DNA from: a virus
IMG/VR virus record: IMGVR_UViG_3300020193_000033
Location: 1 to 53,519 of that record
Direction: 5' to 3' (one strand)
Length of the DNA: 53,519 bases
The translations under genes were made by a program, and so were the position numbers. Shown one piece after another: positions 1 through 53,519 of the stretch (its first letter is position 1; every line of letters begins with the position of its first letter). Below the pieces are notes generated by a model, which was given only the letters and a program-made list of their open reading frames with translations, did no database searches and was not told the DNA's origin.

Positions 1-256
1 AATTTGTGCAAGACGCTGTCACGGAAGTTCCTGCGTCAACTGTTGCAATAAATCGTAGTGCGTCTGCGGCATCTACCGTGTTATCCGCAGGCACTGGCAA
101 TGCAGCAGGTGTAGAAATAACGGACGCAGTTGTATTAGCGGTTCCATCTAGAGCTACAGCGACTGTCATTACAGCAGCACTTGCAGGTGTTGCGATAAAG
201 GTGCTCAAGGTCATGGCTGCAACCACGGCTAGAGCGATTTTCTTGAATGAATTCAT
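1..256 (-). CDS. Secreted protein, N-terminal part (cut by window edge)
   Basis: Reading the minus strand from an ATG at 256 gives 85 codons with no stop before the window edge. The N-terminus is a clean Sec signal peptide: MNSFKK, a hydrophobic core (ALAVVAAMTL), then a cleavage site after ATPASA. The mature part is rich in Ala, Thr and Val, which fits a cell-surface or virion-surface beta protein. The start is supported by AAGGAG about 7 bases upstream. A possible -10 box (TAGAAT) lies in the 257-338 gap upstream. A plus-strand open frame over the same bases is a shadow. Function is unknown; the family cannot be assigned without the C-terminus. Confidence 0.75.
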   Translation of the reverse strand, partial: MNSFKKIALAVVAAMTLSTFIATPASAAVMTVAVALDGTANTTASVISTPAALPVPADNTVDAADALRFIATVDAGTSVTASCTN

Positions 257-338
257 TTTTCTCCTTGTTCTGTTATTCATCATATAAGTTTATATTCTAT
301 CAGGAAATCTCTAACATCGTCAGGATGGGTAGAGGCCA

Positions 339-590
339 TTAGTTGTCTTCTTCTCCATCTTCCCAACCAATTTTCCTAATTGGGTCGTCGGTAGGAACTA
401 TCCAATCGGGATGAGAGCTGCGATCCATAGCAAAAGCCAAAGCAGTTCCCTCATCCATCCCAGCTTTGCGACAAGCTTTATAAACTTCATTGGCAGCAAT
501 AGCCCAGAAATCAAGTCTTGTTAAAGGAATTTCTTTAGTAGTTCTACGCCTTTTAGGGCGTTTTTTACTTACGCGTTTTCTCGTTGTCAT
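339..590 (-). CDS. Small basic hypothetical protein
   Basis: This is an 83-residue protein with a strongly basic N-terminus (residues 1-20 are mostly Arg, Lys and Thr) and an acidic C-terminal tail (WEDGEEDN). The middle (LDFWAIAANEVYKACRKAG) looks like an amphipathic helix, and a motif MDRSSHPDWIVP follows. Its start overlaps the end of the endolysin gene by 26 bases, so it is the last gene of the lysis operon before a short gap. No domain is recognised. The charge pattern would suit nucleic-acid or wall binding, but that is only inference. Confidence 0.6.
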   Translation of the reverse strand: MTTRKRVSKKRPKRRRTTKEIPLTRLDFWAIAANEVYKACRKAGMDEGTALAFAMDRSSHPDWIVPTDDPIRKIGWEDGEEDN

Positions 591-1164
591 TTTTGACCCC
601 TTTCGCTAAGGTTAATTCTAGCGGCTTTCCACATGGGCATGTCTCCGCAGCTGCAGGGGATGTGCCTTTGAACTTAGGCCGACCAAATCCAACGATGGAT
701 ATTTGTACATTCTTTTTATTTTTCTTGTATGCACGTAGTTTTTTGCAAACCTCGCCCCCATTGCGTTGACTACCTTTGGAATCCCCAGAGGTGTTTCCTT
801 CTACGCACCACACAGTGCCGTCTTCATTGTCCTTAATGACAATACCGACGTGCGAAATGCGGTCTACCCCATCGGATGGGAAGTCAAAGTAAGCGATATC
901 TCCTGGCTCTGGGTCAGCAAGATCGCCGTCAATCCAAGCGTTCTTTTTCTTAAATGCTTGTGCGCCTGCGGGAGTGTATACCGTATTGGGTACCTTAACC
1001 CCCGCTTCATTAGCACACCACATAACAAAGCTTCCGCACCATGGTTGGAAGTTGGCTTTAGTAAAAGCGCCGTATTTGGTTTGATTATCTTTAGGACCTT
1101 CTACGGTACCAATCTCTGCCTTAGCAACTTCAATGAGGCGTTCTGCGGTTCCTTGCTCTGCCAT
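565..1164 (-). CDS. CHAP-domain endolysin
   Basis: This predicted peptidoglycan hydrolase (amidase or endopeptidase) of 199 residues would degrade the host wall at lysis. The CHAP fold is recognisable from the catalytic cysteine in PWCGSFVMWC (Cys43), the histidine in DRISHVGIVI (His105) and the third polar residue in VEGNTS (Glu122/Asn124). The motif PEPGDIAYFDF before the histidine is typical. The fold covers about residues 5-165. The C-terminal tail holds a CPCGK motif and no known wall-binding domain. There is no signal peptide, so export would rely on a holin; the two-helix membrane protein encoded just upstream (1164-1541) shares one base with it. Confidence 0.85.
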   Translation of the reverse strand: MAEQGTAERLIEVAKAEIGTVEGPKDNQTKYGAFTKANFQPWCGSFVMWCANEAGVKVPNTVYTPAGAQAFKKKNAWIDGDLADPEPGDIAYFDFPSDGVDRISHVGIVIKDNEDGTVWCVEGNTSGDSKGSQRNGGEVCKKLRAYKKNKKNVQISIVGFGRPKFKGTSPAAAETCPCGKPLELTLAKGVKNDNEKTRK

Positions 1165-1541
1165 TAGTCTTTATCCCAATCCTCATCTACTGGCTGTGGT
1201 TTTGGGACTGCGCCATCTGGCTTTGCAAGTCTACGAGCTTTCGCGTCATCAATTTCGGCTTCTAACTTCTTATCAGCTAGCTGTGCTGCCATAATGTCTT
1301 TAGCACCAGACTGACCGATAAGAAGACCGGCGAGAGTTCCGGTAATGAATGTAGCTACGCTGCCTAGTACGTTGAAGAACATCTTGTCATTCTCTGACTG
1401 AGCTCCAATAGGTTGCGTAACAAATAAAAGGCCATAGAGAATTCCTATAGCAGTAAAAAATAATATAGAGCCTAGAGTAATACCTAGAATAAACTTTAAT
1501 CTAGCTTCTAGTTCTTGGGGGGTTAGTCTTTCTTTAGCCAT
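1164..1541 (-). CDS. Two-helix membrane protein, holin candidate
   Basis: This 125-residue protein has two hydrophobic segments (about residues 17-40 and 54-76), a short polar loop between them and a charged C-terminal tail ending DEDWDKD. Size, topology and position directly upstream of the CHAP endolysin make it a holin or lysis-regulator candidate. The start MAKERL at 1541 was chosen over an ATG 24 bases upstream because AAGGA lies 7 bases before it. It overlaps the end of the lipoprotein gene by 8 bases, which implies translational coupling. No sequence family is recognised, so the holin role is inferred from context. Confidence 0.6.
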   Translation of the reverse strand: MAKERLTPQELEARLKFILGITLGSILFFTAIGILYGLLFVTQPIGAQSENDKMFFNVLGSVATFITGTLAGLLIGQSGAKDIMAAQLADKKLEAEIDDAKARRLAKPDGAVPKPQPVDEDWDKD

Positions 1542-1731
1542 TTGATGTTCCTTCTTGTTTAACACCTAAGTCTGAGGGACAAGTCCCACTAGCGGTGCAT
1601 ACGGGTGGTTTACATTCTGCTTTTTCCCAGTTAGCTGGGTCTTGGCATGGGTAGCGGAAATGTCCGTCGTATCCACATCCAGACAAAAGCACTAATGATA
1701 GTCCGGCAAGGACTAGTCTACTCTTCTTCAT
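1534..1731 (-). CDS. Small lipoprotein
   Basis: The 65-residue product begins MKKSRLVLAGLSLVLLSGC, a lipoprotein signal peptide with lipobox LLSGC (Cys19 would be lipidated). The short mature part has five further cysteines and reads YRYPCQDPANW-like (here FRYPCQDPANW), then PPVCTASGTCPSDL. Small lipoproteins of this pattern recur in environmental tailed phages with unknown role. It is the first gene of the minus-strand lysis block, so a role in the envelope stage of lysis or in superinfection exclusion is plausible. On the same strand just upstream there is AAGGAG and a 6-codon frame that ends in an ATGA overlap with this start. Confidence 0.7.
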   Translation of the reverse strand: MKKSRLVLAGLSLVLLSGCGYDGHFRYPCQDPANWEKAECKPPVCTASGTCPSDLGVKQEGTSNG

Positions 1732-1793
1732 TCTTTGGATTCTACCATTTTCCTCGTCTCCTTACTAGCCTTCTTTTGGTGTAGTATTGGAAG

Positions 1794-1973
1794 ATGATTT
1801 TGTGGACTGATTTTATTGCCCTTGCACTGGTGACTCTGGTTGTTGTTCTGTTTCCTCAGATACGTCGACTGGAGCCTCAGGCTCCGAAGTTTCTTCGGAT
1901 TCCGATGAGGGTTCTTCCATATCTGTTGGGGATTCTGTGGGCTTTGATGGTTCTTTTGTGGGCGAGTCAGTAG
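1794..1973 (+). CDS. Small two-helix membrane protein
   Basis: This 59-residue frame has two hydrophobic segments: WTDFIALALVTLVVVLF (about 4-20) and LPYLLGILWALMVLLW (about 41-56), joined by a basic loop (RRLEPQAPKFLR). It is too short for a routine 60-codon cut-off. Its stop TAG is directly followed by the ATG of the next frame (TAGATG), which supports real coding in a head-to-tail cassette. The ribosome site is weak (GGAAG close to the ATG). The opposite strand here reads as a Ser/Pro/Glu-rich frame, so the strand assignment is not certain. Confidence 0.5.
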   Translation: MILWTDFIALALVTLVVVLFPQIRRLEPQAPKFLRIPMRVLPYLLGILWALMVLLWASQ

Positions 1974-2342
1974 ATGAGTCTGTCGGTTGATTTGTGGAAG
2001 CTTCAGCAGGATCTTGAGGATTCTCTGTCTCGTCTGTATTGTCTGAAGGCGTGCTATCTTGAGGAGCATCCGATGACTCCTCTTCCGGATTTTGTGTTTC
2101 CTCTTCAGAAGATTCTTCAGGAGACTCTTATTGAGATTCCTCATCTGCAGGAGATTCGTCCTCAGGTTCGTCAAGCGATTGAGGATCTGCAGAAAGATCC
2201 TCAGCATCAGGAGTTGATGGCTCGTCTGGCTGAGGCGGAACTACGGGATCCTGGGGTTGCTGAGGCTCGGGCCGAGAAGGCTCGGAAGGAGCTGGTTCGG
2301 TTGGAGGAACAGGTTGAAGTGTTGGGTCCGTGGAAAGATTAG
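1974..2342 (+). CDS. Hypothetical helical protein
   Basis: This 122-residue protein is rich in Leu, Glu, Gln and Arg and is predicted to be mostly helical; the C-terminal half (about 75-115) reads as a coiled coil. It starts directly after the upstream stop and ends in TAGGAGAAGTGGATG, so its stop overlaps the ribosome site of the next gene. Codons end in G far more often than in neighbouring genes (GAG, CTG, TTG, CAG). That bias makes the antisense frame Pro/Ser/Thr-rich. No family is recognised. Confidence 0.5.
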   Translation: MSLSVDLWKLQQDLEDSLSRLYCLKACYLEEHPMTPLPDFVFPLQKILQETLIEIPHLQEIRPQVRQAIEDLQKDPQHQELMARLAEAELRDPGVAEARAEKARKELVRLEEQVEVLGPWKD

Positions 2343-2351
2343 GAGAAGTGG

Positions 2352-2660
2352 ATGAATCAACAGGAGTTTGAGGAGTTGTGGAAGGTTGAGTTGGAGAAGG
2401 CTCGGAAGATTGTGGAGGAGTGGTCGGCGCAGGGCTCTGAGGATTTGTTGATTGAGAAGATTATTGAGCAGGAGGAGTTTGAGAGGGAGCAGGTACAGGA
2501 GTCGGTTCGCTTGGCGGTGTCGACGGCTGTTGAAGCTTTGGCTAAACTACAGGTGTTGAAAGCGCAGATACAGAAGAACGCAGTTACAGAAGAGGGTGTC
2601 ATCTTTAAAGAAGAACCCTACGCAGAACGCTTAAAGTATATGGAAGAGAACGGAATATAG
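2352..2660 (+). CDS. Hypothetical coiled-coil protein
   Basis: This 102-residue Glu/Lys/Leu-rich protein looks like one long helix (FEELWKVELEKARKIVEEW), ending in a more ordinary phage-like segment (GVIFKEEPYAERLKYMEE). AGGAG sits 7 bases before the ATG. The last third uses A-ending codons as in the rest of the genome, while the first two thirds use G-ending codons. This internal switch is the best evidence that the plus strand is coding here. Function unknown; a structural or scaffolding role is only a guess. Confidence 0.6.
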   Translation: MNQQEFEELWKVELEKARKIVEEWSAQGSEDLLIEKIIEQEEFEREQVQESVRLAVSTAVEALAKLQVLKAQIQKNAVTEEGVIFKEEPYAERLKYMEENGI

Positions 2661-2752
2661 TGAGCATTAAGGAGATGAATTCGTTGACGATGTTGCTGAT
2701 GTCTGAAATTTACTGTGATTGGTTGTTGGAGTTCGAATTAGAGTCGGAGTAG
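2660..2752 (+). CDS. Mini-protein, 30 residues
   Basis: A GTG overlaps the previous stop by one base (TAGTGAG) and opens a 30-codon frame that reads SIKEMNSLTMLLMSEIYCDW and then an acidic tail. The tight overlap with the upstream gene, and a strong GGAGG just after its stop for the next gene, suggest it belongs to the cassette. It is very short, has no recognised motif, and could be only a translational link between its neighbours. Confidence 0.35.
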   Translation: MSIKEMNSLTMLLMSEIYCDWLLEFELESE

Positions 2753-2767
2753 ATACGGAGGTTTAAG

Positions 2768-2962
2768 ATGGACTTTCAGTCAGTGTGGATGTGGGGTTGG
2801 ACGTTGTATTGCTTGGCGACTGGGATTGTGATTGGGTGGATATGGGGGTCGCAACAGTCGCGGACGAAGTTGGAAGAGGAGTTGAAATGGAAGAAGGCGA
2901 GGGTGTTGGCTCTGGAGTTGGACTTGGAGAGGGCGAACTCTAAGTGGTTGTGGAAAGAGTAG
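2768..2962 (+). CDS. Single-pass membrane protein with helical tail
   Basis: This 64-residue product has one transmembrane segment (WGWTLYCLATGIVIGWIWG, about 9-27) followed by a charged amphipathic helix (SRTKLEEELKWKKARVLALE). Such i-spanin-like topology is common in small phage lysis or membrane-remodelling proteins. The start has the best ribosome site of the cassette, GGAGG 6 bases before the ATG. Its stop runs into the next ribosome site (TAGGAGATG). Function unknown. Confidence 0.55.
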   Translation: MDFQSVWMWGWTLYCLATGIVIGWIWGSQQSRTKLEEELKWKKARVLALELDLERANSKWLWKE

Positions 2963-2965
2963 GAG

Positions 2966-3127
2966 ATGGAGCAGACGCTGTGGTTTTTGTTGGGCTTGGG
3001 GTTGGGTTTGGCTCTGGACTTGCCGTTGGTGTGGGTGATGCTGAAGCCTCTGAAGAAGAGGGTGTTGGCGCTGGAGGTTCAGCAGCGTAAACAGGAAGCA
3101 TCATTATGGCGTAGAGCGCAAAACTAA
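2966..3127 (+). CDS. Single-pass membrane protein, 53 residues
   Basis: The frame starts at an ATG overlapping the ribosome site formed by the previous stop (TAGGAGATG). It has a hydrophobic N-terminus (TLWFLLGLGLGLALDLPLVW) and a basic helical tail (LKKRVLALEVQQRKQEASLW) that resembles the tail of the preceding protein (KKARVLALELDLE). The two may be diverged copies. It is too short for a 60-codon cut-off. The opposite strand has a signal-peptide-like stretch over this gene but no usable start codon. Confidence 0.5.
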   Translation: MEQTLWFLLGLGLGLALDLPLVWVMLKPLKKRVLALEVQQRKQEASLWRRAQN

Positions 3128-3244
3128 TGAAAAATGTTATTTTATTGTAACGACCTCTTAAGTTAATAATATTTTAGCAAGACATACTGTGCTGCATGTA
3201 TCATAGTTTGCACACACACCACTAAACACTGCGCAGGAGTTTAA

Positions 3245-3505
3245 ATGTCAGCACTAGATTGGGTTGGAATCATCACCGGGGTAGTTACAATCGTAACTGC
3301 TGTATATATTGCATTTAAAAAATTTAATCAGTATCTAATTAAAGAATACCTGAGCGAACTAAAACCAAATAATGGTAGCAGCCTATCTGACAAGGTTAAG
3401 TTGGAGATTCTCCCTATGTTGATAGAAATCAAGTCAGAATTGGCTGAACTTCGGGGTAGATTTGATCAGCACGTCGTCCAGCAGATCGAACAAACTAAGG
3501 ATTAG
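3245..3505 (+). CDS. Holin-like membrane protein
   Basis: This 86-residue protein has an N-terminal transmembrane segment (about residues 4-25, VGIITGVVTIVTAVYIAF) followed by a helical domain with ELKPNNGSSLSDKV and LRGRFDQHV. That arrangement, including the 'L-x-P-N-x-G-S-S-L' signature and a closing RFDQH, is common in small membrane proteins of actinophage lysis regions (DUF2746-like). AGGAG is 5 bases upstream of the ATG. The preceding 117-base gap is AT-rich and may hold a promoter. The holin role is inferred. Confidence 0.6.
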   Translation: MSALDWVGIITGVVTIVTAVYIAFKKFNQYLIKEYLSELKPNNGSSLSDKVKLEILPMLIEIKSELAELRGRFDQHVVQQIEQTKD

Positions 3506-3568
3506 CCTGACGTTACACCCCTTTTAGGGCACCATTAGTAGTCTAGGACCCTCCTAGAAAGGATTAAA

Positions 3569-3835
3569 ATGGACAAGAAACAATTACAGGCTATGCTCGC
3601 ATCGTATGGGCGCTCATTCCTAGCAGCAGCTCTTGCGGTATGGCAAGTCGGAGAAATTACAGACATTAAAGGAATCATTGCAGCAGGTCTTGCAGCTGTC
3701 GTACCAGTAGCAGCACGTGCAATCAATCCAAAGGATCCGGCCTTCGGTATCGTAAATGCTATTCTTCCTGAAGTAGAGAAGCAACTCGCTGGTATCATCG
3801 AAGATTCAAAGAAGAAAGCAAAGAAAAAGAAATGA
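3569..3835 (+). CDS. Holin-like small membrane protein
   Basis: The 88-residue protein has two moderately hydrophobic stretches (SYGRSFLAAALAVWQVGE, about 12-29, and GIIAAGLAAVVPVAARAI, about 35-52), a conserved-looking INPKDPAFG motif and a very basic C-terminus (KKKAKKKK). The LAAALAV...GLAAVVPV...NP-x-DPAFG pattern matches small proteins annotated as holins or membrane proteins in actinobacterial phages. A good AAAGGA precedes the ATG. It overlaps the next gene by four bases (ATGA). Family resemblance is from memory and should be checked. Confidence 0.6.
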   Translation: MDKKQLQAMLASYGRSFLAAALAVWQVGEITDIKGIIAAGLAAVVPVAARAINPKDPAFGIVNAILPEVEKQLAGIIEDSKKKAKKKK

Positions 3836-4017
3836 GTAAGTCATTACCATATTCTTCTTCTCCCAACATTAGTGCAGGGGCAATTAAAGCTGAACCTGTT
3901 GTAGAAAAACCTTTAGTTAATAGCGATGGTTTTCCAATCGCACCCACAGTTGCACCTGAACCAGTGGTAGAAGGAGCAGTGGAAGAAGAAAAGAAAACTA
4001 TTAAGAAGAAGGCGTAA
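3832..4017 (+). CDS. Small disordered protein
   Basis: This 61-residue protein is rich in Pro, Val, Glu and Lys (VAPEPVVEGAVEEEKKTIKK) with no hydrophobic core. It begins inside the last codons of the holin-like gene (ATGA overlap), so it is translated with it. No domain is recognised. The low complexity suggests a linker or tail-like partner of a neighbouring protein. Confidence 0.6.
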   Translation: MSKSLPYSSSPNISAGAIKAEPVVEKPLVNSDGFPIAPTVAPEPVVEGAVEEEKKTIKKKA

Positions 4018-4024
4018 CTAACAA

Positions 4025-4567
4025 ATGCCATCATCACATCAAAACTGGCAGTACTTAGGCGCTAGTGGTTACATTGGCGCCTACACCACCACCGGTGGTG
4101 GAGGTACGCCTATAGTTACTCGTAGCGTAATGGACTCGCTACGCATTGGTGTGGGAAAAACTCCTTCTGCAGAATACCCTGACGGTTACCTAGGAACTAT
4201 TCGTTCTCGTCGTGATGATAGAGGAAAACCTTACGCAGTATCAGACGTTGTTTTAGATTCTCTCAAGGCTAGACAAAACCAACGTGGATATCAGCGTGGA
4301 GTTCATAAAGGTGAACGTATTGATCTTGGGGATTACGCATGGCCAGAAGGATTAGAGCCTGATCGTAGACTTAACGTAAGAGTAAAGCCTGTAGATAATG
4401 GTGGAGGCATAAGCTATATGGTTAAACGCAACGCCCCTAACTCTATGCTTGCTCCAGCACCTCACTTAGTCAATGATGGTAAAGCAAACATTTCTGCCAA
4501 TGTCCCTGTGGAGTTTAATACAAAACTTGCCGGACATTTTAATCATTTAAGGCCTAGGTGGAACTAA
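4025..4567 (+). CDS. Hypothetical protein with Gly-rich N-terminus
   Basis: The 180-residue protein begins with an aromatic/Gly segment (WQYLGASGYIGAYTTTGGGG), then a basic middle (SRRDDRGKPYAVSDVVLDS) and a C-terminal part ending NHLRPRWN. No known domain is visible. It lies in a plus-strand run of small, mostly basic genes between the holin-like genes and the metabolic genes. The next gene overlaps its stop by one base (TAATG). A minor virion role is possible, but nothing shows it directly. Confidence 0.6.
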   Translation: MPSSHQNWQYLGASGYIGAYTTTGGGGTPIVTRSVMDSLRIGVGKTPSAEYPDGYLGTIRSRRDDRGKPYAVSDVVLDSLKARQNQRGYQRGVHKGERIDLGDYAWPEGLEPDRRLNVRVKPVDNGGGISYMVKRNAPNSMLAPAPHLVNDGKANISANVPVEFNTKLAGHFNHLRPRWN

Positions 4568-5298
4568 TGGGGGTATCAGGAAATCCAGCAAAAAGGGGCA
4601 ATAATAAAAAAACCCCCAAGGCCAAAAAGTCTGAAGCAGTAGCCAAAAGTCCATACGCTGATTTGCCAAAAGCAGAGCCTTTGCAAAGTAAAGAACAATT
4701 TGATCAAATTATGAACAAAGTTCATACCCGACCATCTTCTGCTAAGCCACGCCCAGTAGATGAAGAAGGTATTCCATATTTAACTAACAAAGACATTGCT
4801 ACATTGTACGGAGTACATGTCGATACCGCAAAAGAATATACGCATACACGAGAAGTTCCACATATAGTAGAGCAGCACGGACTAGGACGTCAAACAGAGG
4901 GAAAAGATCCTTTTAACGTAGACCCCCTGCAGCGCGGAACACGCACTTGGCACAGACTTAGTGAAGTAGTTGACTTTTTAAATGATAGAGGCCATCTTAT
5001 GGGACAAACAGCAGCTAACCATTTGGCTGAACAGAGAGAGATTATTAGAAAGAAAAAAGCTGCAGGAGAAGTAGTACCTACGCTGCACGATAATCCTGTT
5101 CATCCAAATTTGGCAAGTCGCATGATTCGTTTCCCGACCGGACGACGAAAGACGGAGTCTCTTACGCCTCCGGATTCTTCACGTGGAGAGTCTTTTGAAG
5201 CCGGAAAGTTTACATCTAATGTTTTAGATGCGATAGCGTCTGGATCTGGAAAGATTGGAAATACTGTAGACTCTAGAAGAAAGAGACGTAAGAAGTGA
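4567..5298 (+). CDS. Basic protein with helix-turn-helix-like segment
   Basis: This 243-residue protein has a Lys-rich N-terminus and, at about residues 78-105, a segment YLTNKDIATLYGVHVDTAKEY that reads like a MerR/excisionase-type helix-turn-helix, followed by RTWHRLSEVVDFLNDRGH. ATG 4567 was preferred over a GTG at 4558 because it forms a TAATG overlap with the previous gene and has AGGTGG 7 bases upstream. The rest is charged and probably flexible. It may bind DNA; the specific role is unknown. Confidence 0.55.
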   Translation: MGVSGNPAKRGNNKKTPKAKKSEAVAKSPYADLPKAEPLQSKEQFDQIMNKVHTRPSSAKPRPVDEEGIPYLTNKDIATLYGVHVDTAKEYTHTREVPHIVEQHGLGRQTEGKDPFNVDPLQRGTRTWHRLSEVVDFLNDRGHLMGQTAANHLAEQREIIRKKKAAGEVVPTLHDNPVHPNLASRMIRFPTGRRKTESLTPPDSSRGESFEAGKFTSNVLDAIASGSGKIGNTVDSRRKRRKK

Positions 5299-5642
5299 TG
5301 CAAGATGGAGTCTATGATCATACTAAGCCAAGGGACATAGTTGATAACGGACCAAAAATCCGGTATGACTACATGGGTCCTTTTGAGGACACCCGGGATG
5401 CCCTTATCAGTCGCGCCCTAATTTCTGTAACTTTGCCTTCTGCTATGGTTCAAGACATTGTGCGGCCCAACTTGCCGCAGGTTCAATTATTTCGTCCAAA
5501 GTTTGGATATAGAACCGAAGAACTTAGTATTATGGACATAATTGATGTAAATATCGAATACTCACCCACCAGAACTGACTATTCACAGTCCCCGACCTCT
5601 TATCAAGGTACTTCAAGAAACGTAAGCGAATCCGTATGGTAG
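5298..5642 (+). CDS. Hypothetical protein
   Basis: The 114-residue protein starts at an ATG overlapping the previous stop (TGATG). It contains a compact-looking middle (DALISRALISVTLPSAMVQD) and a C-terminal Ser/Thr/Tyr-rich tail. No motif is recognised. Tight overlaps on both sides (the next gene starts 7 bases before its stop) place it firmly in the plus-strand operon. Confidence 0.6.
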   Translation: MQDGVYDHTKPRDIVDNGPKIRYDYMGPFEDTRDALISRALISVTLPSAMVQDIVRPNLPQVQLFRPKFGYRTEELSIMDIIDVNIEYSPTRTDYSQSPTSYQGTSRNVSESVW

Positions 5643-5803
5643 AGGAAATCAGCACTACAACTATCTATGATGGTAGTAAACTATGCAGTAGGTGTGGAAA
5701 CATTATGAATCCAATCATGGTTCTATACGGAGACGGCAAAATATGCTCCAACTGTAGGAACTTTAAGTATGAGTCTGCACGGAAAGGAGCTATGAGTGGC
5801 TGA
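5636..5803 (+). CDS. Mini zinc-ribbon protein, 55 residues
   Basis: This short frame has two CxxC knuckles, KLCSRCGN and ICSNCRN, 21 residues apart, the pattern of a rubredoxin/zinc-ribbon fold that binds one zinc. Its start overlaps the end of the previous gene and its stop lies 8 bases inside the next gene, so it is packed in the operon. It contains the ribosome site (GGAG) of the next gene. Many tiny CxxC proteins of this kind occur in the window. The role is unknown; transcription-machinery or nuclease partners are common for such folds. Confidence 0.6.
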   Translation: MVEEISTTTIYDGSKLCSRCGNIMNPIMVLYGDGKICSNCRNFKYESARKGAMSG

Positions 5804-6071
5804 GCAACCCAAGCGTGTTAAAGCGTATAAGCCTGCCGTAGCTCGCAAACCTAGGACTACGACAGGTGTTAAATATAACTCTGTGGGTAGCACCTGGGAA
5901 AAGAAGCCCGCTGGACGTTGGGTAGGACAACAATCCTCTTCTTTGAACCCAGGGTCTTCATCCGCACGACAGCGTAGAATCTACCGCGCTACCGGACTGA
6001 AGTCTAGAACTAGGAAGGTTATTCGCCCTAGAATTATGCGAAAACAGATTAGAAGGGATGTAAAGTCGTAA
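5796..6071 (+). CDS. Small very basic protein
   Basis: This 91-residue protein is highly basic, with many Arg and Lys, especially near the C-terminus (RTRKVIRPRIMRKQIRRD). The GTG start has GGAG about 9 bases upstream and overlaps the end of the zinc-ribbon gene. No domain is seen. The charge suggests nucleic-acid binding, perhaps DNA condensation in the head, but this is inferred from composition only. Confidence 0.6.
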   Translation: MAEQPKRVKAYKPAVARKPRTTTGVKYNSVGSTWEKKPAGRWVGQQSSSLNPGSSSARQRRIYRATGLKSRTRKVIRPRIMRKQIRRDVKS

Positions 6072-6232
6072 TGGCGGTCGTTAGACGAGATAAAAAGGTA
6101 TTTACACGTAATACTATGGACGTAGAAAGCCCTCTCAAGAGTGCCAGGGTCGTTCCTTTAAAGGTTAAGACCGCAGCAGACAAAGAGAAGGAAAAACAGG
6201 CTAAGAAAAAGAAACAAGCCGGGAAGAAGTAG
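6071..6232 (+). CDS. Basic mini-protein, 53 residues
   Basis: A TAATG overlap starts a 53-codon frame (MAVVRRDKKVFTRNTMDVES) ending in a Lys-rich tail (KKKKQAGKK). It fills the space between two longer genes exactly. No motif is recognised; composition is like its neighbours. Confidence 0.55.
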   Translation: MAVVRRDKKVFTRNTMDVESPLKSARVVPLKVKTAADKEKEKQAKKKKQAGKK

Positions 6233-6234
6233 AC

Positions 6235-6543
6235 ATGTTTAGACGTGAACGAGATGCTCGTAGAACAGCTAAGTCTATTCGCACACACGAAGAGACCATG
6301 GGGGCTTATAAGAGAACTGTTACCCCAGATTACGATCCAAACAGGCCGCCAACTGATTACAGCGAACCTGAGGTATATGTAGCCAATCTTGGGGAGCGTC
6401 CTACCAAGAAAAACCCTGATCCCGTACAAAAAGGAGACATTATGGCTAGATCTCCTAGACCAAATGATTCTCAGGGAAGAAAACAACCAGCCAAGTATTT
6501 TAAAAATAATGTACGTAAAGTAGAAAAATGGGAGAAACAATAA
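6235..6543 (+). CDS. Small basic hypothetical protein
   Basis: This 102-residue protein begins MFRRERDARRTAKSIRTHEE, is rich in Arg, Lys and Pro, and appears largely disordered. It starts two bases after the previous stop and shares its last base with the next start (TAATG). No known domain. Confidence 0.6.
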   Translation: MFRRERDARRTAKSIRTHEETMGAYKRTVTPDYDPNRPPTDYSEPEVYVANLGERPTKKNPDPVQKGDIMARSPRPNDSQGRKQPAKYFKNNVRKVEKWEKQ

Positions 6544-6824
6544 TGGCAACTAACGAATCACGTTCACTAAATCAAAGTTTAGACGAAGGTGCTACTGACG
6601 GCAAGTATCGTAAGGTTCGTCCAAATACCACTGTTTCTCCTGGCATGGGAGATGAGATCATGAAGGCTAATCGTCGTGATCTTAATCCATACTGGAACTA
6701 TGATTATATTGATCAAGAAGATCCTTCTAAAGTTAATCCGCTTAAGAAAACTTCTGGCGGTTCTTCTCCACGAGTAGACAACGTAGCTGATACCGAGAAT
6801 AACAAGATGGGAGCTACATACTAG
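6543..6824 (+). CDS. Small hypothetical protein
   Basis: The 93-residue product is polar, with motif MKANRRDLNPYWNYDYIDQE near the middle. ATG 6543 was chosen over an upstream ATG at 6528 because it overlaps the previous stop and has GGGAGA 6-7 bases upstream. No family is recognised. Confidence 0.55.
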   Translation: MATNESRSLNQSLDEGATDGKYRKVRPNTTVSPGMGDEIMKANRRDLNPYWNYDYIDQEDPSKVNPLKKTSGGSSPRVDNVADTENNKMGATY

Positions 6825-6825
6825 G

Positions 6826-7200
6826 ATGGATGATATGGGCACACCGGGCCCAAACCATCCAGCTCGTAAAGGACTTGCGCCCACAAATGTAACGCCTCTT
6901 CCTGGTATGAAGATGCGTAGGTTTCGTACCAATAAAAATAAACTAAAAGATTATCTTTTTGGCGCAGAGCAAGTAGAGTACGACACCCCCAAGTCAGACG
7001 ATGGCCCTTTTGTTACAGAGGCCGAATCCCCGTTAGCAAAGCACATTCAAGAGTCTATTAAAAACTCAGGTCTGGAAGGGCTAGAAAAGATGACACGGGG
7101 AGAACACTTTACTGCTGGTGAACAAGAAGCCAAGATTATCTCTATGGGTAAGTATGCAGAAGAGCGTAACATGAGAAAGATGGAGAAATCAAATGACTAA
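6826..7200 (+). CDS. Hypothetical protein
   Basis: This 124-residue protein has a basic N-terminal half (MKMRRFRTNKNKLKDYLFG) and a helical C-terminal half (GEQEAKIISMGKYAEERNMR). It starts one base after the previous stop and its end overlaps the next gene by 8 bases. No domain is seen. Confidence 0.6.
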   Translation: MDDMGTPGPNHPARKGLAPTNVTPLPGMKMRRFRTNKNKLKDYLFGAEQVEYDTPKSDDGPFVTEAESPLAKHIQESIKNSGLEGLEKMTRGEHFTAGEQEAKIISMGKYAEERNMRKMEKSND

Positions 7201-7438
7201 CGTTCCACGCCGTGATAGTAATCGTCCGGGATTTGCTCCAAGTAAAAAAATTACAGCTGCCGATATTATGGCTGATATTGCACGCCGTGCTGCTTTGCCT
7301 AAAGATCATCCAGAATATGCAATTGATGATGCTTCCGGTTCGGAAACCACTGGAGTTATGGGAATTAGAGATAGCAAAAAGTTACGTGCTAATGCGGCAG
7401 AATTAACTAGAGTAAAACGACGATCAAAGAAGAAATAA
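7193..7438 (+). CDS. Small basic hypothetical protein
   Basis: An 81-residue protein with an amphipathic helix (ITAADIMADIARRAALPKD) and a basic C-terminus (RVKRRSKKK). It sits immediately before the 374-residue gene with no gap. Function is unknown. Confidence 0.6.
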   Translation: MTNVPRRDSNRPGFAPSKKITAADIMADIARRAALPKDHPEYAIDDASGSETTGVMGIRDSKKLRANAAELTRVKRRSKKK

Positions 7439-8563
7439 ATGGCAAAAGATGTCGTAAAATCTAGTTCAGGATCTTCTAAATTTGAACCTGTAAAAATTGA
7501 ACCAACATCTGCAGAATTAGAGCAGCAAGGCGCATCCATTGTTCAAGGTTTATCTGAAACTGTGCATCCTGGTGGTACAAAACGCAGAGTAATTGGCATA
7601 CCTGAAGAGACTAAGGTTGATGACTATACTGGAGAGTTGACTGAACCTAATTTTGATTACTTAGATAAGCTTATGCGCAATAGGCCTGAGGTATCACGAC
7701 CTATACCTTGCGAACATGCCGGTACAAGACACCTAGGAACTGCTAGCCATTTTATTAAAGTTCCAGGGCGAGAAATGCACATGCCTGTTTGCGACCGACA
7801 TCTAGAAGCTGTCAACAGGAGTAGAGAGACAACACCTATTCCACTTACGCCTTCGCCCGCTAGTGAATATATGGGTGGAGAAGAATTTGCTAGTTATCCT
7901 ATTGTAAAAGAGGACTTACTTCATTATCGCATCCATCGTGCTAAAGAAAAAAAGCGTGGAGAGTTTAGGGATGAAAAGTTTGCTCAATCTGCTGGCGCTA
8001 CTCCGTGGACCGGAAGAAAGAAATCTACGCATGGCCCAGGAAGAGCACCTAGACCTAGGACTGCTGGTGACGAATTAAACGACGCAGACTGGAAAGCAAT
8101 GGTAGATGCTGGTATGAAAGCCCCACTAGCTACCCCAGCAGAGATAATCTCTCGTGCAAGAGAGGGTGGTGGACGTTCTAAAGTTCATATTGCACACCAA
8201 GCATTACTACATTCATTAAGCACTGCAGAAGACGGTTCTGTAGAACCTCACGCCCCAACATACTTTATGAGAGCTGGGAGTTTAGGATTAAATGCCGAAG
8301 AAGCAAAATCATTAATAGTTCCGGCTATTGCACACCACCGAAGAATAAACAAAACTACGTCCTTTGTTCCTGCACCGCCCCCAGCTACTCAATTTAAGAA
8401 AGTTGCTGAAGAGGATTTCCTTGCTCCAAAGCGCACTGAAACTCTGGCTAAACTGGCTGGTCTACAGCCTAGAACCCCCGACTCTCCCGCTCCAGAACTT
8501 ATGCAACCAGGACTTCCTGCACCCTCTCAAGGTAAAAAGAAGCGGGATACACGAAGCGAGTAA
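7439..8563 (+). CDS. Large hypothetical protein with Cys/His cluster
   Basis: This 374-residue, Pro- and charge-rich protein has no recognised family. At about residues 88-120 it has a Cys/His cluster (IPCEHAGTRHLG ... MPVCDRHLEAV), which could hold one zinc. A central basic part (WTGRKKSTHGPGRAPRPR) and a helical part near residues 220-290 follow. It resembles in style the disordered 785-residue protein at 30923: both lie at the end of strings of small basic genes. The start is directly after the previous stop. A promoter-like box for the next gene follows its end. Confidence 0.6.
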   Translation: MAKDVVKSSSGSSKFEPVKIEPTSAELEQQGASIVQGLSETVHPGGTKRRVIGIPEETKVDDYTGELTEPNFDYLDKLMRNRPEVSRPIPCEHAGTRHLGTASHFIKVPGREMHMPVCDRHLEAVNRSRETTPIPLTPSPASEYMGGEEFASYPIVKEDLLHYRIHRAKEKKRGEFRDEKFAQSAGATPWTGRKKSTHGPGRAPRPRTAGDELNDADWKAMVDAGMKAPLATPAEIISRAREGGGRSKVHIAHQALLHSLSTAEDGSVEPHAPTYFMRAGSLGLNAEEAKSLIVPAIAHHRRINKTTSFVPAPPPATQFKKVAEEDFLAPKRTETLAKLAGLQPRTPDSPAPELMQPGLPAPSQGKKKRDTRSE

Positions 8564-8572
8564 TTTACCTGC

Positions 8573-8578
8573 TAGGAT
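8573..8578 (+). promoter_or_regulatory. -10 box placed for a leaderless transcript
   Basis: TAGGAT lies exactly 6 bases before the ATG at 8585, and no good ribosome site is present. This spacing puts transcription start at or next to the A of the ATG, the geometry of leaderless genes common in actinobacteria. The same 6-base spacing occurs before the gene at 28267. No clear -35 box is seen. Confidence 0.35.
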
Positions 8579-8584
8579 AACTAC

Positions 8585-9166
8585 ATGTCTAACATCCCTA
8601 TTTTGGGTAGTGGAAACACGCCCGCTGATCAAGGTACATATACCGCGATCAAAGATGAAGGCCCAAAGATACGTCTTCTCTATTGCTATAACTGTAAGAG
8701 CATAGAAGAGTTGCCTGACTTTGAAGGCCGTCCAGAAGATGACACTTTGCTTGAGATCCTTGTTGAGAAGCACCAATCTGCAGGCGTACCTCACACAGGG
8801 TTTCTATCTAAGATCGGAGTAAAAATCTGGTCACAGGAGAAATACAGAAAAGAGATCATTAAGAATCTCAGAACTAGAGTTGGTGGTGGTCTTGCAGATA
8901 TTGACCCAGACTACTACACCACAAAAGCAACTTTCTATGATGATGCAATGAGGTGTTACAACTTGCATTTGCGTCCAGAAGGAAGCTGTGTAGACTGGCG
9001 AGCTAAGAACAAGCGTCTTTTACCAAAGACTTCTGAACTTAGAAAAGAGGTAGGATTAGAGTCGGCAGCAAAGTCTGCCAGCACTGAAGTTTACCTCTGT
9101 GACTTCTGTCCAGTCAAAACGCATTATGTAACAAAACAACGTCAAGAAAAAGGCCTCTACAAATAA
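8585..9166 (+). CDS. Hypothetical zinc-binding protein of actinophage type
   Basis: This 193-residue protein has a CxxC near the N-terminus (LLYCYNCKSIEELP) and another near the C-terminus (VYLCDFCPVKTHY), so the two ends may share a zinc. Between them is a helical region with RVGGGLADIDPDYY and an AMRCYNLHLRPEGSCVDW motif. Proteins with this layout are frequent in actinobacterial phages, with no known role. A possible leaderless promoter precedes it. Confidence 0.65.
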   Translation: MSNIPILGSGNTPADQGTYTAIKDEGPKIRLLYCYNCKSIEELPDFEGRPEDDTLLEILVEKHQSAGVPHTGFLSKIGVKIWSQEKYRKEIIKNLRTRVGGGLADIDPDYYTTKATFYDDAMRCYNLHLRPEGSCVDWRAKNKRLLPKTSELRKEVGLESAAKSASTEVYLCDFCPVKTHYVTKQRQEKGLYK

Positions 9167-9174
9167 GGAGCATC

Positions 9175-9429
9175 ATGTCAGAAGAAACAAAAGAAACACC
9201 AAGCAAGCCTAAGATGAAGACGGGCTTTGCCGTATTGATTAATGAGAATGGAGATATGTTCGTAGAGAGAAACCCTCAAGTTTTTGCTCTGGAACTTGAT
9301 CGAGAAACTACTCTTGTCGAAGTACGCCGGTTTTGTGCTGAAATCGTCAGCGATTTGCAAGCGCAGGCTGCTGCTGAGTACACCGTGCTCCGTATGAAGC
9401 AGCTAGAGCCTTCCGTGGGGACGGAATAA
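9175..9429 (+). CDS. Small hypothetical protein
   Basis: The 84-residue protein has a beta-like stretch (TGFAVLINENGDMFVERNPQ) followed by a helix (LVEVRRFCAEIVSDLQAQAA). A good AAGGAG lies before the ATG. It may partner the preceding protein, with only 8 bases between them. No family is recognised. Confidence 0.6.
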   Translation: MSEETKETPSKPKMKTGFAVLINENGDMFVERNPQVFALELDRETTLVEVRRFCAEIVSDLQAQAAAEYTVLRMKQLEPSVGTE

Positions 9430-9468
9430 ACCAAGACGTATCGACATACTCAGTGAAAGAATAGGGCT

Positions 9469-10395
9469 ATGAGTTACGTAGATGCTATAGCCAAGAGTGG
9501 GCCTATCCCCGCTATTTCACCAGCATCCACATCCTATTTCAGCGCACCCTCACCTATGCTAGACCCAAAACTATTTGATATAGAAGATAGATTATTACCG
9601 TTCATTCGAACAGGTGTTCTAGATCTATTGATGAGCCACTTAAATAAACGCTTTAACAATGCTCATAGTTGGACTAAGGCATGGCTTGCAGGCTCAGGCG
9701 TATCCCATCAATGGGAAGCTGCTAGACAGCCTGGAGACCTGGACTGTTTAGTCGGCATAGACTATGTTAAATTCAGAGAGTCTAATCAGGACTACATTGG
9801 GTTTTCAGATCGTGAGATTGCTAAAGAAATAAACGAAACTTTCTATGATGATTTAACACCCAATACTATCAACTGGCACGGATTCGAACTAACGTTTTAT
9901 GTTAACGAGCAATCAGACATCAGAACTATCAATCCATACGCAGCGTACGATTTGATTTTAGATGACTGGACTGTAGAACCAAAGTACGAAACTCCTCCTC
10001 GCAATACGCAGTGGGATTTGCGTTCTAATAGAGATTATGAACGGGGGTCTGAATTGGTATCTAGATATACCTTAGCACTAAATGAGGTACGTGCTGCCAA
10101 AAACCCTGCACATCGAATCAACGCAGAGTCAAAACTAAAATTAGCTACTGAACAAGCTATATCATTCTTTGACGAGATTTACGCTGGCCGAAAGGTTGCA
10201 TTCAGCAGCATAGGTCAGGGATATTCTGATTTCAATAACTATAGATGGCAAGCTGGCAAAAAAACTGGAGTAATACAGGCACTACGAACAATCAAAGATC
10301 ATAAAAAGGCAGCAGAAGAAGCAAGCCAGCTAGAGACATATGGCGTAGAGCTACCTGATGCAGATGTTATGGTCAGGAGAGCTCTAAGGCCATAG
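9469..10395 (+). CDS. Nucleotidyltransferase-fold protein
   Basis: This 308-residue protein carries the signature of the polymerase-beta-type nucleotidyltransferase superfamily: a Gly-Ser in WLAGSGVSHQ (Gly75-Ser76) and, after a helix, the metal-binding pair in GDLDCLVG (Asp90 and Asp92). A third carboxylate may lie in the strand around INWHGFELTFY. The substrate cannot be told; the family adds nucleotides to RNA, proteins or small molecules. It begins an apparent operon with a HAD-like protein, a TGT-like protein and ribonucleotide reductase, joined by zero gaps or overlaps. Confidence 0.7.
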   Translation: MSYVDAIAKSGPIPAISPASTSYFSAPSPMLDPKLFDIEDRLLPFIRTGVLDLLMSHLNKRFNNAHSWTKAWLAGSGVSHQWEAARQPGDLDCLVGIDYVKFRESNQDYIGFSDREIAKEINETFYDDLTPNTINWHGFELTFYVNEQSDIRTINPYAAYDLILDDWTVEPKYETPPRNTQWDLRSNRDYERGSELVSRYTLALNEVRAAKNPAHRINAESKLKLATEQAISFFDEIYAGRKVAFSSIGQGYSDFNNYRWQAGKKTGVIQALRTIKDHKKAAEEASQLETYGVELPDADVMVRRALRP

Positions 10396-10860
10396 ATGAG
10401 AACTGCATTAATATCACTTGAGGGCGTGCTGTGCACCGAAGTTGGAGATCCAATTCCAGACGGGATTAAACTATTTCGAGTATTAGCAGAGCATTATCGC
10501 ATCGCAATTGCTTCTGATCAGACACCAGAGTTAACAGAGCACTGGCTTAAATCTAATCTCATTGTTGGGTATGCGGAGATATATGATGATAAATACGCCT
10601 TTGAAGGGCAAGACCTACGCATGCGACAGCTCGACGTCGCTAGATCCCGGGGACGTGTTGAGATGTTTATAGATCCAGATATAGACCGCTGTGCCTACGC
10701 TGTAGAGAACAATGTACCTACATTGTTATTTGCTTCCCCTAAGTTTGTTAGAACTACACGTTCTATCAAGCCTTGGAAGACATTGTCGGAGGAAGTGGAG
10801 CGCCAACGTTTGGCCCTCCTTGAGGCTGAAATAGGTAGCAAGGTGAAAAGATTTGAATGA
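10396..10860 (+). CDS. HAD-like protein lacking the usual nucleophile
   Basis: This 154-residue protein follows the HAD phosphatase layout: motif I in RTALISLEGVLC, motif II in RIAIASDQTPEL and motif IV in EMFIDPDIDRC. In active HAD enzymes motif I is DxDGT; here the nucleophile position is Ser7 and the second acid is Glu9 (SLEGV). It may therefore be inactive as a phosphatase or have another activity. It starts right after the nucleotidyltransferase stop and overlaps the next gene by four bases (ATGA). A role in nucleotide or RNA end chemistry with its neighbours is inferred. Confidence 0.6.
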   Translation: MRTALISLEGVLCTEVGDPIPDGIKLFRVLAEHYRIAIASDQTPELTEHWLKSNLIVGYAEIYDDKYAFEGQDLRMRQLDVARSRGRVEMFIDPDIDRCAYAVENNVPTLLFASPKFVRTTRSIKPWKTLSEEVERQRLALLEAEIGSKVKRFE

Positions 10861-12350
10861 ACATAGTATTCCTAGGGGGAGAAGTACCCTCACATAGATT
10901 GCTGTTGATTGACAACGGGGTTAAGCACATTGGCGTAAGCTACTGGGGCTTGGCAAAGCGAGGCCTACCTAAGACCAAAGACTATCTATTATCAGAGAAG
11001 TACCCTGACGACGTAAAGCTGTATGTTGCCGGCGGCGGAGCTAATCCTAACCTGAGCAAGGCTGAGCTCGAAGAGCATGCGGCCAACTTTGAAGATTGGG
11101 TAGCAATTAACTATGATCGTATATCAGGGGTTATTGAGTTTGATGCACCAGCTCTCGGTCAAGACTGGATTGTCCAGCAGAGAAAGACTTTGGGCTTTGA
11201 GCTCGGAGACAAGTATTGGCCCGTATGGCATTCGCAGCATGGACATCCGGCACTACTAGCTTTATCGGAGCAGTGGACTAACGTTGCTCTTCTAGGAGAG
11301 TCCATAGAAGCGGACGCTACCCTATCAGGACGCACCAGAGCCCTTCAGAACCAGTTTGGAACTAACTTCCACGGTTTAGGGTGCGCCAAGCCTGACAACC
11401 TCAGACAAGTGCCTTTAACGACCGCTAGCACGCTCTCCTGGCTATCGCCAATGATGAGGGGCGAAACAATAGTTTGGGATGGAACTAAATTAGTAAGATA
11501 TCAGAAAAAGCAAAAAGACCAAGCACGTCCTCGTTATAAAGCTGTTATAGAACGAGCAGGTTTGGACTTCGACAAGATTATTAATGATGATAGTAACGAG
11601 GTAACTCGCCTCGCTATTTGGAGCTACCTGCAGTTGGAGGACGCATTGGATAAAAAGAAACCACCACACTTACGTCTGTTATCTGATAACAGTGATGATA
11701 AGGATACCGCAGGTTCTGCGGAAACACTAGGGTTGGAACCTGATAACAAGGGTGTTGAGATGCGGAAAGAAACTGCTTCTGCAACTATAAACATAGTTCC
11801 TAGAGATCCATCAGAAACTATGAATTTACCCGTATTTTCAGTATCTACGAAGAGAGTTATAGATAAAGACGAAGAAGGAAGGGACCTGATAAGAGACGTA
11901 AACGTGCTTGGATCTAACCAGTCTTCATTACGTCAATGTAATACGTGTTTTGTAGCAGCAAACTGTCCTGCATTTAAAGCAGATTCAACATGTGCATTCA
12001 ACCTTCCAGTAGAGGTTAAGACTAAAGATCAACTTAAGGGATTGCTCAACGCCATCATAGAGATGCAAGGTGCTAGAGTTGCCTTCTCTCGTTACGCCGA
12101 GGAATTAAACGGCGGATACCCAGATCCAAATACTGGACAAGAAATAGATCGACTATTTAAGATTGTAAAACAACTGAAGGAGCTGGAGGACAACCGAGAG
12201 TTCGTCAGGATGACCGTAGAACGACAGACCTCTGGAGGTGTTATGTCTGCCCTTTTTGGGGATAGAGCTAACACTCTGAGACAACTGCCCAACGATGGAT
12301 TATCCGAGGCGGAAACTAGTAAAATTATCTCTGAACATATCGAAGACTGA
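10857..12350 (+). CDS. TGT/DpdA-like barrel protein with C-terminal Cys cluster
   Basis: This 497-residue protein starts MNIVFLGGEVPSHRLLLIDN and continues with VSYWGLAKRGLPKTKDYLL, YVAGGGANPN and ISGVIEFDAPALGQDWI. The order of these strands and the polar residues at their ends resemble the TIM-barrel of phage tRNA-guanine-transglycosylase-like (DpdA-type) proteins. About residues 362-382 form a Cys cluster (RQCNTCFVAANCPAFKA, then TCAFNLP) that could bind zinc or an iron-sulphur centre. The C-terminal 110 residues are helical. It could take part in 7-deazaguanine DNA modification, but no queuosine-pathway genes (FolE, QueC/D/E) are in the window. Assignment is moderate at best. Confidence 0.4.
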   Translation: MNIVFLGGEVPSHRLLLIDNGVKHIGVSYWGLAKRGLPKTKDYLLSEKYPDDVKLYVAGGGANPNLSKAELEEHAANFEDWVAINYDRISGVIEFDAPALGQDWIVQQRKTLGFELGDKYWPVWHSQHGHPALLALSEQWTNVALLGESIEADATLSGRTRALQNQFGTNFHGLGCAKPDNLRQVPLTTASTLSWLSPMMRGETIVWDGTKLVRYQKKQKDQARPRYKAVIERAGLDFDKIINDDSNEVTRLAIWSYLQLEDALDKKKPPHLRLLSDNSDDKDTAGSAETLGLEPDNKGVEMRKETASATINIVPRDPSETMNLPVFSVSTKRVIDKDEEGRDLIRDVNVLGSNQSSLRQCNTCFVAANCPAFKADSTCAFNLPVEVKTKDQLKGLLNAIIEMQGARVAFSRYAEELNGGYPDPNTGQEIDRLFKIVKQLKELEDNREFVRMTVERQTSGGVMSALFGDRANTLRQLPNDGLSEAETSKIISEHIED

Positions 12351-12365
12351 GGAGGGGGGTTTATT

Positions 12366-14420
12366 TTGTTTTCATTTAAACTAACAGAAGAGTTTGTGAA
12401 CGGGTATCGAGGAGAGCCAGTACCTTGGGGCTATAAAGATGCTGCGGGTAACTCGGTAGGTGAGATTACCTTTCTAAGAACATACTCTCGGCTTAAAGCA
12501 GACGGCACTAAAGAGACATGGGTAGACGTTTGTGAACGGGTTATCAACGGCATGTACTCTCTTCAGAAAGACCACGCAAAGACGAACCGTTTACCTTGGA
12601 ACGATTCCAAAGCCCAATCCTCAGCCAAAGAAGCATTTGATCGGCTATGGAATTTGAAGTGGACTCCACCAGGACGCGGACTATGGGTAATGGGAACTCC
12701 CATAGTCAATGAGCACAGAAATTCTGCAGCTCTTCAGAACTGCGCATTTGTATCAACCCTATCTATGACTAAAGTTGACCCCTCAAGACCTTTTGCATTT
12801 TTGATGGAAGCATCTATGCTGGGAGTTGGTGTTGGATTTGACAACAAAGGAGCGGATAAAGAATTTACAATCTACGCTCCGCAACAAGGAGAACAATATG
12901 TCATACCAGACACCCGAGAAGGATGGGTTGAATCCGTCATCCTCCTTATCAATGCCTACCTCAGACCAGATTCGAAAACTCCAGTATTTGATTACAAAGA
13001 GATTCGCCCAGCGGGAACGCCAATTAAGACTTTTGGCGGAACGGCAGCGGGACACGAACCGTTAGAAAGGCTTCATAACCATATCCGTCGTATCTTCGAT
13101 GGGAGGTCAGGTGAAAAGCTCACTCGTAAAGATATTGCTGATATCGGCAATTTTATCGGCGTTTGCGTCGTTAGCGGTAACGTACGCCGTAGCGCTGAAT
13201 TACTTATTGGTCGTATTGACGATTCTGACTTTCTCAACTTAAAGAATGCCGAGGTATATCCAGAGCGCAACAGCTACGATCCGACAAATCCTGGGTGGGC
13301 CTGGATGTCAAACAATTCAGTTGAAGTATCTGTAGGACAAGACCTAACTCCCATCATTGATGGTATTGCTCGTAACGGTGAGCCTGGAGTTATCTGGATG
13401 GACGTAACTAAGCAATATGGTCGTTTAGCAGATCCCATTAACAATAAAGACTGGAGAGCTGCTGGATACAATCCTTGTGCCGAGCAGTCTTTGGAATCTT
13501 TTGAATGCTGTACTCTTGTAGAAACATATCTCAATCGTCACGACAATCTTGAGGACTTTAAAAGAACTCTTAAGTTTGCATATCTCTATGCCAAGACTGT
13601 AACTCTTCTCCCAACACATTGGGAAGAGACAAATGCAATTATGCAGCGCAACCGCCGTATTGGAACATCTATTAGCGGAGTTGCCAACTTTGCAGACAAC
13701 CGTGGTTTACCGGAGCTTAGAACCTGGATGGATTCGGGATACGAAGTTATTAAGAACTATGATCGTACATACTCAGAGTGGTTAGGCATCAGAGAGTCAT
13801 TAAAGATGACTACAGTCAAGCCATCTGGAACAGTTAGCATTTTAGCGGGTGAATCTCCAGGAGTACATTGGCCAGTAGGTGGAAAGTATTTTCTAAGAGC
13901 TATTAGATTTGCTAATTCAGACCCAATGCTCCCATTATTCATAATGGCAAAGTATCGAGTAGAACCAGCAGTCGAGTCACCAGACACAACATCAGTTGTA
14001 TTCTTTCCGATCCAGTCAGGCGCAGTTAGGTCGGAGAAAGAAGTCTCTATCTATGAAAAGATTGGATTGGCAGCGACAGTTCAGAGATATTGGTCTGATA
14101 ATTCAGTTTCGGTAACTATCAGCTTTGACCCCGAGTCGGAGGGTAATCACATCGGAACTGTATTGCACATGTACGACGGTCAACTCAAGACGGTCTCATT
14201 CCTTCCGTCAGGAAATCACGTTTATCCCCAGATGCCATACACCCAAATTACAAAAGAAGAGTATGATGACGCAACTATGACCTTATTTCCTATAGACTTT
14301 GTTGGCGTATATGCGGGCATGGCGGCCGATGCTGTCGGAGAAGCATATTGCACCACAGATTCTTGTGAAGTAAAGCTAATCAAAGATAATAGTCAGGGGA
14401 AAGTACATGCAAGAAGATAA
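12366..14420 (+). CDS. nrdJ: Adenosylcobalamin-dependent ribonucleotide reductase (class II)
   Basis: This enzyme reduces ribonucleotides to deoxyribonucleotides with adenosylcobalamin and supplies dNTPs for phage replication. At 684 residues it matches the monomeric class II type (Lactobacillus RTPR). Key residues are visible: Cys126 in LQNCAFVS and Cys382 in SFECCTL (active-site redox pair), catalytic Cys371 and Glu373 in NPCAEQSLES, and the C-terminal shuttle pair Cys662/Cys667 in YCTTDSCEVK. The spacing of Cys371 and Cys382 (11 residues) equals that of Cys408/Cys419 in RTPR. The start is a TTG with GGAGGGGGG upstream. The strict B12 need links it to the CobS/CobT-like pair at 17307-20719. 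Confidence 0.95.
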   Translation: MFSFKLTEEFVNGYRGEPVPWGYKDAAGNSVGEITFLRTYSRLKADGTKETWVDVCERVINGMYSLQKDHAKTNRLPWNDSKAQSSAKEAFDRLWNLKWTPPGRGLWVMGTPIVNEHRNSAALQNCAFVSTLSMTKVDPSRPFAFLMEASMLGVGVGFDNKGADKEFTIYAPQQGEQYVIPDTREGWVESVILLINAYLRPDSKTPVFDYKEIRPAGTPIKTFGGTAAGHEPLERLHNHIRRIFDGRSGEKLTRKDIADIGNFIGVCVVSGNVRRSAELLIGRIDDSDFLNLKNAEVYPERNSYDPTNPGWAWMSNNSVEVSVGQDLTPIIDGIARNGEPGVIWMDVTKQYGRLADPINNKDWRAAGYNPCAEQSLESFECCTLVETYLNRHDNLEDFKRTLKFAYLYAKTVTLLPTHWEETNAIMQRNRRIGTSISGVANFADNRGLPELRTWMDSGYEVIKNYDRTYSEWLGIRESLKMTTVKPSGTVSILAGESPGVHWPVGGKYFLRAIRFANSDPMLPLFIMAKYRVEPAVESPDTTSVVFFPIQSGAVRSEKEVSIYEKIGLAATVQRYWSDNSVSVTISFDPESEGNHIGTVLHMYDGQLKTVSFLPSGNHVYPQMPYTQITKEEYDDATMTLFPIDFVGVYAGMAADAVGEAYCTTDSCEVKLIKDNSQGKVHARR

Positions 14421-14559
14421 CTTAGATCCGGATTTATTTGAGGATGAGTTTGATGATGAATTTGCCGATGAATGGCCAGATGAATTGTCAGATATTGAAG
14501 ACTTAGAAGAATTAGAAGAGTTGGAAGATGATTTTGAGGAAATAGAAGGAAATAGATAA
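14407..14559 (+). CDS. Very acidic mini-protein, 50 residues
   Basis: This frame starts inside the last codons of nrdJ and encodes a protein of which well over half is Asp or Glu (FEDEFDDEFADEWPDELSDI). Such extreme acidity is seen in DNA-mimic proteins that block host DNA-binding enzymes, and also in simple linkers. It has no clear ribosome site and would depend on coupling to nrdJ. It is followed by a terminator. The opposite strand shows Ser-rich shadow frames. Confidence 0.5.
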   Translation: MQEDNLDPDLFEDEFDDEFADEWPDELSDIEDLEELEELEDDFEEIEGNR

Positions 14560-14587
14560 GGACTGGCGAAATGCGCCAACACAAACA

Positions 14588-14615
14588 TTAGCCCCCGCCG
14601 TAAGGCGAGGGCTAA
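14588..14615. terminator. Hairpin terminator between converging operons
   Basis: TTAGCCC-CCGCC, loop GTAA, GGCG-AGGGCTAA forms a stem of 12 pairs with one mismatch. It lies between the end of the plus-strand nrdJ operon and the end of the minus-strand block, so it can serve both. There is no long T-run on either side. Confidence 0.65.
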
Positions 14616-14635
14616 CGTATTTATATACAGTCCTG

Positions 14636-14752
14636 TCAGGATGTAGTTTCAGGGTATTGACACTCACAGGTTTCGACATCAAAGTCTCCATCTGGGCTTG
14701 TCCAACCCACAGTCCCACTTCCATAACACGTTGTGCAGTCTGTTTTAGTCAT
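14636..14752 (-). CDS. Cys-rich mini-protein with DnaJ-type knuckle
   Basis: This 38-codon frame reads MTKTDCTTCYGSGTVGWTSP and ends in a second cysteine pair (TCECQYP). CxxCxGSG is half of a DnaJ-type zinc finger. It is the last gene of the minus-strand block and starts three bases after the previous stop. It is short, but the motif is specific. Confidence 0.5.
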   Translation of the reverse strand: MTKTDCTTCYGSGTVGWTSPDGDFDVETCECQYPETTS

Positions 14753-14755
14753 TGG

Positions 14756-14938
14756 CTACACGTCGAACTTGTAATGCTCACGCGAGCCTTTGTTAACCTT
14801 GCGATATCCGGGAAACTTTTCTAAATCCCGGTCTCCATGACTAAACTCCCAATATAGTTGATCAGCTTCTTTTCTATCTTGGGCTTCGAAAGTTATTTCG
14901 AAAGTGTTAGTCACTGTGTGCTCAACTTTAAACTTCAT
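14756..14938 (-). CDS. Small hypothetical protein
   Basis: The 60-residue protein starts with a beta-like stretch (KVEHTVTNTFEITFEAQDRK) and continues with a helix and a charged tail (YRKVNKGSREHYKFDV). It overlaps the upstream gene by four bases (ATGA); GGGGGAA lies before the ATG. No family is recognised. Confidence 0.6.
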   Translation of the reverse strand: MKFKVEHTVTNTFEITFEAQDRKEADQLYWEFSHGDRDLEKFPGYRKVNKGSREHYKFDV

Positions 14939-15168
14939 GCGTGTTCCCCCACAACTTTATTCGCCAAATCAACAAAGTCCTCTGCAGCAATACTCTGCCA
15001 ATAGTATTCACCATCTTCGTATTGAAAGACGACCTCAGACCATTGGTCAGGGGTCATAGTCAAATCCTTTGTGTAGCCTTCGATAGTCTCTTTGTCCCAA
15101 TACGCAACAATGAGTTCGTGGTCAGGCTTGTATTGCTTTAATTGCTCTACAAGTTCTTGAACTTTCAT
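14935..15168 (-). CDS. Small hypothetical protein, paralogue of upstream gene
   Basis: This 77-residue protein begins MKVQELVEQLKQYKPDHELI and shares its plan with the next gene upstream (15165-15401): a helix, then P-[DE]-x-E-[LV]-I, a W-x-K-[ED]-T motif, T-x-x-x-W-x-x-VV and an acidic stretch. The two overlap by four bases, which suggests a tandem duplication. Function unknown. Confidence 0.65.
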   Translation of the reverse strand: MKVQELVEQLKQYKPDHELIVAYWDKETIEGYTKDLTMTPDQWSEVVFQYEDGEYYWQSIAAEDFVDLANKVVGEHA

Positions 15169-15401
15169 GCATCACCCCTTGGTTCCGAATACTCAGAAAC
15201 AAAATCAGAAATGATTTCAGAAATTTGTTGGTCGCCTGAATCCAAGCCACCCTCGTCCTCCATCACTGAAACAACTTTTTTCCAAGCTTCATTTGTAAGA
15301 ACATTTTCGTCATCAAAAGTATCTTTAGTCCAAAGCAACATAATTACTTCGTCATCAGGATTTACTTGTTGGATAACGTCAACTGCGTCTCGTGCTTTCA
15401 T
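15165..15401 (-). CDS. Small hypothetical protein, paralogue of downstream gene
   Basis: The 78-residue protein begins MKARDAVDVIQQVNPDDEVI and is a diverged copy of the 14935-15168 product. A longer frame from 15554 exists, but the ATG at 15401 overlaps the stop of the upstream gene (ATGA), and residues before it are not protein-like, so the short form is preferred. Confidence 0.65.
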   Translation of the reverse strand: MKARDAVDVIQQVNPDDEVIMLLWTKDTFDDENVLTNEAWKKVVSVMEDEGGLDSGDQQISEIISDFVSEYSEPRGDA

Positions 15402-15682
15402 GCGGCCACCGCATAGGTCATATCTCCAAAGAAAGAGACAGGTTTGATGCTTGAATCCGCCCCATATCCTGGGAGTAATTTGATGCTTTTTCTTGGTGTG
15501 GTAGTTTGAATTTTTTGTTTGATATACCGTTTTGCAGCAGAAGCATTTTTCCACGCAGTCATGTCTGCAGCAAATAGAATCTCGGCATCGTCAAAGTAAC
15601 GAATTTCGCATAACCATCCACCTCCCTTATCGGGATTTAGCTTTAGACTTACTTTTACACGTTGTTTTACTTTTCTAGGCAT
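15398..15682 (-). CDS. Small hypothetical protein
   Basis: This 94-residue protein has a basic N-terminus (MPRKVKQRVKVSLKLNPDKG), then a beta-like core (GGWLCEIRYFDDAEILFAAD) and a basic helix (AAKRYIKQKIQ). The layout resembles small two-layer alpha/beta proteins. It is the first of four genes joined by ATGA overlaps (15682 down to 14756). No family is recognised. Confidence 0.6.
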   Translation of the reverse strand: MPRKVKQRVKVSLKLNPDKGGGWLCEIRYFDDAEILFAADMTAWKNASAAKRYIKQKIQTTTPRKSIKLLPGYGADSSIKPVSFFGDMTYAVAA

Positions 15683-15697
15683 TTTGTACTCCTATTT

Positions 15698-15925
15698 TTA
15701 TCCTAGTGTTTTATTGTTGTATCCTACTTGTTTTAGATCTCGCAGGATGTTCTTAGAGGCTCTCCAATCACTAGAGGTAGCTCCGAAGAAGACAATTTTA
15801 CCAGTCTTCGGATTACGCACTTTTACGTGTTGCTTCCCCGCAGTTTTGGTGACCTCGAGACCAGCAGCTTCCAAAGACTTTATTAGCTTTTGGATTTGCT
15901 TGTCTCTTACTCGTATATACTGCAT
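15698..15925 (-). CDS. HicA-like double-stranded-RNA-binding-fold protein
   Basis: This 75-residue protein fits the HicA fold: a helix (QIQKLIKSLEAAGLEV), two strands around GKQHVKVRNPKTG with a histidine (His33) where HicA toxins have their catalytic His, and a closing helix (ASKNILRDLKQVGY). HicA proteins are mRNA interferases normally paired with a HicB antitoxin. No HicB-like protein is next to it: the neighbours encode unrelated proteins. It may act alone as an RNA-binding protein or toxin against the host. AAGGGAG lies 8 bases before the ATG. Confidence 0.6.
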   Translation of the reverse strand: MQYIRVRDKQIQKLIKSLEAAGLEVTKTAGKQHVKVRNPKTGKIVFFGATSSDWRASKNILRDLKQVGYNNKTLG

Positions 15926-15991
15926 AGTCTCAACTCCCTTCGTCTTGCTGTATACTAACGCAGTAAGCTCTAATAGGCTACTCCGTCAGAT

Positions 15992-16017
15992 ACCTCCGGA
16001 ATCACTTTTCCGGAGGT
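15992..16017. terminator. Hairpin at the end of gene 16002-16259
   Basis: ACCTCCGGA and TCCGGAGGT pair perfectly over 9 bases with an 8-base loop. The last codons of the minus-strand gene (Pro-Pro-Glu-Lys-stop) lie inside the stem. No T-run follows on the minus strand, so it may attenuate transcription or protect the RNA end. Confidence 0.4.
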
Positions 16018-16259
16018 TTCAGTTTCAGTATTTTTTCTACTTCACTTAGTTCAACTACCTTACCCAATTTAACTTCGTACAGGCTGCCGAACTCGCCAGG
16101 TCTTTTTAGGTCGTTGATATTGACCCATTCACCTTTATTACGATCATAGATAGCTAAGGAATACTCCCAATTATCTTTGATCTTGGGATCATCGATACGC
16201 CATTTGGCAACTTGTATATAGAATGATACAAGTATGCTGTAATACATATCTTTATCCAT
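16002..16259 (-). CDS. Small hypothetical protein
   Basis: This 85-residue protein has aromatic-rich N-terminal residues (MDKDMYYSILVSFYIQVAKW) and a C-terminal part with VELSEVEKILKLKPPEK. No family is seen. It begins two bases after the end of the Api92-like gene and ends within a hairpin. Confidence 0.6.
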   Translation of the reverse strand: MDKDMYYSILVSFYIQVAKWRIDDPKIKDNWEYSLAIYDRNKGEWVNINDLKRPGEFGSLYEVKLGKVVELSEVEKILKLKPPEK

Positions 16260-16261
16260 TG

Positions 16262-16909
16262 TTATTCCTTTCTAAACGTTGCTTTTGTAAGCATTGCTTT
16301 TGTAGCTTCGTGTCGTGTTTTTGTTGATTCTACATAACTTTCCACCTCCTCAAACTCTTCTTCATCGGGAAACCAATAGAACACTTCTTCCATGGTTGAA
16401 GGATTGATATAGTTCATATAATTTGATGGGGATTTGAAATTGCTTTCTTTTACTGCTTTACCTTTTGTAAACATGACATATCCAGCAAAGTCTGCACCTG
16501 GTTCGTCATAGGCAGCGTAAATGTTTGTGTTGGGCCAGCGTGCTGCCAACACTTCGTAGACCGGCAAGGGCGGAGCCCATGCAGAGTCAAACTCAATTCG
16601 CACAGTTCTATGCGCATTAAGTAAGACAGAGTTGCCACTGTCTTCAGTAATTTTTGCATCTACATTCCACTTCGTACCCCAGTTTAGATTAGACCAGTCG
16701 TACCAATCTTTAGCTCCGTAGAGCTTTAGATTAGTGGATGCTGTATTGTCATCACGTTCGGGAGCAGATACGCCACGCAATGCGTTCGGCATTGTTATGA
16801 CCTTATCTAGGCTGAATACAGTAGAGCCCTCTTTTACTGACTCTAACAGTTCACCAACCTCATCAGGTTCTCCCTGAATGATGAGCACATTGCTACACCA
16901 ATTAGGCAT
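16262..16909 (-). CDS. Api92/DUF1281-like protein
   Basis: The 215-residue protein begins MPNWCSNVLIIQGEPDEV and contains LNWGTKWNVDAKI and FDSAWAPPLPVYEVLAARW. This series (N-W-C-x-N at the start, WGTKWD/N, then a SAW-[SA]-PP motif) is the hallmark of the DUF1281 / Api92-like family found in phages and plasmids. Those proteins have a ferredoxin-like fold with unknown role. Its start overlaps the end of the upstream gene by 8 bases. Confidence 0.75.
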   Translation of the reverse strand: MPNWCSNVLIIQGEPDEVGELLESVKEGSTVFSLDKVITMPNALRGVSAPERDDNTASTNLKLYGAKDWYDWSNLNWGTKWNVDAKITEDSGNSVLLNAHRTVRIEFDSAWAPPLPVYEVLAARWPNTNIYAAYDEPGADFAGYVMFTKGKAVKESNFKSPSNYMNYINPSTMEEVFYWFPDEEEFEEVESYVESTKTRHEATKAMLTKATFRKE

Positions 16910-17084
16910 TTTTTTCCTCTCTTTTTTCTGTTAGTACATCTTCTAGTCCTAATATAGGCAGAAGATCTTCTTGCCCATGTTTGATAAATAGTTTTGCAAC
17001 TATTTTTCTGTCTTCTTCATGACGAGCATCGGATTGTTCTTTGAACCGTCCGGCTGTCATATATAGTTCATGCTTGCTTGGCAT
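16902..17084 (-). CDS. Small hypothetical protein
   Basis: A 60-residue charged helical protein (RFKEQSDARHEEDRKIVAKL, then LLPILGLEDVL). It overlaps the downstream gene and lies three bases after the upstream one. No family is recognised. Confidence 0.55.
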   Translation of the reverse strand: MPSKHELYMTAGRFKEQSDARHEEDRKIVAKLFIKHGQEDLLPILGLEDVLTEKREEKNA

Positions 17085-17087
17085 TAG

Positions 17088-17294
17088 TTAACCTCCTGAA
17101 GTAGAAAATACCGAACCATCTAGTGAGTTGTCAAGAGCCCACTCTTGTGGATCAGACACAGGTTCGATAGTTAGTTCAGAAGCACTGGTCTCAGACAAAA
17201 CGTCGCCAGCATGTAGCACGAACATCTGAGCATCTTCATATGCATTGAATGGACCTATTATGGTTTCAGTCAAGCTGTCCCAAACTATGTACAT
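17088..17294 (-). CDS. Small hypothetical protein
   Basis: A 68-residue acidic protein (MYIVWDSLTETIIGPFNAYE, then EDAQMFVLHAGD), probably a small alpha/beta domain. It starts 12 bases after the end of the large VWA gene, with GGGAGAAA before its ATG. Function unknown. Confidence 0.6.
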   Translation of the reverse strand: MYIVWDSLTETIIGPFNAYEDAQMFVLHAGDVLSETSASELTIEPVSDPQEWALDNSLDGSVFSTSGG

Positions 17295-17306
17295 AGTTTC
17301 TCCCTT

Positions 17307-19301
17307 CTACCGTCTCGAGCGCTTACGAATGGCACCAGTAACTACCGCTTTGGCAAACGGCAGCAACTCTCCCGCATGGGATATACGACCAAAGATCTCA
17401 GCTTTGTGGGCTACAGTTTTCATATCTTTACCATCATAATGGCTTTTAAACGTTCTCTCGTCCATGATTAGAATTGTCGAAGTAAGAATACCTCGCTTTG
17501 CGATACGCTCAATAACCTCATCATTCGGGTTACTGTGGAAATCGCCATCGGTGATGATAAACAACATCTTATTCTTTTTGCGTGAAGACATGAGCAACTG
17601 CTCAGCCTCAAGCAATGCGGTATAAGGATTGGTTCCACCATCTCCGTAAATGAATTTATATTGCAAACGATCGGCTTTCTCGTTTCTACTGTATGCAACT
17701 TCATTCTGATCGTCAAAAGCGTATACAGTAACTGGAGCACCGATATGCTCAAGAGCACGTTTGATAGTCCAGCATGCAACAGACGCATTTCTATCGTTGT
17801 TTTTGTATGTCATAGAGCCAGATCTATCGATGCAAATTACTGCTTCAATATCACAGCTCTCGTCGCCTTCATCCCATCTATCAAATGCCACGTCAGGCTC
17901 ACACCCAGCCATGGCTCGTTTGATATTGAGTTTGCCTGATGGCGTTTCTCTAATCCAACCAGGTTCTGAGAGATCACGCAAGCGTTGCAGTTCTTTGGCA
18001 AATCTACGATAGTTTGTAATTGCCTCGTAGGGAATTGTTGTGTCGTCAAACTTGCCACGCTTACTTTGATCGTCATACTTACCATCGCCACCAACAATGA
18101 TTCGTTGCTTGGCTTTGATGTCGGTTATAACGTCTTTGTTGTTTAGAGTATCAAAGATGATATCCTCTAGCATGTCTCCAATGTGCTCTGGAATACCGCC
18201 AACACTAGGAGTATGACCTGAACCTATACTTGGGTCTAGGTGTTTGATTTCTTCTCGTATTGCTAGCGCTTCATCTACAGTGCGGTGAGTAACTTCAGAT
18301 TTTTCTTTATTACTGTTACCAGCACTAGGATTATCTTCTTTGTTTTTATTATTGTCGTTGCTATTTGTAGCTTTTGGTTTATTGTCGTTGCTATTTGTAG
18401 CTTTTGGTTTAGGTTTATATGTATAGTCAGATTCGGCTTTACCTTGACCTTTTGCTCGTTGAGCATCACGCTCTTGAGCTTTACCTGGCTCTGGTCTGCC
18501 TTTAACCATAGGTGCACGACCACCGCAGCCCGAAGGACCACCGTGAGTGCAGCCTGTGCTATCTGCAGGATTGCAGTTGTAAGCAGCAACCTGTTGTCTG
18601 ATTGCATCCAGTATTCCTGTGGGCTTGAGAATATACTCATTGAACTGTTCTATCAGTTCTATGGCTCTCTTGTAGTCTTTAGGAAATACCAACAACCTAT
18701 ACTCGTCGATGATTCTTGCGATAGTGGGAATAAGTTCGGGGTATGCAAACGCATCTCGGTATGCTTCTCGAACTTCTACCGGTAGATATCGACGACCACG
18801 TATAGCCAGATAGTTACCAGACGTGTCTGCGTCTTTAGAACTTAGCCAGCGAGCACAGGTGGCAGACAGATAAGGAATAACTGCAGGATATCTAGCAGTG
18901 AATAGCGTCTCGATACGTTGATCCTCGAGGATATTCATACTTTCCATTAGTTTATTCTCTATCACATACTTGACCATCTCTGTGCCTTTGCGAGGCGTAT
19001 ATAACTGATGACACAGCTCGTGATAATTTAGGCCGTTTACTTGTGTCAATGTTTCCAAATCCATTTCTAGAATTTCAGAAGCATTGAGCGTGATTGTCGC
19101 ACCGTCAGACCACGCTGGTGCGGGACCTTCTTTTACGACATTCACAACAATCGGATCGCCAGTTAGGACACGATCTGCTTGTTCATACACACGACTTAGA
19201 GTTCCAAGTTGTAATGCACGTTCCTGCACATCTTCCTCTCTAACTTCCCTTTGCCAACTAAATCCTTGATAAATATCATCAAGGTCATTTATAAGAGGCA
19301 T
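17307..19301 (-). CDS. CobT-like VWA-domain protein with HExxH motif
   Basis: This 664-residue protein has an N-terminal metallopeptidase-like part with NYHELCHQLY (His94, Glu95, His98), a Ser/Asn/Lys-rich linker (about 270-340) and a C-terminal von Willebrand A domain. The VWA metal site is IDRSGSM (Asp492, Ser494, Ser496), with DGGTNPYT and IITDGDFHSN completing it. VWA proteins of this type work with MoxR-family AAA+ ATPases; CobT with CobS inserts cobalt into the corrin ring. The AAA+ partner lies 11 bases upstream on the same strand. The HExxH is kept, so a protease or chelatase role is open. A 13-residue repeat (KPKATNSNDNK) is visible in the linker. Confidence 0.8.
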   Translation of the reverse strand: MPLINDLDDIYQGFSWQREVREEDVQERALQLGTLSRVYEQADRVLTGDPIVVNVVKEGPAPAWSDGATITLNASEILEMDLETLTQVNGLNYHELCHQLYTPRKGTEMVKYVIENKLMESMNILEDQRIETLFTARYPAVIPYLSATCARWLSSKDADTSGNYLAIRGRRYLPVEVREAYRDAFAYPELIPTIARIIDEYRLLVFPKDYKRAIELIEQFNEYILKPTGILDAIRQQVAAYNCNPADSTGCTHGGPSGCGGRAPMVKGRPEPGKAQERDAQRAKGQGKAESDYTYKPKPKATNSNDNKPKATNSNDNNKNKEDNPSAGNSNKEKSEVTHRTVDEALAIREEIKHLDPSIGSGHTPSVGGIPEHIGDMLEDIIFDTLNNKDVITDIKAKQRIIVGGDGKYDDQSKRGKFDDTTIPYEAITNYRRFAKELQRLRDLSEPGWIRETPSGKLNIKRAMAGCEPDVAFDRWDEGDESCDIEAVICIDRSGSMTYKNNDRNASVACWTIKRALEHIGAPVTVYAFDDQNEVAYSRNEKADRLQYKFIYGDGGTNPYTALLEAEQLLMSSRKKNKMLFIITDGDFHSNPNDEVIERIAKRGILTSTILIMDERTFKSHYDGKDMKTVAHKAEIFGRISHAGELLPFAKAVVTGAIRKRSRR
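18359..18414 (-). repeat. Short in-frame tandem repeat in the linker of the VWA gene
   Basis: The 30-base unit beginning ttgctatttgtagctttt occurs twice in a row. On the minus strand it encodes two copies of KATNSNDN-K in the flexible linker between the HExxH and VWA parts. It is a likely site of length variation. Confidence 0.6.
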
Positions 19302-19312
19302 TTATATCCTTT

Positions 19313-20719
19313 CTAGTGTGAAGGGACAAAACCACCAACCCACTGTTCAAGTTCTTGCTCAGGGGTCAATGACTCTTCGGGTTGTACAACAGTGACTGGA
19401 ATTTCAATTCCGAAGTCAGACTTGATATTGTGTTCGTGGGTCTGGAATACGAGACGAACAGACGCTGCTTCTTCTGGTGTGAAGTGAGCAATGAAGTTCT
19501 CAACAGCAAACTCGTAGTTCAATCCATTTACAAATTCCATAAACTCCATCAACATATTTGTGGAGATAGGGGTTTCGTATTGACCTTTGTTTGCTTCTAC
19601 ACGAAGCTGACGAGCCACAACAAGTAACGCTTTTGAACTGACCAATTTGGACTCGACTTTGTCATCGTAATCCCACGGGATTTGGATGTCAAAACGATTG
19701 CGAAACGCAAAGTTTAGAGGCGTTGTACCGATGTAATCAGGATTCATGGTAGCGAAGATAGTCAGGTCTGGATGAGCCTGAATTGTTTCGCCCATGTGGT
19801 CCAACAATTGCAATGTACGCTGCGAACCTGTCGCTGGATACAATGTGGTGTAGATTTTTGGATTGATAAAGTTGACCTCATCGAGGAGCAACGAGCCACC
19901 GTTACGAAATACATCAGTAACAGGACCGTCAATCCAAACCCACTGACCATTTAGCATGATCATTTTGCCAAACATTTGACTTGGTTCGAGCGATGCATTG
20001 CCAGATACGGTTGCGAGTTTTAGCCCGCGGGAAGCACACCAAGCCTCGACAGATGAAGTCTTGCCGGGACCTGTTGGACCGTAAATAAGAACATTTACCT
20101 GATTGGCACGAGCATAGTCATAGATTTCGAAGTCTTGTTTACCCCAAATCGTACGACTGACGTAACGTTCGGCTATTTCCTTTCTTGGCACTGTTGCTAG
20201 AGCAGCATGTGTTGGCGCATATGTTTGTGGCATTGCGTTAATTTCCGCTGCTGGCTGTGCGATTGTTTGTGTTGGAGCAGCTGCAACTGGCACCACAGAG
20301 CCGGCTTGACGACGACCATCGATAACATATTCCTCGAGTGATTCGTCGCGTTCGGATACCTGTGAATAAATATCTGGGAGGATATCATTCAAGTTATCTG
20401 TGGATACGGTTGCTTTTGTATGAGACTGACACGCTTTCGTGCCAAGAACAGGGGAATAACCCTTGCTCGTCATAGCACGCTCATCAGCAGATGTAACATA
20501 TACACCAACTGGAGTGCGTGTGAGTTGCTCGGCTGCACCGATCTGTCCCACGAGTATGTCGTACTCAGTTTCCTCCCATTTATTGTGAGGACCCTTAGTC
20601 CCATCAGTGACCCGTGTGTAGATTCTTACGAGTTCGCCACCATGTGGCGTAATGAGAACTTGACGGCGTTTTGCTCCCATTATCGGCTCGTAGGATTCTG
20701 TGAATATAGCGATATCCAT
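19313..20719 (-). CDS. MoxR/CobS-like AAA+ ATPase
   Basis: This 468-residue AAA+ ATPase has Walker A GPTGPGKTS (residues 214-222), Walker B SLLLDEVNF (Asp280, Glu281), sensor 1 in IFATMNPDYIG and an arginine-finger region FAFRNRFDIQIPW. The loop QWVWIDGPVTDVFRNG before Walker B marks the MoxR/CobS branch. The first 190 residues are a phage-specific region with a Pro/Ala linker. Such ATPases remodel or load metal into targets with a VWA partner, here the next gene. It is preceded by AAGGGG and a 507-base non-coding leader. Together with B12-dependent NrdJ, a cobalt-chelatase role is plausible but unproven. Confidence 0.85.
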   Translation of the reverse strand: MDIAIFTESYEPIMGAKRRQVLITPHGGELVRIYTRVTDGTKGPHNKWEETEYDILVGQIGAAEQLTRTPVGVYVTSADERAMTSKGYSPVLGTKACQSHTKATVSTDNLNDILPDIYSQVSERDESLEEYVIDGRRQAGSVVPVAAAPTQTIAQPAAEINAMPQTYAPTHAALATVPRKEIAERYVSRTIWGKQDFEIYDYARANQVNVLIYGPTGPGKTSSVEAWCASRGLKLATVSGNASLEPSQMFGKMIMLNGQWVWIDGPVTDVFRNGGSLLLDEVNFINPKIYTTLYPATGSQRTLQLLDHMGETIQAHPDLTIFATMNPDYIGTTPLNFAFRNRFDIQIPWDYDDKVESKLVSSKALLVVARQLRVEANKGQYETPISTNMLMEFMEFVNGLNYEFAVENFIAHFTPEEAASVRLVFQTHEHNIKSDFGIEIPVTVVQPEESLTPEQELEQWVGGFVPSH

Positions 20720-21226
20720 TTCCTACCCCTTCTCGGTATTTGGATTCGTGTCCGTAAGCGATTTGCTTACAGTTCCCGGCACCGTGCCGGAAATCTATTA
20801 AAAGACAGAGGGCGTGGAGTGTAAACAACGTGCAGATAGGCCCATTCACTTAGCCTTGCTGGTGGCAAGGCACCTGTTCGTCGCACCATACGTTCTAGTG
20901 CGGAGGATACGGCTGAATGCGTTAAGTCTAATTTCCTCGCGTTGTCAGGGAATCCACGCTCGCTCTGTCTTTGTTTTATATAGTTTACGCACGAAGGAGA
21001 TTGGTGACGCAGATCGTCCGGCCGCACCGTCAGCAACGTAAAACAGGAAACAACAAAGATGGTTATCACCTCACCCCGTAGTCAGGGTTTTTGCTCTTAT
21101 TGGCTTGGGTGTGACGTTCTTTATTCCTGAAGCGTTTACGTTCATGTTCATCCGCAGATTACGGTTTGGCGTCGGAGTAGAATGGCAGGCCAAATCTCGA
21201 GTGCTTCTTGCCATATATAACCTTAT
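20720..21226 (-). ncRNA. 507-base structured non-coding stretch (leader of AAA+/VWA operon?)
   Basis: No credible gene is found here on either strand; the open frames lack ribosome sites and protein-like composition. There are many hairpins: 20754-20770 (GTAAGC/GCTTAC), 20773-20792 (CCGGCAC/GTGCCGG), 20853-20871 (GCCTTGC/GCAAGGC), 20882-20902 (CGCAC/GTGCG), and a nested pair 20983-20989/21037-21044 enclosing 21005-21009/21028-21032. The last is 21182-21214 (ATGGCA/TGCCAT). It lies directly upstream of the minus-strand ATPase gene, so it could be a long 5' leader or a separate RNA. I could not recognise a cobalamin-riboswitch B12 box. Confidence 0.4.
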
Positions 21227-21523
21227 TTAAAATGGGCTGGGGAAATCATCTGAGAGCACACGGCGTCTCAGTTCTAGTGGCAATTCTTCTGGGTGACGAA
21301 GTGCTATGGTAATGCCCATCAGGTTTGCGACATGGAACGTAACGCATGTAACACAGGGTGGGTTCATCATCTTGTGTTCTTTTTCATTGTAGTTTTCGTT
21401 TAGATGAGCCATAATCATTTTTGCTGTATCCATAAGCGATGTACAGTCATCATGCTCACAGTTATCATCGTTATCGTCACCGTTGATAAACATATTTATG
21501 TCGAACTTGTCAAAGTGTGACAT
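21227..21523 (-). CDS. Small acidic Cys-containing protein
   Basis: The 98-residue protein has an acidic N-terminal part (FINGDDNDDNCEHDDCTSLM) and a CVTC pair later (NPPCVTCVTFHVANLMG). The four cysteines plus His could bind a metal. It begins immediately after the stop of the 55-residue gene upstream. No family is recognised. Confidence 0.6.
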   Translation of the reverse strand: MSHFDKFDINMFINGDDNDDNCEHDDCTSLMDTAKMIMAHLNENYNEKEHKMMNPPCVTCVTFHVANLMGITIALRHPEELPLELRRRVLSDDFPSPF

Positions 21524-21691
21524 TTACTTACCTTCTTTCACTTTCTTGATACGGAAAGGCACTTTCTCGTTCTTGCGATAATCTTTCAAGATAGAGAGAG
21601 CTTCCTTTTTAGTGCTGGCGGTAAATACCGCTTCCCACCCGTATGTCTTGGGATTGTATAAGCCCTGAACTTCATAGGCATATGTTTTCAC
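21524..21691 (-). CDS. Small hypothetical protein, 55 residues
   Basis: A GTG start with AGAAGG upstream opens a frame beginning VKTYAYEVQGLYNPKTYGWE, then TASTKKEALSILKDYRKNE and a basic end. It looks like a small beta-beta-alpha fold of the kind seen in phage accessory proteins. Its stop is followed directly by the ATG of the next gene. It is below a 60-codon cut-off. Confidence 0.6.
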   Translation of the reverse strand: MKTYAYEVQGLYNPKTYGWEAVFTASTKKEALSILKDYRKNEKVPFRIKKVKEGK

Positions 21692-21710
21692 TCGCTTACC
21701 TTCTCTTTCT

Positions 21711-22244
21711 TTATTGTAGGTAATGCTTTAGATATCCGTTTTGCTGTTGTTCCTCTAGTTGTCGGAGTGCAGAATGACGGCTGTTGATTATCAAGTTTTG
21801 ATACATGACGCCAGGCATACCTTTTTTCATGGCATCGACTATCAACCAGACAGCAGGTGAGGTTTCTCCTGGTTCTCCTCGCTTGATAATCTTTACTGTC
21901 AAGTCTTTACGCTCGACAGCAAAAGTAATGGCTGCTGAATACTCTTGTAGAGTCTTCAACGTACTAACTCCTGATGGAGTCATTTGAAGCCATCCAGTAA
22001 ATGTGTCTATAAGGCTGTCATGGTCAGTGACATCCGTGAGAAGCTGGGCTGTCAATGCTTCTCTAAACGCTTTACTTGCTTCAGATAATCTGATGAAGTT
22101 TTTAGGCATCATCTTGTCCTTTAAAATAACCCTGCTGTATTCAGCAACCAACACTTCTGCTGACATTGATTCAGCGTCAGTAATTTCTGCTTCTGTAAAT
22201 GATATGCCTTGATACATTGGGTTGAACTCAACTGATTGAGACAT
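21711..22244 (-). CDS. Hypothetical protein
   Basis: This 177-residue protein is mostly helical (AEITDAESMSAEVLVAEYSR, TLQEYSAAITFAVERKDLTV). No signal peptide, membrane segment or known motif is visible. It overlaps the upstream gene by 17 bases. Function unknown. Confidence 0.6.
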   Translation of the reverse strand: MSQSVEFNPMYQGISFTEAEITDAESMSAEVLVAEYSRVILKDKMMPKNFIRLSEASKAFREALTAQLLTDVTDHDSLIDTFTGWLQMTPSGVSTLKTLQEYSAAITFAVERKDLTVKIIKRGEPGETSPAVWLIVDAMKKGMPGVMYQNLIINSRHSALRQLEEQQQNGYLKHYLQ

Positions 22245-22944
22245 ATGCTGCTATCGCTTTCTCTAGTTCGCTTGGTTTGTGATTTATCAATATGCCTTGT
22301 TGTAGGCGCAATGGTGAGCCGTCCCACAGCATGCTTTGATAGCCTGCTCCGTAAACGGCTTTTCCACTTCCATTACAACGAGAACAAGTCTCTGCTCTGG
22401 GAATGTAATGACTTTGGGTTTGTCCATGTTCACATGGGTGCTTGTGCTCTAGTGAAGGGCTCCCCTCTAAGGGTTCCCATCTTGGTTGTATGGTGCACTC
22501 TTTGCCATATGAGCACCACCAAACTTGACACCAACCATCTACTAATCCAGAACCACCGCAACGTCTGCATTTGCATAATTTGCCTGGTTTGTTTTTAGCA
22601 TCTTGAAACACCACATGTATTTTATGTTTGCGTTGATATACATCACGAAGGTTTGCAAAGTCTCTGTAGACTGTGCGTGTACTCCATGAATACAATGGGT
22701 TGTGTGATCTACCCCAATGAGTTTGATAATTTTTGGCTTGTATAGTTGTCGTACCATCTGCATGATACGTAACTAATGTTTGCTGATTCCATCTACAGAA
22801 CACTTCAATGTCTGAAGATGTAGTTATGTTCCCAGTTCCTGGTACACGCCGTAGTGCAAGACCACGTGTGTAGAGCGGGCGCTCCCACTTACGCTTACCT
22901 CTACTGAGCCAATCAGCAGCACTTTGATAGTTGTCAACTATCAT
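22228..22944 (-). CDS. Protein with DnaJ-type zinc finger
   Basis: The 238-residue protein has a central Cys-rich region: CKCRRCGGSGLVDGWCQVWW at about 123-142 and, 50 residues later, ETCSRCNGSGK. The two CxxCxGSG knuckles are those of a DnaJ-type zinc finger, here without a J domain. The N-terminal part (about 1-110) is rich in Arg, Trp and Thr. Such split fingers are used for protein or RNA binding. It overlaps the upstream gene by four bases (ATGA). Confidence 0.65.
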   Translation of the reverse strand: MIVDNYQSAADWLSRGKRKWERPLYTRGLALRRVPGTGNITTSSDIEVFCRWNQQTLVTYHADGTTTIQAKNYQTHWGRSHNPLYSWSTRTVYRDFANLRDVYQRKHKIHVVFQDAKNKPGKLCKCRRCGGSGLVDGWCQVWWCSYGKECTIQPRWEPLEGSPSLEHKHPCEHGQTQSHYIPRAETCSRCNGSGKAVYGAGYQSMLWDGSPLRLQQGILINHKPSELEKAIAAYVSIS

Positions 22945-23237
22945 TGATACACCTCTTTCTCACGATTGATGTATTCAAACGTGCGCTCCCTCTCTGCTTC
23001 TTGAATACGATCAAGTTCTTGCTTGGATACTTGTTCGTCCTCTTCGAACCAATTAATAGAGATGGGAAACCTTCTTGCTCTTTCTGGTGAGAGAGCATAT
23101 AGAATGTCACCCATTCCGTCAATGACTCCAGAGTGGTAGGCACGACTGTGCATGTTGTCTAAATCCTGAGCGTCTAACTCAGAACGAAGCATCATGTCTT
23201 CAATCAGCTTGAGAACTTTCTTTTTTCTCATATACAT
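22941..23237 (-). CDS. Hypothetical helical protein
   Basis: This 98-residue product begins MYMRKKKVLKLIEDMMLRSE. The ATG at 23237 was chosen because AAAGG lies 5 bases upstream; an ATG 24 bases further up has no ribosome site. The rest (ALSPERARRFPISINWFEED, RIQEAERERTFEYINREKE) is charged and helical. It is preceded by a 647-base non-coding stretch. Function unknown. Confidence 0.6.
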   Translation of the reverse strand: MYMRKKKVLKLIEDMMLRSELDAQDLDNMHSRAYHSGVIDGMGDILYALSPERARRFPISINWFEEDEQVSKQELDRIQEAERERTFEYINREKEVYQ

Positions 23238-23884
23238 ATGTGCCTTTCTGCCACGTGCCATGTGTTGACACGAGCGTGCCCACGTAAACTTTGACGCTTA
23301 CATGGGCTTGACTAGATGTAACCGCTAGTCCGGTATTGCGAGGGAGGACATATTCAACCCTACAAGTCAATTGACACCATTGGTGATCCCCCGTGCAAAC
23401 CTGAATGATTAGATGACACATTGAATTACTTGTGGAATTGTGCGAGACTCGCTACACAGCCCCTCTTGCATCGCAGAACTACATACATGGTGAATGTCAT
23501 GACCACTTCACTATGCCTCTGCTCTTACTTAGATAGGTAACTACCTCAGAGCCTGTACCTCAAGCACCTAAGTCCGTACTGTTTTGCTTCTTCACGCTCG
23601 CTGTAGTTTCGCAGTTACACCCTACTACAGGTTACGTTCTCAGTTACAATCACAAGCCTATTCAATGTGTCTTCTAAGAGCTCTTTTTTTGTCAAGTCAT
23701 GCTCAGGACTTTGATTTGTTTTCTGCCAACGGAGCCCATCTATTGTCTAGCAATAGGAATGGGACGTATCTGGCTGCGGAACTTCTGCTGTTCCGGTGCT
23801 CCCTTATTTATCGTCGCGAGCACGACGTCCCTTCCTTTCGATGCAAGCACCTACTAGGCGAGAACTCTATTTTTGTCACGATAT
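23238..23884 (-). ncRNA. 647-base structured non-coding stretch
   Basis: No believable gene lies here. Strong stems include 23278-23307 (GCCCA-GTAA / TTAC-TGGGC), 23310-23330 (GACTAG/CTAGTC), 23517-23551 (CTCTG/CAGAG), 23601-23630 (CTGTAG/CTACAG), 23740-23756 (CTATTG/CAATAG) and a three-way junction at 23761-23831. CGAGCGTG at 23271-23278 can also pair with CACGCTCG at 23593-23600 over 320 bases. It lies between two minus-strand genes. The strand of transcription is not shown by the sequence; minus is assumed from context. It may hold one large RNA or several small ones. Confidence 0.4.
23761..23831. ncRNA. Perfect three-way-junction RNA fold
   Basis: GGGACGT (23761-23767) pairs with ACGTCCC (23825-23831). 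Inside are two perfect hairpins: CGGAAC/GTTCCG (23777-23795, loop of 7) and GTGCTC/GAGCAC (23796-23823). All 19 pairs are Watson-Crick, so the strand cannot be told. The overall size (71) and 7-pair end stem resemble a tRNA, but there is no T-arm or D-arm, so it is not one. Confidence 0.5.
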
Positions 23885-24391
23885 TTACCAAGATGACTGG
23901 TAATAGAATGAAAGTTTATCGAAATCAGGTCTATCGATAAGAGGCTGAAGTTGATTAATGGTCTCCATTAGACCTTCCCAATACCACCCGTCTATGTCCG
24001 TTCCGCCAAAGAAAAATCCTCCTCTCGGCGGTATTAGATTAGGGTTTTTATTGGCAACGGCAAAAGTACACAGTCTAACTAATTCTCTCAATTTTTCATG
24101 CGATACATAGTATTCGCCACAGTCGTCCTCGCCATTCTGCACATTCTCTACGAACCAGCCATGAACCGCATTGACCTTGCGCCAATATGCAACATTCACG
24201 GTAACATCTAGCCCATAAATACTTTCTCTATCGACTAGAGTAGTTAATCCAGCAGACTTAACAACATTATCCCATTGTGGGAATGTCGCTTCGGAATAGC
24301 GAGTTTCGCTTCCAAAGTTATCTCTATCTAATTTATTCCAGTCGGTTTTCTCAATATGCTTTCTAGCACTTAAGTACATATCTAAACCCAT
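23885..24391 (-). CDS. 'MGLDMYL' family phage protein
   Basis: This 168-residue protein begins MGLDMYLSARK and has YWRKVNAVHGWFVENVQNGE and DDCGEYYVSHEKLREL. This is a widespread family in phages and bacteria, recognised by that start and by the RK-x-N-x-[IV]-H-x-WF motif, with no known function. AAAGGAAA precedes the ATG. It stands between two stretches of non-coding DNA. Confidence 0.75.
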   Translation of the reverse strand: MGLDMYLSARKHIEKTDWNKLDRDNFGSETRYSEATFPQWDNVVKSAGLTTLVDRESIYGLDVTVNVAYWRKVNAVHGWFVENVQNGEDDCGEYYVSHEKLRELVRLCTFAVANKNPNLIPPRGGFFFGGTDIDGWYWEGLMETINQLQPLIDRPDFDKLSFYYQSSW

Positions 24392-24526
24392 TTTATTTCC
24401 TTTCTTATTAGGTTAGGCTTTGTGTGAGCCTTTTTAATTGTCATGCTCAGGACATTTAGCGTAAGCGAGGGGTCCCAAAGGCTAATAAGCCTGCCAAACC
24501 CGTGCTGTACTAATTTTATTGCGTTA
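24392..24526. other. Intergenic stretch with hairpins and a shared 14-base word
   Basis: This 135-base gap holds two hairpins: AGGCT/AGCCT (24415-24431, followed by TTTT on the plus strand) and AGGCT-AATA-AGCCT near 24485. GTCATGCTCAGGAC at 24440-24453 is repeated exactly at 23696-23709. A short direct repeat, GCGTTATTACA, lies at its end and reaches into the next gene. No gene is seen. Confidence 0.45.
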
Positions 24527-24931
24527 TTACATTGGCGTTATTACAGTTCTTGGCTCAACGAACTGACGAACTCTTTCAACAATATTTGAAATGATTTCAG
24601 TTTGCTCGTCTGAGAGTCCCAGCGTTTCGCCTTCTTTGTCTGTGCCACCTGTGAGAACGATGTCTCCCACGATGTAGTCGGTGTGTGGACCGAAAGCTTT
24701 ATCCCACATGAACTGTGCAAAAGGGTTGTGCGGTAGTCCAGTGAGTTTGCCTTCCTCGTTGCACCACATGGTTATGCCAGTCCATTGCGTTGATGTAAAC
24801 GTAGGGTTTGTGGCAATGTCGATTGCTTGCACCCAACCACCAACTGCAGTTTGCAAGGTAGTGAGTGAGTTTTCAGTGATGTCTAACTCAGCAACCTCAC
24901 CTGTGGTCTTGATTTGAATTGCCTTTTTCAT
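24527..24931 (-). CDS. DUF3846-like protein
   Basis: This 134-residue protein begins MKKAIQIKTTGEVAELDI, then LTTLQTAVGGWVQAIDI, MWCNEEGKLTGLPHNPFAQF and DYIVGDIVLTGG. The order 'LQ-x-x-VGG-[WY]-[IV] ... NEEGKL-x-GLP-x-N ... [IV]-x-G-[DN]' is diagnostic of the DUF3846 family, frequent in phages and plasmids of actinobacteria, with unknown function. It is preceded by two hairpins. Confidence 0.75.
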   Translation of the reverse strand: MKKAIQIKTTGEVAELDITENSLTTLQTAVGGWVQAIDIATNPTFTSTQWTGITMWCNEEGKLTGLPHNPFAQFMWDKAFGPHTDYIVGDIVLTGGTDKEGETLGLSDEQTEIISNIVERVRQFVEPRTVITPM

Positions 24932-24951
24932 GGCTTGGGTATCCTTCTTCT

Positions 24952-25010
24952 ATCTTCTATCTGTGCGTATCACAGATAGATAGAGCACCACAGGAAAGCC
25001 TGTGATGCCC
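24952..25010. other. Two hairpins in the gap upstream of the DUF3846 gene
   Basis: CTATCTGTG-CGTAT-CACAGATAG is a perfect 9-pair hairpin, and CACAGG-AAAG-CCTGTG is a perfect 6-pair hairpin a few bases later. Both lie in the 114-base gap between two minus-strand genes. They may end the upstream transcript or form a 5' structure for the DUF3846 gene. Confidence 0.5.
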
Positions 25011-25045
25011 TATACATCTATGCCCATTTCTTTTTGTAGTTCATA

Positions 25046-25366
25046 TTATTCCTTTACGAGAACTGATAACTTCTTTAGACGTTCTGATAGTTGTTCGCTT
25101 TTTTTCTGTATAGAGCGCAGCTGCCTCATAGTCATTGTGGAATAGCCAATAAGTTTGGCATGAATCTCAAATTCACGCTTCCACTCTATTTTGTATTTGA
25201 CTCGAATGACGGTATCAGCACGTTTTTGAGGATTAGCATAGTTACTCTGTGCTGCCTCAATTACGGCTTGTTTCCACTCTTGTTTATACCTATTACGCAA
25301 GATTGTGCCTGCTCTTTGAGCACATTTGTTATGATCACGTCTACCTTGAGCATTACTCCACTTCAT
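25046..25366 (-). CDS. Small basic protein, paralogue of 25363-25662
   Basis: The 106-residue, Arg/Lys/Gln-rich helical protein contains CAQRAGTILRNRYKQEWKQA and a second copy-like segment KRADTVIRVKYKIEWKREFE. The A-x-x-T-I-[LR]-x-x-[RK]-Y-K-x-E-W pattern also occurs in the neighbouring protein. The repeated basic helices suggest nucleic-acid binding. The genes overlap by four bases (ATGA). Confidence 0.6.
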   Translation of the reverse strand: MKWSNAQGRRDHNKCAQRAGTILRNRYKQEWKQAVIEAAQSNYANPQKRADTVIRVKYKIEWKREFEIHAKLIGYSTMTMRQLRSIQKKSEQLSERLKKLSVLVKE

Positions 25367-25662
25367 TTAATTATTCCTTTACGCACCGCGTTACGCGTTA
25401 TTTTTTGTTCTAGGTCTACGAGAGCGCTTATTACATTTCGTTTGTTTTGTGACTCGTATTTTGCATACTTTGATTGAATAGACATCACTCTGGTATCTAT
25501 ACCAAACTCTTCTTTTAGTATTCGGGTGTATAAAACCCTGTATTCGTCACGATACCTACGAGCGAGTATGGTTTTAGCCATTTGCGCTGCATTAGTCCTA
25601 GCATTGAGTATGCGACGCTTTTCTTTATTGATTATCAAGGTGTTTTTGCTTTTGGTTTTCAT
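25363..25662 (-). CDS. Small basic protein, paralogue of 25046-25366
   Basis: This 99-residue protein carries AAQMAKTILARRYRDEYRVL, the same helix pattern as its neighbour, in a very basic context (KEKRRILNARTN). Similar small proteins occur in actinophages with no assigned role. It lies just downstream of the XRE-type regulator gene. Confidence 0.6.
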   Translation of the reverse strand: MKTKSKNTLIINKEKRRILNARTNAAQMAKTILARRYRDEYRVLYTRILKEEFGIDTRVMSIQSKYAKYESQNKRNVISALVDLEQKITRNAVRKGIIK

Positions 25663-25720
25663 TGTTTTCTACTCCTATTAAGTAGTTTTGATGGTTTTTT
25701 TTCGGTAAGCGGAAGTGCAT

Positions 25721-25936
25721 CTAATCCTTTCCGAACATTAGATTTTGATAGGTGACACCTAGCGCAAAAGCAAGGCGATGAATTTCTAGCGCATTTACGC
25801 TGTTATCTTTGCCACTTTCAATAGACGCTACTCGTTCAGGTGTTAGTTGAGAAAATAATGCTATCTCTTCAATCGTGGCTGGAATTGCCTCTCGAGTGTC
25901 TTTGACTCTTTGAGCGAATTTCTCTAGTGTTGTCAT
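25721..25936 (-). CDS. XRE/Cro-type helix-turn-helix regulator
   Basis: The 71-residue protein is a single helix-turn-helix domain of the Cro/C1 type: TREAIPATIEEIALFSQLTP, then ERVASIESGKDNSVNALEIH and RLAFALGVTYQNLMFG. It has no sensor or peptidase domain, so it resembles Cro-like or small accessory regulators. It lies in the minus-strand block of accessory genes and may control that block. Operator sites were not identified. Confidence 0.8.
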   Translation of the reverse strand: MTTLEKFAQRVKDTREAIPATIEEIALFSQLTPERVASIESGKDNSVNALEIHRLAFALGVTYQNLMFGKD

Positions 25937-25940
25937 TTAA

Positions 25941-26168
25941 CTATTCCTCATCTACTCCCAAGTTCCCAACGCTCGGGAATGACGGGATCACCGCATGTGT
26001 CACAAGTGAACATGGTTCTCCTCTATCTTGCATTACTTGGTTGTTTATTATTAGGGATAGAAGAAAGCGGTTGATTTCCGCTTCTAATGAAGTATGTATC
26101 CGTTGAAATTGCGATAAAGTAATCTTCTCATCAACAGATACTTTGATGTTTATCGTTGATTTAATCAT
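25941..26168 (-). CDS. Small hypothetical protein
   Basis: This 75-residue product (MIKSTINIKVSVDEKITLSQ, then FQRIHTSLEAEINRFLLSL) looks like a ribbon-helix-type or small alpha/beta protein. The ATG at 26168 overlaps the upstream stop (TAATG) with AAAGG before it; a TTG two codons upstream is less likely. No family is recognised. Confidence 0.55.
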   Translation of the reverse strand: MIKSTINIKVSVDEKITLSQFQRIHTSLEAEINRFLLSLIINNQVMQDRGEPCSLVTHAVIPSFPSVGNLGVDEE

Positions 26169-26428
26169 TACCAAGTCCTTTCAGCAAATTCCGCTGCTGC
26201 TTCGGCTTGGTTTTGAAAATAATCTCCTGTTGAGCATGAACCAGTGATTTCGTTATAAGTCCATACAACATAGGGGCTGTTAACGGACTTAGGCGCATAG
26301 CACAGAACAGTAGTATTTGAAGCATCGTTTGGAACGGGTTTGAAGAGCAATACTGTTGCTCCCTCCGATACACCTTTGCCCTGTAATACTGTTCCGCATC
26401 TTATTACGGATACAATAGGCTCAGTCAT
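26168..26428 (-). CDS. Small hypothetical protein
   Basis: This 86-residue protein appears beta-rich (TEPIVSVIRCGTVLQGKGVS, then VVWTYNEITGSCSTGDYFQ) with a short C-terminal helix (AEAAAEFAERTW). The last part resembles a recurring small phage domain ending in '...GHYF-x-x-...EA...F..R'. AAAGGAG precedes the ATG. Function unknown. Confidence 0.6.
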   Translation of the reverse strand: MTEPIVSVIRCGTVLQGKGVSEGATVLLFKPVPNDASNTTVLCYAPKSVNSPYVVWTYNEITGSCSTGDYFQNQAEAAAEFAERTW

Positions 26429-26466
26429 TGTGTTCTCCTTTCTTTACTATTGGTTTGATGGGGAAA

Positions 26467-26537
26467 TAAGGGGAAAAAAAACAAAAAAAATAAGCCCCTT
26501 CAACTTACAGTCGAAAAGACTATAAGTCAAAGGGGCT
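26467..26537 (-). terminator. Strong intrinsic terminator
   Basis: On the minus strand a long hairpin (AGCCCCTT paired with AAGGGGCT, then ACTTA/TAAGT, then AGTC/GACT around a GAAAA-complement loop) is followed by TTATTTTTTTTGTTTTTTTT. This is the clearest rho-independent terminator in the window. It ends transcription coming from the genes at 26571-26934 before the accessory block at 26428 and below, which therefore needs its own promoter. Confidence 0.85.
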
Positions 26538-26570
26538 CTTCCCCATGCGCACAAAAATTTCGCGGGGGAC

Positions 26571-26708
26571 TTACTTTGTCGTTACATCAGGCATAGAAGG
26601 CACAACCTTCTCTATCTTGGCTCTGTTGTAACGGCGTAATCGAATTAAGTTGAGAACAGTTAAATAAGCGATACAGAACATACCGCCAAATAAAATAAAC
26701 TCAAACAT
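26571..26708 (-). CDS. Single-pass membrane mini-protein, 45 residues
   Basis: This frame has a hydrophobic N-terminus (MFEFILFGGMFCIAYLTVLN) followed by a basic stretch (LIRLRRYNRAKIEKV) that sets the N-out/C-in orientation. AGGAG lies 6 bases before its ATG, which overlaps the end of the upstream gene. It is too short for routine gene calling. A regulatory or lysis-related membrane role is possible. Confidence 0.6.
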   Translation of the reverse strand: MFEFILFGGMFCIAYLTVLNLIRLRRYNRAKIEKVVPSMPDVTTK

Positions 26709-26934
26709 TCGTTACTCCTGTCTTCCTACGGGGAATTGCTCGGGGAATTACTCCTGTTTTCCAATGAGGAATGTGGTTGCTATCTGCTCTACCACCAATG
26801 GCTTTCCAAGACTCACGCAAAGCATGAGACTCAGCACTACGACCATTTACATGGGCGAAGTTCGTCTTCGGGGGTTGAGCTGAACCAGGGTTCTTCTTGA
26901 ACGCTTTTCCATTCTTGCGTTGGCTATTAGTCAT
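26701..26934 (-). CDS. Small basic hypothetical protein
   Basis: The 77-residue protein begins MTNSQRKNGKAFKKNPGSAQ and has NGRSAESHALRESWKAIGG and a repeated KTGV near the C-terminus. ATG 26934 was chosen because AAAGGAG lies 6 bases upstream; an earlier in-frame ATG has no such site. It directly follows the structured RNA stretch at 26957-27404. Function unknown. Confidence 0.6.
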   Translation of the reverse strand: MTNSQRKNGKAFKKNPGSAQPPKTNFAHVNGRSAESHALRESWKAIGGRADSNHIPHWKTGVIPRAIPRRKTGVTNV

Positions 26935-27422
26935 AACAGACTCCTTTCTGATAGCCAAGAGCATACACAGAGATTAGGCATTGTTCCAGCAAGGGTAGAA
27001 AGAATAAGACCCAAGTGTTATAGCCGATAAGGAGAAAGGGGGTTAGTCCCTATGTATGCTCTTAGCCATCAGAGTAATACGCCCCAACCGACAAATAAAC
27101 AGGGGTCGGCGGGGGCGTATTCTCTTTTAGACAGAAGACACAAGTTGTTAGATAGCCACCTACGAAGAGAGAATACAGTCCGCCTAGACTACTCTTGCCA
27201 AAAGGCAGTTCGTCTAGGTTATGGACACTCCCTATCTATACTCACAGTTATCCGCAAACTAAGTATGCGAACTATCTGCTAATAGCGATACGGGGCATTA
27301 CCAAACCCGCTTGGACTCTCAAAGATGAGAGTTCGCTATCGGCAGTAGCCAAGTGATAACTATGAGTATAGATAAGGGCAGGGAGAGCCTAAACTCCCCC
27401 TGCCATGCGATTTACGCCACGA
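26935..27422 (-). ncRNA. Large, densely folded non-coding RNA candidate
   Basis: No gene is seen in 488 bases, but base pairing is extensive and nested. Stem A: 26957-26967 with 27053-27063 (11 perfect pairs). Stem B: 27071-27092 with 27105-27125 (about 19 pairs). Stem D: 27183-27189 with 27212-27218 around TGCC/GGCA. Stem E: 27233-27252 with 27355-27374 (19 pairs and one mismatch), enclosing CGCA/TGCG (27253-27269) and stem F (27276-27288 with 27333-27345), which encloses CGGG/CCCG and ACTCTC/GAGAGT. In stem E the one plus-strand C-A mismatch becomes G-U on the minus strand, which favours the minus strand. A multibranched plan like this resembles the GOLLD/ROOL type of phage RNA. Confidence 0.55.
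27377..27404 (-). terminator. Hairpin 18 bases after the 27423-27941 gene
   Basis: GGCAGGG-GAG and CTC-CCCTGCC pair around a 6-base loop. It lies just past the stop of the minus-strand gene. The following bases on that strand (CTTATCTATAC) are only weakly T-rich, and they start stem E of the folded stretch. Confidence 0.5.
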
Positions 27423-27941
27423 TTAGGCGTGGGTAGCGACCTGCTTATCAACGACCCTAAATGACCCCTGAAGGGCTGTCATACGGGAGAGCAAACGCTC
27501 AAATGAGTTGGTCTGCCCTAGTGTTGGGTATAGCGGATTACTCTCAATAGCCTTGACCGCTGAGTCAATGCTATCAAGTTGGTCGGTGAGATACTCGCCG
27601 TTAGCCACGCTTTCGGCAAGTAGGATTTCCTTATTAACAACCATCTCAGCACGAAAGGCGTCAAGTTGCTTGACGATTTCGGAAGGTTTAGCGTTGGTGT
27701 CTATCTTGTCGTAGGCATAGGCAAGAACCCTGATGTTCTTGGATACTACCTTGTCCTCTACACCGAGGTAGATAAGATACGCACCCCACGCCTTGCCACG
27801 AGAAGTCTTGGAAGGCTTCTCACCAAGTAAGTCGTTAGGGGAGGTTGCTGTGCCGTCAGAAAATACCTGAGCGACAATACCGAGCAACTCGGAGGTGTTG
27901 CTTTTGATGATGGCGCGAGCCATCTCTAGTGATGTATTCAC
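27423..27941 (-). CDS. Hypothetical helical protein
   Basis: The 172-residue protein is helical and soluble (ARAIIKSNTSELLGIVAQVF, then NPLYPTLGQTNSFERLLSRM). A GTG at 27941 with GGG 7 bases upstream is preferred over an ATG at 27977, since the residues between are not conserved-looking. Structured non-coding stretches lie on both sides. It is the only gene in an otherwise non-coding 1.3 kb, so it might act with these RNAs. No known domain is visible. Confidence 0.6.
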   Translation of the reverse strand: MNTSLEMARAIIKSNTSELLGIVAQVFSDGTATSPNDLLGEKPSKTSRGKAWGAYLIYLGVEDKVVSKNIRVLAYAYDKIDTNAKPSEIVKQLDAFRAEMVVNKEILLAESVANGEYLTDQLDSIDSAVKAIESNPLYPTLGQTNSFERLLSRMTALQGSFRVVDKQVATHA

Positions 27942-28266
27942 TAGCGTTCCCTTTCTGTATAAGCCATGCGAGCGCATGACTAGCGCCTATGCGGGGATAA
28001 CTTCAGTTGAACCCCGCATAGGCAACGCAGGAAGGCTACCTAACAGGAGGCGTGTAGGTATAGAAATACCACCTACCGCCTAACTTGGTCGCGCTTGCGA
28101 GCCACCCCCTATGGATATCGAATTACCACCCCCCACCCTTAAACCCCTAGCACCCCGACTTTGCAGCAGCTGAAACAAACTAGTACGACTATGTTTACAA
28201 GGCAGTAGCCGGACAACTCCAGACCTTTGTCATTTCAGGCAGTGGCCGGAGAGGTATAGTGCAAAC
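27942..28266. other. 325-base intergenic stretch with perfect long hairpins
   Basis: A perfect 12-pair hairpin (GCCTATGCGGGG 27985-27996 with CCCCGCATAGGC 28012-28023) and an 11-pair hairpin (28048-28059 with 28071-28081) lie here, plus CATGC/GCATG at 27965-27978. This is the divergent region between the minus-strand block and the plus-strand operon at 28267. On the plus side GGCAGTAGCCGG (28201) and GGCAGTGGCCGG (28236) are near repeats 35 bases apart, possible operator sites. GGCAGTAGCC also occurs at 27341. Confidence 0.5.
28255..28260 (+). promoter_or_regulatory. -10 box placed for a leaderless transcript
   Basis: TATAGT ends 6 bases before the ATG at 28267, and there is no Shine-Dalgarno sequence between. 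Transcription would start at the ATG itself. It would be the promoter for the 28267-35323 operon. Confidence 0.45.
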
Positions 28267-28737
28267 ATGGCCAGAAGGAATCAAAACATAGATCCAAGCT
28301 ACTTTCGTCGTAGACAACAAGCGGAAGAGCAACAAGGCGATAGAACCTTTAACATTCAACAAGCTATCGCAGATCGCATGGGAGCGCCTAGAAATTTATT
28401 AGACGAGAAAAGTTCAGGCTATAATCCATTCGGACCAGGGTATGAGGTAGTAATCGCTCCTACAACTAATTTAAGTTTTCCTAGAGCCAAAGTATTAGGC
28501 TATAACAAAGATACAGGAACGCTAGTAATTATCTTTCGTGACAACAAGTGGATTATGTACACAGAGTCGATAGAGGAAGAGCTATGGGAAGGCTTGAAGT
28601 CTTCCGACTCTACAGGTAAATACCTCTACTATAACGGTATTGACACCCTTCCCTGGCAAGAAGTAACCAATTCCCCCGGTATGTTGCCCCGTAAAGTCCC
28701 CGACAACCTCCAGTACGGTAGCGAAGAAGGTCGTTAG
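28267..28737 (+). CDS. KTSC-domain-like protein
   Basis: The 156-residue protein has a basic N-terminus and, at about residues 70-130, the pattern AKVLGYNKDTGTLVIIFRDN, then KWIMYTESIEEELWEGLKSS and DSTGKYLYYNGI. This is close to the KTSC domain: strand, 'Y-d', 'L-x-[IV]-x-F', an aromatic-x-Y, 'W-x-x-L', 'S-x-G-x-Y'. KTSC domains have unknown function and occur fused to RNA-processing enzymes and in phages. It is the first gene of the operon and probably leaderless. Confidence 0.65.
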   Translation: MARRNQNIDPSYFRRRQQAEEQQGDRTFNIQQAIADRMGAPRNLLDEKSSGYNPFGPGYEVVIAPTTNLSFPRAKVLGYNKDTGTLVIIFRDNKWIMYTESIEEELWEGLKSSDSTGKYLYYNGIDTLPWQEVTNSPGMLPRKVPDNLQYGSEEGR

Positions 28738-28808
28738 CTCTGATAGTATTAATACTCGGCTAGGGTGTATCACACCAATACGGGCCCCCGAAATGTTGAA
28801 GGGTATTA

Positions 28809-29375
28809 ATGACAACACTTGCTGCTATACAAGGTGATGGCTGGGCCGTTATAGGTTGCGATTCACGAGCATCTGATGAAGGTGGTCGTTATATGGAACT
28901 AGCAAACTCTAAGATTATTAATAATAACGGAATCTTAATTGCCGTATCTGGTGCATCCCGTGGTGGAAACATTGCACAGTTAGGTTGGAAAGCCCCCAAA
29001 CCTCGAGTTGGAGAAGAGTTAGATCGTTTCATTACCCGCCGTTTTATCCCCTCAATGCGTAAAGCTTTCATTGAGGCTGGCTTTGATGGTAAAGAAGATG
29101 GCGACGCTGCTTGGCAAGACTCTAACCTTCTAGTTGTTGTTAGAGGCGTTATATACCCGATCTTTAATGATTACTCTTGGGATCGAGAAGCCCGCCGCGT
29201 TTACTATGCCGGCAGTGGTGGAGATATAGCTCTTGGAGCTTTAGAGGCCTATAACTATACGAAAGTAAGTACACCGGCCGTCGCGGAAAAGATTTTGAAG
29301 AAGGCTATTGAGATCTCCTGCAAGCATGATATCTATTCAGGTGGAAACATTCATACATACGTACAGGAGGAATAA
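28809..29375 (+). CDS. HslV/proteasome-like Ntn hydrolase
   Basis: This 188-residue protein resembles HslV and proteasome beta subunits. After removal of Met1 the N-terminus would be Thr (MTTLAAIQGDGWAVIGCDSR), the nucleophile of this family. Asp18 and Lys35 (D17 and K34 in mature numbering; HslV D17 and K33) and a GSGGD loop (YYAGSGGDIALGAL) match the active-site plan. Length equals that of HslV. No HslU ATPase is next to it. It may process virion or host proteins. A ribosome site AAGGG lies 6 bases before the ATG. Confidence 0.75.
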   Translation: MTTLAAIQGDGWAVIGCDSRASDEGGRYMELANSKIINNNGILIAVSGASRGGNIAQLGWKAPKPRVGEELDRFITRRFIPSMRKAFIEAGFDGKEDGDAAWQDSNLLVVVRGVIYPIFNDYSWDREARRVYYAGSGGDIALGALEAYNYTKVSTPAVAEKILKKAIEISCKHDIYSGGNIHTYVQEE

Positions 29376-29378
29376 ACT

Positions 29379-29438
29379 GTGTCACTATATGTGGGTTCAA
29401 ACCCGAACAATCACCTTGATCAAGTGAAGGAAATTTAA
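29379..29438 (+). CDS. 19-residue upstream mini-frame
   Basis: A strong AGGAGG lies 8 bases before a GTG that opens a 19-codon frame (VSLYVGSNPNNHLDQVKEI). Its stop overlaps the ATG of the PASTA gene (TAATG). The ribosome site is better than that of most real genes here. It could be a leader for coupled translation or a real mini-protein. Confidence 0.4.
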   Translation: MSLYVGSNPNNHLDQVKEI

Positions 29439-29971
29439 TGGCAAACGATACATCAGGAAACATTAAGGTTGACTTCGTGTGGGGTAACCTACCGATGCAA
29501 CCTGACGACGAACGTGTTGGAGATGGAAGCTCTACCACAGTCGTAGCTGCAAATTCTGCACAAAATGTAGATTGGAGCGGCTATTCTGTTAAAGCAAGCC
29601 CAGCTCTAACAAAGACAGATATTACAGTTACACTTAGCCCAGGACTTGGCTCACCAGGAACAGTTGTAGGAAACAACCATAGTATTGCACTTAACAACTG
29701 GAACGGTTATCCAGACTACACTCCTGAAGCACCATTCCTAGATACAATTGACCAAGCTGCAATTCCTAACGTAGTAGGATTGACAGAGGCTGCAGCTAAT
29801 ACTGCACTCGTTGCTGCTGGCTTTGTTAAGGGTGCTGTAACCACTGCAAATAACGCAGCTGGTGCAACAGCACAGAATGATGGACTAGTAAAGACTCAAA
29901 CTCCAGCTGCCGCAACAGTGGCAAACCTTGGAGCTTCAGTTGCTCTTGTCAAGTTCGCATTCACCGCATAG
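29438..29971 (+). CDS. PASTA-domain protein
   Basis: The 177-residue protein has a beta-rich N-terminal part (about 1-100) and one PASTA domain at about 108-174: IPNVVGLTEAAANTALVAAG, then KTQTPAAATVANLGASV. PASTA domains bind peptidoglycan stems or beta-lactams in bacterial kinases and PBPs. There is no signal peptide. In a phage it could be a virion protein that touches the host wall. A terminator follows. Confidence 0.75.
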   Translation: MANDTSGNIKVDFVWGNLPMQPDDERVGDGSSTTVVAANSAQNVDWSGYSVKASPALTKTDITVTLSPGLGSPGTVVGNNHSIALNNWNGYPDYTPEAPFLDTIDQAAIPNVVGLTEAAANTALVAAGFVKGAVTTANNAAGATAQNDGLVKTQTPAAATVANLGASVALVKFAFTA

Positions 29972-29990
29972 TACAACTGAATAGCGCAGA

Positions 29991-30021
29991 GGCCGGTGGA
30001 GTTTATCTCCCCGGCCTTTGG
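29991..30021 (+). terminator. Intrinsic terminator after the PASTA gene
   Basis: AGGCCGG-T-GGAG, loop TTTAT, CTCC-CCGGCCT forms an 11-pair stem with one bulge, followed by TTTGG. It separates the PASTA gene from the next gene, so virion-protein and downstream mRNA levels can differ. Confidence 0.7.
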
Positions 30022-30042
30022 CATTTGTGAGAAGATTGCTCT

Positions 30043-30258
30043 ATGACAACTGTTAAAGAAGTCCAAGAAGTTTTAGTAGAAGTCACTGTAGTAGATCGTT
30101 GCGACCGATGCCCAGCCCGGGCTGGAGTTAGGGTAGATATGCCCTCTGGAATCCTTGTATTTTGCTTCCATCATTACAATAGGCACGCTAAAGCCCTTAC
30201 AGACCAAGGAGGAATTGCTAGACTTCTGAGTACCAACCAAGAGCGGAGTTTTTCGTGA
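30043..30258 (+). CDS. DUF7455-like zinc protein
   Basis: The 71-residue protein has VVDRCDRCPARAGVRVDMPS and LVFCFHHYNRHAKAL. The series 'CDRC-x-A-x-A-x-V-R ... L-x-FC-x-HH' is that of the DUF7455 family, a small zinc protein common in actinobacteria and their phages. Its presence supports an actinobacterial host. It overlaps the next gene by four bases (GTGA). Confidence 0.7.
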   Translation: MTTVKEVQEVLVEVTVVDRCDRCPARAGVRVDMPSGILVFCFHHYNRHAKALTDQGGIARLLSTNQERSFS

Positions 30259-30923
30259 ATAAATCAGTAAACAACCTACCGGTTAATCCAAGTTCTGGAG
30301 GCGGAAGTGGGGGTGGTTGGGTAAATAAAATTTTTGGCATGTTCCGTGCAAGAAGTATGGAGCAGCTTAATAAAGAACGTTTTGCCTGGCAGCAACAGTT
30401 TTTAACTGAAGAAATGAGCAAGAGATCCATGAATGCTGCAGCTGCTCAAGCTGCTGGCAAAGTTGTTGGTACAGACATGGTTCAAAAGAACAACGCAAAA
30501 AATGCTTTTGCATTTGAAAAAAAGCGCACGTCTAAAAATAAAAAAACTGGTGAATTTAATTACCCAGCGCTTCAAAAGTATGGTCCTGCTGAAGATCCAT
30601 TAAATGCTCGTTGGTCTCCACGTTCGGGAGTTGCCTATCAAGAGTCAATGTTACAACGTCAAGATGCTATGGCAAGAGGTAAAGATGTCCAGGAATTTCC
30701 GGTGATGGCACCTAAACGTAAAAAACGACCCTATGTAACTAAAAAAGAAGTTTCTGACGCAGTTTCTAGTGGAAATATTCAAGAAGCAGAAGGTCTTGGA
30801 TTAAACAAAGCTTATGATTCCATGGTAGCCAAGCGTGAAGATAGTGCTGGAAAAATAGATACTACTCCGTCTGTTGGACCAAAGAAAGTTCGTAAACCTA
30901 GGGTACGTAAAGCGGGCGCATAG
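30255..30923 (+). CDS. Basic, partly disordered protein
   Basis: The 222-residue protein has a Gly/Ser-rich start (NPSSGGGSGGGWVNKIFGMF), a helical part (MEQLNKERFAWQQQFLTEEM) and a basic C-terminal region (VGPKKVRKPRVRKAGA). No domain is recognised. A GTG start overlaps the previous stop. Composition is like that of the next gene, so they may work together, possibly as internal head proteins. Confidence 0.6.
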   Translation: MNKSVNNLPVNPSSGGGSGGGWVNKIFGMFRARSMEQLNKERFAWQQQFLTEEMSKRSMNAAAAQAAGKVVGTDMVQKNNAKNAFAFEKKRTSKNKKTGEFNYPALQKYGPAEDPLNARWSPRSGVAYQESMLQRQDAMARGKDVQEFPVMAPKRKKRPYVTKKEVSDAVSSGNIQEAEGLGLNKAYDSMVAKREDSAGKIDTTPSVGPKKVRKPRVRKAGA

Positions 30924-33280
30924 TGGCAAAAGAAAAAAAACCAAGAAAGCCAAAGCGTAAGGGTATTGAAGATCCTCGCAAAGCTGAACGAAAGAAATCT
31001 CGTTCTGAAGCATTGAGCAAACGTACTGAACGTGATATAGCTGAGTATGCGGGACGTCGTGCTGCACGTAACATTACTCCTAAGCCTAAAGAATCAACCC
31101 CAATTGTTGATACTACTGTTGCTAGGCCAATAGCAAAACCAAACGAAACTTTAGAAGCAAACCCTACTGGTTATGGCGAAAGAATTACCACCCCTCGTCA
31201 AAAAGCTAAACTAGATCCAAGAGATGCTGCAGAAGATAGGGCAACTGTTGAAGCAGTGCAAAAGTTTGAAGCAGAGCCGCCAAAATCAGATCCTACAGTT
31301 ATTAAAACTATTATGGAAAAACGCAGAGCTGCAAAAGCAGCATCTGCCGCTTCTAGAACAAACCTAACTGAAGACGCTACTGTTAGTGGTGTAGGTATGG
31401 GAGAAGAACCCACCCCCGCTCAACAAAGATTCCAAGAAGCTCAGCGTGGCCCCTCTACCCTAGGAAATATTAATTACAGTAGGACTGCTACTCCTACTCC
31501 AGAACTTGTTCCTACCCAATCCCCTAGACGAGCTGAAAAGCGTCTACAAAGGGGAATGCAGAACCCACCGGTAGCTAGAACAGCTAATGAAGAGTCTAGA
31601 TACGAAATTGATAGCGTATCAAAACGTCTAGCTGCAAGTTCTTTGTTTGATAGGGGTATTGAACCTAACGAAGATTCGATAGAAGTAGAACGTATGACTA
31701 ATGTCGAGCACGATCAAAAAGCCCGTGTTATGACATATACCAATTTGTCTCATGATGAGATTACAAATTATCTTGGAAAAAATGACAGAGAAGCAAGAAA
31801 TCGTCTTTCTACTCTTCATGAAGGTGTTATGCAGTTCCAACGTTCTCGACGTAAAATGGAAATTCACAGAGAGATGGGATTAGAAAAAATTGCAGAAAAT
31901 GAATTTAAACCAACAGAAGCTGCAAAAACACAATTTTGGCAACATCCTACGGAAACTGACAAATCAGGAGCTCCAAAAGTTTATAGAGTTTCTGACATGC
32001 ACCCCGATATGGTCAAGCAATTGCAACATCCATGGGGAGGACAAAGAACAGTACAAGAAGTTGAAGGTACTAAAGGATCTGCAGCTTCAGGAACTGTTGA
32101 GCCTGTAATAACTCATTATGGACATCATAAAGGTGGAGATAGAAACAGACCTACTTGGAGATTTACTGCACCTCCTAAAGGATGGGGAGAAGACGGCTCT
32201 CTTGCTGGATCGCTTAAAGATAGAGAAACTTTAGCTAAGGTAGGTATTACTCCAAACGTTTCTACGATGATTGCTCGTGTTCTTCAAGGATTTAGAGGCG
32301 ATATTGATGTTCTTAAGCAAAAAGGCGATGATTCTAGATCCTCTAGACAACGCCATCAGGATGACGTAACCGGACTTTTAGAAGCAGCTCAATCTTCACA
32401 CGATGAAGTATCCGGCAGACCTAGCAGGGGTTTTGTAGGAAAACGCAAAGTCGCTAAAGGTATTCAAAAAGTTCCTGGTCCAGGATTTAGTAACGTTGAA
32501 GAGTTAGTTCCTATTCCCGTTGGAAGACCAAAAAGAAGTAAAGACGATATGTTTACTATTAAAGGAGAGGGTATACCTGCAGTTCGAGACGAACAAGGTA
32601 ATCCTAAGCCTTTGCCTCCTCGTGCCGGACGTCGTGGTGGCACTACGGTTGTAGAAAACCCTGTAACTGGAGAGTCTCAGCAACGTCGTGCTGTATTAGT
32701 TACTCAGACCGGTACTGGTGGATTTTCAGAAGAAGATCTACGTAAGGTATATGCAGGCCGTAGATCTGATGAAATGGGCAAAATGTTCCGCGGTCCTCAA
32801 CCTCAAGGAAGACAGCTTTCATTTGATTTCGGCGTAAAAATTCAACAAGACGCTGGCGCTGCTCGTGCACAAGATGAAGCAGCTTCTGGAAAACCTAGAA
32901 TATCTGGATATGCCAATGAGGTTAGGCAGGTAAGTGATTTTAATAATCGTGAAGAGGCTCCTACACCAAAGGCAGCTTCAAAACAATACATGATTCCATT
33001 TGAAGGTAGGAGTCGTCAATTCTTGGGCGGTAATGTACGTGCGCTTACAGAACAAGAAGCTAACGTAGAAACTGCTGGCGCTAACACAGTGCGAGGATCT
33101 AATCCTCCACGACGTCTATTTGACGTGGGTGTGCCAGAACCTACGGCTGCAAGAAGTAAACAGCTTCCTCCTAAAGAAGGCAAGACTATGCCATTAATTG
33201 GCAGAATATTGCCTGCAGGAGAAGGTAGCCCTAAAAAACCTAGAAAGACTTCTGAGAAGGCTCCTAAGAAGGGCCAGTAA
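30923..33280 (+). CDS. Long disordered basic protein, 785 residues
   Basis: This is the longest gene of the 28-35 kb operon. The product begins MAKEKKPRKPKRKGIEDPRK and is rich in Arg, Lys, Pro, Glu and Ala throughout. A more folded stretch lies around residues 240-330 (ERMTNVEHDQKARVMTYTN, GKNDREARNRLSTLHEGVMQ). The C-terminus is again basic (KKPRKTSEKAPKKGQ). No enzyme motif, membrane segment or repeat is seen. A virion-internal or nucleoid-associated role is possible. The GTG start overlaps the previous stop (TAGTG). Confidence 0.6.
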   Translation: MAKEKKPRKPKRKGIEDPRKAERKKSRSEALSKRTERDIAEYAGRRAARNITPKPKESTPIVDTTVARPIAKPNETLEANPTGYGERITTPRQKAKLDPRDAAEDRATVEAVQKFEAEPPKSDPTVIKTIMEKRRAAKAASAASRTNLTEDATVSGVGMGEEPTPAQQRFQEAQRGPSTLGNINYSRTATPTPELVPTQSPRRAEKRLQRGMQNPPVARTANEESRYEIDSVSKRLAASSLFDRGIEPNEDSIEVERMTNVEHDQKARVMTYTNLSHDEITNYLGKNDREARNRLSTLHEGVMQFQRSRRKMEIHREMGLEKIAENEFKPTEAAKTQFWQHPTETDKSGAPKVYRVSDMHPDMVKQLQHPWGGQRTVQEVEGTKGSAASGTVEPVITHYGHHKGGDRNRPTWRFTAPPKGWGEDGSLAGSLKDRETLAKVGITPNVSTMIARVLQGFRGDIDVLKQKGDDSRSSRQRHQDDVTGLLEAAQSSHDEVSGRPSRGFVGKRKVAKGIQKVPGPGFSNVEELVPIPVGRPKRSKDDMFTIKGEGIPAVRDEQGNPKPLPPRAGRRGGTTVVENPVTGESQQRRAVLVTQTGTGGFSEEDLRKVYAGRRSDEMGKMFRGPQPQGRQLSFDFGVKIQQDAGAARAQDEAASGKPRISGYANEVRQVSDFNNREEAPTPKAASKQYMIPFEGRSRQFLGGNVRALTEQEANVETAGANTVRGSNPPRRLFDVGVPEPTAARSKQLPPKEGKTMPLIGRILPAGEGSPKKPRKTSEKAPKKGQ

Positions 33281-33459
33281 TGAACAGAAAGTCTAGCTTT
33301 AAGCAGAATACTTCTAAAGCACGGGGTGCTAAGTCTTTACGACATAATGCTAGGGAAGCCGCTGAATACTTAAGCGGTATACCTTACCTGCCTAAAATTG
33401 ACAAAGACGTACAGTTACGTACGCCTGGTCGTGGAGTAAGCGGAGAATCTAGTAACTAA
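33280..33459 (+). CDS. Small basic protein, 59 residues
   Basis: A TAATG overlap opens a frame beginning MNRKSSFKQNTSKARGAKSL with LRHNAREAAEYLSGIPYLPK in the middle. Its stop overlaps the next ATG in the same way. It is one codon too short for a 60-residue cut-off. Function unknown. Confidence 0.6.
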   Translation: MNRKSSFKQNTSKARGAKSLRHNAREAAEYLSGIPYLPKIDKDVQLRTPGRGVSGESSN

Positions 33460-33737
33460 TGGGACGTCGTAAAAAGGATCTTAATTACGGTACACGAAAA
33501 GTACGGATGAGCGTTTCTGACCGTACATCTAAATCAGCACGCCCTTGGAATGATCCCAGAGTTGTAAACGCTTCTATTGCCTACGGTGTTCCTCTTGCTA
33601 GCTATAAGCAAGTACATTTATACGAAAATAGACAAGAATCTACTGGCGGGTTAACCCCCAAAGAACGTATGACCTGCGGTCCATGCGGACAATTTAAAAA
33701 CGACTGCTCATGTGGAGAGGCTCAAACAAATGGCTAA
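33459..33737 (+). CDS. Small basic protein with Cys-rich end
   Basis: The 92-residue protein ends in a Cys cluster (MTCGPCGQFKNDCSCGEAQ) able to bind one zinc. The N-terminus is basic (MGRRKKDLNYGTRKVRMSV). It shares bases with both neighbours. No family is recognised. Confidence 0.6.
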   Translation: MGRRKKDLNYGTRKVRMSVSDRTSKSARPWNDPRVVNASIAYGVPLASYKQVHLYENRQESTGGLTPKERMTCGPCGQFKNDCSCGEAQTNG

Positions 33738-34191
33738 ATCAGCAGCTTGGAAACGCAAAGAGGGTAAAAACCCTGAAGGCGGACTAAATGCTAAAGGACG
33801 TGCATCATATAAACGTGAAACCGGTGGAACATTAAAACCACCCGTGTCTAGAGAACAAGCTAAAAAATCAGAGTCTGCCGCACGTGCTAACGCTTTACGA
33901 GTAGGTCAATCAACGCATCATTTAGTGGCCCAACCAGGAACAAGCAGCGATCATAATTCCAAAAGATTTACTCCTAAAATGCAGCAGGAACGAAGTAAGG
34001 AAGTACCACCAGAATGGCTTGGCGCAACTACTCCAGAAGAAGCTATGGCTGATTTAAGAGATTCAGCGGCACGAGGAATTATGGCTTGTGATTGGGGATG
34101 TACTCAGAAAGTACAGAGTAGAGGTTGTGCTCAACATGCTCAAGCTAGGTGGGCTCCAATCCAACCTGGACGGCAATTTAGGACAACATGA
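33730..34191 (+). CDS. DUF6321-like protein with C-terminal Cys pairs
   Basis: This 153-residue protein begins MAKSAAWKRKEGKNPEGGLN and then AKGRASYKRETGGTLKPPV. The W-[QK]-RKEGK-x-PEGGLNAKGR-x-S signature belongs to a short phage family (DUF6321) of unknown role, often near packaging genes. The C-terminus has MACDWGCTQKVQSRGCAQHA, a possible zinc site. ATG 33730 was preferred to 33712 because GGAG lies upstream and the family starts here. Confidence 0.65.
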   Translation: MAKSAAWKRKEGKNPEGGLNAKGRASYKRETGGTLKPPVSREQAKKSESAARANALRVGQSTHHLVAQPGTSSDHNSKRFTPKMQQERSKEVPPEWLGATTPEEAMADLRDSAARGIMACDWGCTQKVQSRGCAQHAQARWAPIQPGRQFRTT

Positions 34192-34346
34192 TGTGTGAGC
34201 ATGTCTATAAAGACATGGATGAGGACATATGCACTCTATGCGGTAAGCTTACGCACAGAATAGATTGGAAGTTTCAGAACAAACTACATCGAGAATGGAG
34301 AGAAGCCAACCCAGGTGCCAAATATGGCGGCTGGTGGAGTATATGA
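34188..34346 (+). CDS. Mini zinc-knuckle protein, 52 residues
   Basis: The frame begins MMCEHVYKDMDEDICTLCGK and holds C-x-H and CxxC pairs that fit one zinc. The C-terminus is aromatic (GAKYGGWWSI). It overlaps the previous stop and the next start by 4 bases each. Function unknown. Confidence 0.6.
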   Translation: MMCEHVYKDMDEDICTLCGKLTHRIDWKFQNKLHREWREANPGAKYGGWWSI

Positions 34347-34663
34347 GTATTGATAGGCCTGCGTGGTATAGAAGGCTACATGCTATAGAGGCTCTTAATG
34401 AGGCAGATAAGCGTAGACGTTATGGCATACCTCCTGCTGAGGGCATCCTATTTATGGATCATGATGATGAGTGTGAGGAATGTTCTACTTACAGAGCGGA
34501 TGCTAGGCAGAATAAGGGATGGCTTAAAGAGCATGCCTCTCAGTCAGATAGGAAAACTAATTTAAATCATGGGTCTAAATGCGATAGCTGTAATGAGGGT
34601 ACAATTAATGATATGACCCGAAATGATCATTTTGGTACTGGAAGTGAAGAAGGAAAACAGTGA
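34343..34663 (+). CDS. Small zinc-ribbon-like protein
   Basis: The 106-residue protein starts MSIDRPAWYRRLHAIEALNE and has two Cys pairs, DDECEECSTYRA and SKCDSCNEGT, 40 residues apart. The ATG at 34343 overlaps the previous stop (ATGA) and is preferred over an earlier frame start. It may hold a zinc ribbon. Function unknown. Confidence 0.6.
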   Translation: MSIDRPAWYRRLHAIEALNEADKRRRYGIPPAEGILFMDHDDECEECSTYRADARQNKGWLKEHASQSDRKTNLNHGSKCDSCNEGTINDMTRNDHFGTGSEEGKQ

Positions 34664-34767
34664 GTTCAGTAAAATTCGTGTGTTTTAACTGCGGAGTATC
34701 TAATAGAATACCCTTTGGAGATCCATTGAAATGTAAGGAGTGCGGGCATGAGCTCAGGAAGTTTTAA
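34660..34767 (+). CDS. Zinc-ribbon mini-protein, 35 residues
   Basis: A GTG overlapping the previous stop opens VSSVKFVCFNCGVSNRIPFG, followed by LKCKECGHELRKF. This is a textbook two-knuckle ribbon (CxxC-x15-CxxC) like the Rpb12/Rpoz-type mini-domains of RNA polymerase. Such a piece could bind host transcription or repair factors. It is among the smallest genes of the window. Confidence 0.6.
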   Translation: MSSVKFVCFNCGVSNRIPFGDPLKCKECGHELRKF

Positions 34768-34897
34768 ACCACATCGCGGTTTTAATAAAACTCAAATTAA
34801 AGACGGCTGGATTGTGTATTTACGTAAGGACGGAACTATTAAAGCTCGTATTGAGCCGTATCCTCGTGAAAAGGTTGTAAAGAATGTCAAACCGTAA
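34748..34897 (+). CDS. Small basic protein, 49 residues
   Basis: The frame reads MSSGSFKPHRGFNKTQIKDG, then WIVYLRKDGTIKARIEPYPR, which looks like a small beta-hairpin domain. Its start lies 20 bases inside the previous gene and its stop 14 bases inside the next. Function unknown. Confidence 0.55.
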   Translation: MSSGSFKPHRGFNKTQIKDGWIVYLRKDGTIKARIEPYPREKVVKNVKP

Positions 34898-35177
34898 AGT
34901 TGTAGCCAAAGGTAAAGCTTACAAGGGATCTAAGCAAAACGGTGGTCGTAAAATTATTGTTGAACATTACAAGGATTCTGAGGGTAAATGGCACACTACA
35001 TCTAAAAACGCTGCTCGTGATAAATATGAAAAAAAACACGGTAAACTATCTAAAGATACCGATGTAGATCATAAGAATAATAATCACGATGACGACAGCG
35101 ATAGTAATCTAAGACCCCTAAAACACGGAAAAAACACAGCTAAAGAAAACAAGAGACGAACAAGGAAAAAGAAATGA
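34884..35177 (+). CDS. HNH endonuclease-like protein
   Basis: The 97-residue protein ends with an HNH core: DTDVDHKNNNHDDDSDSNL, then RPLKHGKNTAKENKRR. The Asp-His pair, the Asn-Leu-Arg-Pro motif and the second Asn/Lys are the usual metal and DNA-contact positions. HNH proteins near the terminase assist DNA packaging in many phages. The terminase gene lies 1.7 kb downstream. The protein is very basic, as expected for DNA binding. Confidence 0.75.
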   Translation: MSNRKVVAKGKAYKGSKQNGGRKIIVEHYKDSEGKWHTTSKNAARDKYEKKHGKLSKDTDVDHKNNNHDDDSDSNLRPLKHGKNTAKENKRRTRKKK

Positions 35178-35323
35178 AAAAATTTGAATCAAATAAAGAT
35201 GAATCAGTAAATCTCCCAAAGAAAGCTTCTAGACCAGCACCCTTTGATGGTCCTTCTAAGCGTAGGGGCGGTTTAAAAGGAAACTATAAACCTGGAAAAG
35301 ATTTTAATAGAAGAAAGCATTAA
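35174..35323 (+). CDS. Small basic protein, 49 residues
   Basis: An ATGA overlap with the HNH gene starts MKKFESNKDESVNLPKKASR, continuing basic to the end (YKPGKDFNRRKH). It is the last gene of this operon and is followed at once by a terminator. Function unknown. Confidence 0.6.
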   Translation: MKKFESNKDESVNLPKKASRPAPFDGPSKRRGGLKGNYKPGKDFNRRKH

Positions 35324-35327
35324 TAAA

Positions 35328-35351
35328 AAAGGCCGGGTTTCCCCGGCCTTT
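35328..35351. terminator. Bidirectional terminator
   Basis: AAAGGCCGGG and CCCGGCCTTT pair perfectly over 10 bases with a 4-base loop. A-rich and T-rich flanks (AAAAAA before, TTTCTTT after) make it work in both directions. It lies between converging genes. Confidence 0.85.
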
Positions 35352-35353
35352 CT

Positions 35354-35893
35354 TTAATTTGTTGGAAACTTTTCCAACCACTGCTCAATCTTTGGCTCTG
35401 ATGGATCGCCATCATGGGCGTATGGGCCATATCCCCAAGAACCCCAGTTAGTGCCTTTAGCGGTCATATAGAACACTGCTTTGGCATTTTCTACTGGATC
35501 AAACAGCTCGGTATTCTTTTTTAGACCAAATTTTTCTCTACGGTCATCTCCCAGAGAACCCAACATGTTAATCTGGAATATCCCATAAGAATCGTCTCCC
35601 GTTGCAAGATCGTCATTGTGCGCCTTTGGTCGTCCGTTAGACTCTTTCTTAGCTACAGCCCAAGCTATTTTAAGAGCTTTCCCCTCAAAACCTACTAGAG
35701 ATAAGAGATCTACCAATTCCTCATCTGTAAGGGTTTTGGCTTTTCTGTATTTATCTAGAGGATCCGCAGGAGCTTCTGCAGTTATAGTAACTGTAGCTCC
35801 ATCTATTCGACTTGCTAGTGCTGCAGGTATTCCTGCCAGTATCAGTGCGGCTATCCAAGAGGCTATATAACGTTGTTTTTCATTTTTTGGCAC
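35354..35893 (-). CDS. Membrane-anchored lytic transglycosylase
   Basis: The 179-residue protein has an N-terminal hydrophobic anchor (YIASWIAALILAGIPAALAS, residues 9-28) and a lysozyme-like SLT domain. The catalytic Glu84 lies in WAVAKKESNGRP, followed by DSYGIFQINMLGSLG, the second signature of this fold. It cleaves the glycan chains of peptidoglycan. It is the only minus-strand gene in 28-53 kb and has its own upstream region, so it may be expressed separately. It could serve entry or lysis together with the CHAP enzyme. Confidence 0.8.
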   Translation of the reverse strand: MPKNEKQRYIASWIAALILAGIPAALASRIDGATVTITAEAPADPLDKYRKAKTLTDEELVDLLSLVGFEGKALKIAWAVAKKESNGRPKAHNDDLATGDDSYGIFQINMLGSLGDDRREKFGLKKNTELFDPVENAKAVFYMTAKGTNWGSWGYGPYAHDGDPSEPKIEQWLEKFPTN

Positions 35894-36124
35894 TCGTTCT
35901 CCTAGGCTCGAGAGCCAGTCCTAACTCTATGTGTCTGTCACTCACACTGAGCAATTCGGCCTCTTTCTGCCGAATTCGGTCTGCAACTCTTTTGTTACGG
36001 AGGTGCTAATGGCCGGTTTTACCCGGCCACAGGTAATACCATACCAGTAAATACACACTACATGTCAACCGCAACCCGATATAATATTCTTTATCGAATC
36101 GTTATAGAAAATGGACTATGATTA
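35894..36124. promoter_or_regulatory. Divergent promoter region with hairpins
   Basis: This 231-base gap separates the transglycosylase (minus) from the packaging and head genes (plus). It holds a perfect hairpin AATTCGGC/GCCGAATT (35953-35976), a hairpin TGGCCGG/CCGGCCA (36010-36029) and a consensus -10 box TATAAT at 36080-36085 facing plus. The -35 position (ACTACA) is poor. This is the most likely promoter of the head operon. Confidence 0.5.
36009..36050 (+). CDS. 13-residue mini-frame with strong ribosome site
   Basis: ACGGAGG lies 6 bases before an ATG opening MAGFTRPQVIPYQ. The first codons form one arm of the TGGCCGG/CCGGCCA hairpin. It looks like a leader peptide, but the TATAAT box lies downstream of it, so the transcript that would carry it is unclear. 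It may be chance. Confidence 0.25.
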   Translation: MAGFTRPQVIPYQ

Positions 36125-36391
36125 ATGAGAGTTGAGCGTATAGCTACAAAACAAGGACATCCGGTGCCAGAAGTTGCTACGCAACCTAAGGGTCCATTTC
36201 CACAAGAATTGTTTCAACGACCAGAAGTTGTAGTTGACTACGATCCTTATGATGGAGGCGGAGAATCCGCTGTTGGTGGAACTGCACAAAACAACTTTGC
36301 AGCTATGAAATACTTTAGATGCAAAGATTGTCAAAAAGTCATGAGCGAACGGGAGACATATGAGCACAGCTGCCAGGTTGATAATGGCTAA
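36125..36391 (+). CDS. Small protein with C-terminal zinc knuckle
   Basis: The 88-residue protein ends in YFRCKDCQKVMSERETYEHS plus Cys (C-x2-C-x11-H-x-C), a zinc-finger layout. The N-terminal half is Pro-rich. It is the first gene of the head operon. No good ribosome site is seen. Function unknown. Confidence 0.6.
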   Translation: MRVERIATKQGHPVPEVATQPKGPFPQELFQRPEVVVDYDPYDGGGESAVGGTAQNNFAAMKYFRCKDCQKVMSERETYEHSCQVDNG

Positions 36392-36692
36392 GCCTCGTAG
36401 TATTAAATCTATATACTGGCATCCGCTGATTTACCCAATAAAGCCGCCAGTATTATGGGAAACAGCAGAAACGCAAGAGATTGAAGAGCCGTATCGGTTT
36501 GGAAAAGGATTTGCGGTAAGATTCCCTCTAACTAGAGCTGCTTTAGTTGTAGGCAAGTGGATATCTAGATACGATGAAAGTCAAGCATTAACAAACGCCA
36601 TTCGTGGCAGGATAATGACGGAAGATGAGGTGGATTGGGATTATGTTCGGTTTGGGGGGCAAGAAAATCAAACAAGAGAGACAGAAGACTAA
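36384..36692 (+). CDS. Hypothetical protein upstream of terminase
   Basis: This 102-residue protein begins MAKPRSIKSIYWHPLIYPIK and has YRFGKGFAVRFPLTRAALVV. The ATG at 36384 overlaps the previous stop; an earlier frame start at 36360 is less likely. Position before the terminase suggests a packaging role, but no small-terminase motif is seen. Confidence 0.6.
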   Translation: MAKPRSIKSIYWHPLIYPIKPPVLWETAETQEIEEPYRFGKGFAVRFPLTRAALVVGKWISRYDESQALTNAIRGRIMTEDEVDWDYVRFGGQENQTRETED

Positions 36693-36891
36693 AGTAGAAC
36701 GGCGAGTTGAGTCGTTACCTACTTCTGAATTACTGCAGTGGGCAGAACAAGCGTTGTATCCAATTGGACGAAACCTATCGTCATGGCAAAAAACCAATGA
36801 AGAAGTTTATTTGGAAGAGGCTAGATTGAACGCGGAAGTTATTTACGTCATAGTAGATACTATATCCAAGAGGCAAAATGCAAGATTTTAA
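36643..36891 (+). CDS. Small helical protein, possible small terminase
   Basis: The 82-residue protein begins MFGLGGKKIKQERQKTKVER and has ELLQWAEQALYPIGRNLSSW and ARLNAEVIYVIVDTISKRQ. The 'LL-x-WAEQ ... GR ... A-x-x-x-[AE]-x-[IL]-x-x-[IV]-V' pattern is common in genes directly upstream of the large terminase in actinophages. It may be a small terminase or packaging helper. An in-frame ATG at 36625 is an alternative start. It overlaps the terminase gene by 14 bases. Confidence 0.5.
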   Translation: MFGLGGKKIKQERQKTKVERRVESLPTSELLQWAEQALYPIGRNLSSWQKTNEEVYLEEARLNAEVIYVIVDTISKRQNARF

Positions 36892-38458
36892 TAAAGACCA
36901 ATTTGAAGAGCTAGGAGAAGAGCTAGACTTTGAAGAAGAAGAGCTGCAGGACGAGGAAGAAGAACAGCTAGATGAGCTCTCTAGAGAGTTTGTTAATCTT
37001 CTTATAGAAAAAATAGTTCAATTTATGGCAATGCTGGTTGGACACCAGCTACACCCCTATCAAATGCCTCTAGCTAGACGAGTAATAGAATCTGTAATTA
37101 TAAACGATGGTGAAGAAGTAACCGCTCTTGCCGCACGTCAGTCTGGTAAATCAGAGACTATTGCTAATACCGTGGCTACGCTTATGGTTATTCTTCCACG
37201 CCTTGCAAAGATGTACCCAGATCTTTTAGGTAAGTTTGGAGACGGTATTTGGGTGGGAATGTTTGCTCCTATCCAATCACAGGTAGAAACCTTGTACGGT
37301 AGAACAGTTTCCCGTTTGACTAGCCAACGTGCTTTAGAAGTCCTTGGAGATCCAGAAATAGATGACATACCAACTAAAACTCCAGGTATTGTAAAAAATA
37401 TAAAGCTTAAGAACTCTGGCTCTACGCTAATGATGATGACCGCTAACCCACGAGCTAAGATCGAATCTAAGTCCTTCCACTTAATTATTATTGATGAGTG
37501 TCAAGATGCTGACGATTTCGTAGTTTCTAAGTCTATTGCTCCTATGGGTGCGTACTACAACGCCACTCTAGTAAAGACTGGAACCCCAACTACAATCAAA
37601 AACAACTTCTACAGAGCTATTCAATTAAACAAACGACGTCAAACTTCTAGGTCAGCTAAGCAGAATCATTTTCAATGGGATTGGAAAGACGTTGCTAAGT
37701 TCAACCTTAACTATGAAAAATTCATTAAAAAAGAAATACTACGCATCGGAGAGGATTCAGATGAGTTCCAGCTATCGTATAACTGTAAATGGCTTTTGGA
37801 AAGGGGCATGTTCGTTACCTCGTCTATTATGGACAACCTTGGTGACACGTCCCAAGAGTTGGTTAAGAGCTGGCATAGGTCGCCAGTTGTGGTCGGAATC
37901 GACCCCGCAAGAAAGATGGACTCTACAGTTGTTACTGTTGTCTGGGTCGATTGGGATAGGCCTGATGAATTTGGTTATTATGATCATCGTGTTCTTAATT
38001 GGCTAGAGATGCAGGGAGATGATTGGGAAGAGCAATACTTTCAAATAGTTAACTTCTTAGAAAATTATGATGTTTTAGCTATTGGTGTAGATGCAAACGG
38101 AGTAGGCGACGCTGTAGCAAGCCGTATGAAAATACTTATGCCTAGAGCTGAGGTTATTTCAATTACCTCTAGCCCATCAGAGCAATCTAGACGTTGGAAA
38201 CACTTGCAGGCCCTAATTCAACGACAGATGGTTTCTTGGCCTGCCCATGCAAAAACCCGTCGTCTGCGTCTTTGGAAGAAATTTCACCAGCAAATGTCAG
38301 ATGCTGAAGTCAAATACAGGGGGGCTAACTTTTCCGTAGCTGCCCCTGACGAAGCTCATGCTCACGACGATTTTGTAGACTCTTTAGCACTTGCCTGCTC
38401 ATTAACCCAGGATATGGTTATGCCTACGGTGGAGGTTAGCTCCTCCCCATTTTTTTAA
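36878..38458 (+). CDS. terL: Terminase large subunit
   Basis: This DNA-packaging motor is 526 residues long. The ATPase domain has Walker A AARQSGKS (residues 85-92) and Walker B LIIIDECQD (Asp206, Glu207). The C-terminal RNase-H-like nuclease has Asp342 in VVGIDPARKMDST, a middle acid in IGVDANGVGD and a last pair in HDDFVDSLALA. An acidic stretch at residues 12-35 precedes the motor and is unusual. The enzyme cuts and pumps DNA into the prohead at the portal encoded downstream. Confidence 0.95.
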   Translation: MQDFNKDQFEELGEELDFEEEELQDEEEEQLDELSREFVNLLIEKIVQFMAMLVGHQLHPYQMPLARRVIESVIINDGEEVTALAARQSGKSETIANTVATLMVILPRLAKMYPDLLGKFGDGIWVGMFAPIQSQVETLYGRTVSRLTSQRALEVLGDPEIDDIPTKTPGIVKNIKLKNSGSTLMMMTANPRAKIESKSFHLIIIDECQDADDFVVSKSIAPMGAYYNATLVKTGTPTTIKNNFYRAIQLNKRRQTSRSAKQNHFQWDWKDVAKFNLNYEKFIKKEILRIGEDSDEFQLSYNCKWLLERGMFVTSSIMDNLGDTSQELVKSWHRSPVVVGIDPARKMDSTVVTVVWVDWDRPDEFGYYDHRVLNWLEMQGDDWEEQYFQIVNFLENYDVLAIGVDANGVGDAVASRMKILMPRAEVISITSSPSEQSRRWKHLQALIQRQMVSWPAHAKTRRLRLWKKFHQQMSDAEVKYRGANFSVAAPDEAHAHDDFVDSLALACSLTQDMVMPTVEVSSSPFF

Positions 38459-38540
38459 GGTTTAGATACCTAAATGTCTAAATTAGGCCGATACTTTTAC
38501 CTGAGGAACCTCAACTCAACACCCTATAGGAGAAATAAAC

Positions 38541-38948
38541 ATGGCAGTGAATAACATCGCACCAGCCCCTCAGTTCCCTGAGAAGGTTGGCGCAAATTAT
38601 GAACGCAAAATGTCTCCTGCAACTCCGGGAATGCGTGGTCCGCTACGCTTTGAAGAAGGCGTTGCAACAGACACAGATATCCCAAATGACTTTCAAGTGG
38701 GATTGGATCAGGGGTATGACGTACCACCTACCCGTCCAAATCACAACATGAATGTCATGGAGAAGTATCCTGAAGAGACAATGAAACAACGCGCCCACGT
38801 CGGCTCAGCCGCATGGGTAGAAGGTCCAGCATACGTCAATGAATTTTCACAAGGCGGATATGGAGATCACTCTCAGGTCGAAATTGAAGAAGTCATTCGT
38901 TCAGGTGCTCGCTATCAGCGTGTAAACCCTGCACAGGTAGCTGACTAA
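38541..38948 (+). CDS. Hypothetical head-region protein
   Basis: The 135-residue protein sits between terminase and portal. It is polar and Pro-rich (NNIAPAPQFPEKVGANYERK), with a C-terminal beta-like segment (VEIEEVIRSGARYQRVNPAQ). AGGAGAAA lies before its ATG, and an 82-base gap precedes it. A small head or decoration role is inferred from position. Confidence 0.6.
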   Translation: MAVNNIAPAPQFPEKVGANYERKMSPATPGMRGPLRFEEGVATDTDIPNDFQVGLDQGYDVPPTRPNHNMNVMEKYPEETMKQRAHVGSAAWVEGPAYVNEFSQGGYGDHSQVEIEEVIRSGARYQRVNPAQVAD

Positions 38949-38966
38949 TACAGTAGACTATAGGTT

Positions 38967-38998
38967 CCCAGCCTCGTATTCCCTTCTCCGGGGCTGGG
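38967..38998 (+). terminator. Hairpin between head gene and portal
   Basis: CCCAGCC pairs with GGCTGGG across an 18-base loop. It is followed by CCTAATTTAATATT, a weak T/A-rich tail. It probably lowers read-through or processes the mRNA. Confidence 0.45.
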
Positions 38999-39033
38999 GC
39001 CTAATTTAATATTAAACAAATAAGGATGAGGTA

Positions 39034-40752
39034 ATGGCTGGCGGAATAGATTTTTCACCCCCAAGTTATAGAGCAGCATCCTCTGATTTAACAATCTCAA
39101 TTTCTCCACTTGGATTAGTGGAATTAGCAGATGAAGAATTTGAAGTTCACGGCCCACGCCTAAATCGTTACTCTCTTAACTGGGCAATGTACCTTGGTCA
39201 TCACTGGTCATATCGTCGTGAGATCGGTGAAGCTCAAATGGTTTATAACTATTACAGAGCGTTTACAGATTACATAATTAATTTTACTTTTGGCAGAGGC
39301 GTACAGTTTAGAAGCCCTGCAGCTACAGAAGCTGTTATCCCAGATATTTTAAAAAGAGTTTGGGAAGTAGACAACGATAGAAGCTCTATTCTTTGGGAAA
39401 TGGGACAGCAAGGCGGAGTCTCAGGAGATTGTTTTGTTAAAGTAGCTTACGAAGAAGCTTACGTTGATCCTATTGGTCGCGCTAACCCAGGTAAGGTACG
39501 CATTCTTCCGCTAAACGCTTCTTTTTGTTTTCCAGAGTTTCATCCACACGATCGTTCCCGCCTAATTCGTTTTAAGCTTAAGTATCGTTTCTGGGGCACA
39601 TCTGCAGAAGGTACTCGTCAGGTTTATACCTATACTGAAATTCTTACTGATGATCGCATTGAAGAGTATATCAATGACGAGATGATTGACTCACGCCCTA
39701 ATCCAATTGGCATAGTTCCTATCGTCCATATTCCAAATGTGCGTATTTCTGGATCTCCTTGGGGTCTTTCTGATTGCCACGACATTATCGTCTTAAATAG
39801 AAATTACAATGAGGTAGCAACAGATATCGCAGACATCATTAACTACCACTCTGCTCCAGTTACCGTTATTATCGGTGCTAAGGCGTCTTCTCTAGAAAAG
39901 GGTCCTAAGAAGGTTTGGGGCGGTCTTCCAAAAGATGCTCAAGTATTTAACCTAGAAGGTGGCGGTTCAGGCTTAGCGGGCGGTCTACAGTATCTAGAAA
40001 CTGTTAAAAGAGCTATGCACGAAATGGTAGGAGTTCCAGAGACAGCTCTAGGTCAAGTACAGCCAATCTCTAATACCTCCGGAGTTGCTCTTTCAATTCA
40101 ATATCAGCCGTTGATGAATCGTTATAATCAAAAGCTTATTCAATACGGCGAAGGCATACAGAAGATTAATAGCCTAGTTCTTAAGACTCTTGCCTTTAAA
40201 GAGCCAGAAGTCTTTATCTATAACCCAATGGTTAATGGTCCTATCAAGAACTACCAGCTTCCAGCTTTAGATTTAAACAGCCCAACAACTTTTGAAAGCA
40301 CAGTTTACTTCCCACAACCACTACCTCTAGACAAGTTGATAGTATTAAGTGAAATTGAACGGAAGATGCAGCTGGGCCTAGAAAGCCGTGAAGGAGCTTT
40401 GCGTCACTTAGGCGAAGAGTTTCCAGACGAGAAGCTTGAAGAAATTAGAGCCGAGCTCATTTCTGACGCTAAGGCTGATGGGGCTATCCAGCTAGTACGT
40501 AATCAAATTGCTTCGTCCATTGCTTCTTTAACAGGCATCCTTCCAAACGGAGAGGCACCCCCAGGATTAAAGCCTGGAGACGGTACCGGCCCTGGTCCAT
40601 TTGGACAACCTGGGGTTGTAAGTCCAGCAGAGGGAGTAGTTTTAACTGAGCTAGCCCAACTACAGGCTGAGCTGGTAACCGAAGCGTACGGCACTAAAAT
40701 GCCTATGCGTCGTACTCCAGATGAAAAATACCCAGATCAGTCTATAGGATAA
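39034..40752 (+). CDS. Portal protein
   Basis: The 572-residue protein has the usual features of a portal: MVYNYYRAFTDYIINFTFGR and VSGDCFVKVAYEEAYV in the wing, IPIVHIPN-like and SDCHDIIVLNRNYNEVATDI in the clip/stem region, and VGVPETALG ... SGVALSIQYQPLMNRYNQK in the crown side. A Pro/Gly-rich tail (GLKPGDGTGPGPFGQPG) ends it. Twelve copies would form the DNA channel of the head. AGGATGAGG precedes the ATG. It lies between terminase and scaffold, as in most tailed phages. Confidence 0.9.
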   Translation: MAGGIDFSPPSYRAASSDLTISISPLGLVELADEEFEVHGPRLNRYSLNWAMYLGHHWSYRREIGEAQMVYNYYRAFTDYIINFTFGRGVQFRSPAATEAVIPDILKRVWEVDNDRSSILWEMGQQGGVSGDCFVKVAYEEAYVDPIGRANPGKVRILPLNASFCFPEFHPHDRSRLIRFKLKYRFWGTSAEGTRQVYTYTEILTDDRIEEYINDEMIDSRPNPIGIVPIVHIPNVRISGSPWGLSDCHDIIVLNRNYNEVATDIADIINYHSAPVTVIIGAKASSLEKGPKKVWGGLPKDAQVFNLEGGGSGLAGGLQYLETVKRAMHEMVGVPETALGQVQPISNTSGVALSIQYQPLMNRYNQKLIQYGEGIQKINSLVLKTLAFKEPEVFIYNPMVNGPIKNYQLPALDLNSPTTFESTVYFPQPLPLDKLIVLSEIERKMQLGLESREGALRHLGEEFPDEKLEEIRAELISDAKADGAIQLVRNQIASSIASLTGILPNGEAPPGLKPGDGTGPGPFGQPGVVSPAEGVVLTELAQLQAELVTEAYGTKMPMRRTPDEKYPDQSIG

Positions 40753-40775
40753 AACACTAGATTTAGGCAGACAAA

Positions 40776-40781
40776 TTGACA
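40776..40781 (+). promoter_or_regulatory. -35-like TTGACA before the scaffold gene
   Basis: A perfect TTGACA lies in the 117-base gap between portal and scaffold. A matching -10 box is not clear (AATACC or TACCAC at 16-17 bases). It may be an internal promoter that boosts scaffold and capsid mRNA. Confidence 0.3.
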
Positions 40782-40869
40782 AAAGTTTGCCAGCCTAATA
40801 CCACCAATAAATCCGCAGGTCATCGTGGCACTAAATCGGACAACGACCTCCAAAACCTAAGGGACAACC

Positions 40870-41643
40870 ATGGCAGAAACAACGAATATCGTTGATGCTC
40901 CAGACGTCAAAGATGCATTTTTAACTGACGTTCCGGCAGCAACGGAAACTAAAGCAGAACCCGCTGTAAGTGAAGTTAACGAAAAAACTTACACAGAATT
41001 AGATCTAAAAAGAGTGCGGGAGCAAGAGAAGTCAAAGCTCTACCCTCAAATAGATTCGCTTAAAGAAGAGCTCGCCTTGCTTAAAAAGGAACGAGAAGAG
41101 CGATTGGCAGAGGCAGAACGCCAAAAGGCTGAAGCGGAAGCTGAGGCAAGGCGCAAGGCTGAGTCAGAAATGGATGTACGCCAACTTCTTGAAGCTAAGG
41201 AAAAAGAGTGGCAGCAAAAGCTAGAAGAAGAGAAATTAGAGCGTGAACGCACGTTTGCTCTACTCCAGAGAGAGCGTCAGTATGCGGAAGTCACCGAATA
41301 CCGCAATCGTCGCCTCGAAGAAGAGCGGGATAACATCATCCCAGAGCTCGTAGACCTGATCTCAGGAAATAATCCTGAAGAGATCGAACAAAGTATTGCA
41401 GGGTTGCGTGAAAGATCTTCACGAATTCTGGAATCGGCGCAGACTGCTATGCAGAATGCCCGTAAAGAAATGACAGGCAGCCGGGTAACCGCGCCGCCGA
41501 CCGGACCGATGGACACTAATTTGGAGCAAAATCAGTTAACGGCAGAACAAATATCCGCCATGTCGGTTACCGAATACGCAAAACACCGATCTAAGCTACT
41601 TGGAAAAGCAGCAAACGATCGAAATAAGGGAATCTTCGGGTAG
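40870..41643 (+). CDS. Capsid scaffolding protein
   Basis: The 257-residue protein is a long Glu/Lys/Arg/Ala coiled coil (residues about 45-160, such as EERLAEAERQKAEAEAEARR), then a helical C-terminal domain ending KLLGKAANDRNKGIFG. This composition, length and place between portal and major capsid protein are those of an internal scaffold. No protease domain is fused to it. The C-terminus probably contacts the capsid protein. Confidence 0.85.
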   Translation: MAETTNIVDAPDVKDAFLTDVPAATETKAEPAVSEVNEKTYTELDLKRVREQEKSKLYPQIDSLKEELALLKKEREERLAEAERQKAEAEAEARRKAESEMDVRQLLEAKEKEWQQKLEEEKLERERTFALLQRERQYAEVTEYRNRRLEEERDNIIPELVDLISGNNPEEIEQSIAGLRERSSRILESAQTAMQNARKEMTGSRVTAPPTGPMDTNLEQNQLTAEQISAMSVTEYAKHRSKLLGKAANDRNKGIFG

Positions 41644-41686
41644 TAATACCTATCTAACAACTTAATAACTAAGGAGAAAACCGACT

Positions 41687-42763
41687 ATGGCATCAGCCGT
41701 AACAGGTACCGGCAATTTAGCTGCCGCACCTACCGCGTACTCTGGTTCTAACAGCCAGTTGACGCAAGCAATCCAAACAATCTGGTCAAAGGAAATTCTT
41801 TTCCAGTCGATGCCAATCCTCCGCTTTGAACAGTTCGCTGTTAAGAAGACAGAGCTTGGCGTTGCACCTGGTCTCCAGATTAACTTTATGCGTTACAACA
41901 ACTTAGGTTTTGCATCAGCACTTGTTGAAGGTGTTCGTATGCAGACCAACGCATTGACCGCACAGCAGTTCTCTATTACCGTTGCAGAGCAGGGCTATGC
42001 AATTGCAGTATCTGAACTCTTGCTCAATGCTTCTTTTGATGACGTAATGGCTTCGGCTTCACGTCTTCTTGGCCGTAATATGGCCCTCTATCTTGATGGC
42101 CAGGCTCGTGACACACTCATGGCAGCATCTTCCGTTATCTACGGTTATGATCGTTCTGCTAACACTGCTGTTAACGACTGGTATACCTCAGGAACCGTTG
42201 GAACTAACCGCGCTTCTTTGACTGGTAACTTCAATTTAACAACATCAACAGTTAAGGACGCTGTTGAGACCCTCGCAACCAAGAACATTCCAAGGCTTGG
42301 AGAGACTTACGTTGCGTTTATTCACCCACACCAGAGCCGTCGTCTTCGTGATCTCCCAGAGTTCATTGAAGTAACCAAATACGCTGCTCCAGGTAACTTC
42401 ATGCTCGGTGAGATTGGTCGTTTGTACGACACAGTCTTCATTGAGACCACTCAGATCCAGAAGGTAACAAACGGTGCAGGCACAGGTTATTCTGCAGACA
42501 CCGACGTTGCTGCTGGCTCCATTGTCTACCCAACTGGTGGAGGTTATACCACCCCAGTAACAAAGACCGGTAACGGTAATAAGGATCGCTACACCGCGAT
42601 CTTCATTGGTGACAATGCATTTGGTCACGCGATCTCTCTTCCAGTCGAACTCCGCGATGGCGGTATTCTTGACTTCGGTCGTGAGCACGCTCTTGCTTGG
42701 TACGCTATTTACGGTCTTGGTCTAATTACTGACCAGTCTGTAGTCTTGGCAGAAACCAACTAA
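41687..42763 (+). CDS. Major capsid protein
   Basis: The 358-residue protein forms the head shell and has an HK97-type fold of the N4-gp56-like family. Typical parts are IQTIWSKEILFQSMPILRFE at the N-arm, GLQINFMRYNNLG, the spine-helix region ELLLNASFDDVMASASRLLG and YVAFIHPHQSRRLRDLPEFI. A strong AAGGAG precedes the ATG, and codons are richer in C-ending forms than the neighbours, as is usual for the most highly made protein. A terminator hairpin follows. Confidence 0.9.
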   Translation: MASAVTGTGNLAAAPTAYSGSNSQLTQAIQTIWSKEILFQSMPILRFEQFAVKKTELGVAPGLQINFMRYNNLGFASALVEGVRMQTNALTAQQFSITVAEQGYAIAVSELLLNASFDDVMASASRLLGRNMALYLDGQARDTLMAASSVIYGYDRSANTAVNDWYTSGTVGTNRASLTGNFNLTTSTVKDAVETLATKNIPRLGETYVAFIHPHQSRRLRDLPEFIEVTKYAAPGNFMLGEIGRLYDTVFIETTQIQKVTNGAGTGYSADTDVAAGSIVYPTGGGYTTPVTKTGNGNKDRYTAIFIGDNAFGHAISLPVELRDGGILDFGREHALAWYAIYGLGLITDQSVVLAETN

Positions 42764-42775
42764 TTTAGTAGTACA

Positions 42776-42797
42776 GGGGGCGGGTTTTCCCGCCCCC
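42776..42797 (+). terminator. Hairpin after the major capsid gene
   Basis: GGGGGCGGG, loop TTTT, CCCGCCCCC forms a perfect 9-pair stem 12 bases after the stop. No T-run follows, so it may protect the 3' end of the abundant capsid mRNA or slow the polymerase. Confidence 0.7.
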
Positions 42798-42823
42798 ACA
42801 CAACCTATAGGAGAATAATAATC

Positions 42824-43192
42824 GTGGCAAAAGCAAAAGTAACAGACGTCACAGGACGTCAGCGTGAAGAACAACTTAAAGCTCACGCAGAAGAGCTAGC
42901 ACGACGTGCTGGCGAAATGTCAATGGCAACTCAGGCTGCTGCAGCTCGTCTAGAGACAGAAGTTGTAGATGTAACTAAAAATCCTGATTCGCCAACAATA
43001 CTTGATGAGATTGAATCAGTGGGCGTTACCATGGCGGATGATGCACAAGTTGTCCGTGTAGCCGAAGATCTAGAACACGTAACTATCGGCGTAGGCAAAC
43101 ACTATACTTTCAAAGCCGGTCAAAAATACAAAGTACCTAAGCATGTAGCTCAACACCTACAAGAAAAGGGCTATTTGTACGAACGGCTCTAA
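42824..43192 (+). CDS. Small head protein
   Basis: The 122-residue protein has a helical N-terminal part (EEQLKAHAEELARRAGEMSM) and a small beta domain (VAEDLEHVTIGVGKHYTFKA, then KYKVPKHVAQHLQEKGYLYE). The end, 'Y-x-F-x-x-G-x-x-Y-x-VP-x-x-VA-x-HL-x-EKGYL', is common in proteins just after the capsid gene of actinophages. It may be a capsid-binding or connector protein. GTG start with GGAG upstream. Confidence 0.65.
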   Translation: MAKAKVTDVTGRQREEQLKAHAEELARRAGEMSMATQAAAARLETEVVDVTKNPDSPTILDEIESVGVTMADDAQVVRVAEDLEHVTIGVGKHYTFKAGQKYKVPKHVAQHLQEKGYLYERL

Positions 43193-43207
43193 TTTAAACT
43201 AAAGTTG

Positions 43208-43254
43208 CCCACTCCGACGAAGACACGCCCTCCTAGTCGGGGTGGGTCTTTATT
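43208..43254 (+). terminator. Intrinsic terminator
   Basis: CCCACTCCGAC and GTCGGGGTGGG form an 11-pair stem with one G-T pair, followed by TCTTTATTT. It ends the capsid-region transcript before the connector gene. Confidence 0.8.
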
Positions 43255-43322
43255 TACCCTGCGTATTTCTAATCTTCTTGAGATTATAGGATGCCGGTTT
43301 ACCAAGATAGATGCGAGGATTA

Positions 43323-44399
43323 GTGGCGACTTTATCAGGACTTAGCGACCGTCTACGGGCGGAAATAGGCGATATCACTAGAACCTTCGTTGAAGAGTTT
43401 CGAGGAGATGGCGAGCGCAAGCGATTTCAGCTAACTCATTCCCCAGTAAATGCTGCCTCCCTATCTATAAAAGTAGACAACGTAGAAGTTTCTAGTTCAG
43501 CTAGCGTTGAAGAAGTTATGGGTATGGTTACCCTAGCAGCAGTGCCGGCAAATAACGCAGCTATTGTTATCTCTGGAACTGCTTTTAAATATTTTACTGA
43601 TGCAGAAACTCAATACTATATAAATAACGCTTTTCTAGAGCATGCGGCACATCTTACAGACAGCAGCGGTTCTAGAGTTACTATAGCAACTGTTCCAGGG
43701 ATTGATGAATACCCAATAGTTCTTTTGGCTTCAACTATGGCCTTATATACCTTAGCTACAGACTCTGCCTTTGATATCGACATCATTTCACCTGACGGCG
43801 TATCTATTCCTAGATCAGAGCGTTTCCGTCAGGTATCCGATATTATTCAACAAAGAAGAGAACAGTACCGCGAACTATGTATGCTACTTGGTACTGGTCT
43901 ATACAAGATTGATGTATTTAATCTTCGCCGTATCAGCAGACGTACAAATCGCTACGTGCCTCTGTACCGCCCACAAGAGATTGATGATGGTTCACTGCCA
44001 CAACGTGTTTATCTACCTATTCCAGATTATGGCGATATTACTCCTGCAAGCTCGGTAGTAAACAAAGATCTATCTCTTTACTCAGGAGATAACTTCAGTA
44101 TCCAGCTTAAGTTTTCAATGGATCTTGCTGGCTACACTCCACTATCGCAGATACGCCTATTCCCAACATATCCAAGCAATCAAGTTGGACCTATTATTCT
44201 TGCAACATTTACTATTGTAAAAAGCGCATCAGTTCTTAATGGTATTTTAGATACCCTAACCTTGTCTTTAACTAGCGATCAAACAGAAGCGCTACCCCGT
44301 ACTGCGTACTATGATATTCAATTAACTAACAACTCTACGGGAGCAGTAAGAACATACTTAGAAGGTAAAGTGTTTACTAAGCCTGAGATCTCGGAGTAA
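43323..44399 (+). CDS. Head-tail connector / neck protein candidate
   Basis: The 358-residue protein begins (GTG) [20 protein letters not shown] and has [20 protein letters not shown] and [20 protein letters not shown], a helical plan like that of connector adaptor proteins. The C-terminal 110 residues look like an immunoglobulin-type beta domain ([20 protein letters not shown]). GTG 43323 is preferred over ATG 43311, since GAGG lies 5 bases upstream and a 10-codon frame ends over it. Function inferred from position and plan. Confidence 0.6.
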
Positions 44400-44401
44400 C
44401 T

Positions 44402-46228
44402 ATGCCACATGATCCAGAGATCGTAGAGATAACTCAACAAAGTCCAGAAGTAGTTATCTTTGGTTCTGATGCAATGGGACCAGCCGGTCCTATGGGACCT
44501 ACCGGTCCTACAGGCCCAATTGGTGCTGCATCAAATGTAACTGGTCCAACTGGTGCAACCGGTGCTACTGGCGCAACAGGACCTACAGGTGCAACAGGTC
44601 CAACAGGTGCAGCTAGTACAGTTACTGGTCCTACAGGTGCGCAAGGTCCTACAGGATCTACTGGCCCTCGTGGTGAAACAGGACCGCAAGGTGTAACAGG
44701 TCCCGCAGGCGCAACTGGTCCTGCTGGTATTCAAGGACCTACAGGTATTCAAGGTCCACAAGGTGCTACTGGTCCTATTGGTCCAACTGGTTCTCGTGGA
44801 GCTACTGGACCTACTGGTGATACAGGTGCCACTGGTCCTGCTGGTACAGGCGTAAATATTCTTGGAACTTTACTTAATGAAGGCGCTCTCCCTCCCGCAG
44901 GAAATCCTGGTGATGCATACCTAATTGATGGTGATCTTTATGTGTGGGACGATATTAATGATGAGTGGGACAATGTAGGAACTATTCAAGGTCCTGTTGG
45001 ACCGCAAGGTCCTGTAGGTGCTATTGGTCCTACAGGCCCAACTGGTCAACAAGGTTTGCAAGGTATTCAAGGTATTCAAGGTGCGCAAGGTCCACAAGGA
45101 TTAGTTGGTGACACCGGTCCTGTGGGGCCACAAGGTGAACAAGGTATTCAAGGAGAAGTTGGTCCTGCTTCGACTGTTACAGGACCTACAGGTCCAATTG
45201 GTTTAACTGGTGATATCGGACCACAAGGACCTATTGGTGACACAGGCCCTATTGGTCCTCAAGGAGAACTTGGACCTATCGGTCCACAAGGTATACAAGG
45301 TGCAACTGGACCTACTGGTCCTACTGGTGCAACTGGCCAAGGATTAAATATACTCGGTGCTCTAAATAATTCTAACCAGCTACCTGTTTCAGGAAATCCT
45401 GGAGAAGGTTATTTAGTTAATGGTGTTCTTTATGTTTGGGATTCAGGTACAAGTCAATGGATTAATGTTGGAAACATTCAAGGTCCTACTGGTGCGACAG
45501 GTCCAACTGGTTCACAAGGTCAACAAGGTTTAATAGGTCCACAAGGTGAACAAGGACCAACAGGTCCTCAAGGTAATGTTGGCCCTACAGGACCACAGGG
45601 TGAAGCTGGACCAACTGGTGCAACAGGTCCAATTGGATTAACCGGTGAATCTGGAGTTCAGGGACCTACTGGCGCAACAGGTCCAACTGGACCGACAGGT
45701 GCGCAAGGCGTACAAGGTGAACAAGGTGTTCAAGGAAATCAAGGCGAGATTGGACCTACTGGTCCAACTGGCGCAATAGGTGCAACTGGTCCAACTGGAG
45801 CAACAGGAGCAACTGGTGAGGCTAGTACTGTAACTGGCCCCACAGGTCCGCAAGGAGATATAGGACCTACAGGTGCGACGGGACCCACTGGTCCAACCGG
45901 ATCTACTGGACCCATAGGTAACTTTTCGTACACCTCTGAAACTCCTCCAGTAGGAGCCTCAAATGGTGACGCTTGGTTTAATCCTACTGATGGATCTGCG
46001 TATATTTGGTATGATAACTATTGGATTGAGGTGGGTGCTGCTCCTATAGGACCTACCGGACCTACCGGACCTGCAGGCCCAATTCAAGAAATTATTCCTG
46101 TAATATTTTCTACCTTTAACCATGATAACCATCAAGGCCTTACAGTAGTCTTCGATGAAGAATCCGAAGAAGTAAGAATTATTTCTGACGTAGCGTTTAT
46201 TGAGGCAGTAGCCTTAGCAGGCTTATAA
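44402..46228 (+). CDS. Collagen-like fibre protein
   Basis: The 608-residue protein is mostly Gly-x-y repeats, chiefly [19 protein letters not shown] and GPQGIQGPQG types. Three non-collagen modules interrupt it: two copies of a small domain ([20 protein letters not shown] and [20 protein letters not shown]) and a related one ([20 protein letters not shown]). It should form a trimeric triple-helix rod, a tail or head fibre. The short N-terminus (about 28 residues) would attach it. The C-terminus lacks a large receptor-binding domain. Confidence 0.85.
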
Positions 46229-46238
46229 GGAGACCATA

Positions 46239-46967
46239 GTGCCTATTACTCCCGACTTCTCTGCATTAGAAGCGGTTATTACCGCTAAAGTTGAAGCGGT
46301 AGCTACCAACATCGACAACAAAGACCTTCTAATTCAGATGAAGGCTCTTGAAGCCGCAGTAGCTAATCTAGCTCTTACTCGAGTTATTGCAGAGGGTACC
46401 TATCAACAGGGGCAGGTAACCTCAACAGCTACTGCAGCCTCTACAGCATTAAACAATACGGTATCTACCGCTAATACTAATCTAACTGCGGTTGTAGACA
46501 CAGCTACTACAAACCTAAACTCTGCAGCAACAGCAGCTATTGCATCATTTAATGCAGTGGCTAACCCCGTTATAGCAACAATTGAAGACTTGTTAGAAGA
46601 GTTGGGTGAAACCAACACTCAAGACATTATTGACCTTGTTATTCAGTCTTTGGGGCAGATTACTACGGCAGCAAATAATGCTACTACAAGCATAAATCAA
46701 CTAAAGAATGATGCAGAAACCGTCGTTGCCTCAACAGGTACCTCAGCTGTTGGAGCGGTAAATACAGCAAGAGACGCCTCCCTAACCGCACTAGCCAATG
46801 CAGAAGAAGACTCTATAGACGACATTGAGCTAGCCAGAGACCAGGCAATAGCTGCTGTTAGTGCCTCAGGAGACGTCACTAATCAGATCAATTTCTTAAG
46901 AAATGACCGTTGGTTGGGCCTTAATATTTTTGGTCCTTCTGATTACGGTCAGAAGACAGGTAGTTAA
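46239..46967 (+). CDS. Helical fibre or whisker protein
   Basis: The 242-residue protein (GTG start with AAGGAG upstream) is rich in Ala, Thr and Asn with a long heptad-like pattern (TAASTALNNTVSTANTNLTA, ATNAATTSINQ-like). It is probably a trimeric coiled-coil rod. The C-terminus has an ordered tail (NFLRNDRWLGLNIFGPSDYG). It lies between fibre genes and may be a connecting rod. Confidence 0.6.
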   Translation: MPITPDFSALEAVITAKVEAVATNIDNKDLLIQMKALEAAVANLALTRVIAEGTYQQGQVTSTATAASTALNNTVSTANTNLTAVVDTATTNLNSAATAAIASFNAVANPVIATIEDLLEELGETNTQDIIDLVIQSLGQITTAANNATTSINQLKNDAETVVASTGTSAVGAVNTARDASLTALANAEEDSIDDIELARDQAIAAVSASGDVTNQINFLRNDRWLGLNIFGPSDYGQKTGS

Positions 46968-46976
46968 GGACTTAAA

Positions 46977-47033
46977 ATGACCGATTTTATTTATACTAGC
47001 TTACTGGGTACATCCCTCGAAGGAGATAACTAA
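46977..47033 (+). CDS. 18-residue upstream mini-frame
   Basis: AAGGA lies 7 bases before an ATG opening MTDFIYTSLLGTSLEGDN. Its stop overlaps the next ATG (TAATG), and its last codons contain the ribosome site of that gene (GAAGGAG). This is the same plan as at 29379-29438. Confidence 0.4.
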   Translation: MTDFIYTSLLGTSLEGDN

Positions 47034-48409
47034 TGCCGTCCTACTCAGCGCTTAATACGCAAATTGAAGCGGTCAAAGCAGAAATCACTGCTTCACTTGC
47101 TGCAAGCACTTATACAGCTCAAGATTTGGTTTATATTGCCAAAACTCTTGAAACGCTAGGCAACCTACTTGGCATTAATGACCTAGTAGCCGCATCTGCA
47201 GATGCACAGGTTGCACTTAATGATCAACTAGAAGCAATTCTAGATGGCAGCGCTCCAGCAAACGTAGGTAAGTTATACGTTGGTGCAGAAGCTCAAGCAT
47301 TTGAAACAGCCGCTGGCCTTCAAGATCCAGCAATCATTGCAAGCATTGATACGTCTGATTATGCTCAAATCGCTTTTCAAAATAAAGGCGGTGGCGCAAA
47401 CTCTTCTACTGACTTTATTGCGTACTCAAACAATGGTGTCGATGATGCTGGTTATATTGACTTGGGTGTTACATCAAGTAACTTTAATGATCCAGAGTTC
47501 ACAATTACTGGGCCTAATGACGGTTATATTTTTATGGAAGCACCAAAAGTGCTTACATCAACAGTTAATGGTAAATCATTAACAAATAACGTAGCAACAC
47601 TTACTACTCCAACAGCTCATCAATTCCGTGTTGGTATGCCAGTTGTTATTACTGGTGTTGACGGCGTATTTAATGGAACCTATACAATCACTGCTGTTCC
47701 AACAACTACAAGCTTTAGATATGCTAAAACAAATGGCGACATAACCTTCCTAGCAGTAAATCCAGTGGGAAATGCAGTAGCTGGAACTACTGGTAAAGGT
47801 AACCTTGTTCTTGCAACCTCTAACAATGGTACTGAAAATAAAATTGTTTTTGCTGCTGGCGGTCTAGCATCTGATAACACTCAGATGATCATCATTCCAG
47901 ATGAGCAAGTACATATTGAAATTGCTACGCAGTCTACAAGCCCAACAACTGGTGCTCTTCGCGTAGCTGGTGGTCTTGGTGTCTCTGGTAACGTTAACGT
48001 TGCTGGTAACGTAAACATTGCAGGTACCATTTCATTCTCTGGTGGCGGAACAACAGTTGAAACAGCAAATATATCAATTGTTGCTCCTATGATTTTTACA
48101 GCGCAAGATAACCCATCAAATTTACTAGATTTTGCTTTAGTTGGAGAATACAATGTTGGTGGATCTGACAAGTGGTCAGCTTTCTCTAAAGATGCTACAG
48201 ATGGCGTCTGGAACCTTGTTTCTAACATCACTACAAAACCAACCACAACTATCAACTACGAACAAGCAGAGCTTGTTTATGATAAACTTAAAGTAAGTCA
48301 AGTAGTTCTCGTTTCTGCTCCATCTTCATCAAATGAAGCTACGAGTAAGGGGTACGTAGACAACCTTCGTTCTCAAGGACAACTTGAAGCAGTTATGGGA
48401 ATTTTCTAA
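47033..48409 (+). CDS. Fibre / structural protein
   Basis: The 458-residue protein has a helical N-terminus (TYTAQDLVYIAKTLETLGNL) and then beta-rich repeats of the kind seen in long tail fibres of environmental myoviruses (GKLYVGAEAQAFETAAGLQD, GNLVLATSNNGTENKIVFAA, TGALRVAGGLGVSGNVNVAG). The last motif, 'GAL-x-V-x-GGLGVSGN-x-N-x-xG', marks a beta-helix entry. The C-terminus has SNEATSKGYVDNLRSQGQLE, the 'ATSKGYVD' end often found before intramolecular chaperones or trimerisation tips. Confidence 0.75.
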   Translation: MPSYSALNTQIEAVKAEITASLAASTYTAQDLVYIAKTLETLGNLLGINDLVAASADAQVALNDQLEAILDGSAPANVGKLYVGAEAQAFETAAGLQDPAIIASIDTSDYAQIAFQNKGGGANSSTDFIAYSNNGVDDAGYIDLGVTSSNFNDPEFTITGPNDGYIFMEAPKVLTSTVNGKSLTNNVATLTTPTAHQFRVGMPVVITGVDGVFNGTYTITAVPTTTSFRYAKTNGDITFLAVNPVGNAVAGTTGKGNLVLATSNNGTENKIVFAAGGLASDNTQMIIIPDEQVHIEIATQSTSPTTGALRVAGGLGVSGNVNVAGNVNIAGTISFSGGGTTVETANISIVAPMIFTAQDNPSNLLDFALVGEYNVGGSDKWSAFSKDATDGVWNLVSNITTKPTTTINYEQAELVYDKLKVSQVVLVSAPSSSNEATSKGYVDNLRSQGQLEAVMGIF

Positions 48410-48452
48410 CCGACTGGTAAGAACTAATAGTTACTTAGGAGGTAACAAATAA

Positions 48453-48755
48453 ATGCCAAACACAGTAAAGAAACTGTTCCGCGGTAACGTAGGAACTTCT
48501 GCAGCAGATGTGTACACAGTGCCATCGGCTACAACCGCAGTAATCACTAACATCGTATTAACTAACACAACCAGTAACGTACTAACTGGTACCGTAAAGT
48601 TAGGAACACACGATGTTTTATCCGCAGTAACTGTTCCTGCAAATGGAATTTTTGCTTTTGATCTTAAACAAGTACTTGATGCATCAGAAACCGTAAATGC
48701 TGTTGGGTCTGGAGCAGGTATTAAGCTTCACGTCTCAGGGATGGAGATTAACTAA
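48453..48755 (+). CDS. Small beta-sandwich structural protein
   Basis: This 100-residue protein is beta-rich and Thr/Val-rich (ADVYTVPSATTAVITNIVLT, LKQVLDASETVNAVGSGAGI). This plan, with 'YTVPA-x-x-x-A-[IV]-[IV]-x-[NS]-[IL]', recurs in small proteins next to fibre genes. It may decorate the fibre or baseplate. GGAGG lies before the ATG. Confidence 0.65.
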   Translation: MPNTVKKLFRGNVGTSAADVYTVPSATTAVITNIVLTNTTSNVLTGTVKLGTHDVLSAVTVPANGIFAFDLKQVLDASETVNAVGSGAGIKLHVSGMEIN

Positions 48756-48757
48756 CA

Positions 48758-51607
48758 ATGGGTGCTCTAGTATATCCTTCAACCTCTGGCGCTGGCGTAG
48801 GTGCATTAACCTATAGCTTTGCTGCCGTTCCTGGTGCAGAATATGACACCACCGAACTTAATGCTAGCGGAGTTTATGAATTCCGTGCACAAGAAGAACC
48901 ACTAACAGTTGCTATTTACGCTGTAGGTGCTCTTACTACTCCTATTGAGACAGTGTCCCTTGCAAAAGGTAAGACATTTACTTATAGTGGTACTGTCGCC
49001 CGTATTCGCATTTTAACTGCAACTACTGGTGGAACTGCCACAGGTACCGGATCAACTCTTTTAATTATCAAGTACAGCTCGTCAACGCCTACTCGCACAG
49101 GATCTACAATTGATGGTCTTGGCGAGGAATTCGCACATACAGAAAAGTCAACTGACTTTATCTCCTTCGAGGGATACGGACAGAATACAAGCCGTAACCC
49201 TATGACTGCTCGTCTAGATAATACTGCAAACACTGCAGCTTGGGTTTGCTGGACATACAACTCTACCGGAGATGGCATATACCGTTTCCGTAACACACCA
49301 TCTCCAGGACAAGGAATTGGTACAGCAGCAACTACCTTCTCAGGTCTTGCTGGTAACTTCTTCTTTAAAGCAACTAACAACACAACAAATACATGGACTC
49401 GTCTTGCAGACCTTCCACTTCCTCCACAAGCTGATGATTCTGGAACTACATTTGTTGAACAGCGTTTACGCCGTGCAGTTATATGGGATACTGGACTTGA
49501 CCTTATTGTATGGTTCCGTTGCGTAGATAACAGAACTCAAACAATTAACTCTGTTACCTACTCTTCAGTAGATACCTACATATACACCTACACAAAAGCT
49601 TCTGATACCTGGACATTTAATGGCGCATGGAACCTTGGTACGACTGGCTATAACACATATGTAGATGGCCCACAAATGTGCTTTACACACAACATTAATA
49701 ATGTTATGTTCTTCTATAACTGGCAGCAAGAACGTTCTGGTAACGGGTTTATCCGCTATAACTTGTCAACAGGTGTTCGTGAGGCTATTACTGCTGCAGC
49801 TGATACCTGGCATGAAGGTTCTTATGTAAATAACTACTTCCTTGCCAGCCCAACTCAGGGTATTGGTAACACTGATGGTGGTACAACTGATTATCAGATT
49901 TACGATCCAACTAACAACGTATGGGCAAAGGTAACTCCTCCATCACGTTTGAATGAGGCATCAACTTGGTTCCGTGGCGGTCAAATTTTCCGCTATAACT
50001 CAACCTCGTTTGGTGTTATTGGTCGCCGTACATACACAACCAATAACACAGCTCCTTCAAATGGTGATCGTTATTGGGGTCGTCGTCTATGGATCTACGA
50101 TACTGCTACTCAATCACTTGATCGTTGGCTAGATAAATCCTTTGAAATGGGAGACTTCTACCCGTTAGCAATGCGTCCAGGAAGCGATACCTACGGCTCA
50201 ACCTTTATTTGGCAACCTGTGGGTGCTAATTGGAACGGTCGTTTCTGGCGTTTCCGTAACAGCTACGGCGGAAGTGCTCTAGGTCGTTATAACCACGACT
50301 ATGTAGATGTTACAAAACCAAAGAAGGTTGATGTAATTGGTTCGTTTCGTGCACGTGGAGAGATGTCTGTTGGTCTAAATAGCGTTCTAGCATTTGGTTA
50401 CCACAGAAACCCATTTTCTGTTCCGGTAATCTTTGCAAGGTACAGCCAGAGCAATGCCGATTCTGAAATTCGAGGAGGTCGCTCAAGTGGCACTACGACA
50501 GATACTACAGCAAAACAGAGACATGACTTTGAATCTTGGGGTGCTGAACTAATCACCACCTCTGGAGAGGTCTATCCTGTAGTGCCTGAGATGCCGATTA
50601 TGCATGCGATCTATGATCCTCAAATGCGTCGTTACTATGTAACTGGTTTCTTGCCATCTCGTCTGTGGAACAACTGGAATGATGGCAATACAAACAACTC
50701 CTTCTACAGCAGATCTCCTTGGAGACAAGCTTCTGCTGTTATTGAAGAAGATACCGGCAGATTCTATTACCAAGACTACAGTCAAACTGGTAACGATCAG
50801 AGTGATTCTCATGACAATAGCTGGACTAGCAATGGTCAACCGTTTACTTCATCTGTTAACGCTCCTGGTGAACTTAGCATCATGTCAACTGGTAGGGCAT
50901 ACCGTCCCGGTATCCACTTTATTCGTCCATACGATGCCAACGCTTGGGAAACACAAAACCTTTGGAACCTATTTAACTGGGAATACTCCATACAGCAGCG
51001 CTGGACTAGCTATAACTGGATTAGCTCACAGTTCCAAGGAGATGGAATGAATCCACAGACCTATCATTTTGGTCATGATGCTATTGATAATCGTTACGTT
51101 CAGGTTGTCAAGTTTGGTAGCGGTCGACTAAGTCGTACAGGTATTCCAGAAGGAACTATTTTCTGGGATGGCCGTACACTTGCTCAATACAGTCAAGAGT
51201 CTGGTGTTGCACCATTTACAGCAGCTCAAACTGGATGGCGCCGTTTGCATACAACTTCAAGCCCATATATGACAGGTGATACAACACTACACCGTACACC
51301 TCACGTATGGTTTGACGGTCGTTATGCAATTTGCGAAAAGCCAGATAGCACAGGCTATTACGTATTTGATATGGATAACCTTTTGGCTGAGCCTAGAATT
51401 ATCTCGTCTCATATCCCAATTAACTCTCGTCCAACCCCGCAATACAATACTGCTAACTCTGGTACGGTTGGTAACAACTGGTCTAACTTCACCTACAACA
51501 AGGCTTGCCTTGGTGGCGTAGAAATTATCGCTGGTGGTTCTGAAAATGATGGTGTTCGTACCTGGAGAAATAGCGTATACTTCCTAGTTAGATCTAAGGA
51601 GGTCTAA
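48758..51607 (+). CDS. Large receptor-binding or tail adhesin protein
   Basis: The 949-residue protein is the largest gene in the window. It is rich in aromatic and Asn/Thr residues and has several repeats with a kelch- or propeller-like flavour (ATTFSGLAGNFFFKATNNT, YIYTYTKASDTWTFNGAWNL, WIYDTATQSLDRWLDKSFEM). The first 110 residues form a beta domain like a fibre-attachment head. No hydrolase motif was identified. It starts two bases after the small beta protein, and is probably the host-range determinant. Confidence 0.7.
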   Translation: MGALVYPSTSGAGVGALTYSFAAVPGAEYDTTELNASGVYEFRAQEEPLTVAIYAVGALTTPIETVSLAKGKTFTYSGTVARIRILTATTGGTATGTGSTLLIIKYSSSTPTRTGSTIDGLGEEFAHTEKSTDFISFEGYGQNTSRNPMTARLDNTANTAAWVCWTYNSTGDGIYRFRNTPSPGQGIGTAATTFSGLAGNFFFKATNNTTNTWTRLADLPLPPQADDSGTTFVEQRLRRAVIWDTGLDLIVWFRCVDNRTQTINSVTYSSVDTYIYTYTKASDTWTFNGAWNLGTTGYNTYVDGPQMCFTHNINNVMFFYNWQQERSGNGFIRYNLSTGVREAITAAADTWHEGSYVNNYFLASPTQGIGNTDGGTTDYQIYDPTNNVWAKVTPPSRLNEASTWFRGGQIFRYNSTSFGVIGRRTYTTNNTAPSNGDRYWGRRLWIYDTATQSLDRWLDKSFEMGDFYPLAMRPGSDTYGSTFIWQPVGANWNGRFWRFRNSYGGSALGRYNHDYVDVTKPKKVDVIGSFRARGEMSVGLNSVLAFGYHRNPFSVPVIFARYSQSNADSEIRGGRSSGTTTDTTAKQRHDFESWGAELITTSGEVYPVVPEMPIMHAIYDPQMRRYYVTGFLPSRLWNNWNDGNTNNSFYSRSPWRQASAVIEEDTGRFYYQDYSQTGNDQSDSHDNSWTSNGQPFTSSVNAPGELSIMSTGRAYRPGIHFIRPYDANAWETQNLWNLFNWEYSIQQRWTSYNWISSQFQGDGMNPQTYHFGHDAIDNRYVQVVKFGSGRLSRTGIPEGTIFWDGRTLAQYSQESGVAPFTAAQTGWRRLHTTSSPYMTGDTTLHRTPHVWFDGRYAICEKPDSTGYYVFDMDNLLAEPRIISSHIPINSRPTPQYNTANSGTVGNNWSNFTYNKACLGGVEIIAGGSENDGVRTWRNSVYFLVRSKEV

Positions 51608-51610
51608 TAA

Positions 51611-51892
51611 ATGTCATTTACTGTAGAAGTAGATAAAAAAGTAGCCACTATCCTTCGTGATGGCGGAACCTTTCTAACTCAAGCGTTTGATCCTCGTGAA
51701 GAGGGAAGTACTCCCTTTACATCAAATGCAAAAGCTCAAGAGTGGGCAGATGCGTTTGTTATTCAAACAGAGGCTGAAGAAGCTGCAAAAGCTGCGGATG
51801 AAGCTGCTAAAAAAGCTGCTTTTGAGGCGGATGAAGCCGCACTAAAAGCCGCTGCTGAAGCAGCTACCGAAGCGTCTTCCGAACAAGAGTAA
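51611..51892 (+). CDS. Small protein with Ala/Glu helical tail
   Basis: The 93-residue protein has a small N-terminal domain (MSFTVEVDKKVATILRDGGT) and then a long Ala/Glu/Lys helix (EEAAKAADEAAKKAAFEADE). It may be a fibre-assembly helper or minor tail protein. Its ribosome site, AAGGAGG, overlaps the end of the previous gene. A strong terminator follows. Confidence 0.6.
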   Translation: MSFTVEVDKKVATILRDGGTFLTQAFDPREEGSTPFTSNAKAQEWADAFVIQTEAEEAAKAADEAAKKAAFEADEAALKAAAEAATEASSEQE

Positions 51893-51905
51893 TATTTACT
51901 ATAGA

Positions 51906-51935
51906 ATAGGCGGGTATAAAAACCCGCCTATTTTT
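51906..51935 (+). terminator. Strong intrinsic terminator
   Basis: ATAGGCGGGT pairs with ACCCGCCTAT over 10 bases with a 6-base A-rich loop, followed by TTTT ATTT. It ends the fibre operon segment. Confidence 0.85.
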
Positions 51936-51949
51936 ATTTGGAGCATAAA

Positions 51950-52627
51950 ATGAAAAAAGTACTTATAGCAACGTGTTCAGTTCAACCCGTTATTTCTGCA
52001 TTTTTTGCAAAGTCTCTTGCAGAAACATTTGCAGAAGGACAAAAACAAGATATTTCTTTTCAGTTCTACTGGTCTCCAGATGAGGGTTCCTATAGAAATC
52101 AAGCGGCTGAAATAGTCTTAAATAATAATCTTGATACCCTTGTTTTTATACAACCGCATATTCAATGGGTGCCAGAGACATTAATATCTATTATTAATAA
52201 TAGTTCTTTAATAGAGGGTGTTCCTACAAAAGATTTTTACTCTCCCCAACAATCTTTTAAAATAGCATTAAATACAATTAAAGACGATCAAGAAATCTCA
52301 GCAAAATTGATCACACTTGATTTTATAAAAATAGAAAAAGAAGTATTTTCTAGAATAGAAAGTTTTGTCGTAAAAGTTAATAAAGTAAAAGAAGATGTAA
52401 TAGAACAAATTCCTATGTATTTTTATGCCACTGCTGACGAATCCGGGCAGGTAAGTCAAGATCTTAATTTTTGTCTAGCTGTAGAGAAGGCTGAAATACC
52501 AATTGAAATTAACGCAAATACTGCCTTTTGGGAACACATGGTGGTTCCTTACAAGACTGATTTTGGAGCAGAACTTCGACGATATGCTGTTTCTAAAGGT
52601 TTAGAATCTTTAGAAAAACAAGGCTAG
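51950..52627 (+). CDS. Degenerate GT-A glycosyltransferase-like protein
   Basis: The 225-residue protein starts MKKVLIATCSVQPVISAFFA. It has the plan of phage family-2-like glycosyltransferases: GSYRNQAAEIVLNNNLDTLV (Arg49-Asn50 are the usual 'RN'), then FIQPHIQWVPETL in the place of the 'hDxDh-x-W' metal site. The DxD acids are replaced by Gln68 and His70, so catalysis is doubtful. ATG 51950 has GGAG 7 bases upstream. It may bind a sugar or act as a structural remnant beside fibre genes. Confidence 0.45.
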   Translation: MKKVLIATCSVQPVISAFFAKSLAETFAEGQKQDISFQFYWSPDEGSYRNQAAEIVLNNNLDTLVFIQPHIQWVPETLISIINNSSLIEGVPTKDFYSPQQSFKIALNTIKDDQEISAKLITLDFIKIEKEVFSRIESFVVKVNKVKEDVIEQIPMYFYATADESGQVSQDLNFCLAVEKAEIPIEINANTAFWEHMVVPYKTDFGAELRRYAVSKGLESLEKQG

Positions 52628-52637
52628 ATTTCGTTGA

Positions 52638-52643
52638 TATACT
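52638..52643 (+). promoter_or_regulatory. -10 box close to the ATG of gene 52652
   Basis: TATACT lies 8 bases before the ATG and there is no ribosome site. The plan is the same as at 8573 and 28255. It may mark a leaderless start for the second set of collagen-like genes. Confidence 0.35.
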
Positions 52644-52651
52644 GACATGCT

Positions 52652-53017
52652 ATGCCCATAGACTTTCCAGATAATCCCACATTAAATCAACAGTTTACTG
52701 TTGGTCAAACCACGTGGTACTGGAGTGGTTCTGTATGGAGATTACTAATCTCTGAGGGTGTTCAGGGAGACTTAGGTCCTACAGGTCCTATAGGACCAAC
52801 AGGTCCTACAGGTCCAAACTCTATAATTCCAGGACCTACTGGTCCTACTGGTCCTACTGGCCCAACCGGATCTACTGGACCTGTATCAACAATTCCTGGC
52901 CCTACAGGTCCAACTGGTCCTACTGGCCCAGAAAATGACAACATTGATGGTGGAGTTCCCAATACAGTTTACGGTGGAGGAATTACAATCAATGGTGGTA
53001 ACGTACTAGGAGTGTAA
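52652..53017 (+). CDS. Short collagen-like fibre protein
   Basis: This 121-residue protein has an N-terminal module ([20 protein letters not shown], 'W-x-W-x-G-x-x-W'), a Gly-Pro-Thr repeat region (about 38-92) and a short glycine-rich end ([16 protein letters not shown]). The N-terminal module is of the same kind as the interrupting modules of the 608-residue fibre. It is probably part of a multi-gene fibre. Confidence 0.75.
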
Positions 53018-53519
53018 ATGGCTGTAAAAATTCAATTTAGACGTGGTACTGCTCTTGAGTGGAGTCAATCAAATCCAATTCTTTCTCAAGGAGAAGCGGG
53101 TTATGAATACGACACAGGTAAATTTAAAGTCGGTAATGGATTAACTCCTTGGAACTCTCTTGCATACTCTTCTGGTGTTACTGGACCAACTGGTCCCATA
53201 GGAGTTACAGGTCCCACAGGTGCAGCATCCACAGTAACCGGACCAACTGGTTCTACAGGACCGTCATCAATCGTAAACGTAGGAACAGTAACAACTCTTA
53301 GTCCTAACGCAGCTGCCACCGTTGTAAATTCTGGTACTCCGGAGATTGCTGTTTTTGACTTTGGAATTCCTAGAGGTGTTACAGGACCGCAAGGTCCAAC
53401 CGGCCCCACAGGCCCTACTGGACCTACTGGTCCAACTGGACCTACAGGACCTACGGGTGCGGACTCAACAGTAACAGGACCTACAGGAGCAACTGGTCCT
53501 ACAGGCCCACAAAGCGTAG
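53018..53519 (+). CDS. Collagen-like tail protein, 5' part (cut by window edge)
   Basis: The frame is open to the end of the window (167 codons). The N-terminal domain [20 protein letters not shown], with [20 protein letters not shown], is the common fibre-attachment domain of the Mtd/'major tropism determinant N-terminal' type. Gly-x-y repeats follow, interrupted by a beta module ([20 protein letters not shown]). The receptor-binding end lies outside the window. Confidence 0.85.

Follow-up and report, generated by a model that had tools for sequence, protein, structure and literature searches.

A predicted modular structured RNA adjoining the p180 gene in freshwater actinobacteriophages

To our knowledge, few families of large structured phage RNAs are known. 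In phage T7, the RNase III sites between early genes work as cis-acting elements; they are stable hairpins lying between operon genes and near ribosome-binding sites, a position shared by the hairpins of the locus described here. A second, putative likeness is to OLE RNA, a large RNA with genetically linked protein partners, the Oap proteins. ROOL (RF03087) is a large structured phage RNA, and GOLLD (RF02032) is a large multibranched one, of which some examples come from lake DNA. GOLLD has a variable 5' part and a conserved 3' part (PMC12286853). In this study, we analyzed a candidate RNA of this general kind in the window, i.e., the whole 53.5 kb IMG/VR virus record IMGVR_UViG_3300020193_000033 (positions 1 to 53,519). 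An earlier note on this DNA had proposed five nested stems forming a multibranched RNA, transcribed from the minus strand and belonging either to GOLLD or ROOL or to a new class of lake-phage RNA.

The window has a major capsid protein with 73-75% identity to those of Streptomyces phages BRock and LuckySocke, and the deposited phage nearest to its HslV-like protease is the lake actinophage DSL-LC01 (39.5%); on the basis of these two matches, the virus is an actinobacteriophage. The leftward operon of interest runs from the p180 gene (27423-27977, minus strand, 184 aa, with a likely internal start at 27941) through the RNA to a 77-aa gene (26701-26934, minus) and another short frame, and is closed by a strong intrinsic terminator (26493-26537, minus) with a 20-bp stem and a T-rich tail. 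The Shine-Dalgarno sequence of the 77-aa gene, AAAGGAG, lies at 26941-26947 (minus), and the place of this small gene is taken by different genes in relatives. On the far side of the divergent intergenic region from p180, the HslV gene (28809-29375) is read rightward. In this region, several relatives have CTATGATCATAG palindromes, and a TTTAAGGGTGGGGGG stretch (window ~28127-28148) is conserved. The p180 leader itself has a perfect 12-bp hairpin (27985-28023), and in the related contig L004 the same place is occupied by a hairpin whose sequence differs. L017, which is close to L004, has a deletion just downstream of the small gene, around 4700, and its RNA is intact.

The structured region (~470 nt; 26947-27418, minus strand), supported by minimum free energy (MFE) folding and by covariation with L004 and L017, is bounded by the p180 stop codon and the ribosome-binding site of the 77-aa gene. 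Both strands fold far below shuffled sequences, the minus strand being the lowest (-184.6 kcal/mol, z -9.8, 0 of 100 shuffles, compared with -164 kcal/mol and z -8.1 for the plus strand); for 26944-27425, the MFE is -206 kcal/mol in the minus sense and -177 in the reverse complement. The five nested stems are all present in this multibranched fold. Reading along the minus strand, HP1 (27378-27403) is preceded on its 5' side by a small additional hairpin (27407-27418). HP1, the stem E of the earlier note, is a perfect GC-rich hairpin right behind the p180 stop and occurs with differing sequences in distinct relatives. A terminator scan lists HP1, but its T tail is weak and broken (CTTATCTATA); the tail reads CTCTATCTATG in many relatives. 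The 5' arm of HP2 (27355-27377) pairs with its 3' arm (27230-27252), and the 78-nt core (27273-27350) is nested in the HP2 loop; it carries GGCYACTR, an ACCAGG-like motif and a TTATCAGGTA-like motif, and includes an inner hairpin (27315-27332). A side hairpin of the HP2 multiloop (27253-27269) shows one compensatory change (A-U to C-G), and a further hairpin (27178-27226) shows four two-sided compensatory changes. The invariant motif GTGTCTTCTGTCTA (27128-27141) precedes HP3 (27071-27125, CCGACCCCT..GTCGG), a long hairpin previously called stem B, whose module was found in 17 viral contigs, every one from the same phage group. Stem A, the outermost, exists as well, although its extent had been given too short: its 30-nt arms (27044-27073 on the 5' side and 26947-26976 on the 3' side) are 83% complementary, and the latter abuts the Shine-Dalgarno sequence. 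All these elements are on the minus strand.

A coding role for the region was ruled out. The 76-aa ORF on the plus strand (27052-27282) is not conserved; in comparison with L004, most indels are not multiples of three and the matching frames are short. No conserved reading frame was found over the stretch; of the refuting outcomes named in the earlier note (this one, absent covariation and unconserved stems), none was observed.

Comparative evidence was examined at two levels. The entire RNA is found in L002, a contig almost identical to the window, and in a second species (L004, L005 and L017, ~80% identity), and between the window and L004 the RNA has ~80% nucleotide identity and p180 35% amino-acid identity. 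When the MFE fold of the window sequence alone was applied to L004, 130 pairs were unchanged, eight had one-sided and seven two-sided changes, and 15 were broken, compared with means of 1.07 two-sided (maximum five in 5000) and 27.3 broken pairs (minimum 20) for the same substitutions placed randomly. The broken pairs sit mostly in small or doubtful helices. Among these is an alternative pairing of 27117-27125 with 27168-27176 from which two states had been suggested; it has no two-sided compensation and four of its pairs are broken, whereas the competing HP3 hairpin keeps pairing (e.g., T-A to C-G), and the suggestion is not supported.

For HP2, the helix was proposed by RNAalifold with G-U pairs allowed, and its limits are identical on either strand. 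Across 28 relatives, 92.6% of its cells are paired, eight of its 16 pairs show two-sided change, and the 20 two-sided cells compare with 4.9 in shuffles, none of which was as high. In the minus sense, G-U cells exceed A-C cells by 65 to 5, which indicates that the RNA corresponds to the minus strand, as the earlier note had argued; a symmetric DNA palindrome would not yield this excess. The sense fold is also lower in energy than the antisense fold in 17 of 17 relatives. Aligned alone over all groups, the core has no single common fold, and predicted folds differ between groups; covariation was therefore tested within groups, by folding one sequence per group and testing the fold on the remaining members. 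Two-sided pairs in the other groups numbered 22, 16 and 16, against 11.8, 6.6 and 10.5 in shuffles (0 of 500 shuffles each); the shuffles leave relatedness in, hence these counts are not probabilities. These folds keep 82-92% of cells paired, compared with 34-48% in slid controls. The stems are thus conserved with covariation beyond controls, and synteny and strand are conserved too. On comparative sequence evidence, 26947-27418 is almost certainly a real, conserved, minus-strand structured RNA.

Relatives were gathered via the neighboring HslV gene, which provided 80 phage loci of 406 found. Many of these 80 loci match the RNA profile, invariably upstream of HslV and in the same orientation. 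Of the 56 HslV loci with sufficient upstream sequence, 39 contain the core, all of them on the same strand; it was not found in L052-L059, L068, L075, L076, L085-L087, L089, L096 and L099, which also have HslV and enough upstream sequence. With a core profile, nhmmer matches the window at E 3.8e-10 and has matches throughout the group. A scan with the core signature had matches in 37 viral contigs, almost all from this phage group, and two apparently chance matches in bacteria, for which one genome per species was searched; each phage record searched has at most one copy. An initial scan for GGCTATAACACTTGGG yielded mostly chance matches and was discarded. By DNA similarity, the RNA was not found in cultured phages, nor was it found in the BRock and LuckySocke segments, which are partial genomes. 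The relatives are contigs of freshwater actinobacteriophages, which agrees with the suggested lake-phage origin, and the predicted RNA family is uncatalogued and confined to a group of these phages, in dozens of contigs.

The layout of the RNA is modular. Relatives have in common HP1 after the p180 stop, HP2 (CTATCTATGYCCATAG..CTATGGGCRTAGATGGGG), the core, and either GTGTCTTCTGTCTA or GGTGTCCTGCTA, accompanied by HP3 or its equivalent. The core has a fixed length of 78-80 nt and a fixed arrangement, GGCYACTR..ACCAGG-N23-TTATCAGGTA, and its first motif, GGCYACTG, recurs upstream of p180 (window 28201-28210 and 28238-28247, minus; same region in L004, L028, L040, L097 and others). The distance between the p180 stop and the end of the core is 300-332 nt in most relatives, 248-296 nt in one group and 397 nt in L031; in the window and L004 it is only ~150 nt because the core is nested in the HP2 loop, and elsewhere the core lies 3' of HP2. 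In the minimal forms (L030, L036, L045, L061 and L117), the core begins 6-16 nt past the p180 stop, with HP1 and HP2 absent between. A 3' module, in which CACTCTCTATCTGAGAGT comes after a stem whose loop has 40-70 nt, stands before the ribosome-binding site of the next gene and is sometimes repeated; we infer that stem A of the window, at the same place, is the homologous module. Thus, the predicted elements HP1, HP2, HP3 and stem A are gained, lost or re-ordered around a constant 78-80-nt core. In addition, TATCAGGTAG is repeated at small-module borders downstream of the core (L037, L040, L081, L088 and L094), as if modules were swapped as cassettes at this junction.

The RNA is accompanied by p180. 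All 49 distinct cores have upstream a p180-like or p180-sized ORF (166-226 aa) ending 6-318 nt away. In six of these loci, including the minimal L045, L061 and L117, the p180 profile match is weak or non-significant (E 0.05 to 3.9), so the pairing there rests on size and position. The p180 proteins form a fast-evolving, all-alpha orphan family (32 relatives aligned). No relative was detected in Pfam, PHROG or PDB sequences, the AlphaFold model (pLDDT 91.7) has no Foldseek match at E<=0.001 in two fold libraries, and neither sequence nor fold searches showed any likeness to a known RNA-binding protein.

Several explanations other than a new RNA family were considered. One is that the RNA is a diverged member of GOLLD, ROOL or another known Rfam family, given that this is a large phage RNA whose 5' part is variable and 3' part conserved as in GOLLD (PMC12286853). 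Rfam 15 (4227 models), at strict and relaxed thresholds, gave no family match, group I and group II introns included, in the window or five relatives; the window had only chance matches below gathering score (MIR156, Xist, SNORD101 and FinP), and the relatives had tRNA matches only. Among 22 related phage records, no GOLLD match passed the cut-off (the best had E 0.84 and an unrelated position) and ROOL had none; the control genomes of the former search gave no match and the positive control of the latter was also silent, so the negative result rests mainly on the cmscan runs. No tRNA was detected in the window, and a single tRNA occurs in some relatives, ~2 kb off on the opposite strand; the locus is without a tRNA array. 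As neither gathering scores nor relaxed E-values gave a match in the window, the five relatives or the 22 records, membership in a known Rfam family is very improbable, and a probable new class is supported by this negative together with covariation and synteny. A chance or compositional artefact, contradicted by covariation and synteny, is the least probable explanation of all. The locus could also act as DNA, with an incidental RNA fold, in the form of palindromic operators, an origin of replication or a recombination junction: the HP2 halves are CTATGNNCATAG-type palindromes, with similar ones and GGCYACTG repeats in the p180 promoter region, parS-like palindromes come right after the minimal core (TGTTTCACGTGAAACA at L045:1060-1100 and TGTTTCACGTGGAACA at L117:5515-5545, minus), and TATCAGGTAG is repeated at module borders. 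However, selection on the minus-strand RNA is shown by the excess of G-U over A-C and by the better fold of the sense strand, and the HP2 arms covary on both sides, leaving a DNA-level role improbable.

More serious is the possibility of a purely cis-acting intercistronic element without trans function, whose hairpins set RNase cleavage, message stability and downstream translation. HP1 immediately behind the p180 stop is consistent with this, as is the RNA remaining constant while the downstream genes differ; the gap between the core or the 3' stem module and the next Shine-Dalgarno sequence is 1-30 nt in many loci, and the last structured element often abuts that sequence, an arrangement that fits a cis role equally well. 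On the other hand, a constant length of ~300 nt and near-invariant loop motifs (ACCAGG, TTATCAGGTA and GTGTCTTCTGTCTA) exceed the needs of a cleavage or stabilizing hairpin. We regard a purely cis-acting element as a tentative but real contender, and a cis role in operon processing or translation is nearly as likely as binding of p180 by the core.

The reading that we prefer is a new phage RNA family in constant pair with p180. The RNA would be made within the p180 transcript and fold co-transcriptionally, HP1 would cap the p180 3' end, and stem A would shield the 5' end of the next message. Because the pairing is constant and the core geometry fixed, the core may be where a constant trans-acting factor binds, p180 being the likeliest candidate; the RNA might then either be released as an RNA-protein particle or exert feedback on the operon. 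Such a functional p180-RNA partnership is plausible but far from assured. More speculative, and somewhat doubtful, is the idea that p180 joins a modular, permutable RNA, whose domains were transferred into each other's loops in the course of evolution, to make an RNA-protein particle, or that this RNA assembles with itself in the manner of GOLLD and ROOL. If the RNA is processed, a discrete minus-strand RNA with an end near TATCAGGTA would be expected.

Compared with known systems, the candidate RNA is about 300-480 nt long, whereas GOLLD has ~800 nt, and the two have no sequence or structure match; GOLLD lies in a tRNA array, while this RNA lies in a protein operon adjoining p180. It differs from ROOL in being modular, permuted and linked to a protein gene, with no match to the Rfam model. 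OLE RNA belongs to cellular Gram-positive hosts, whereas this RNA belongs to phages, has no Rfam match and would have as its partner p180, a protein without known relative. Unlike the T7 hairpins, it is far larger and has invariant loop motifs and a fixed-length core. Its re-ordered modules offer a natural case of RNA domain permutation. The family is smaller than GOLLD and ROOL, is reduced in several phages to a minimal form of ~80 nt and is consistently accompanied by a candidate protein partner, and it thus opens the role of large phage RNAs to simple binding and deletion experiments.
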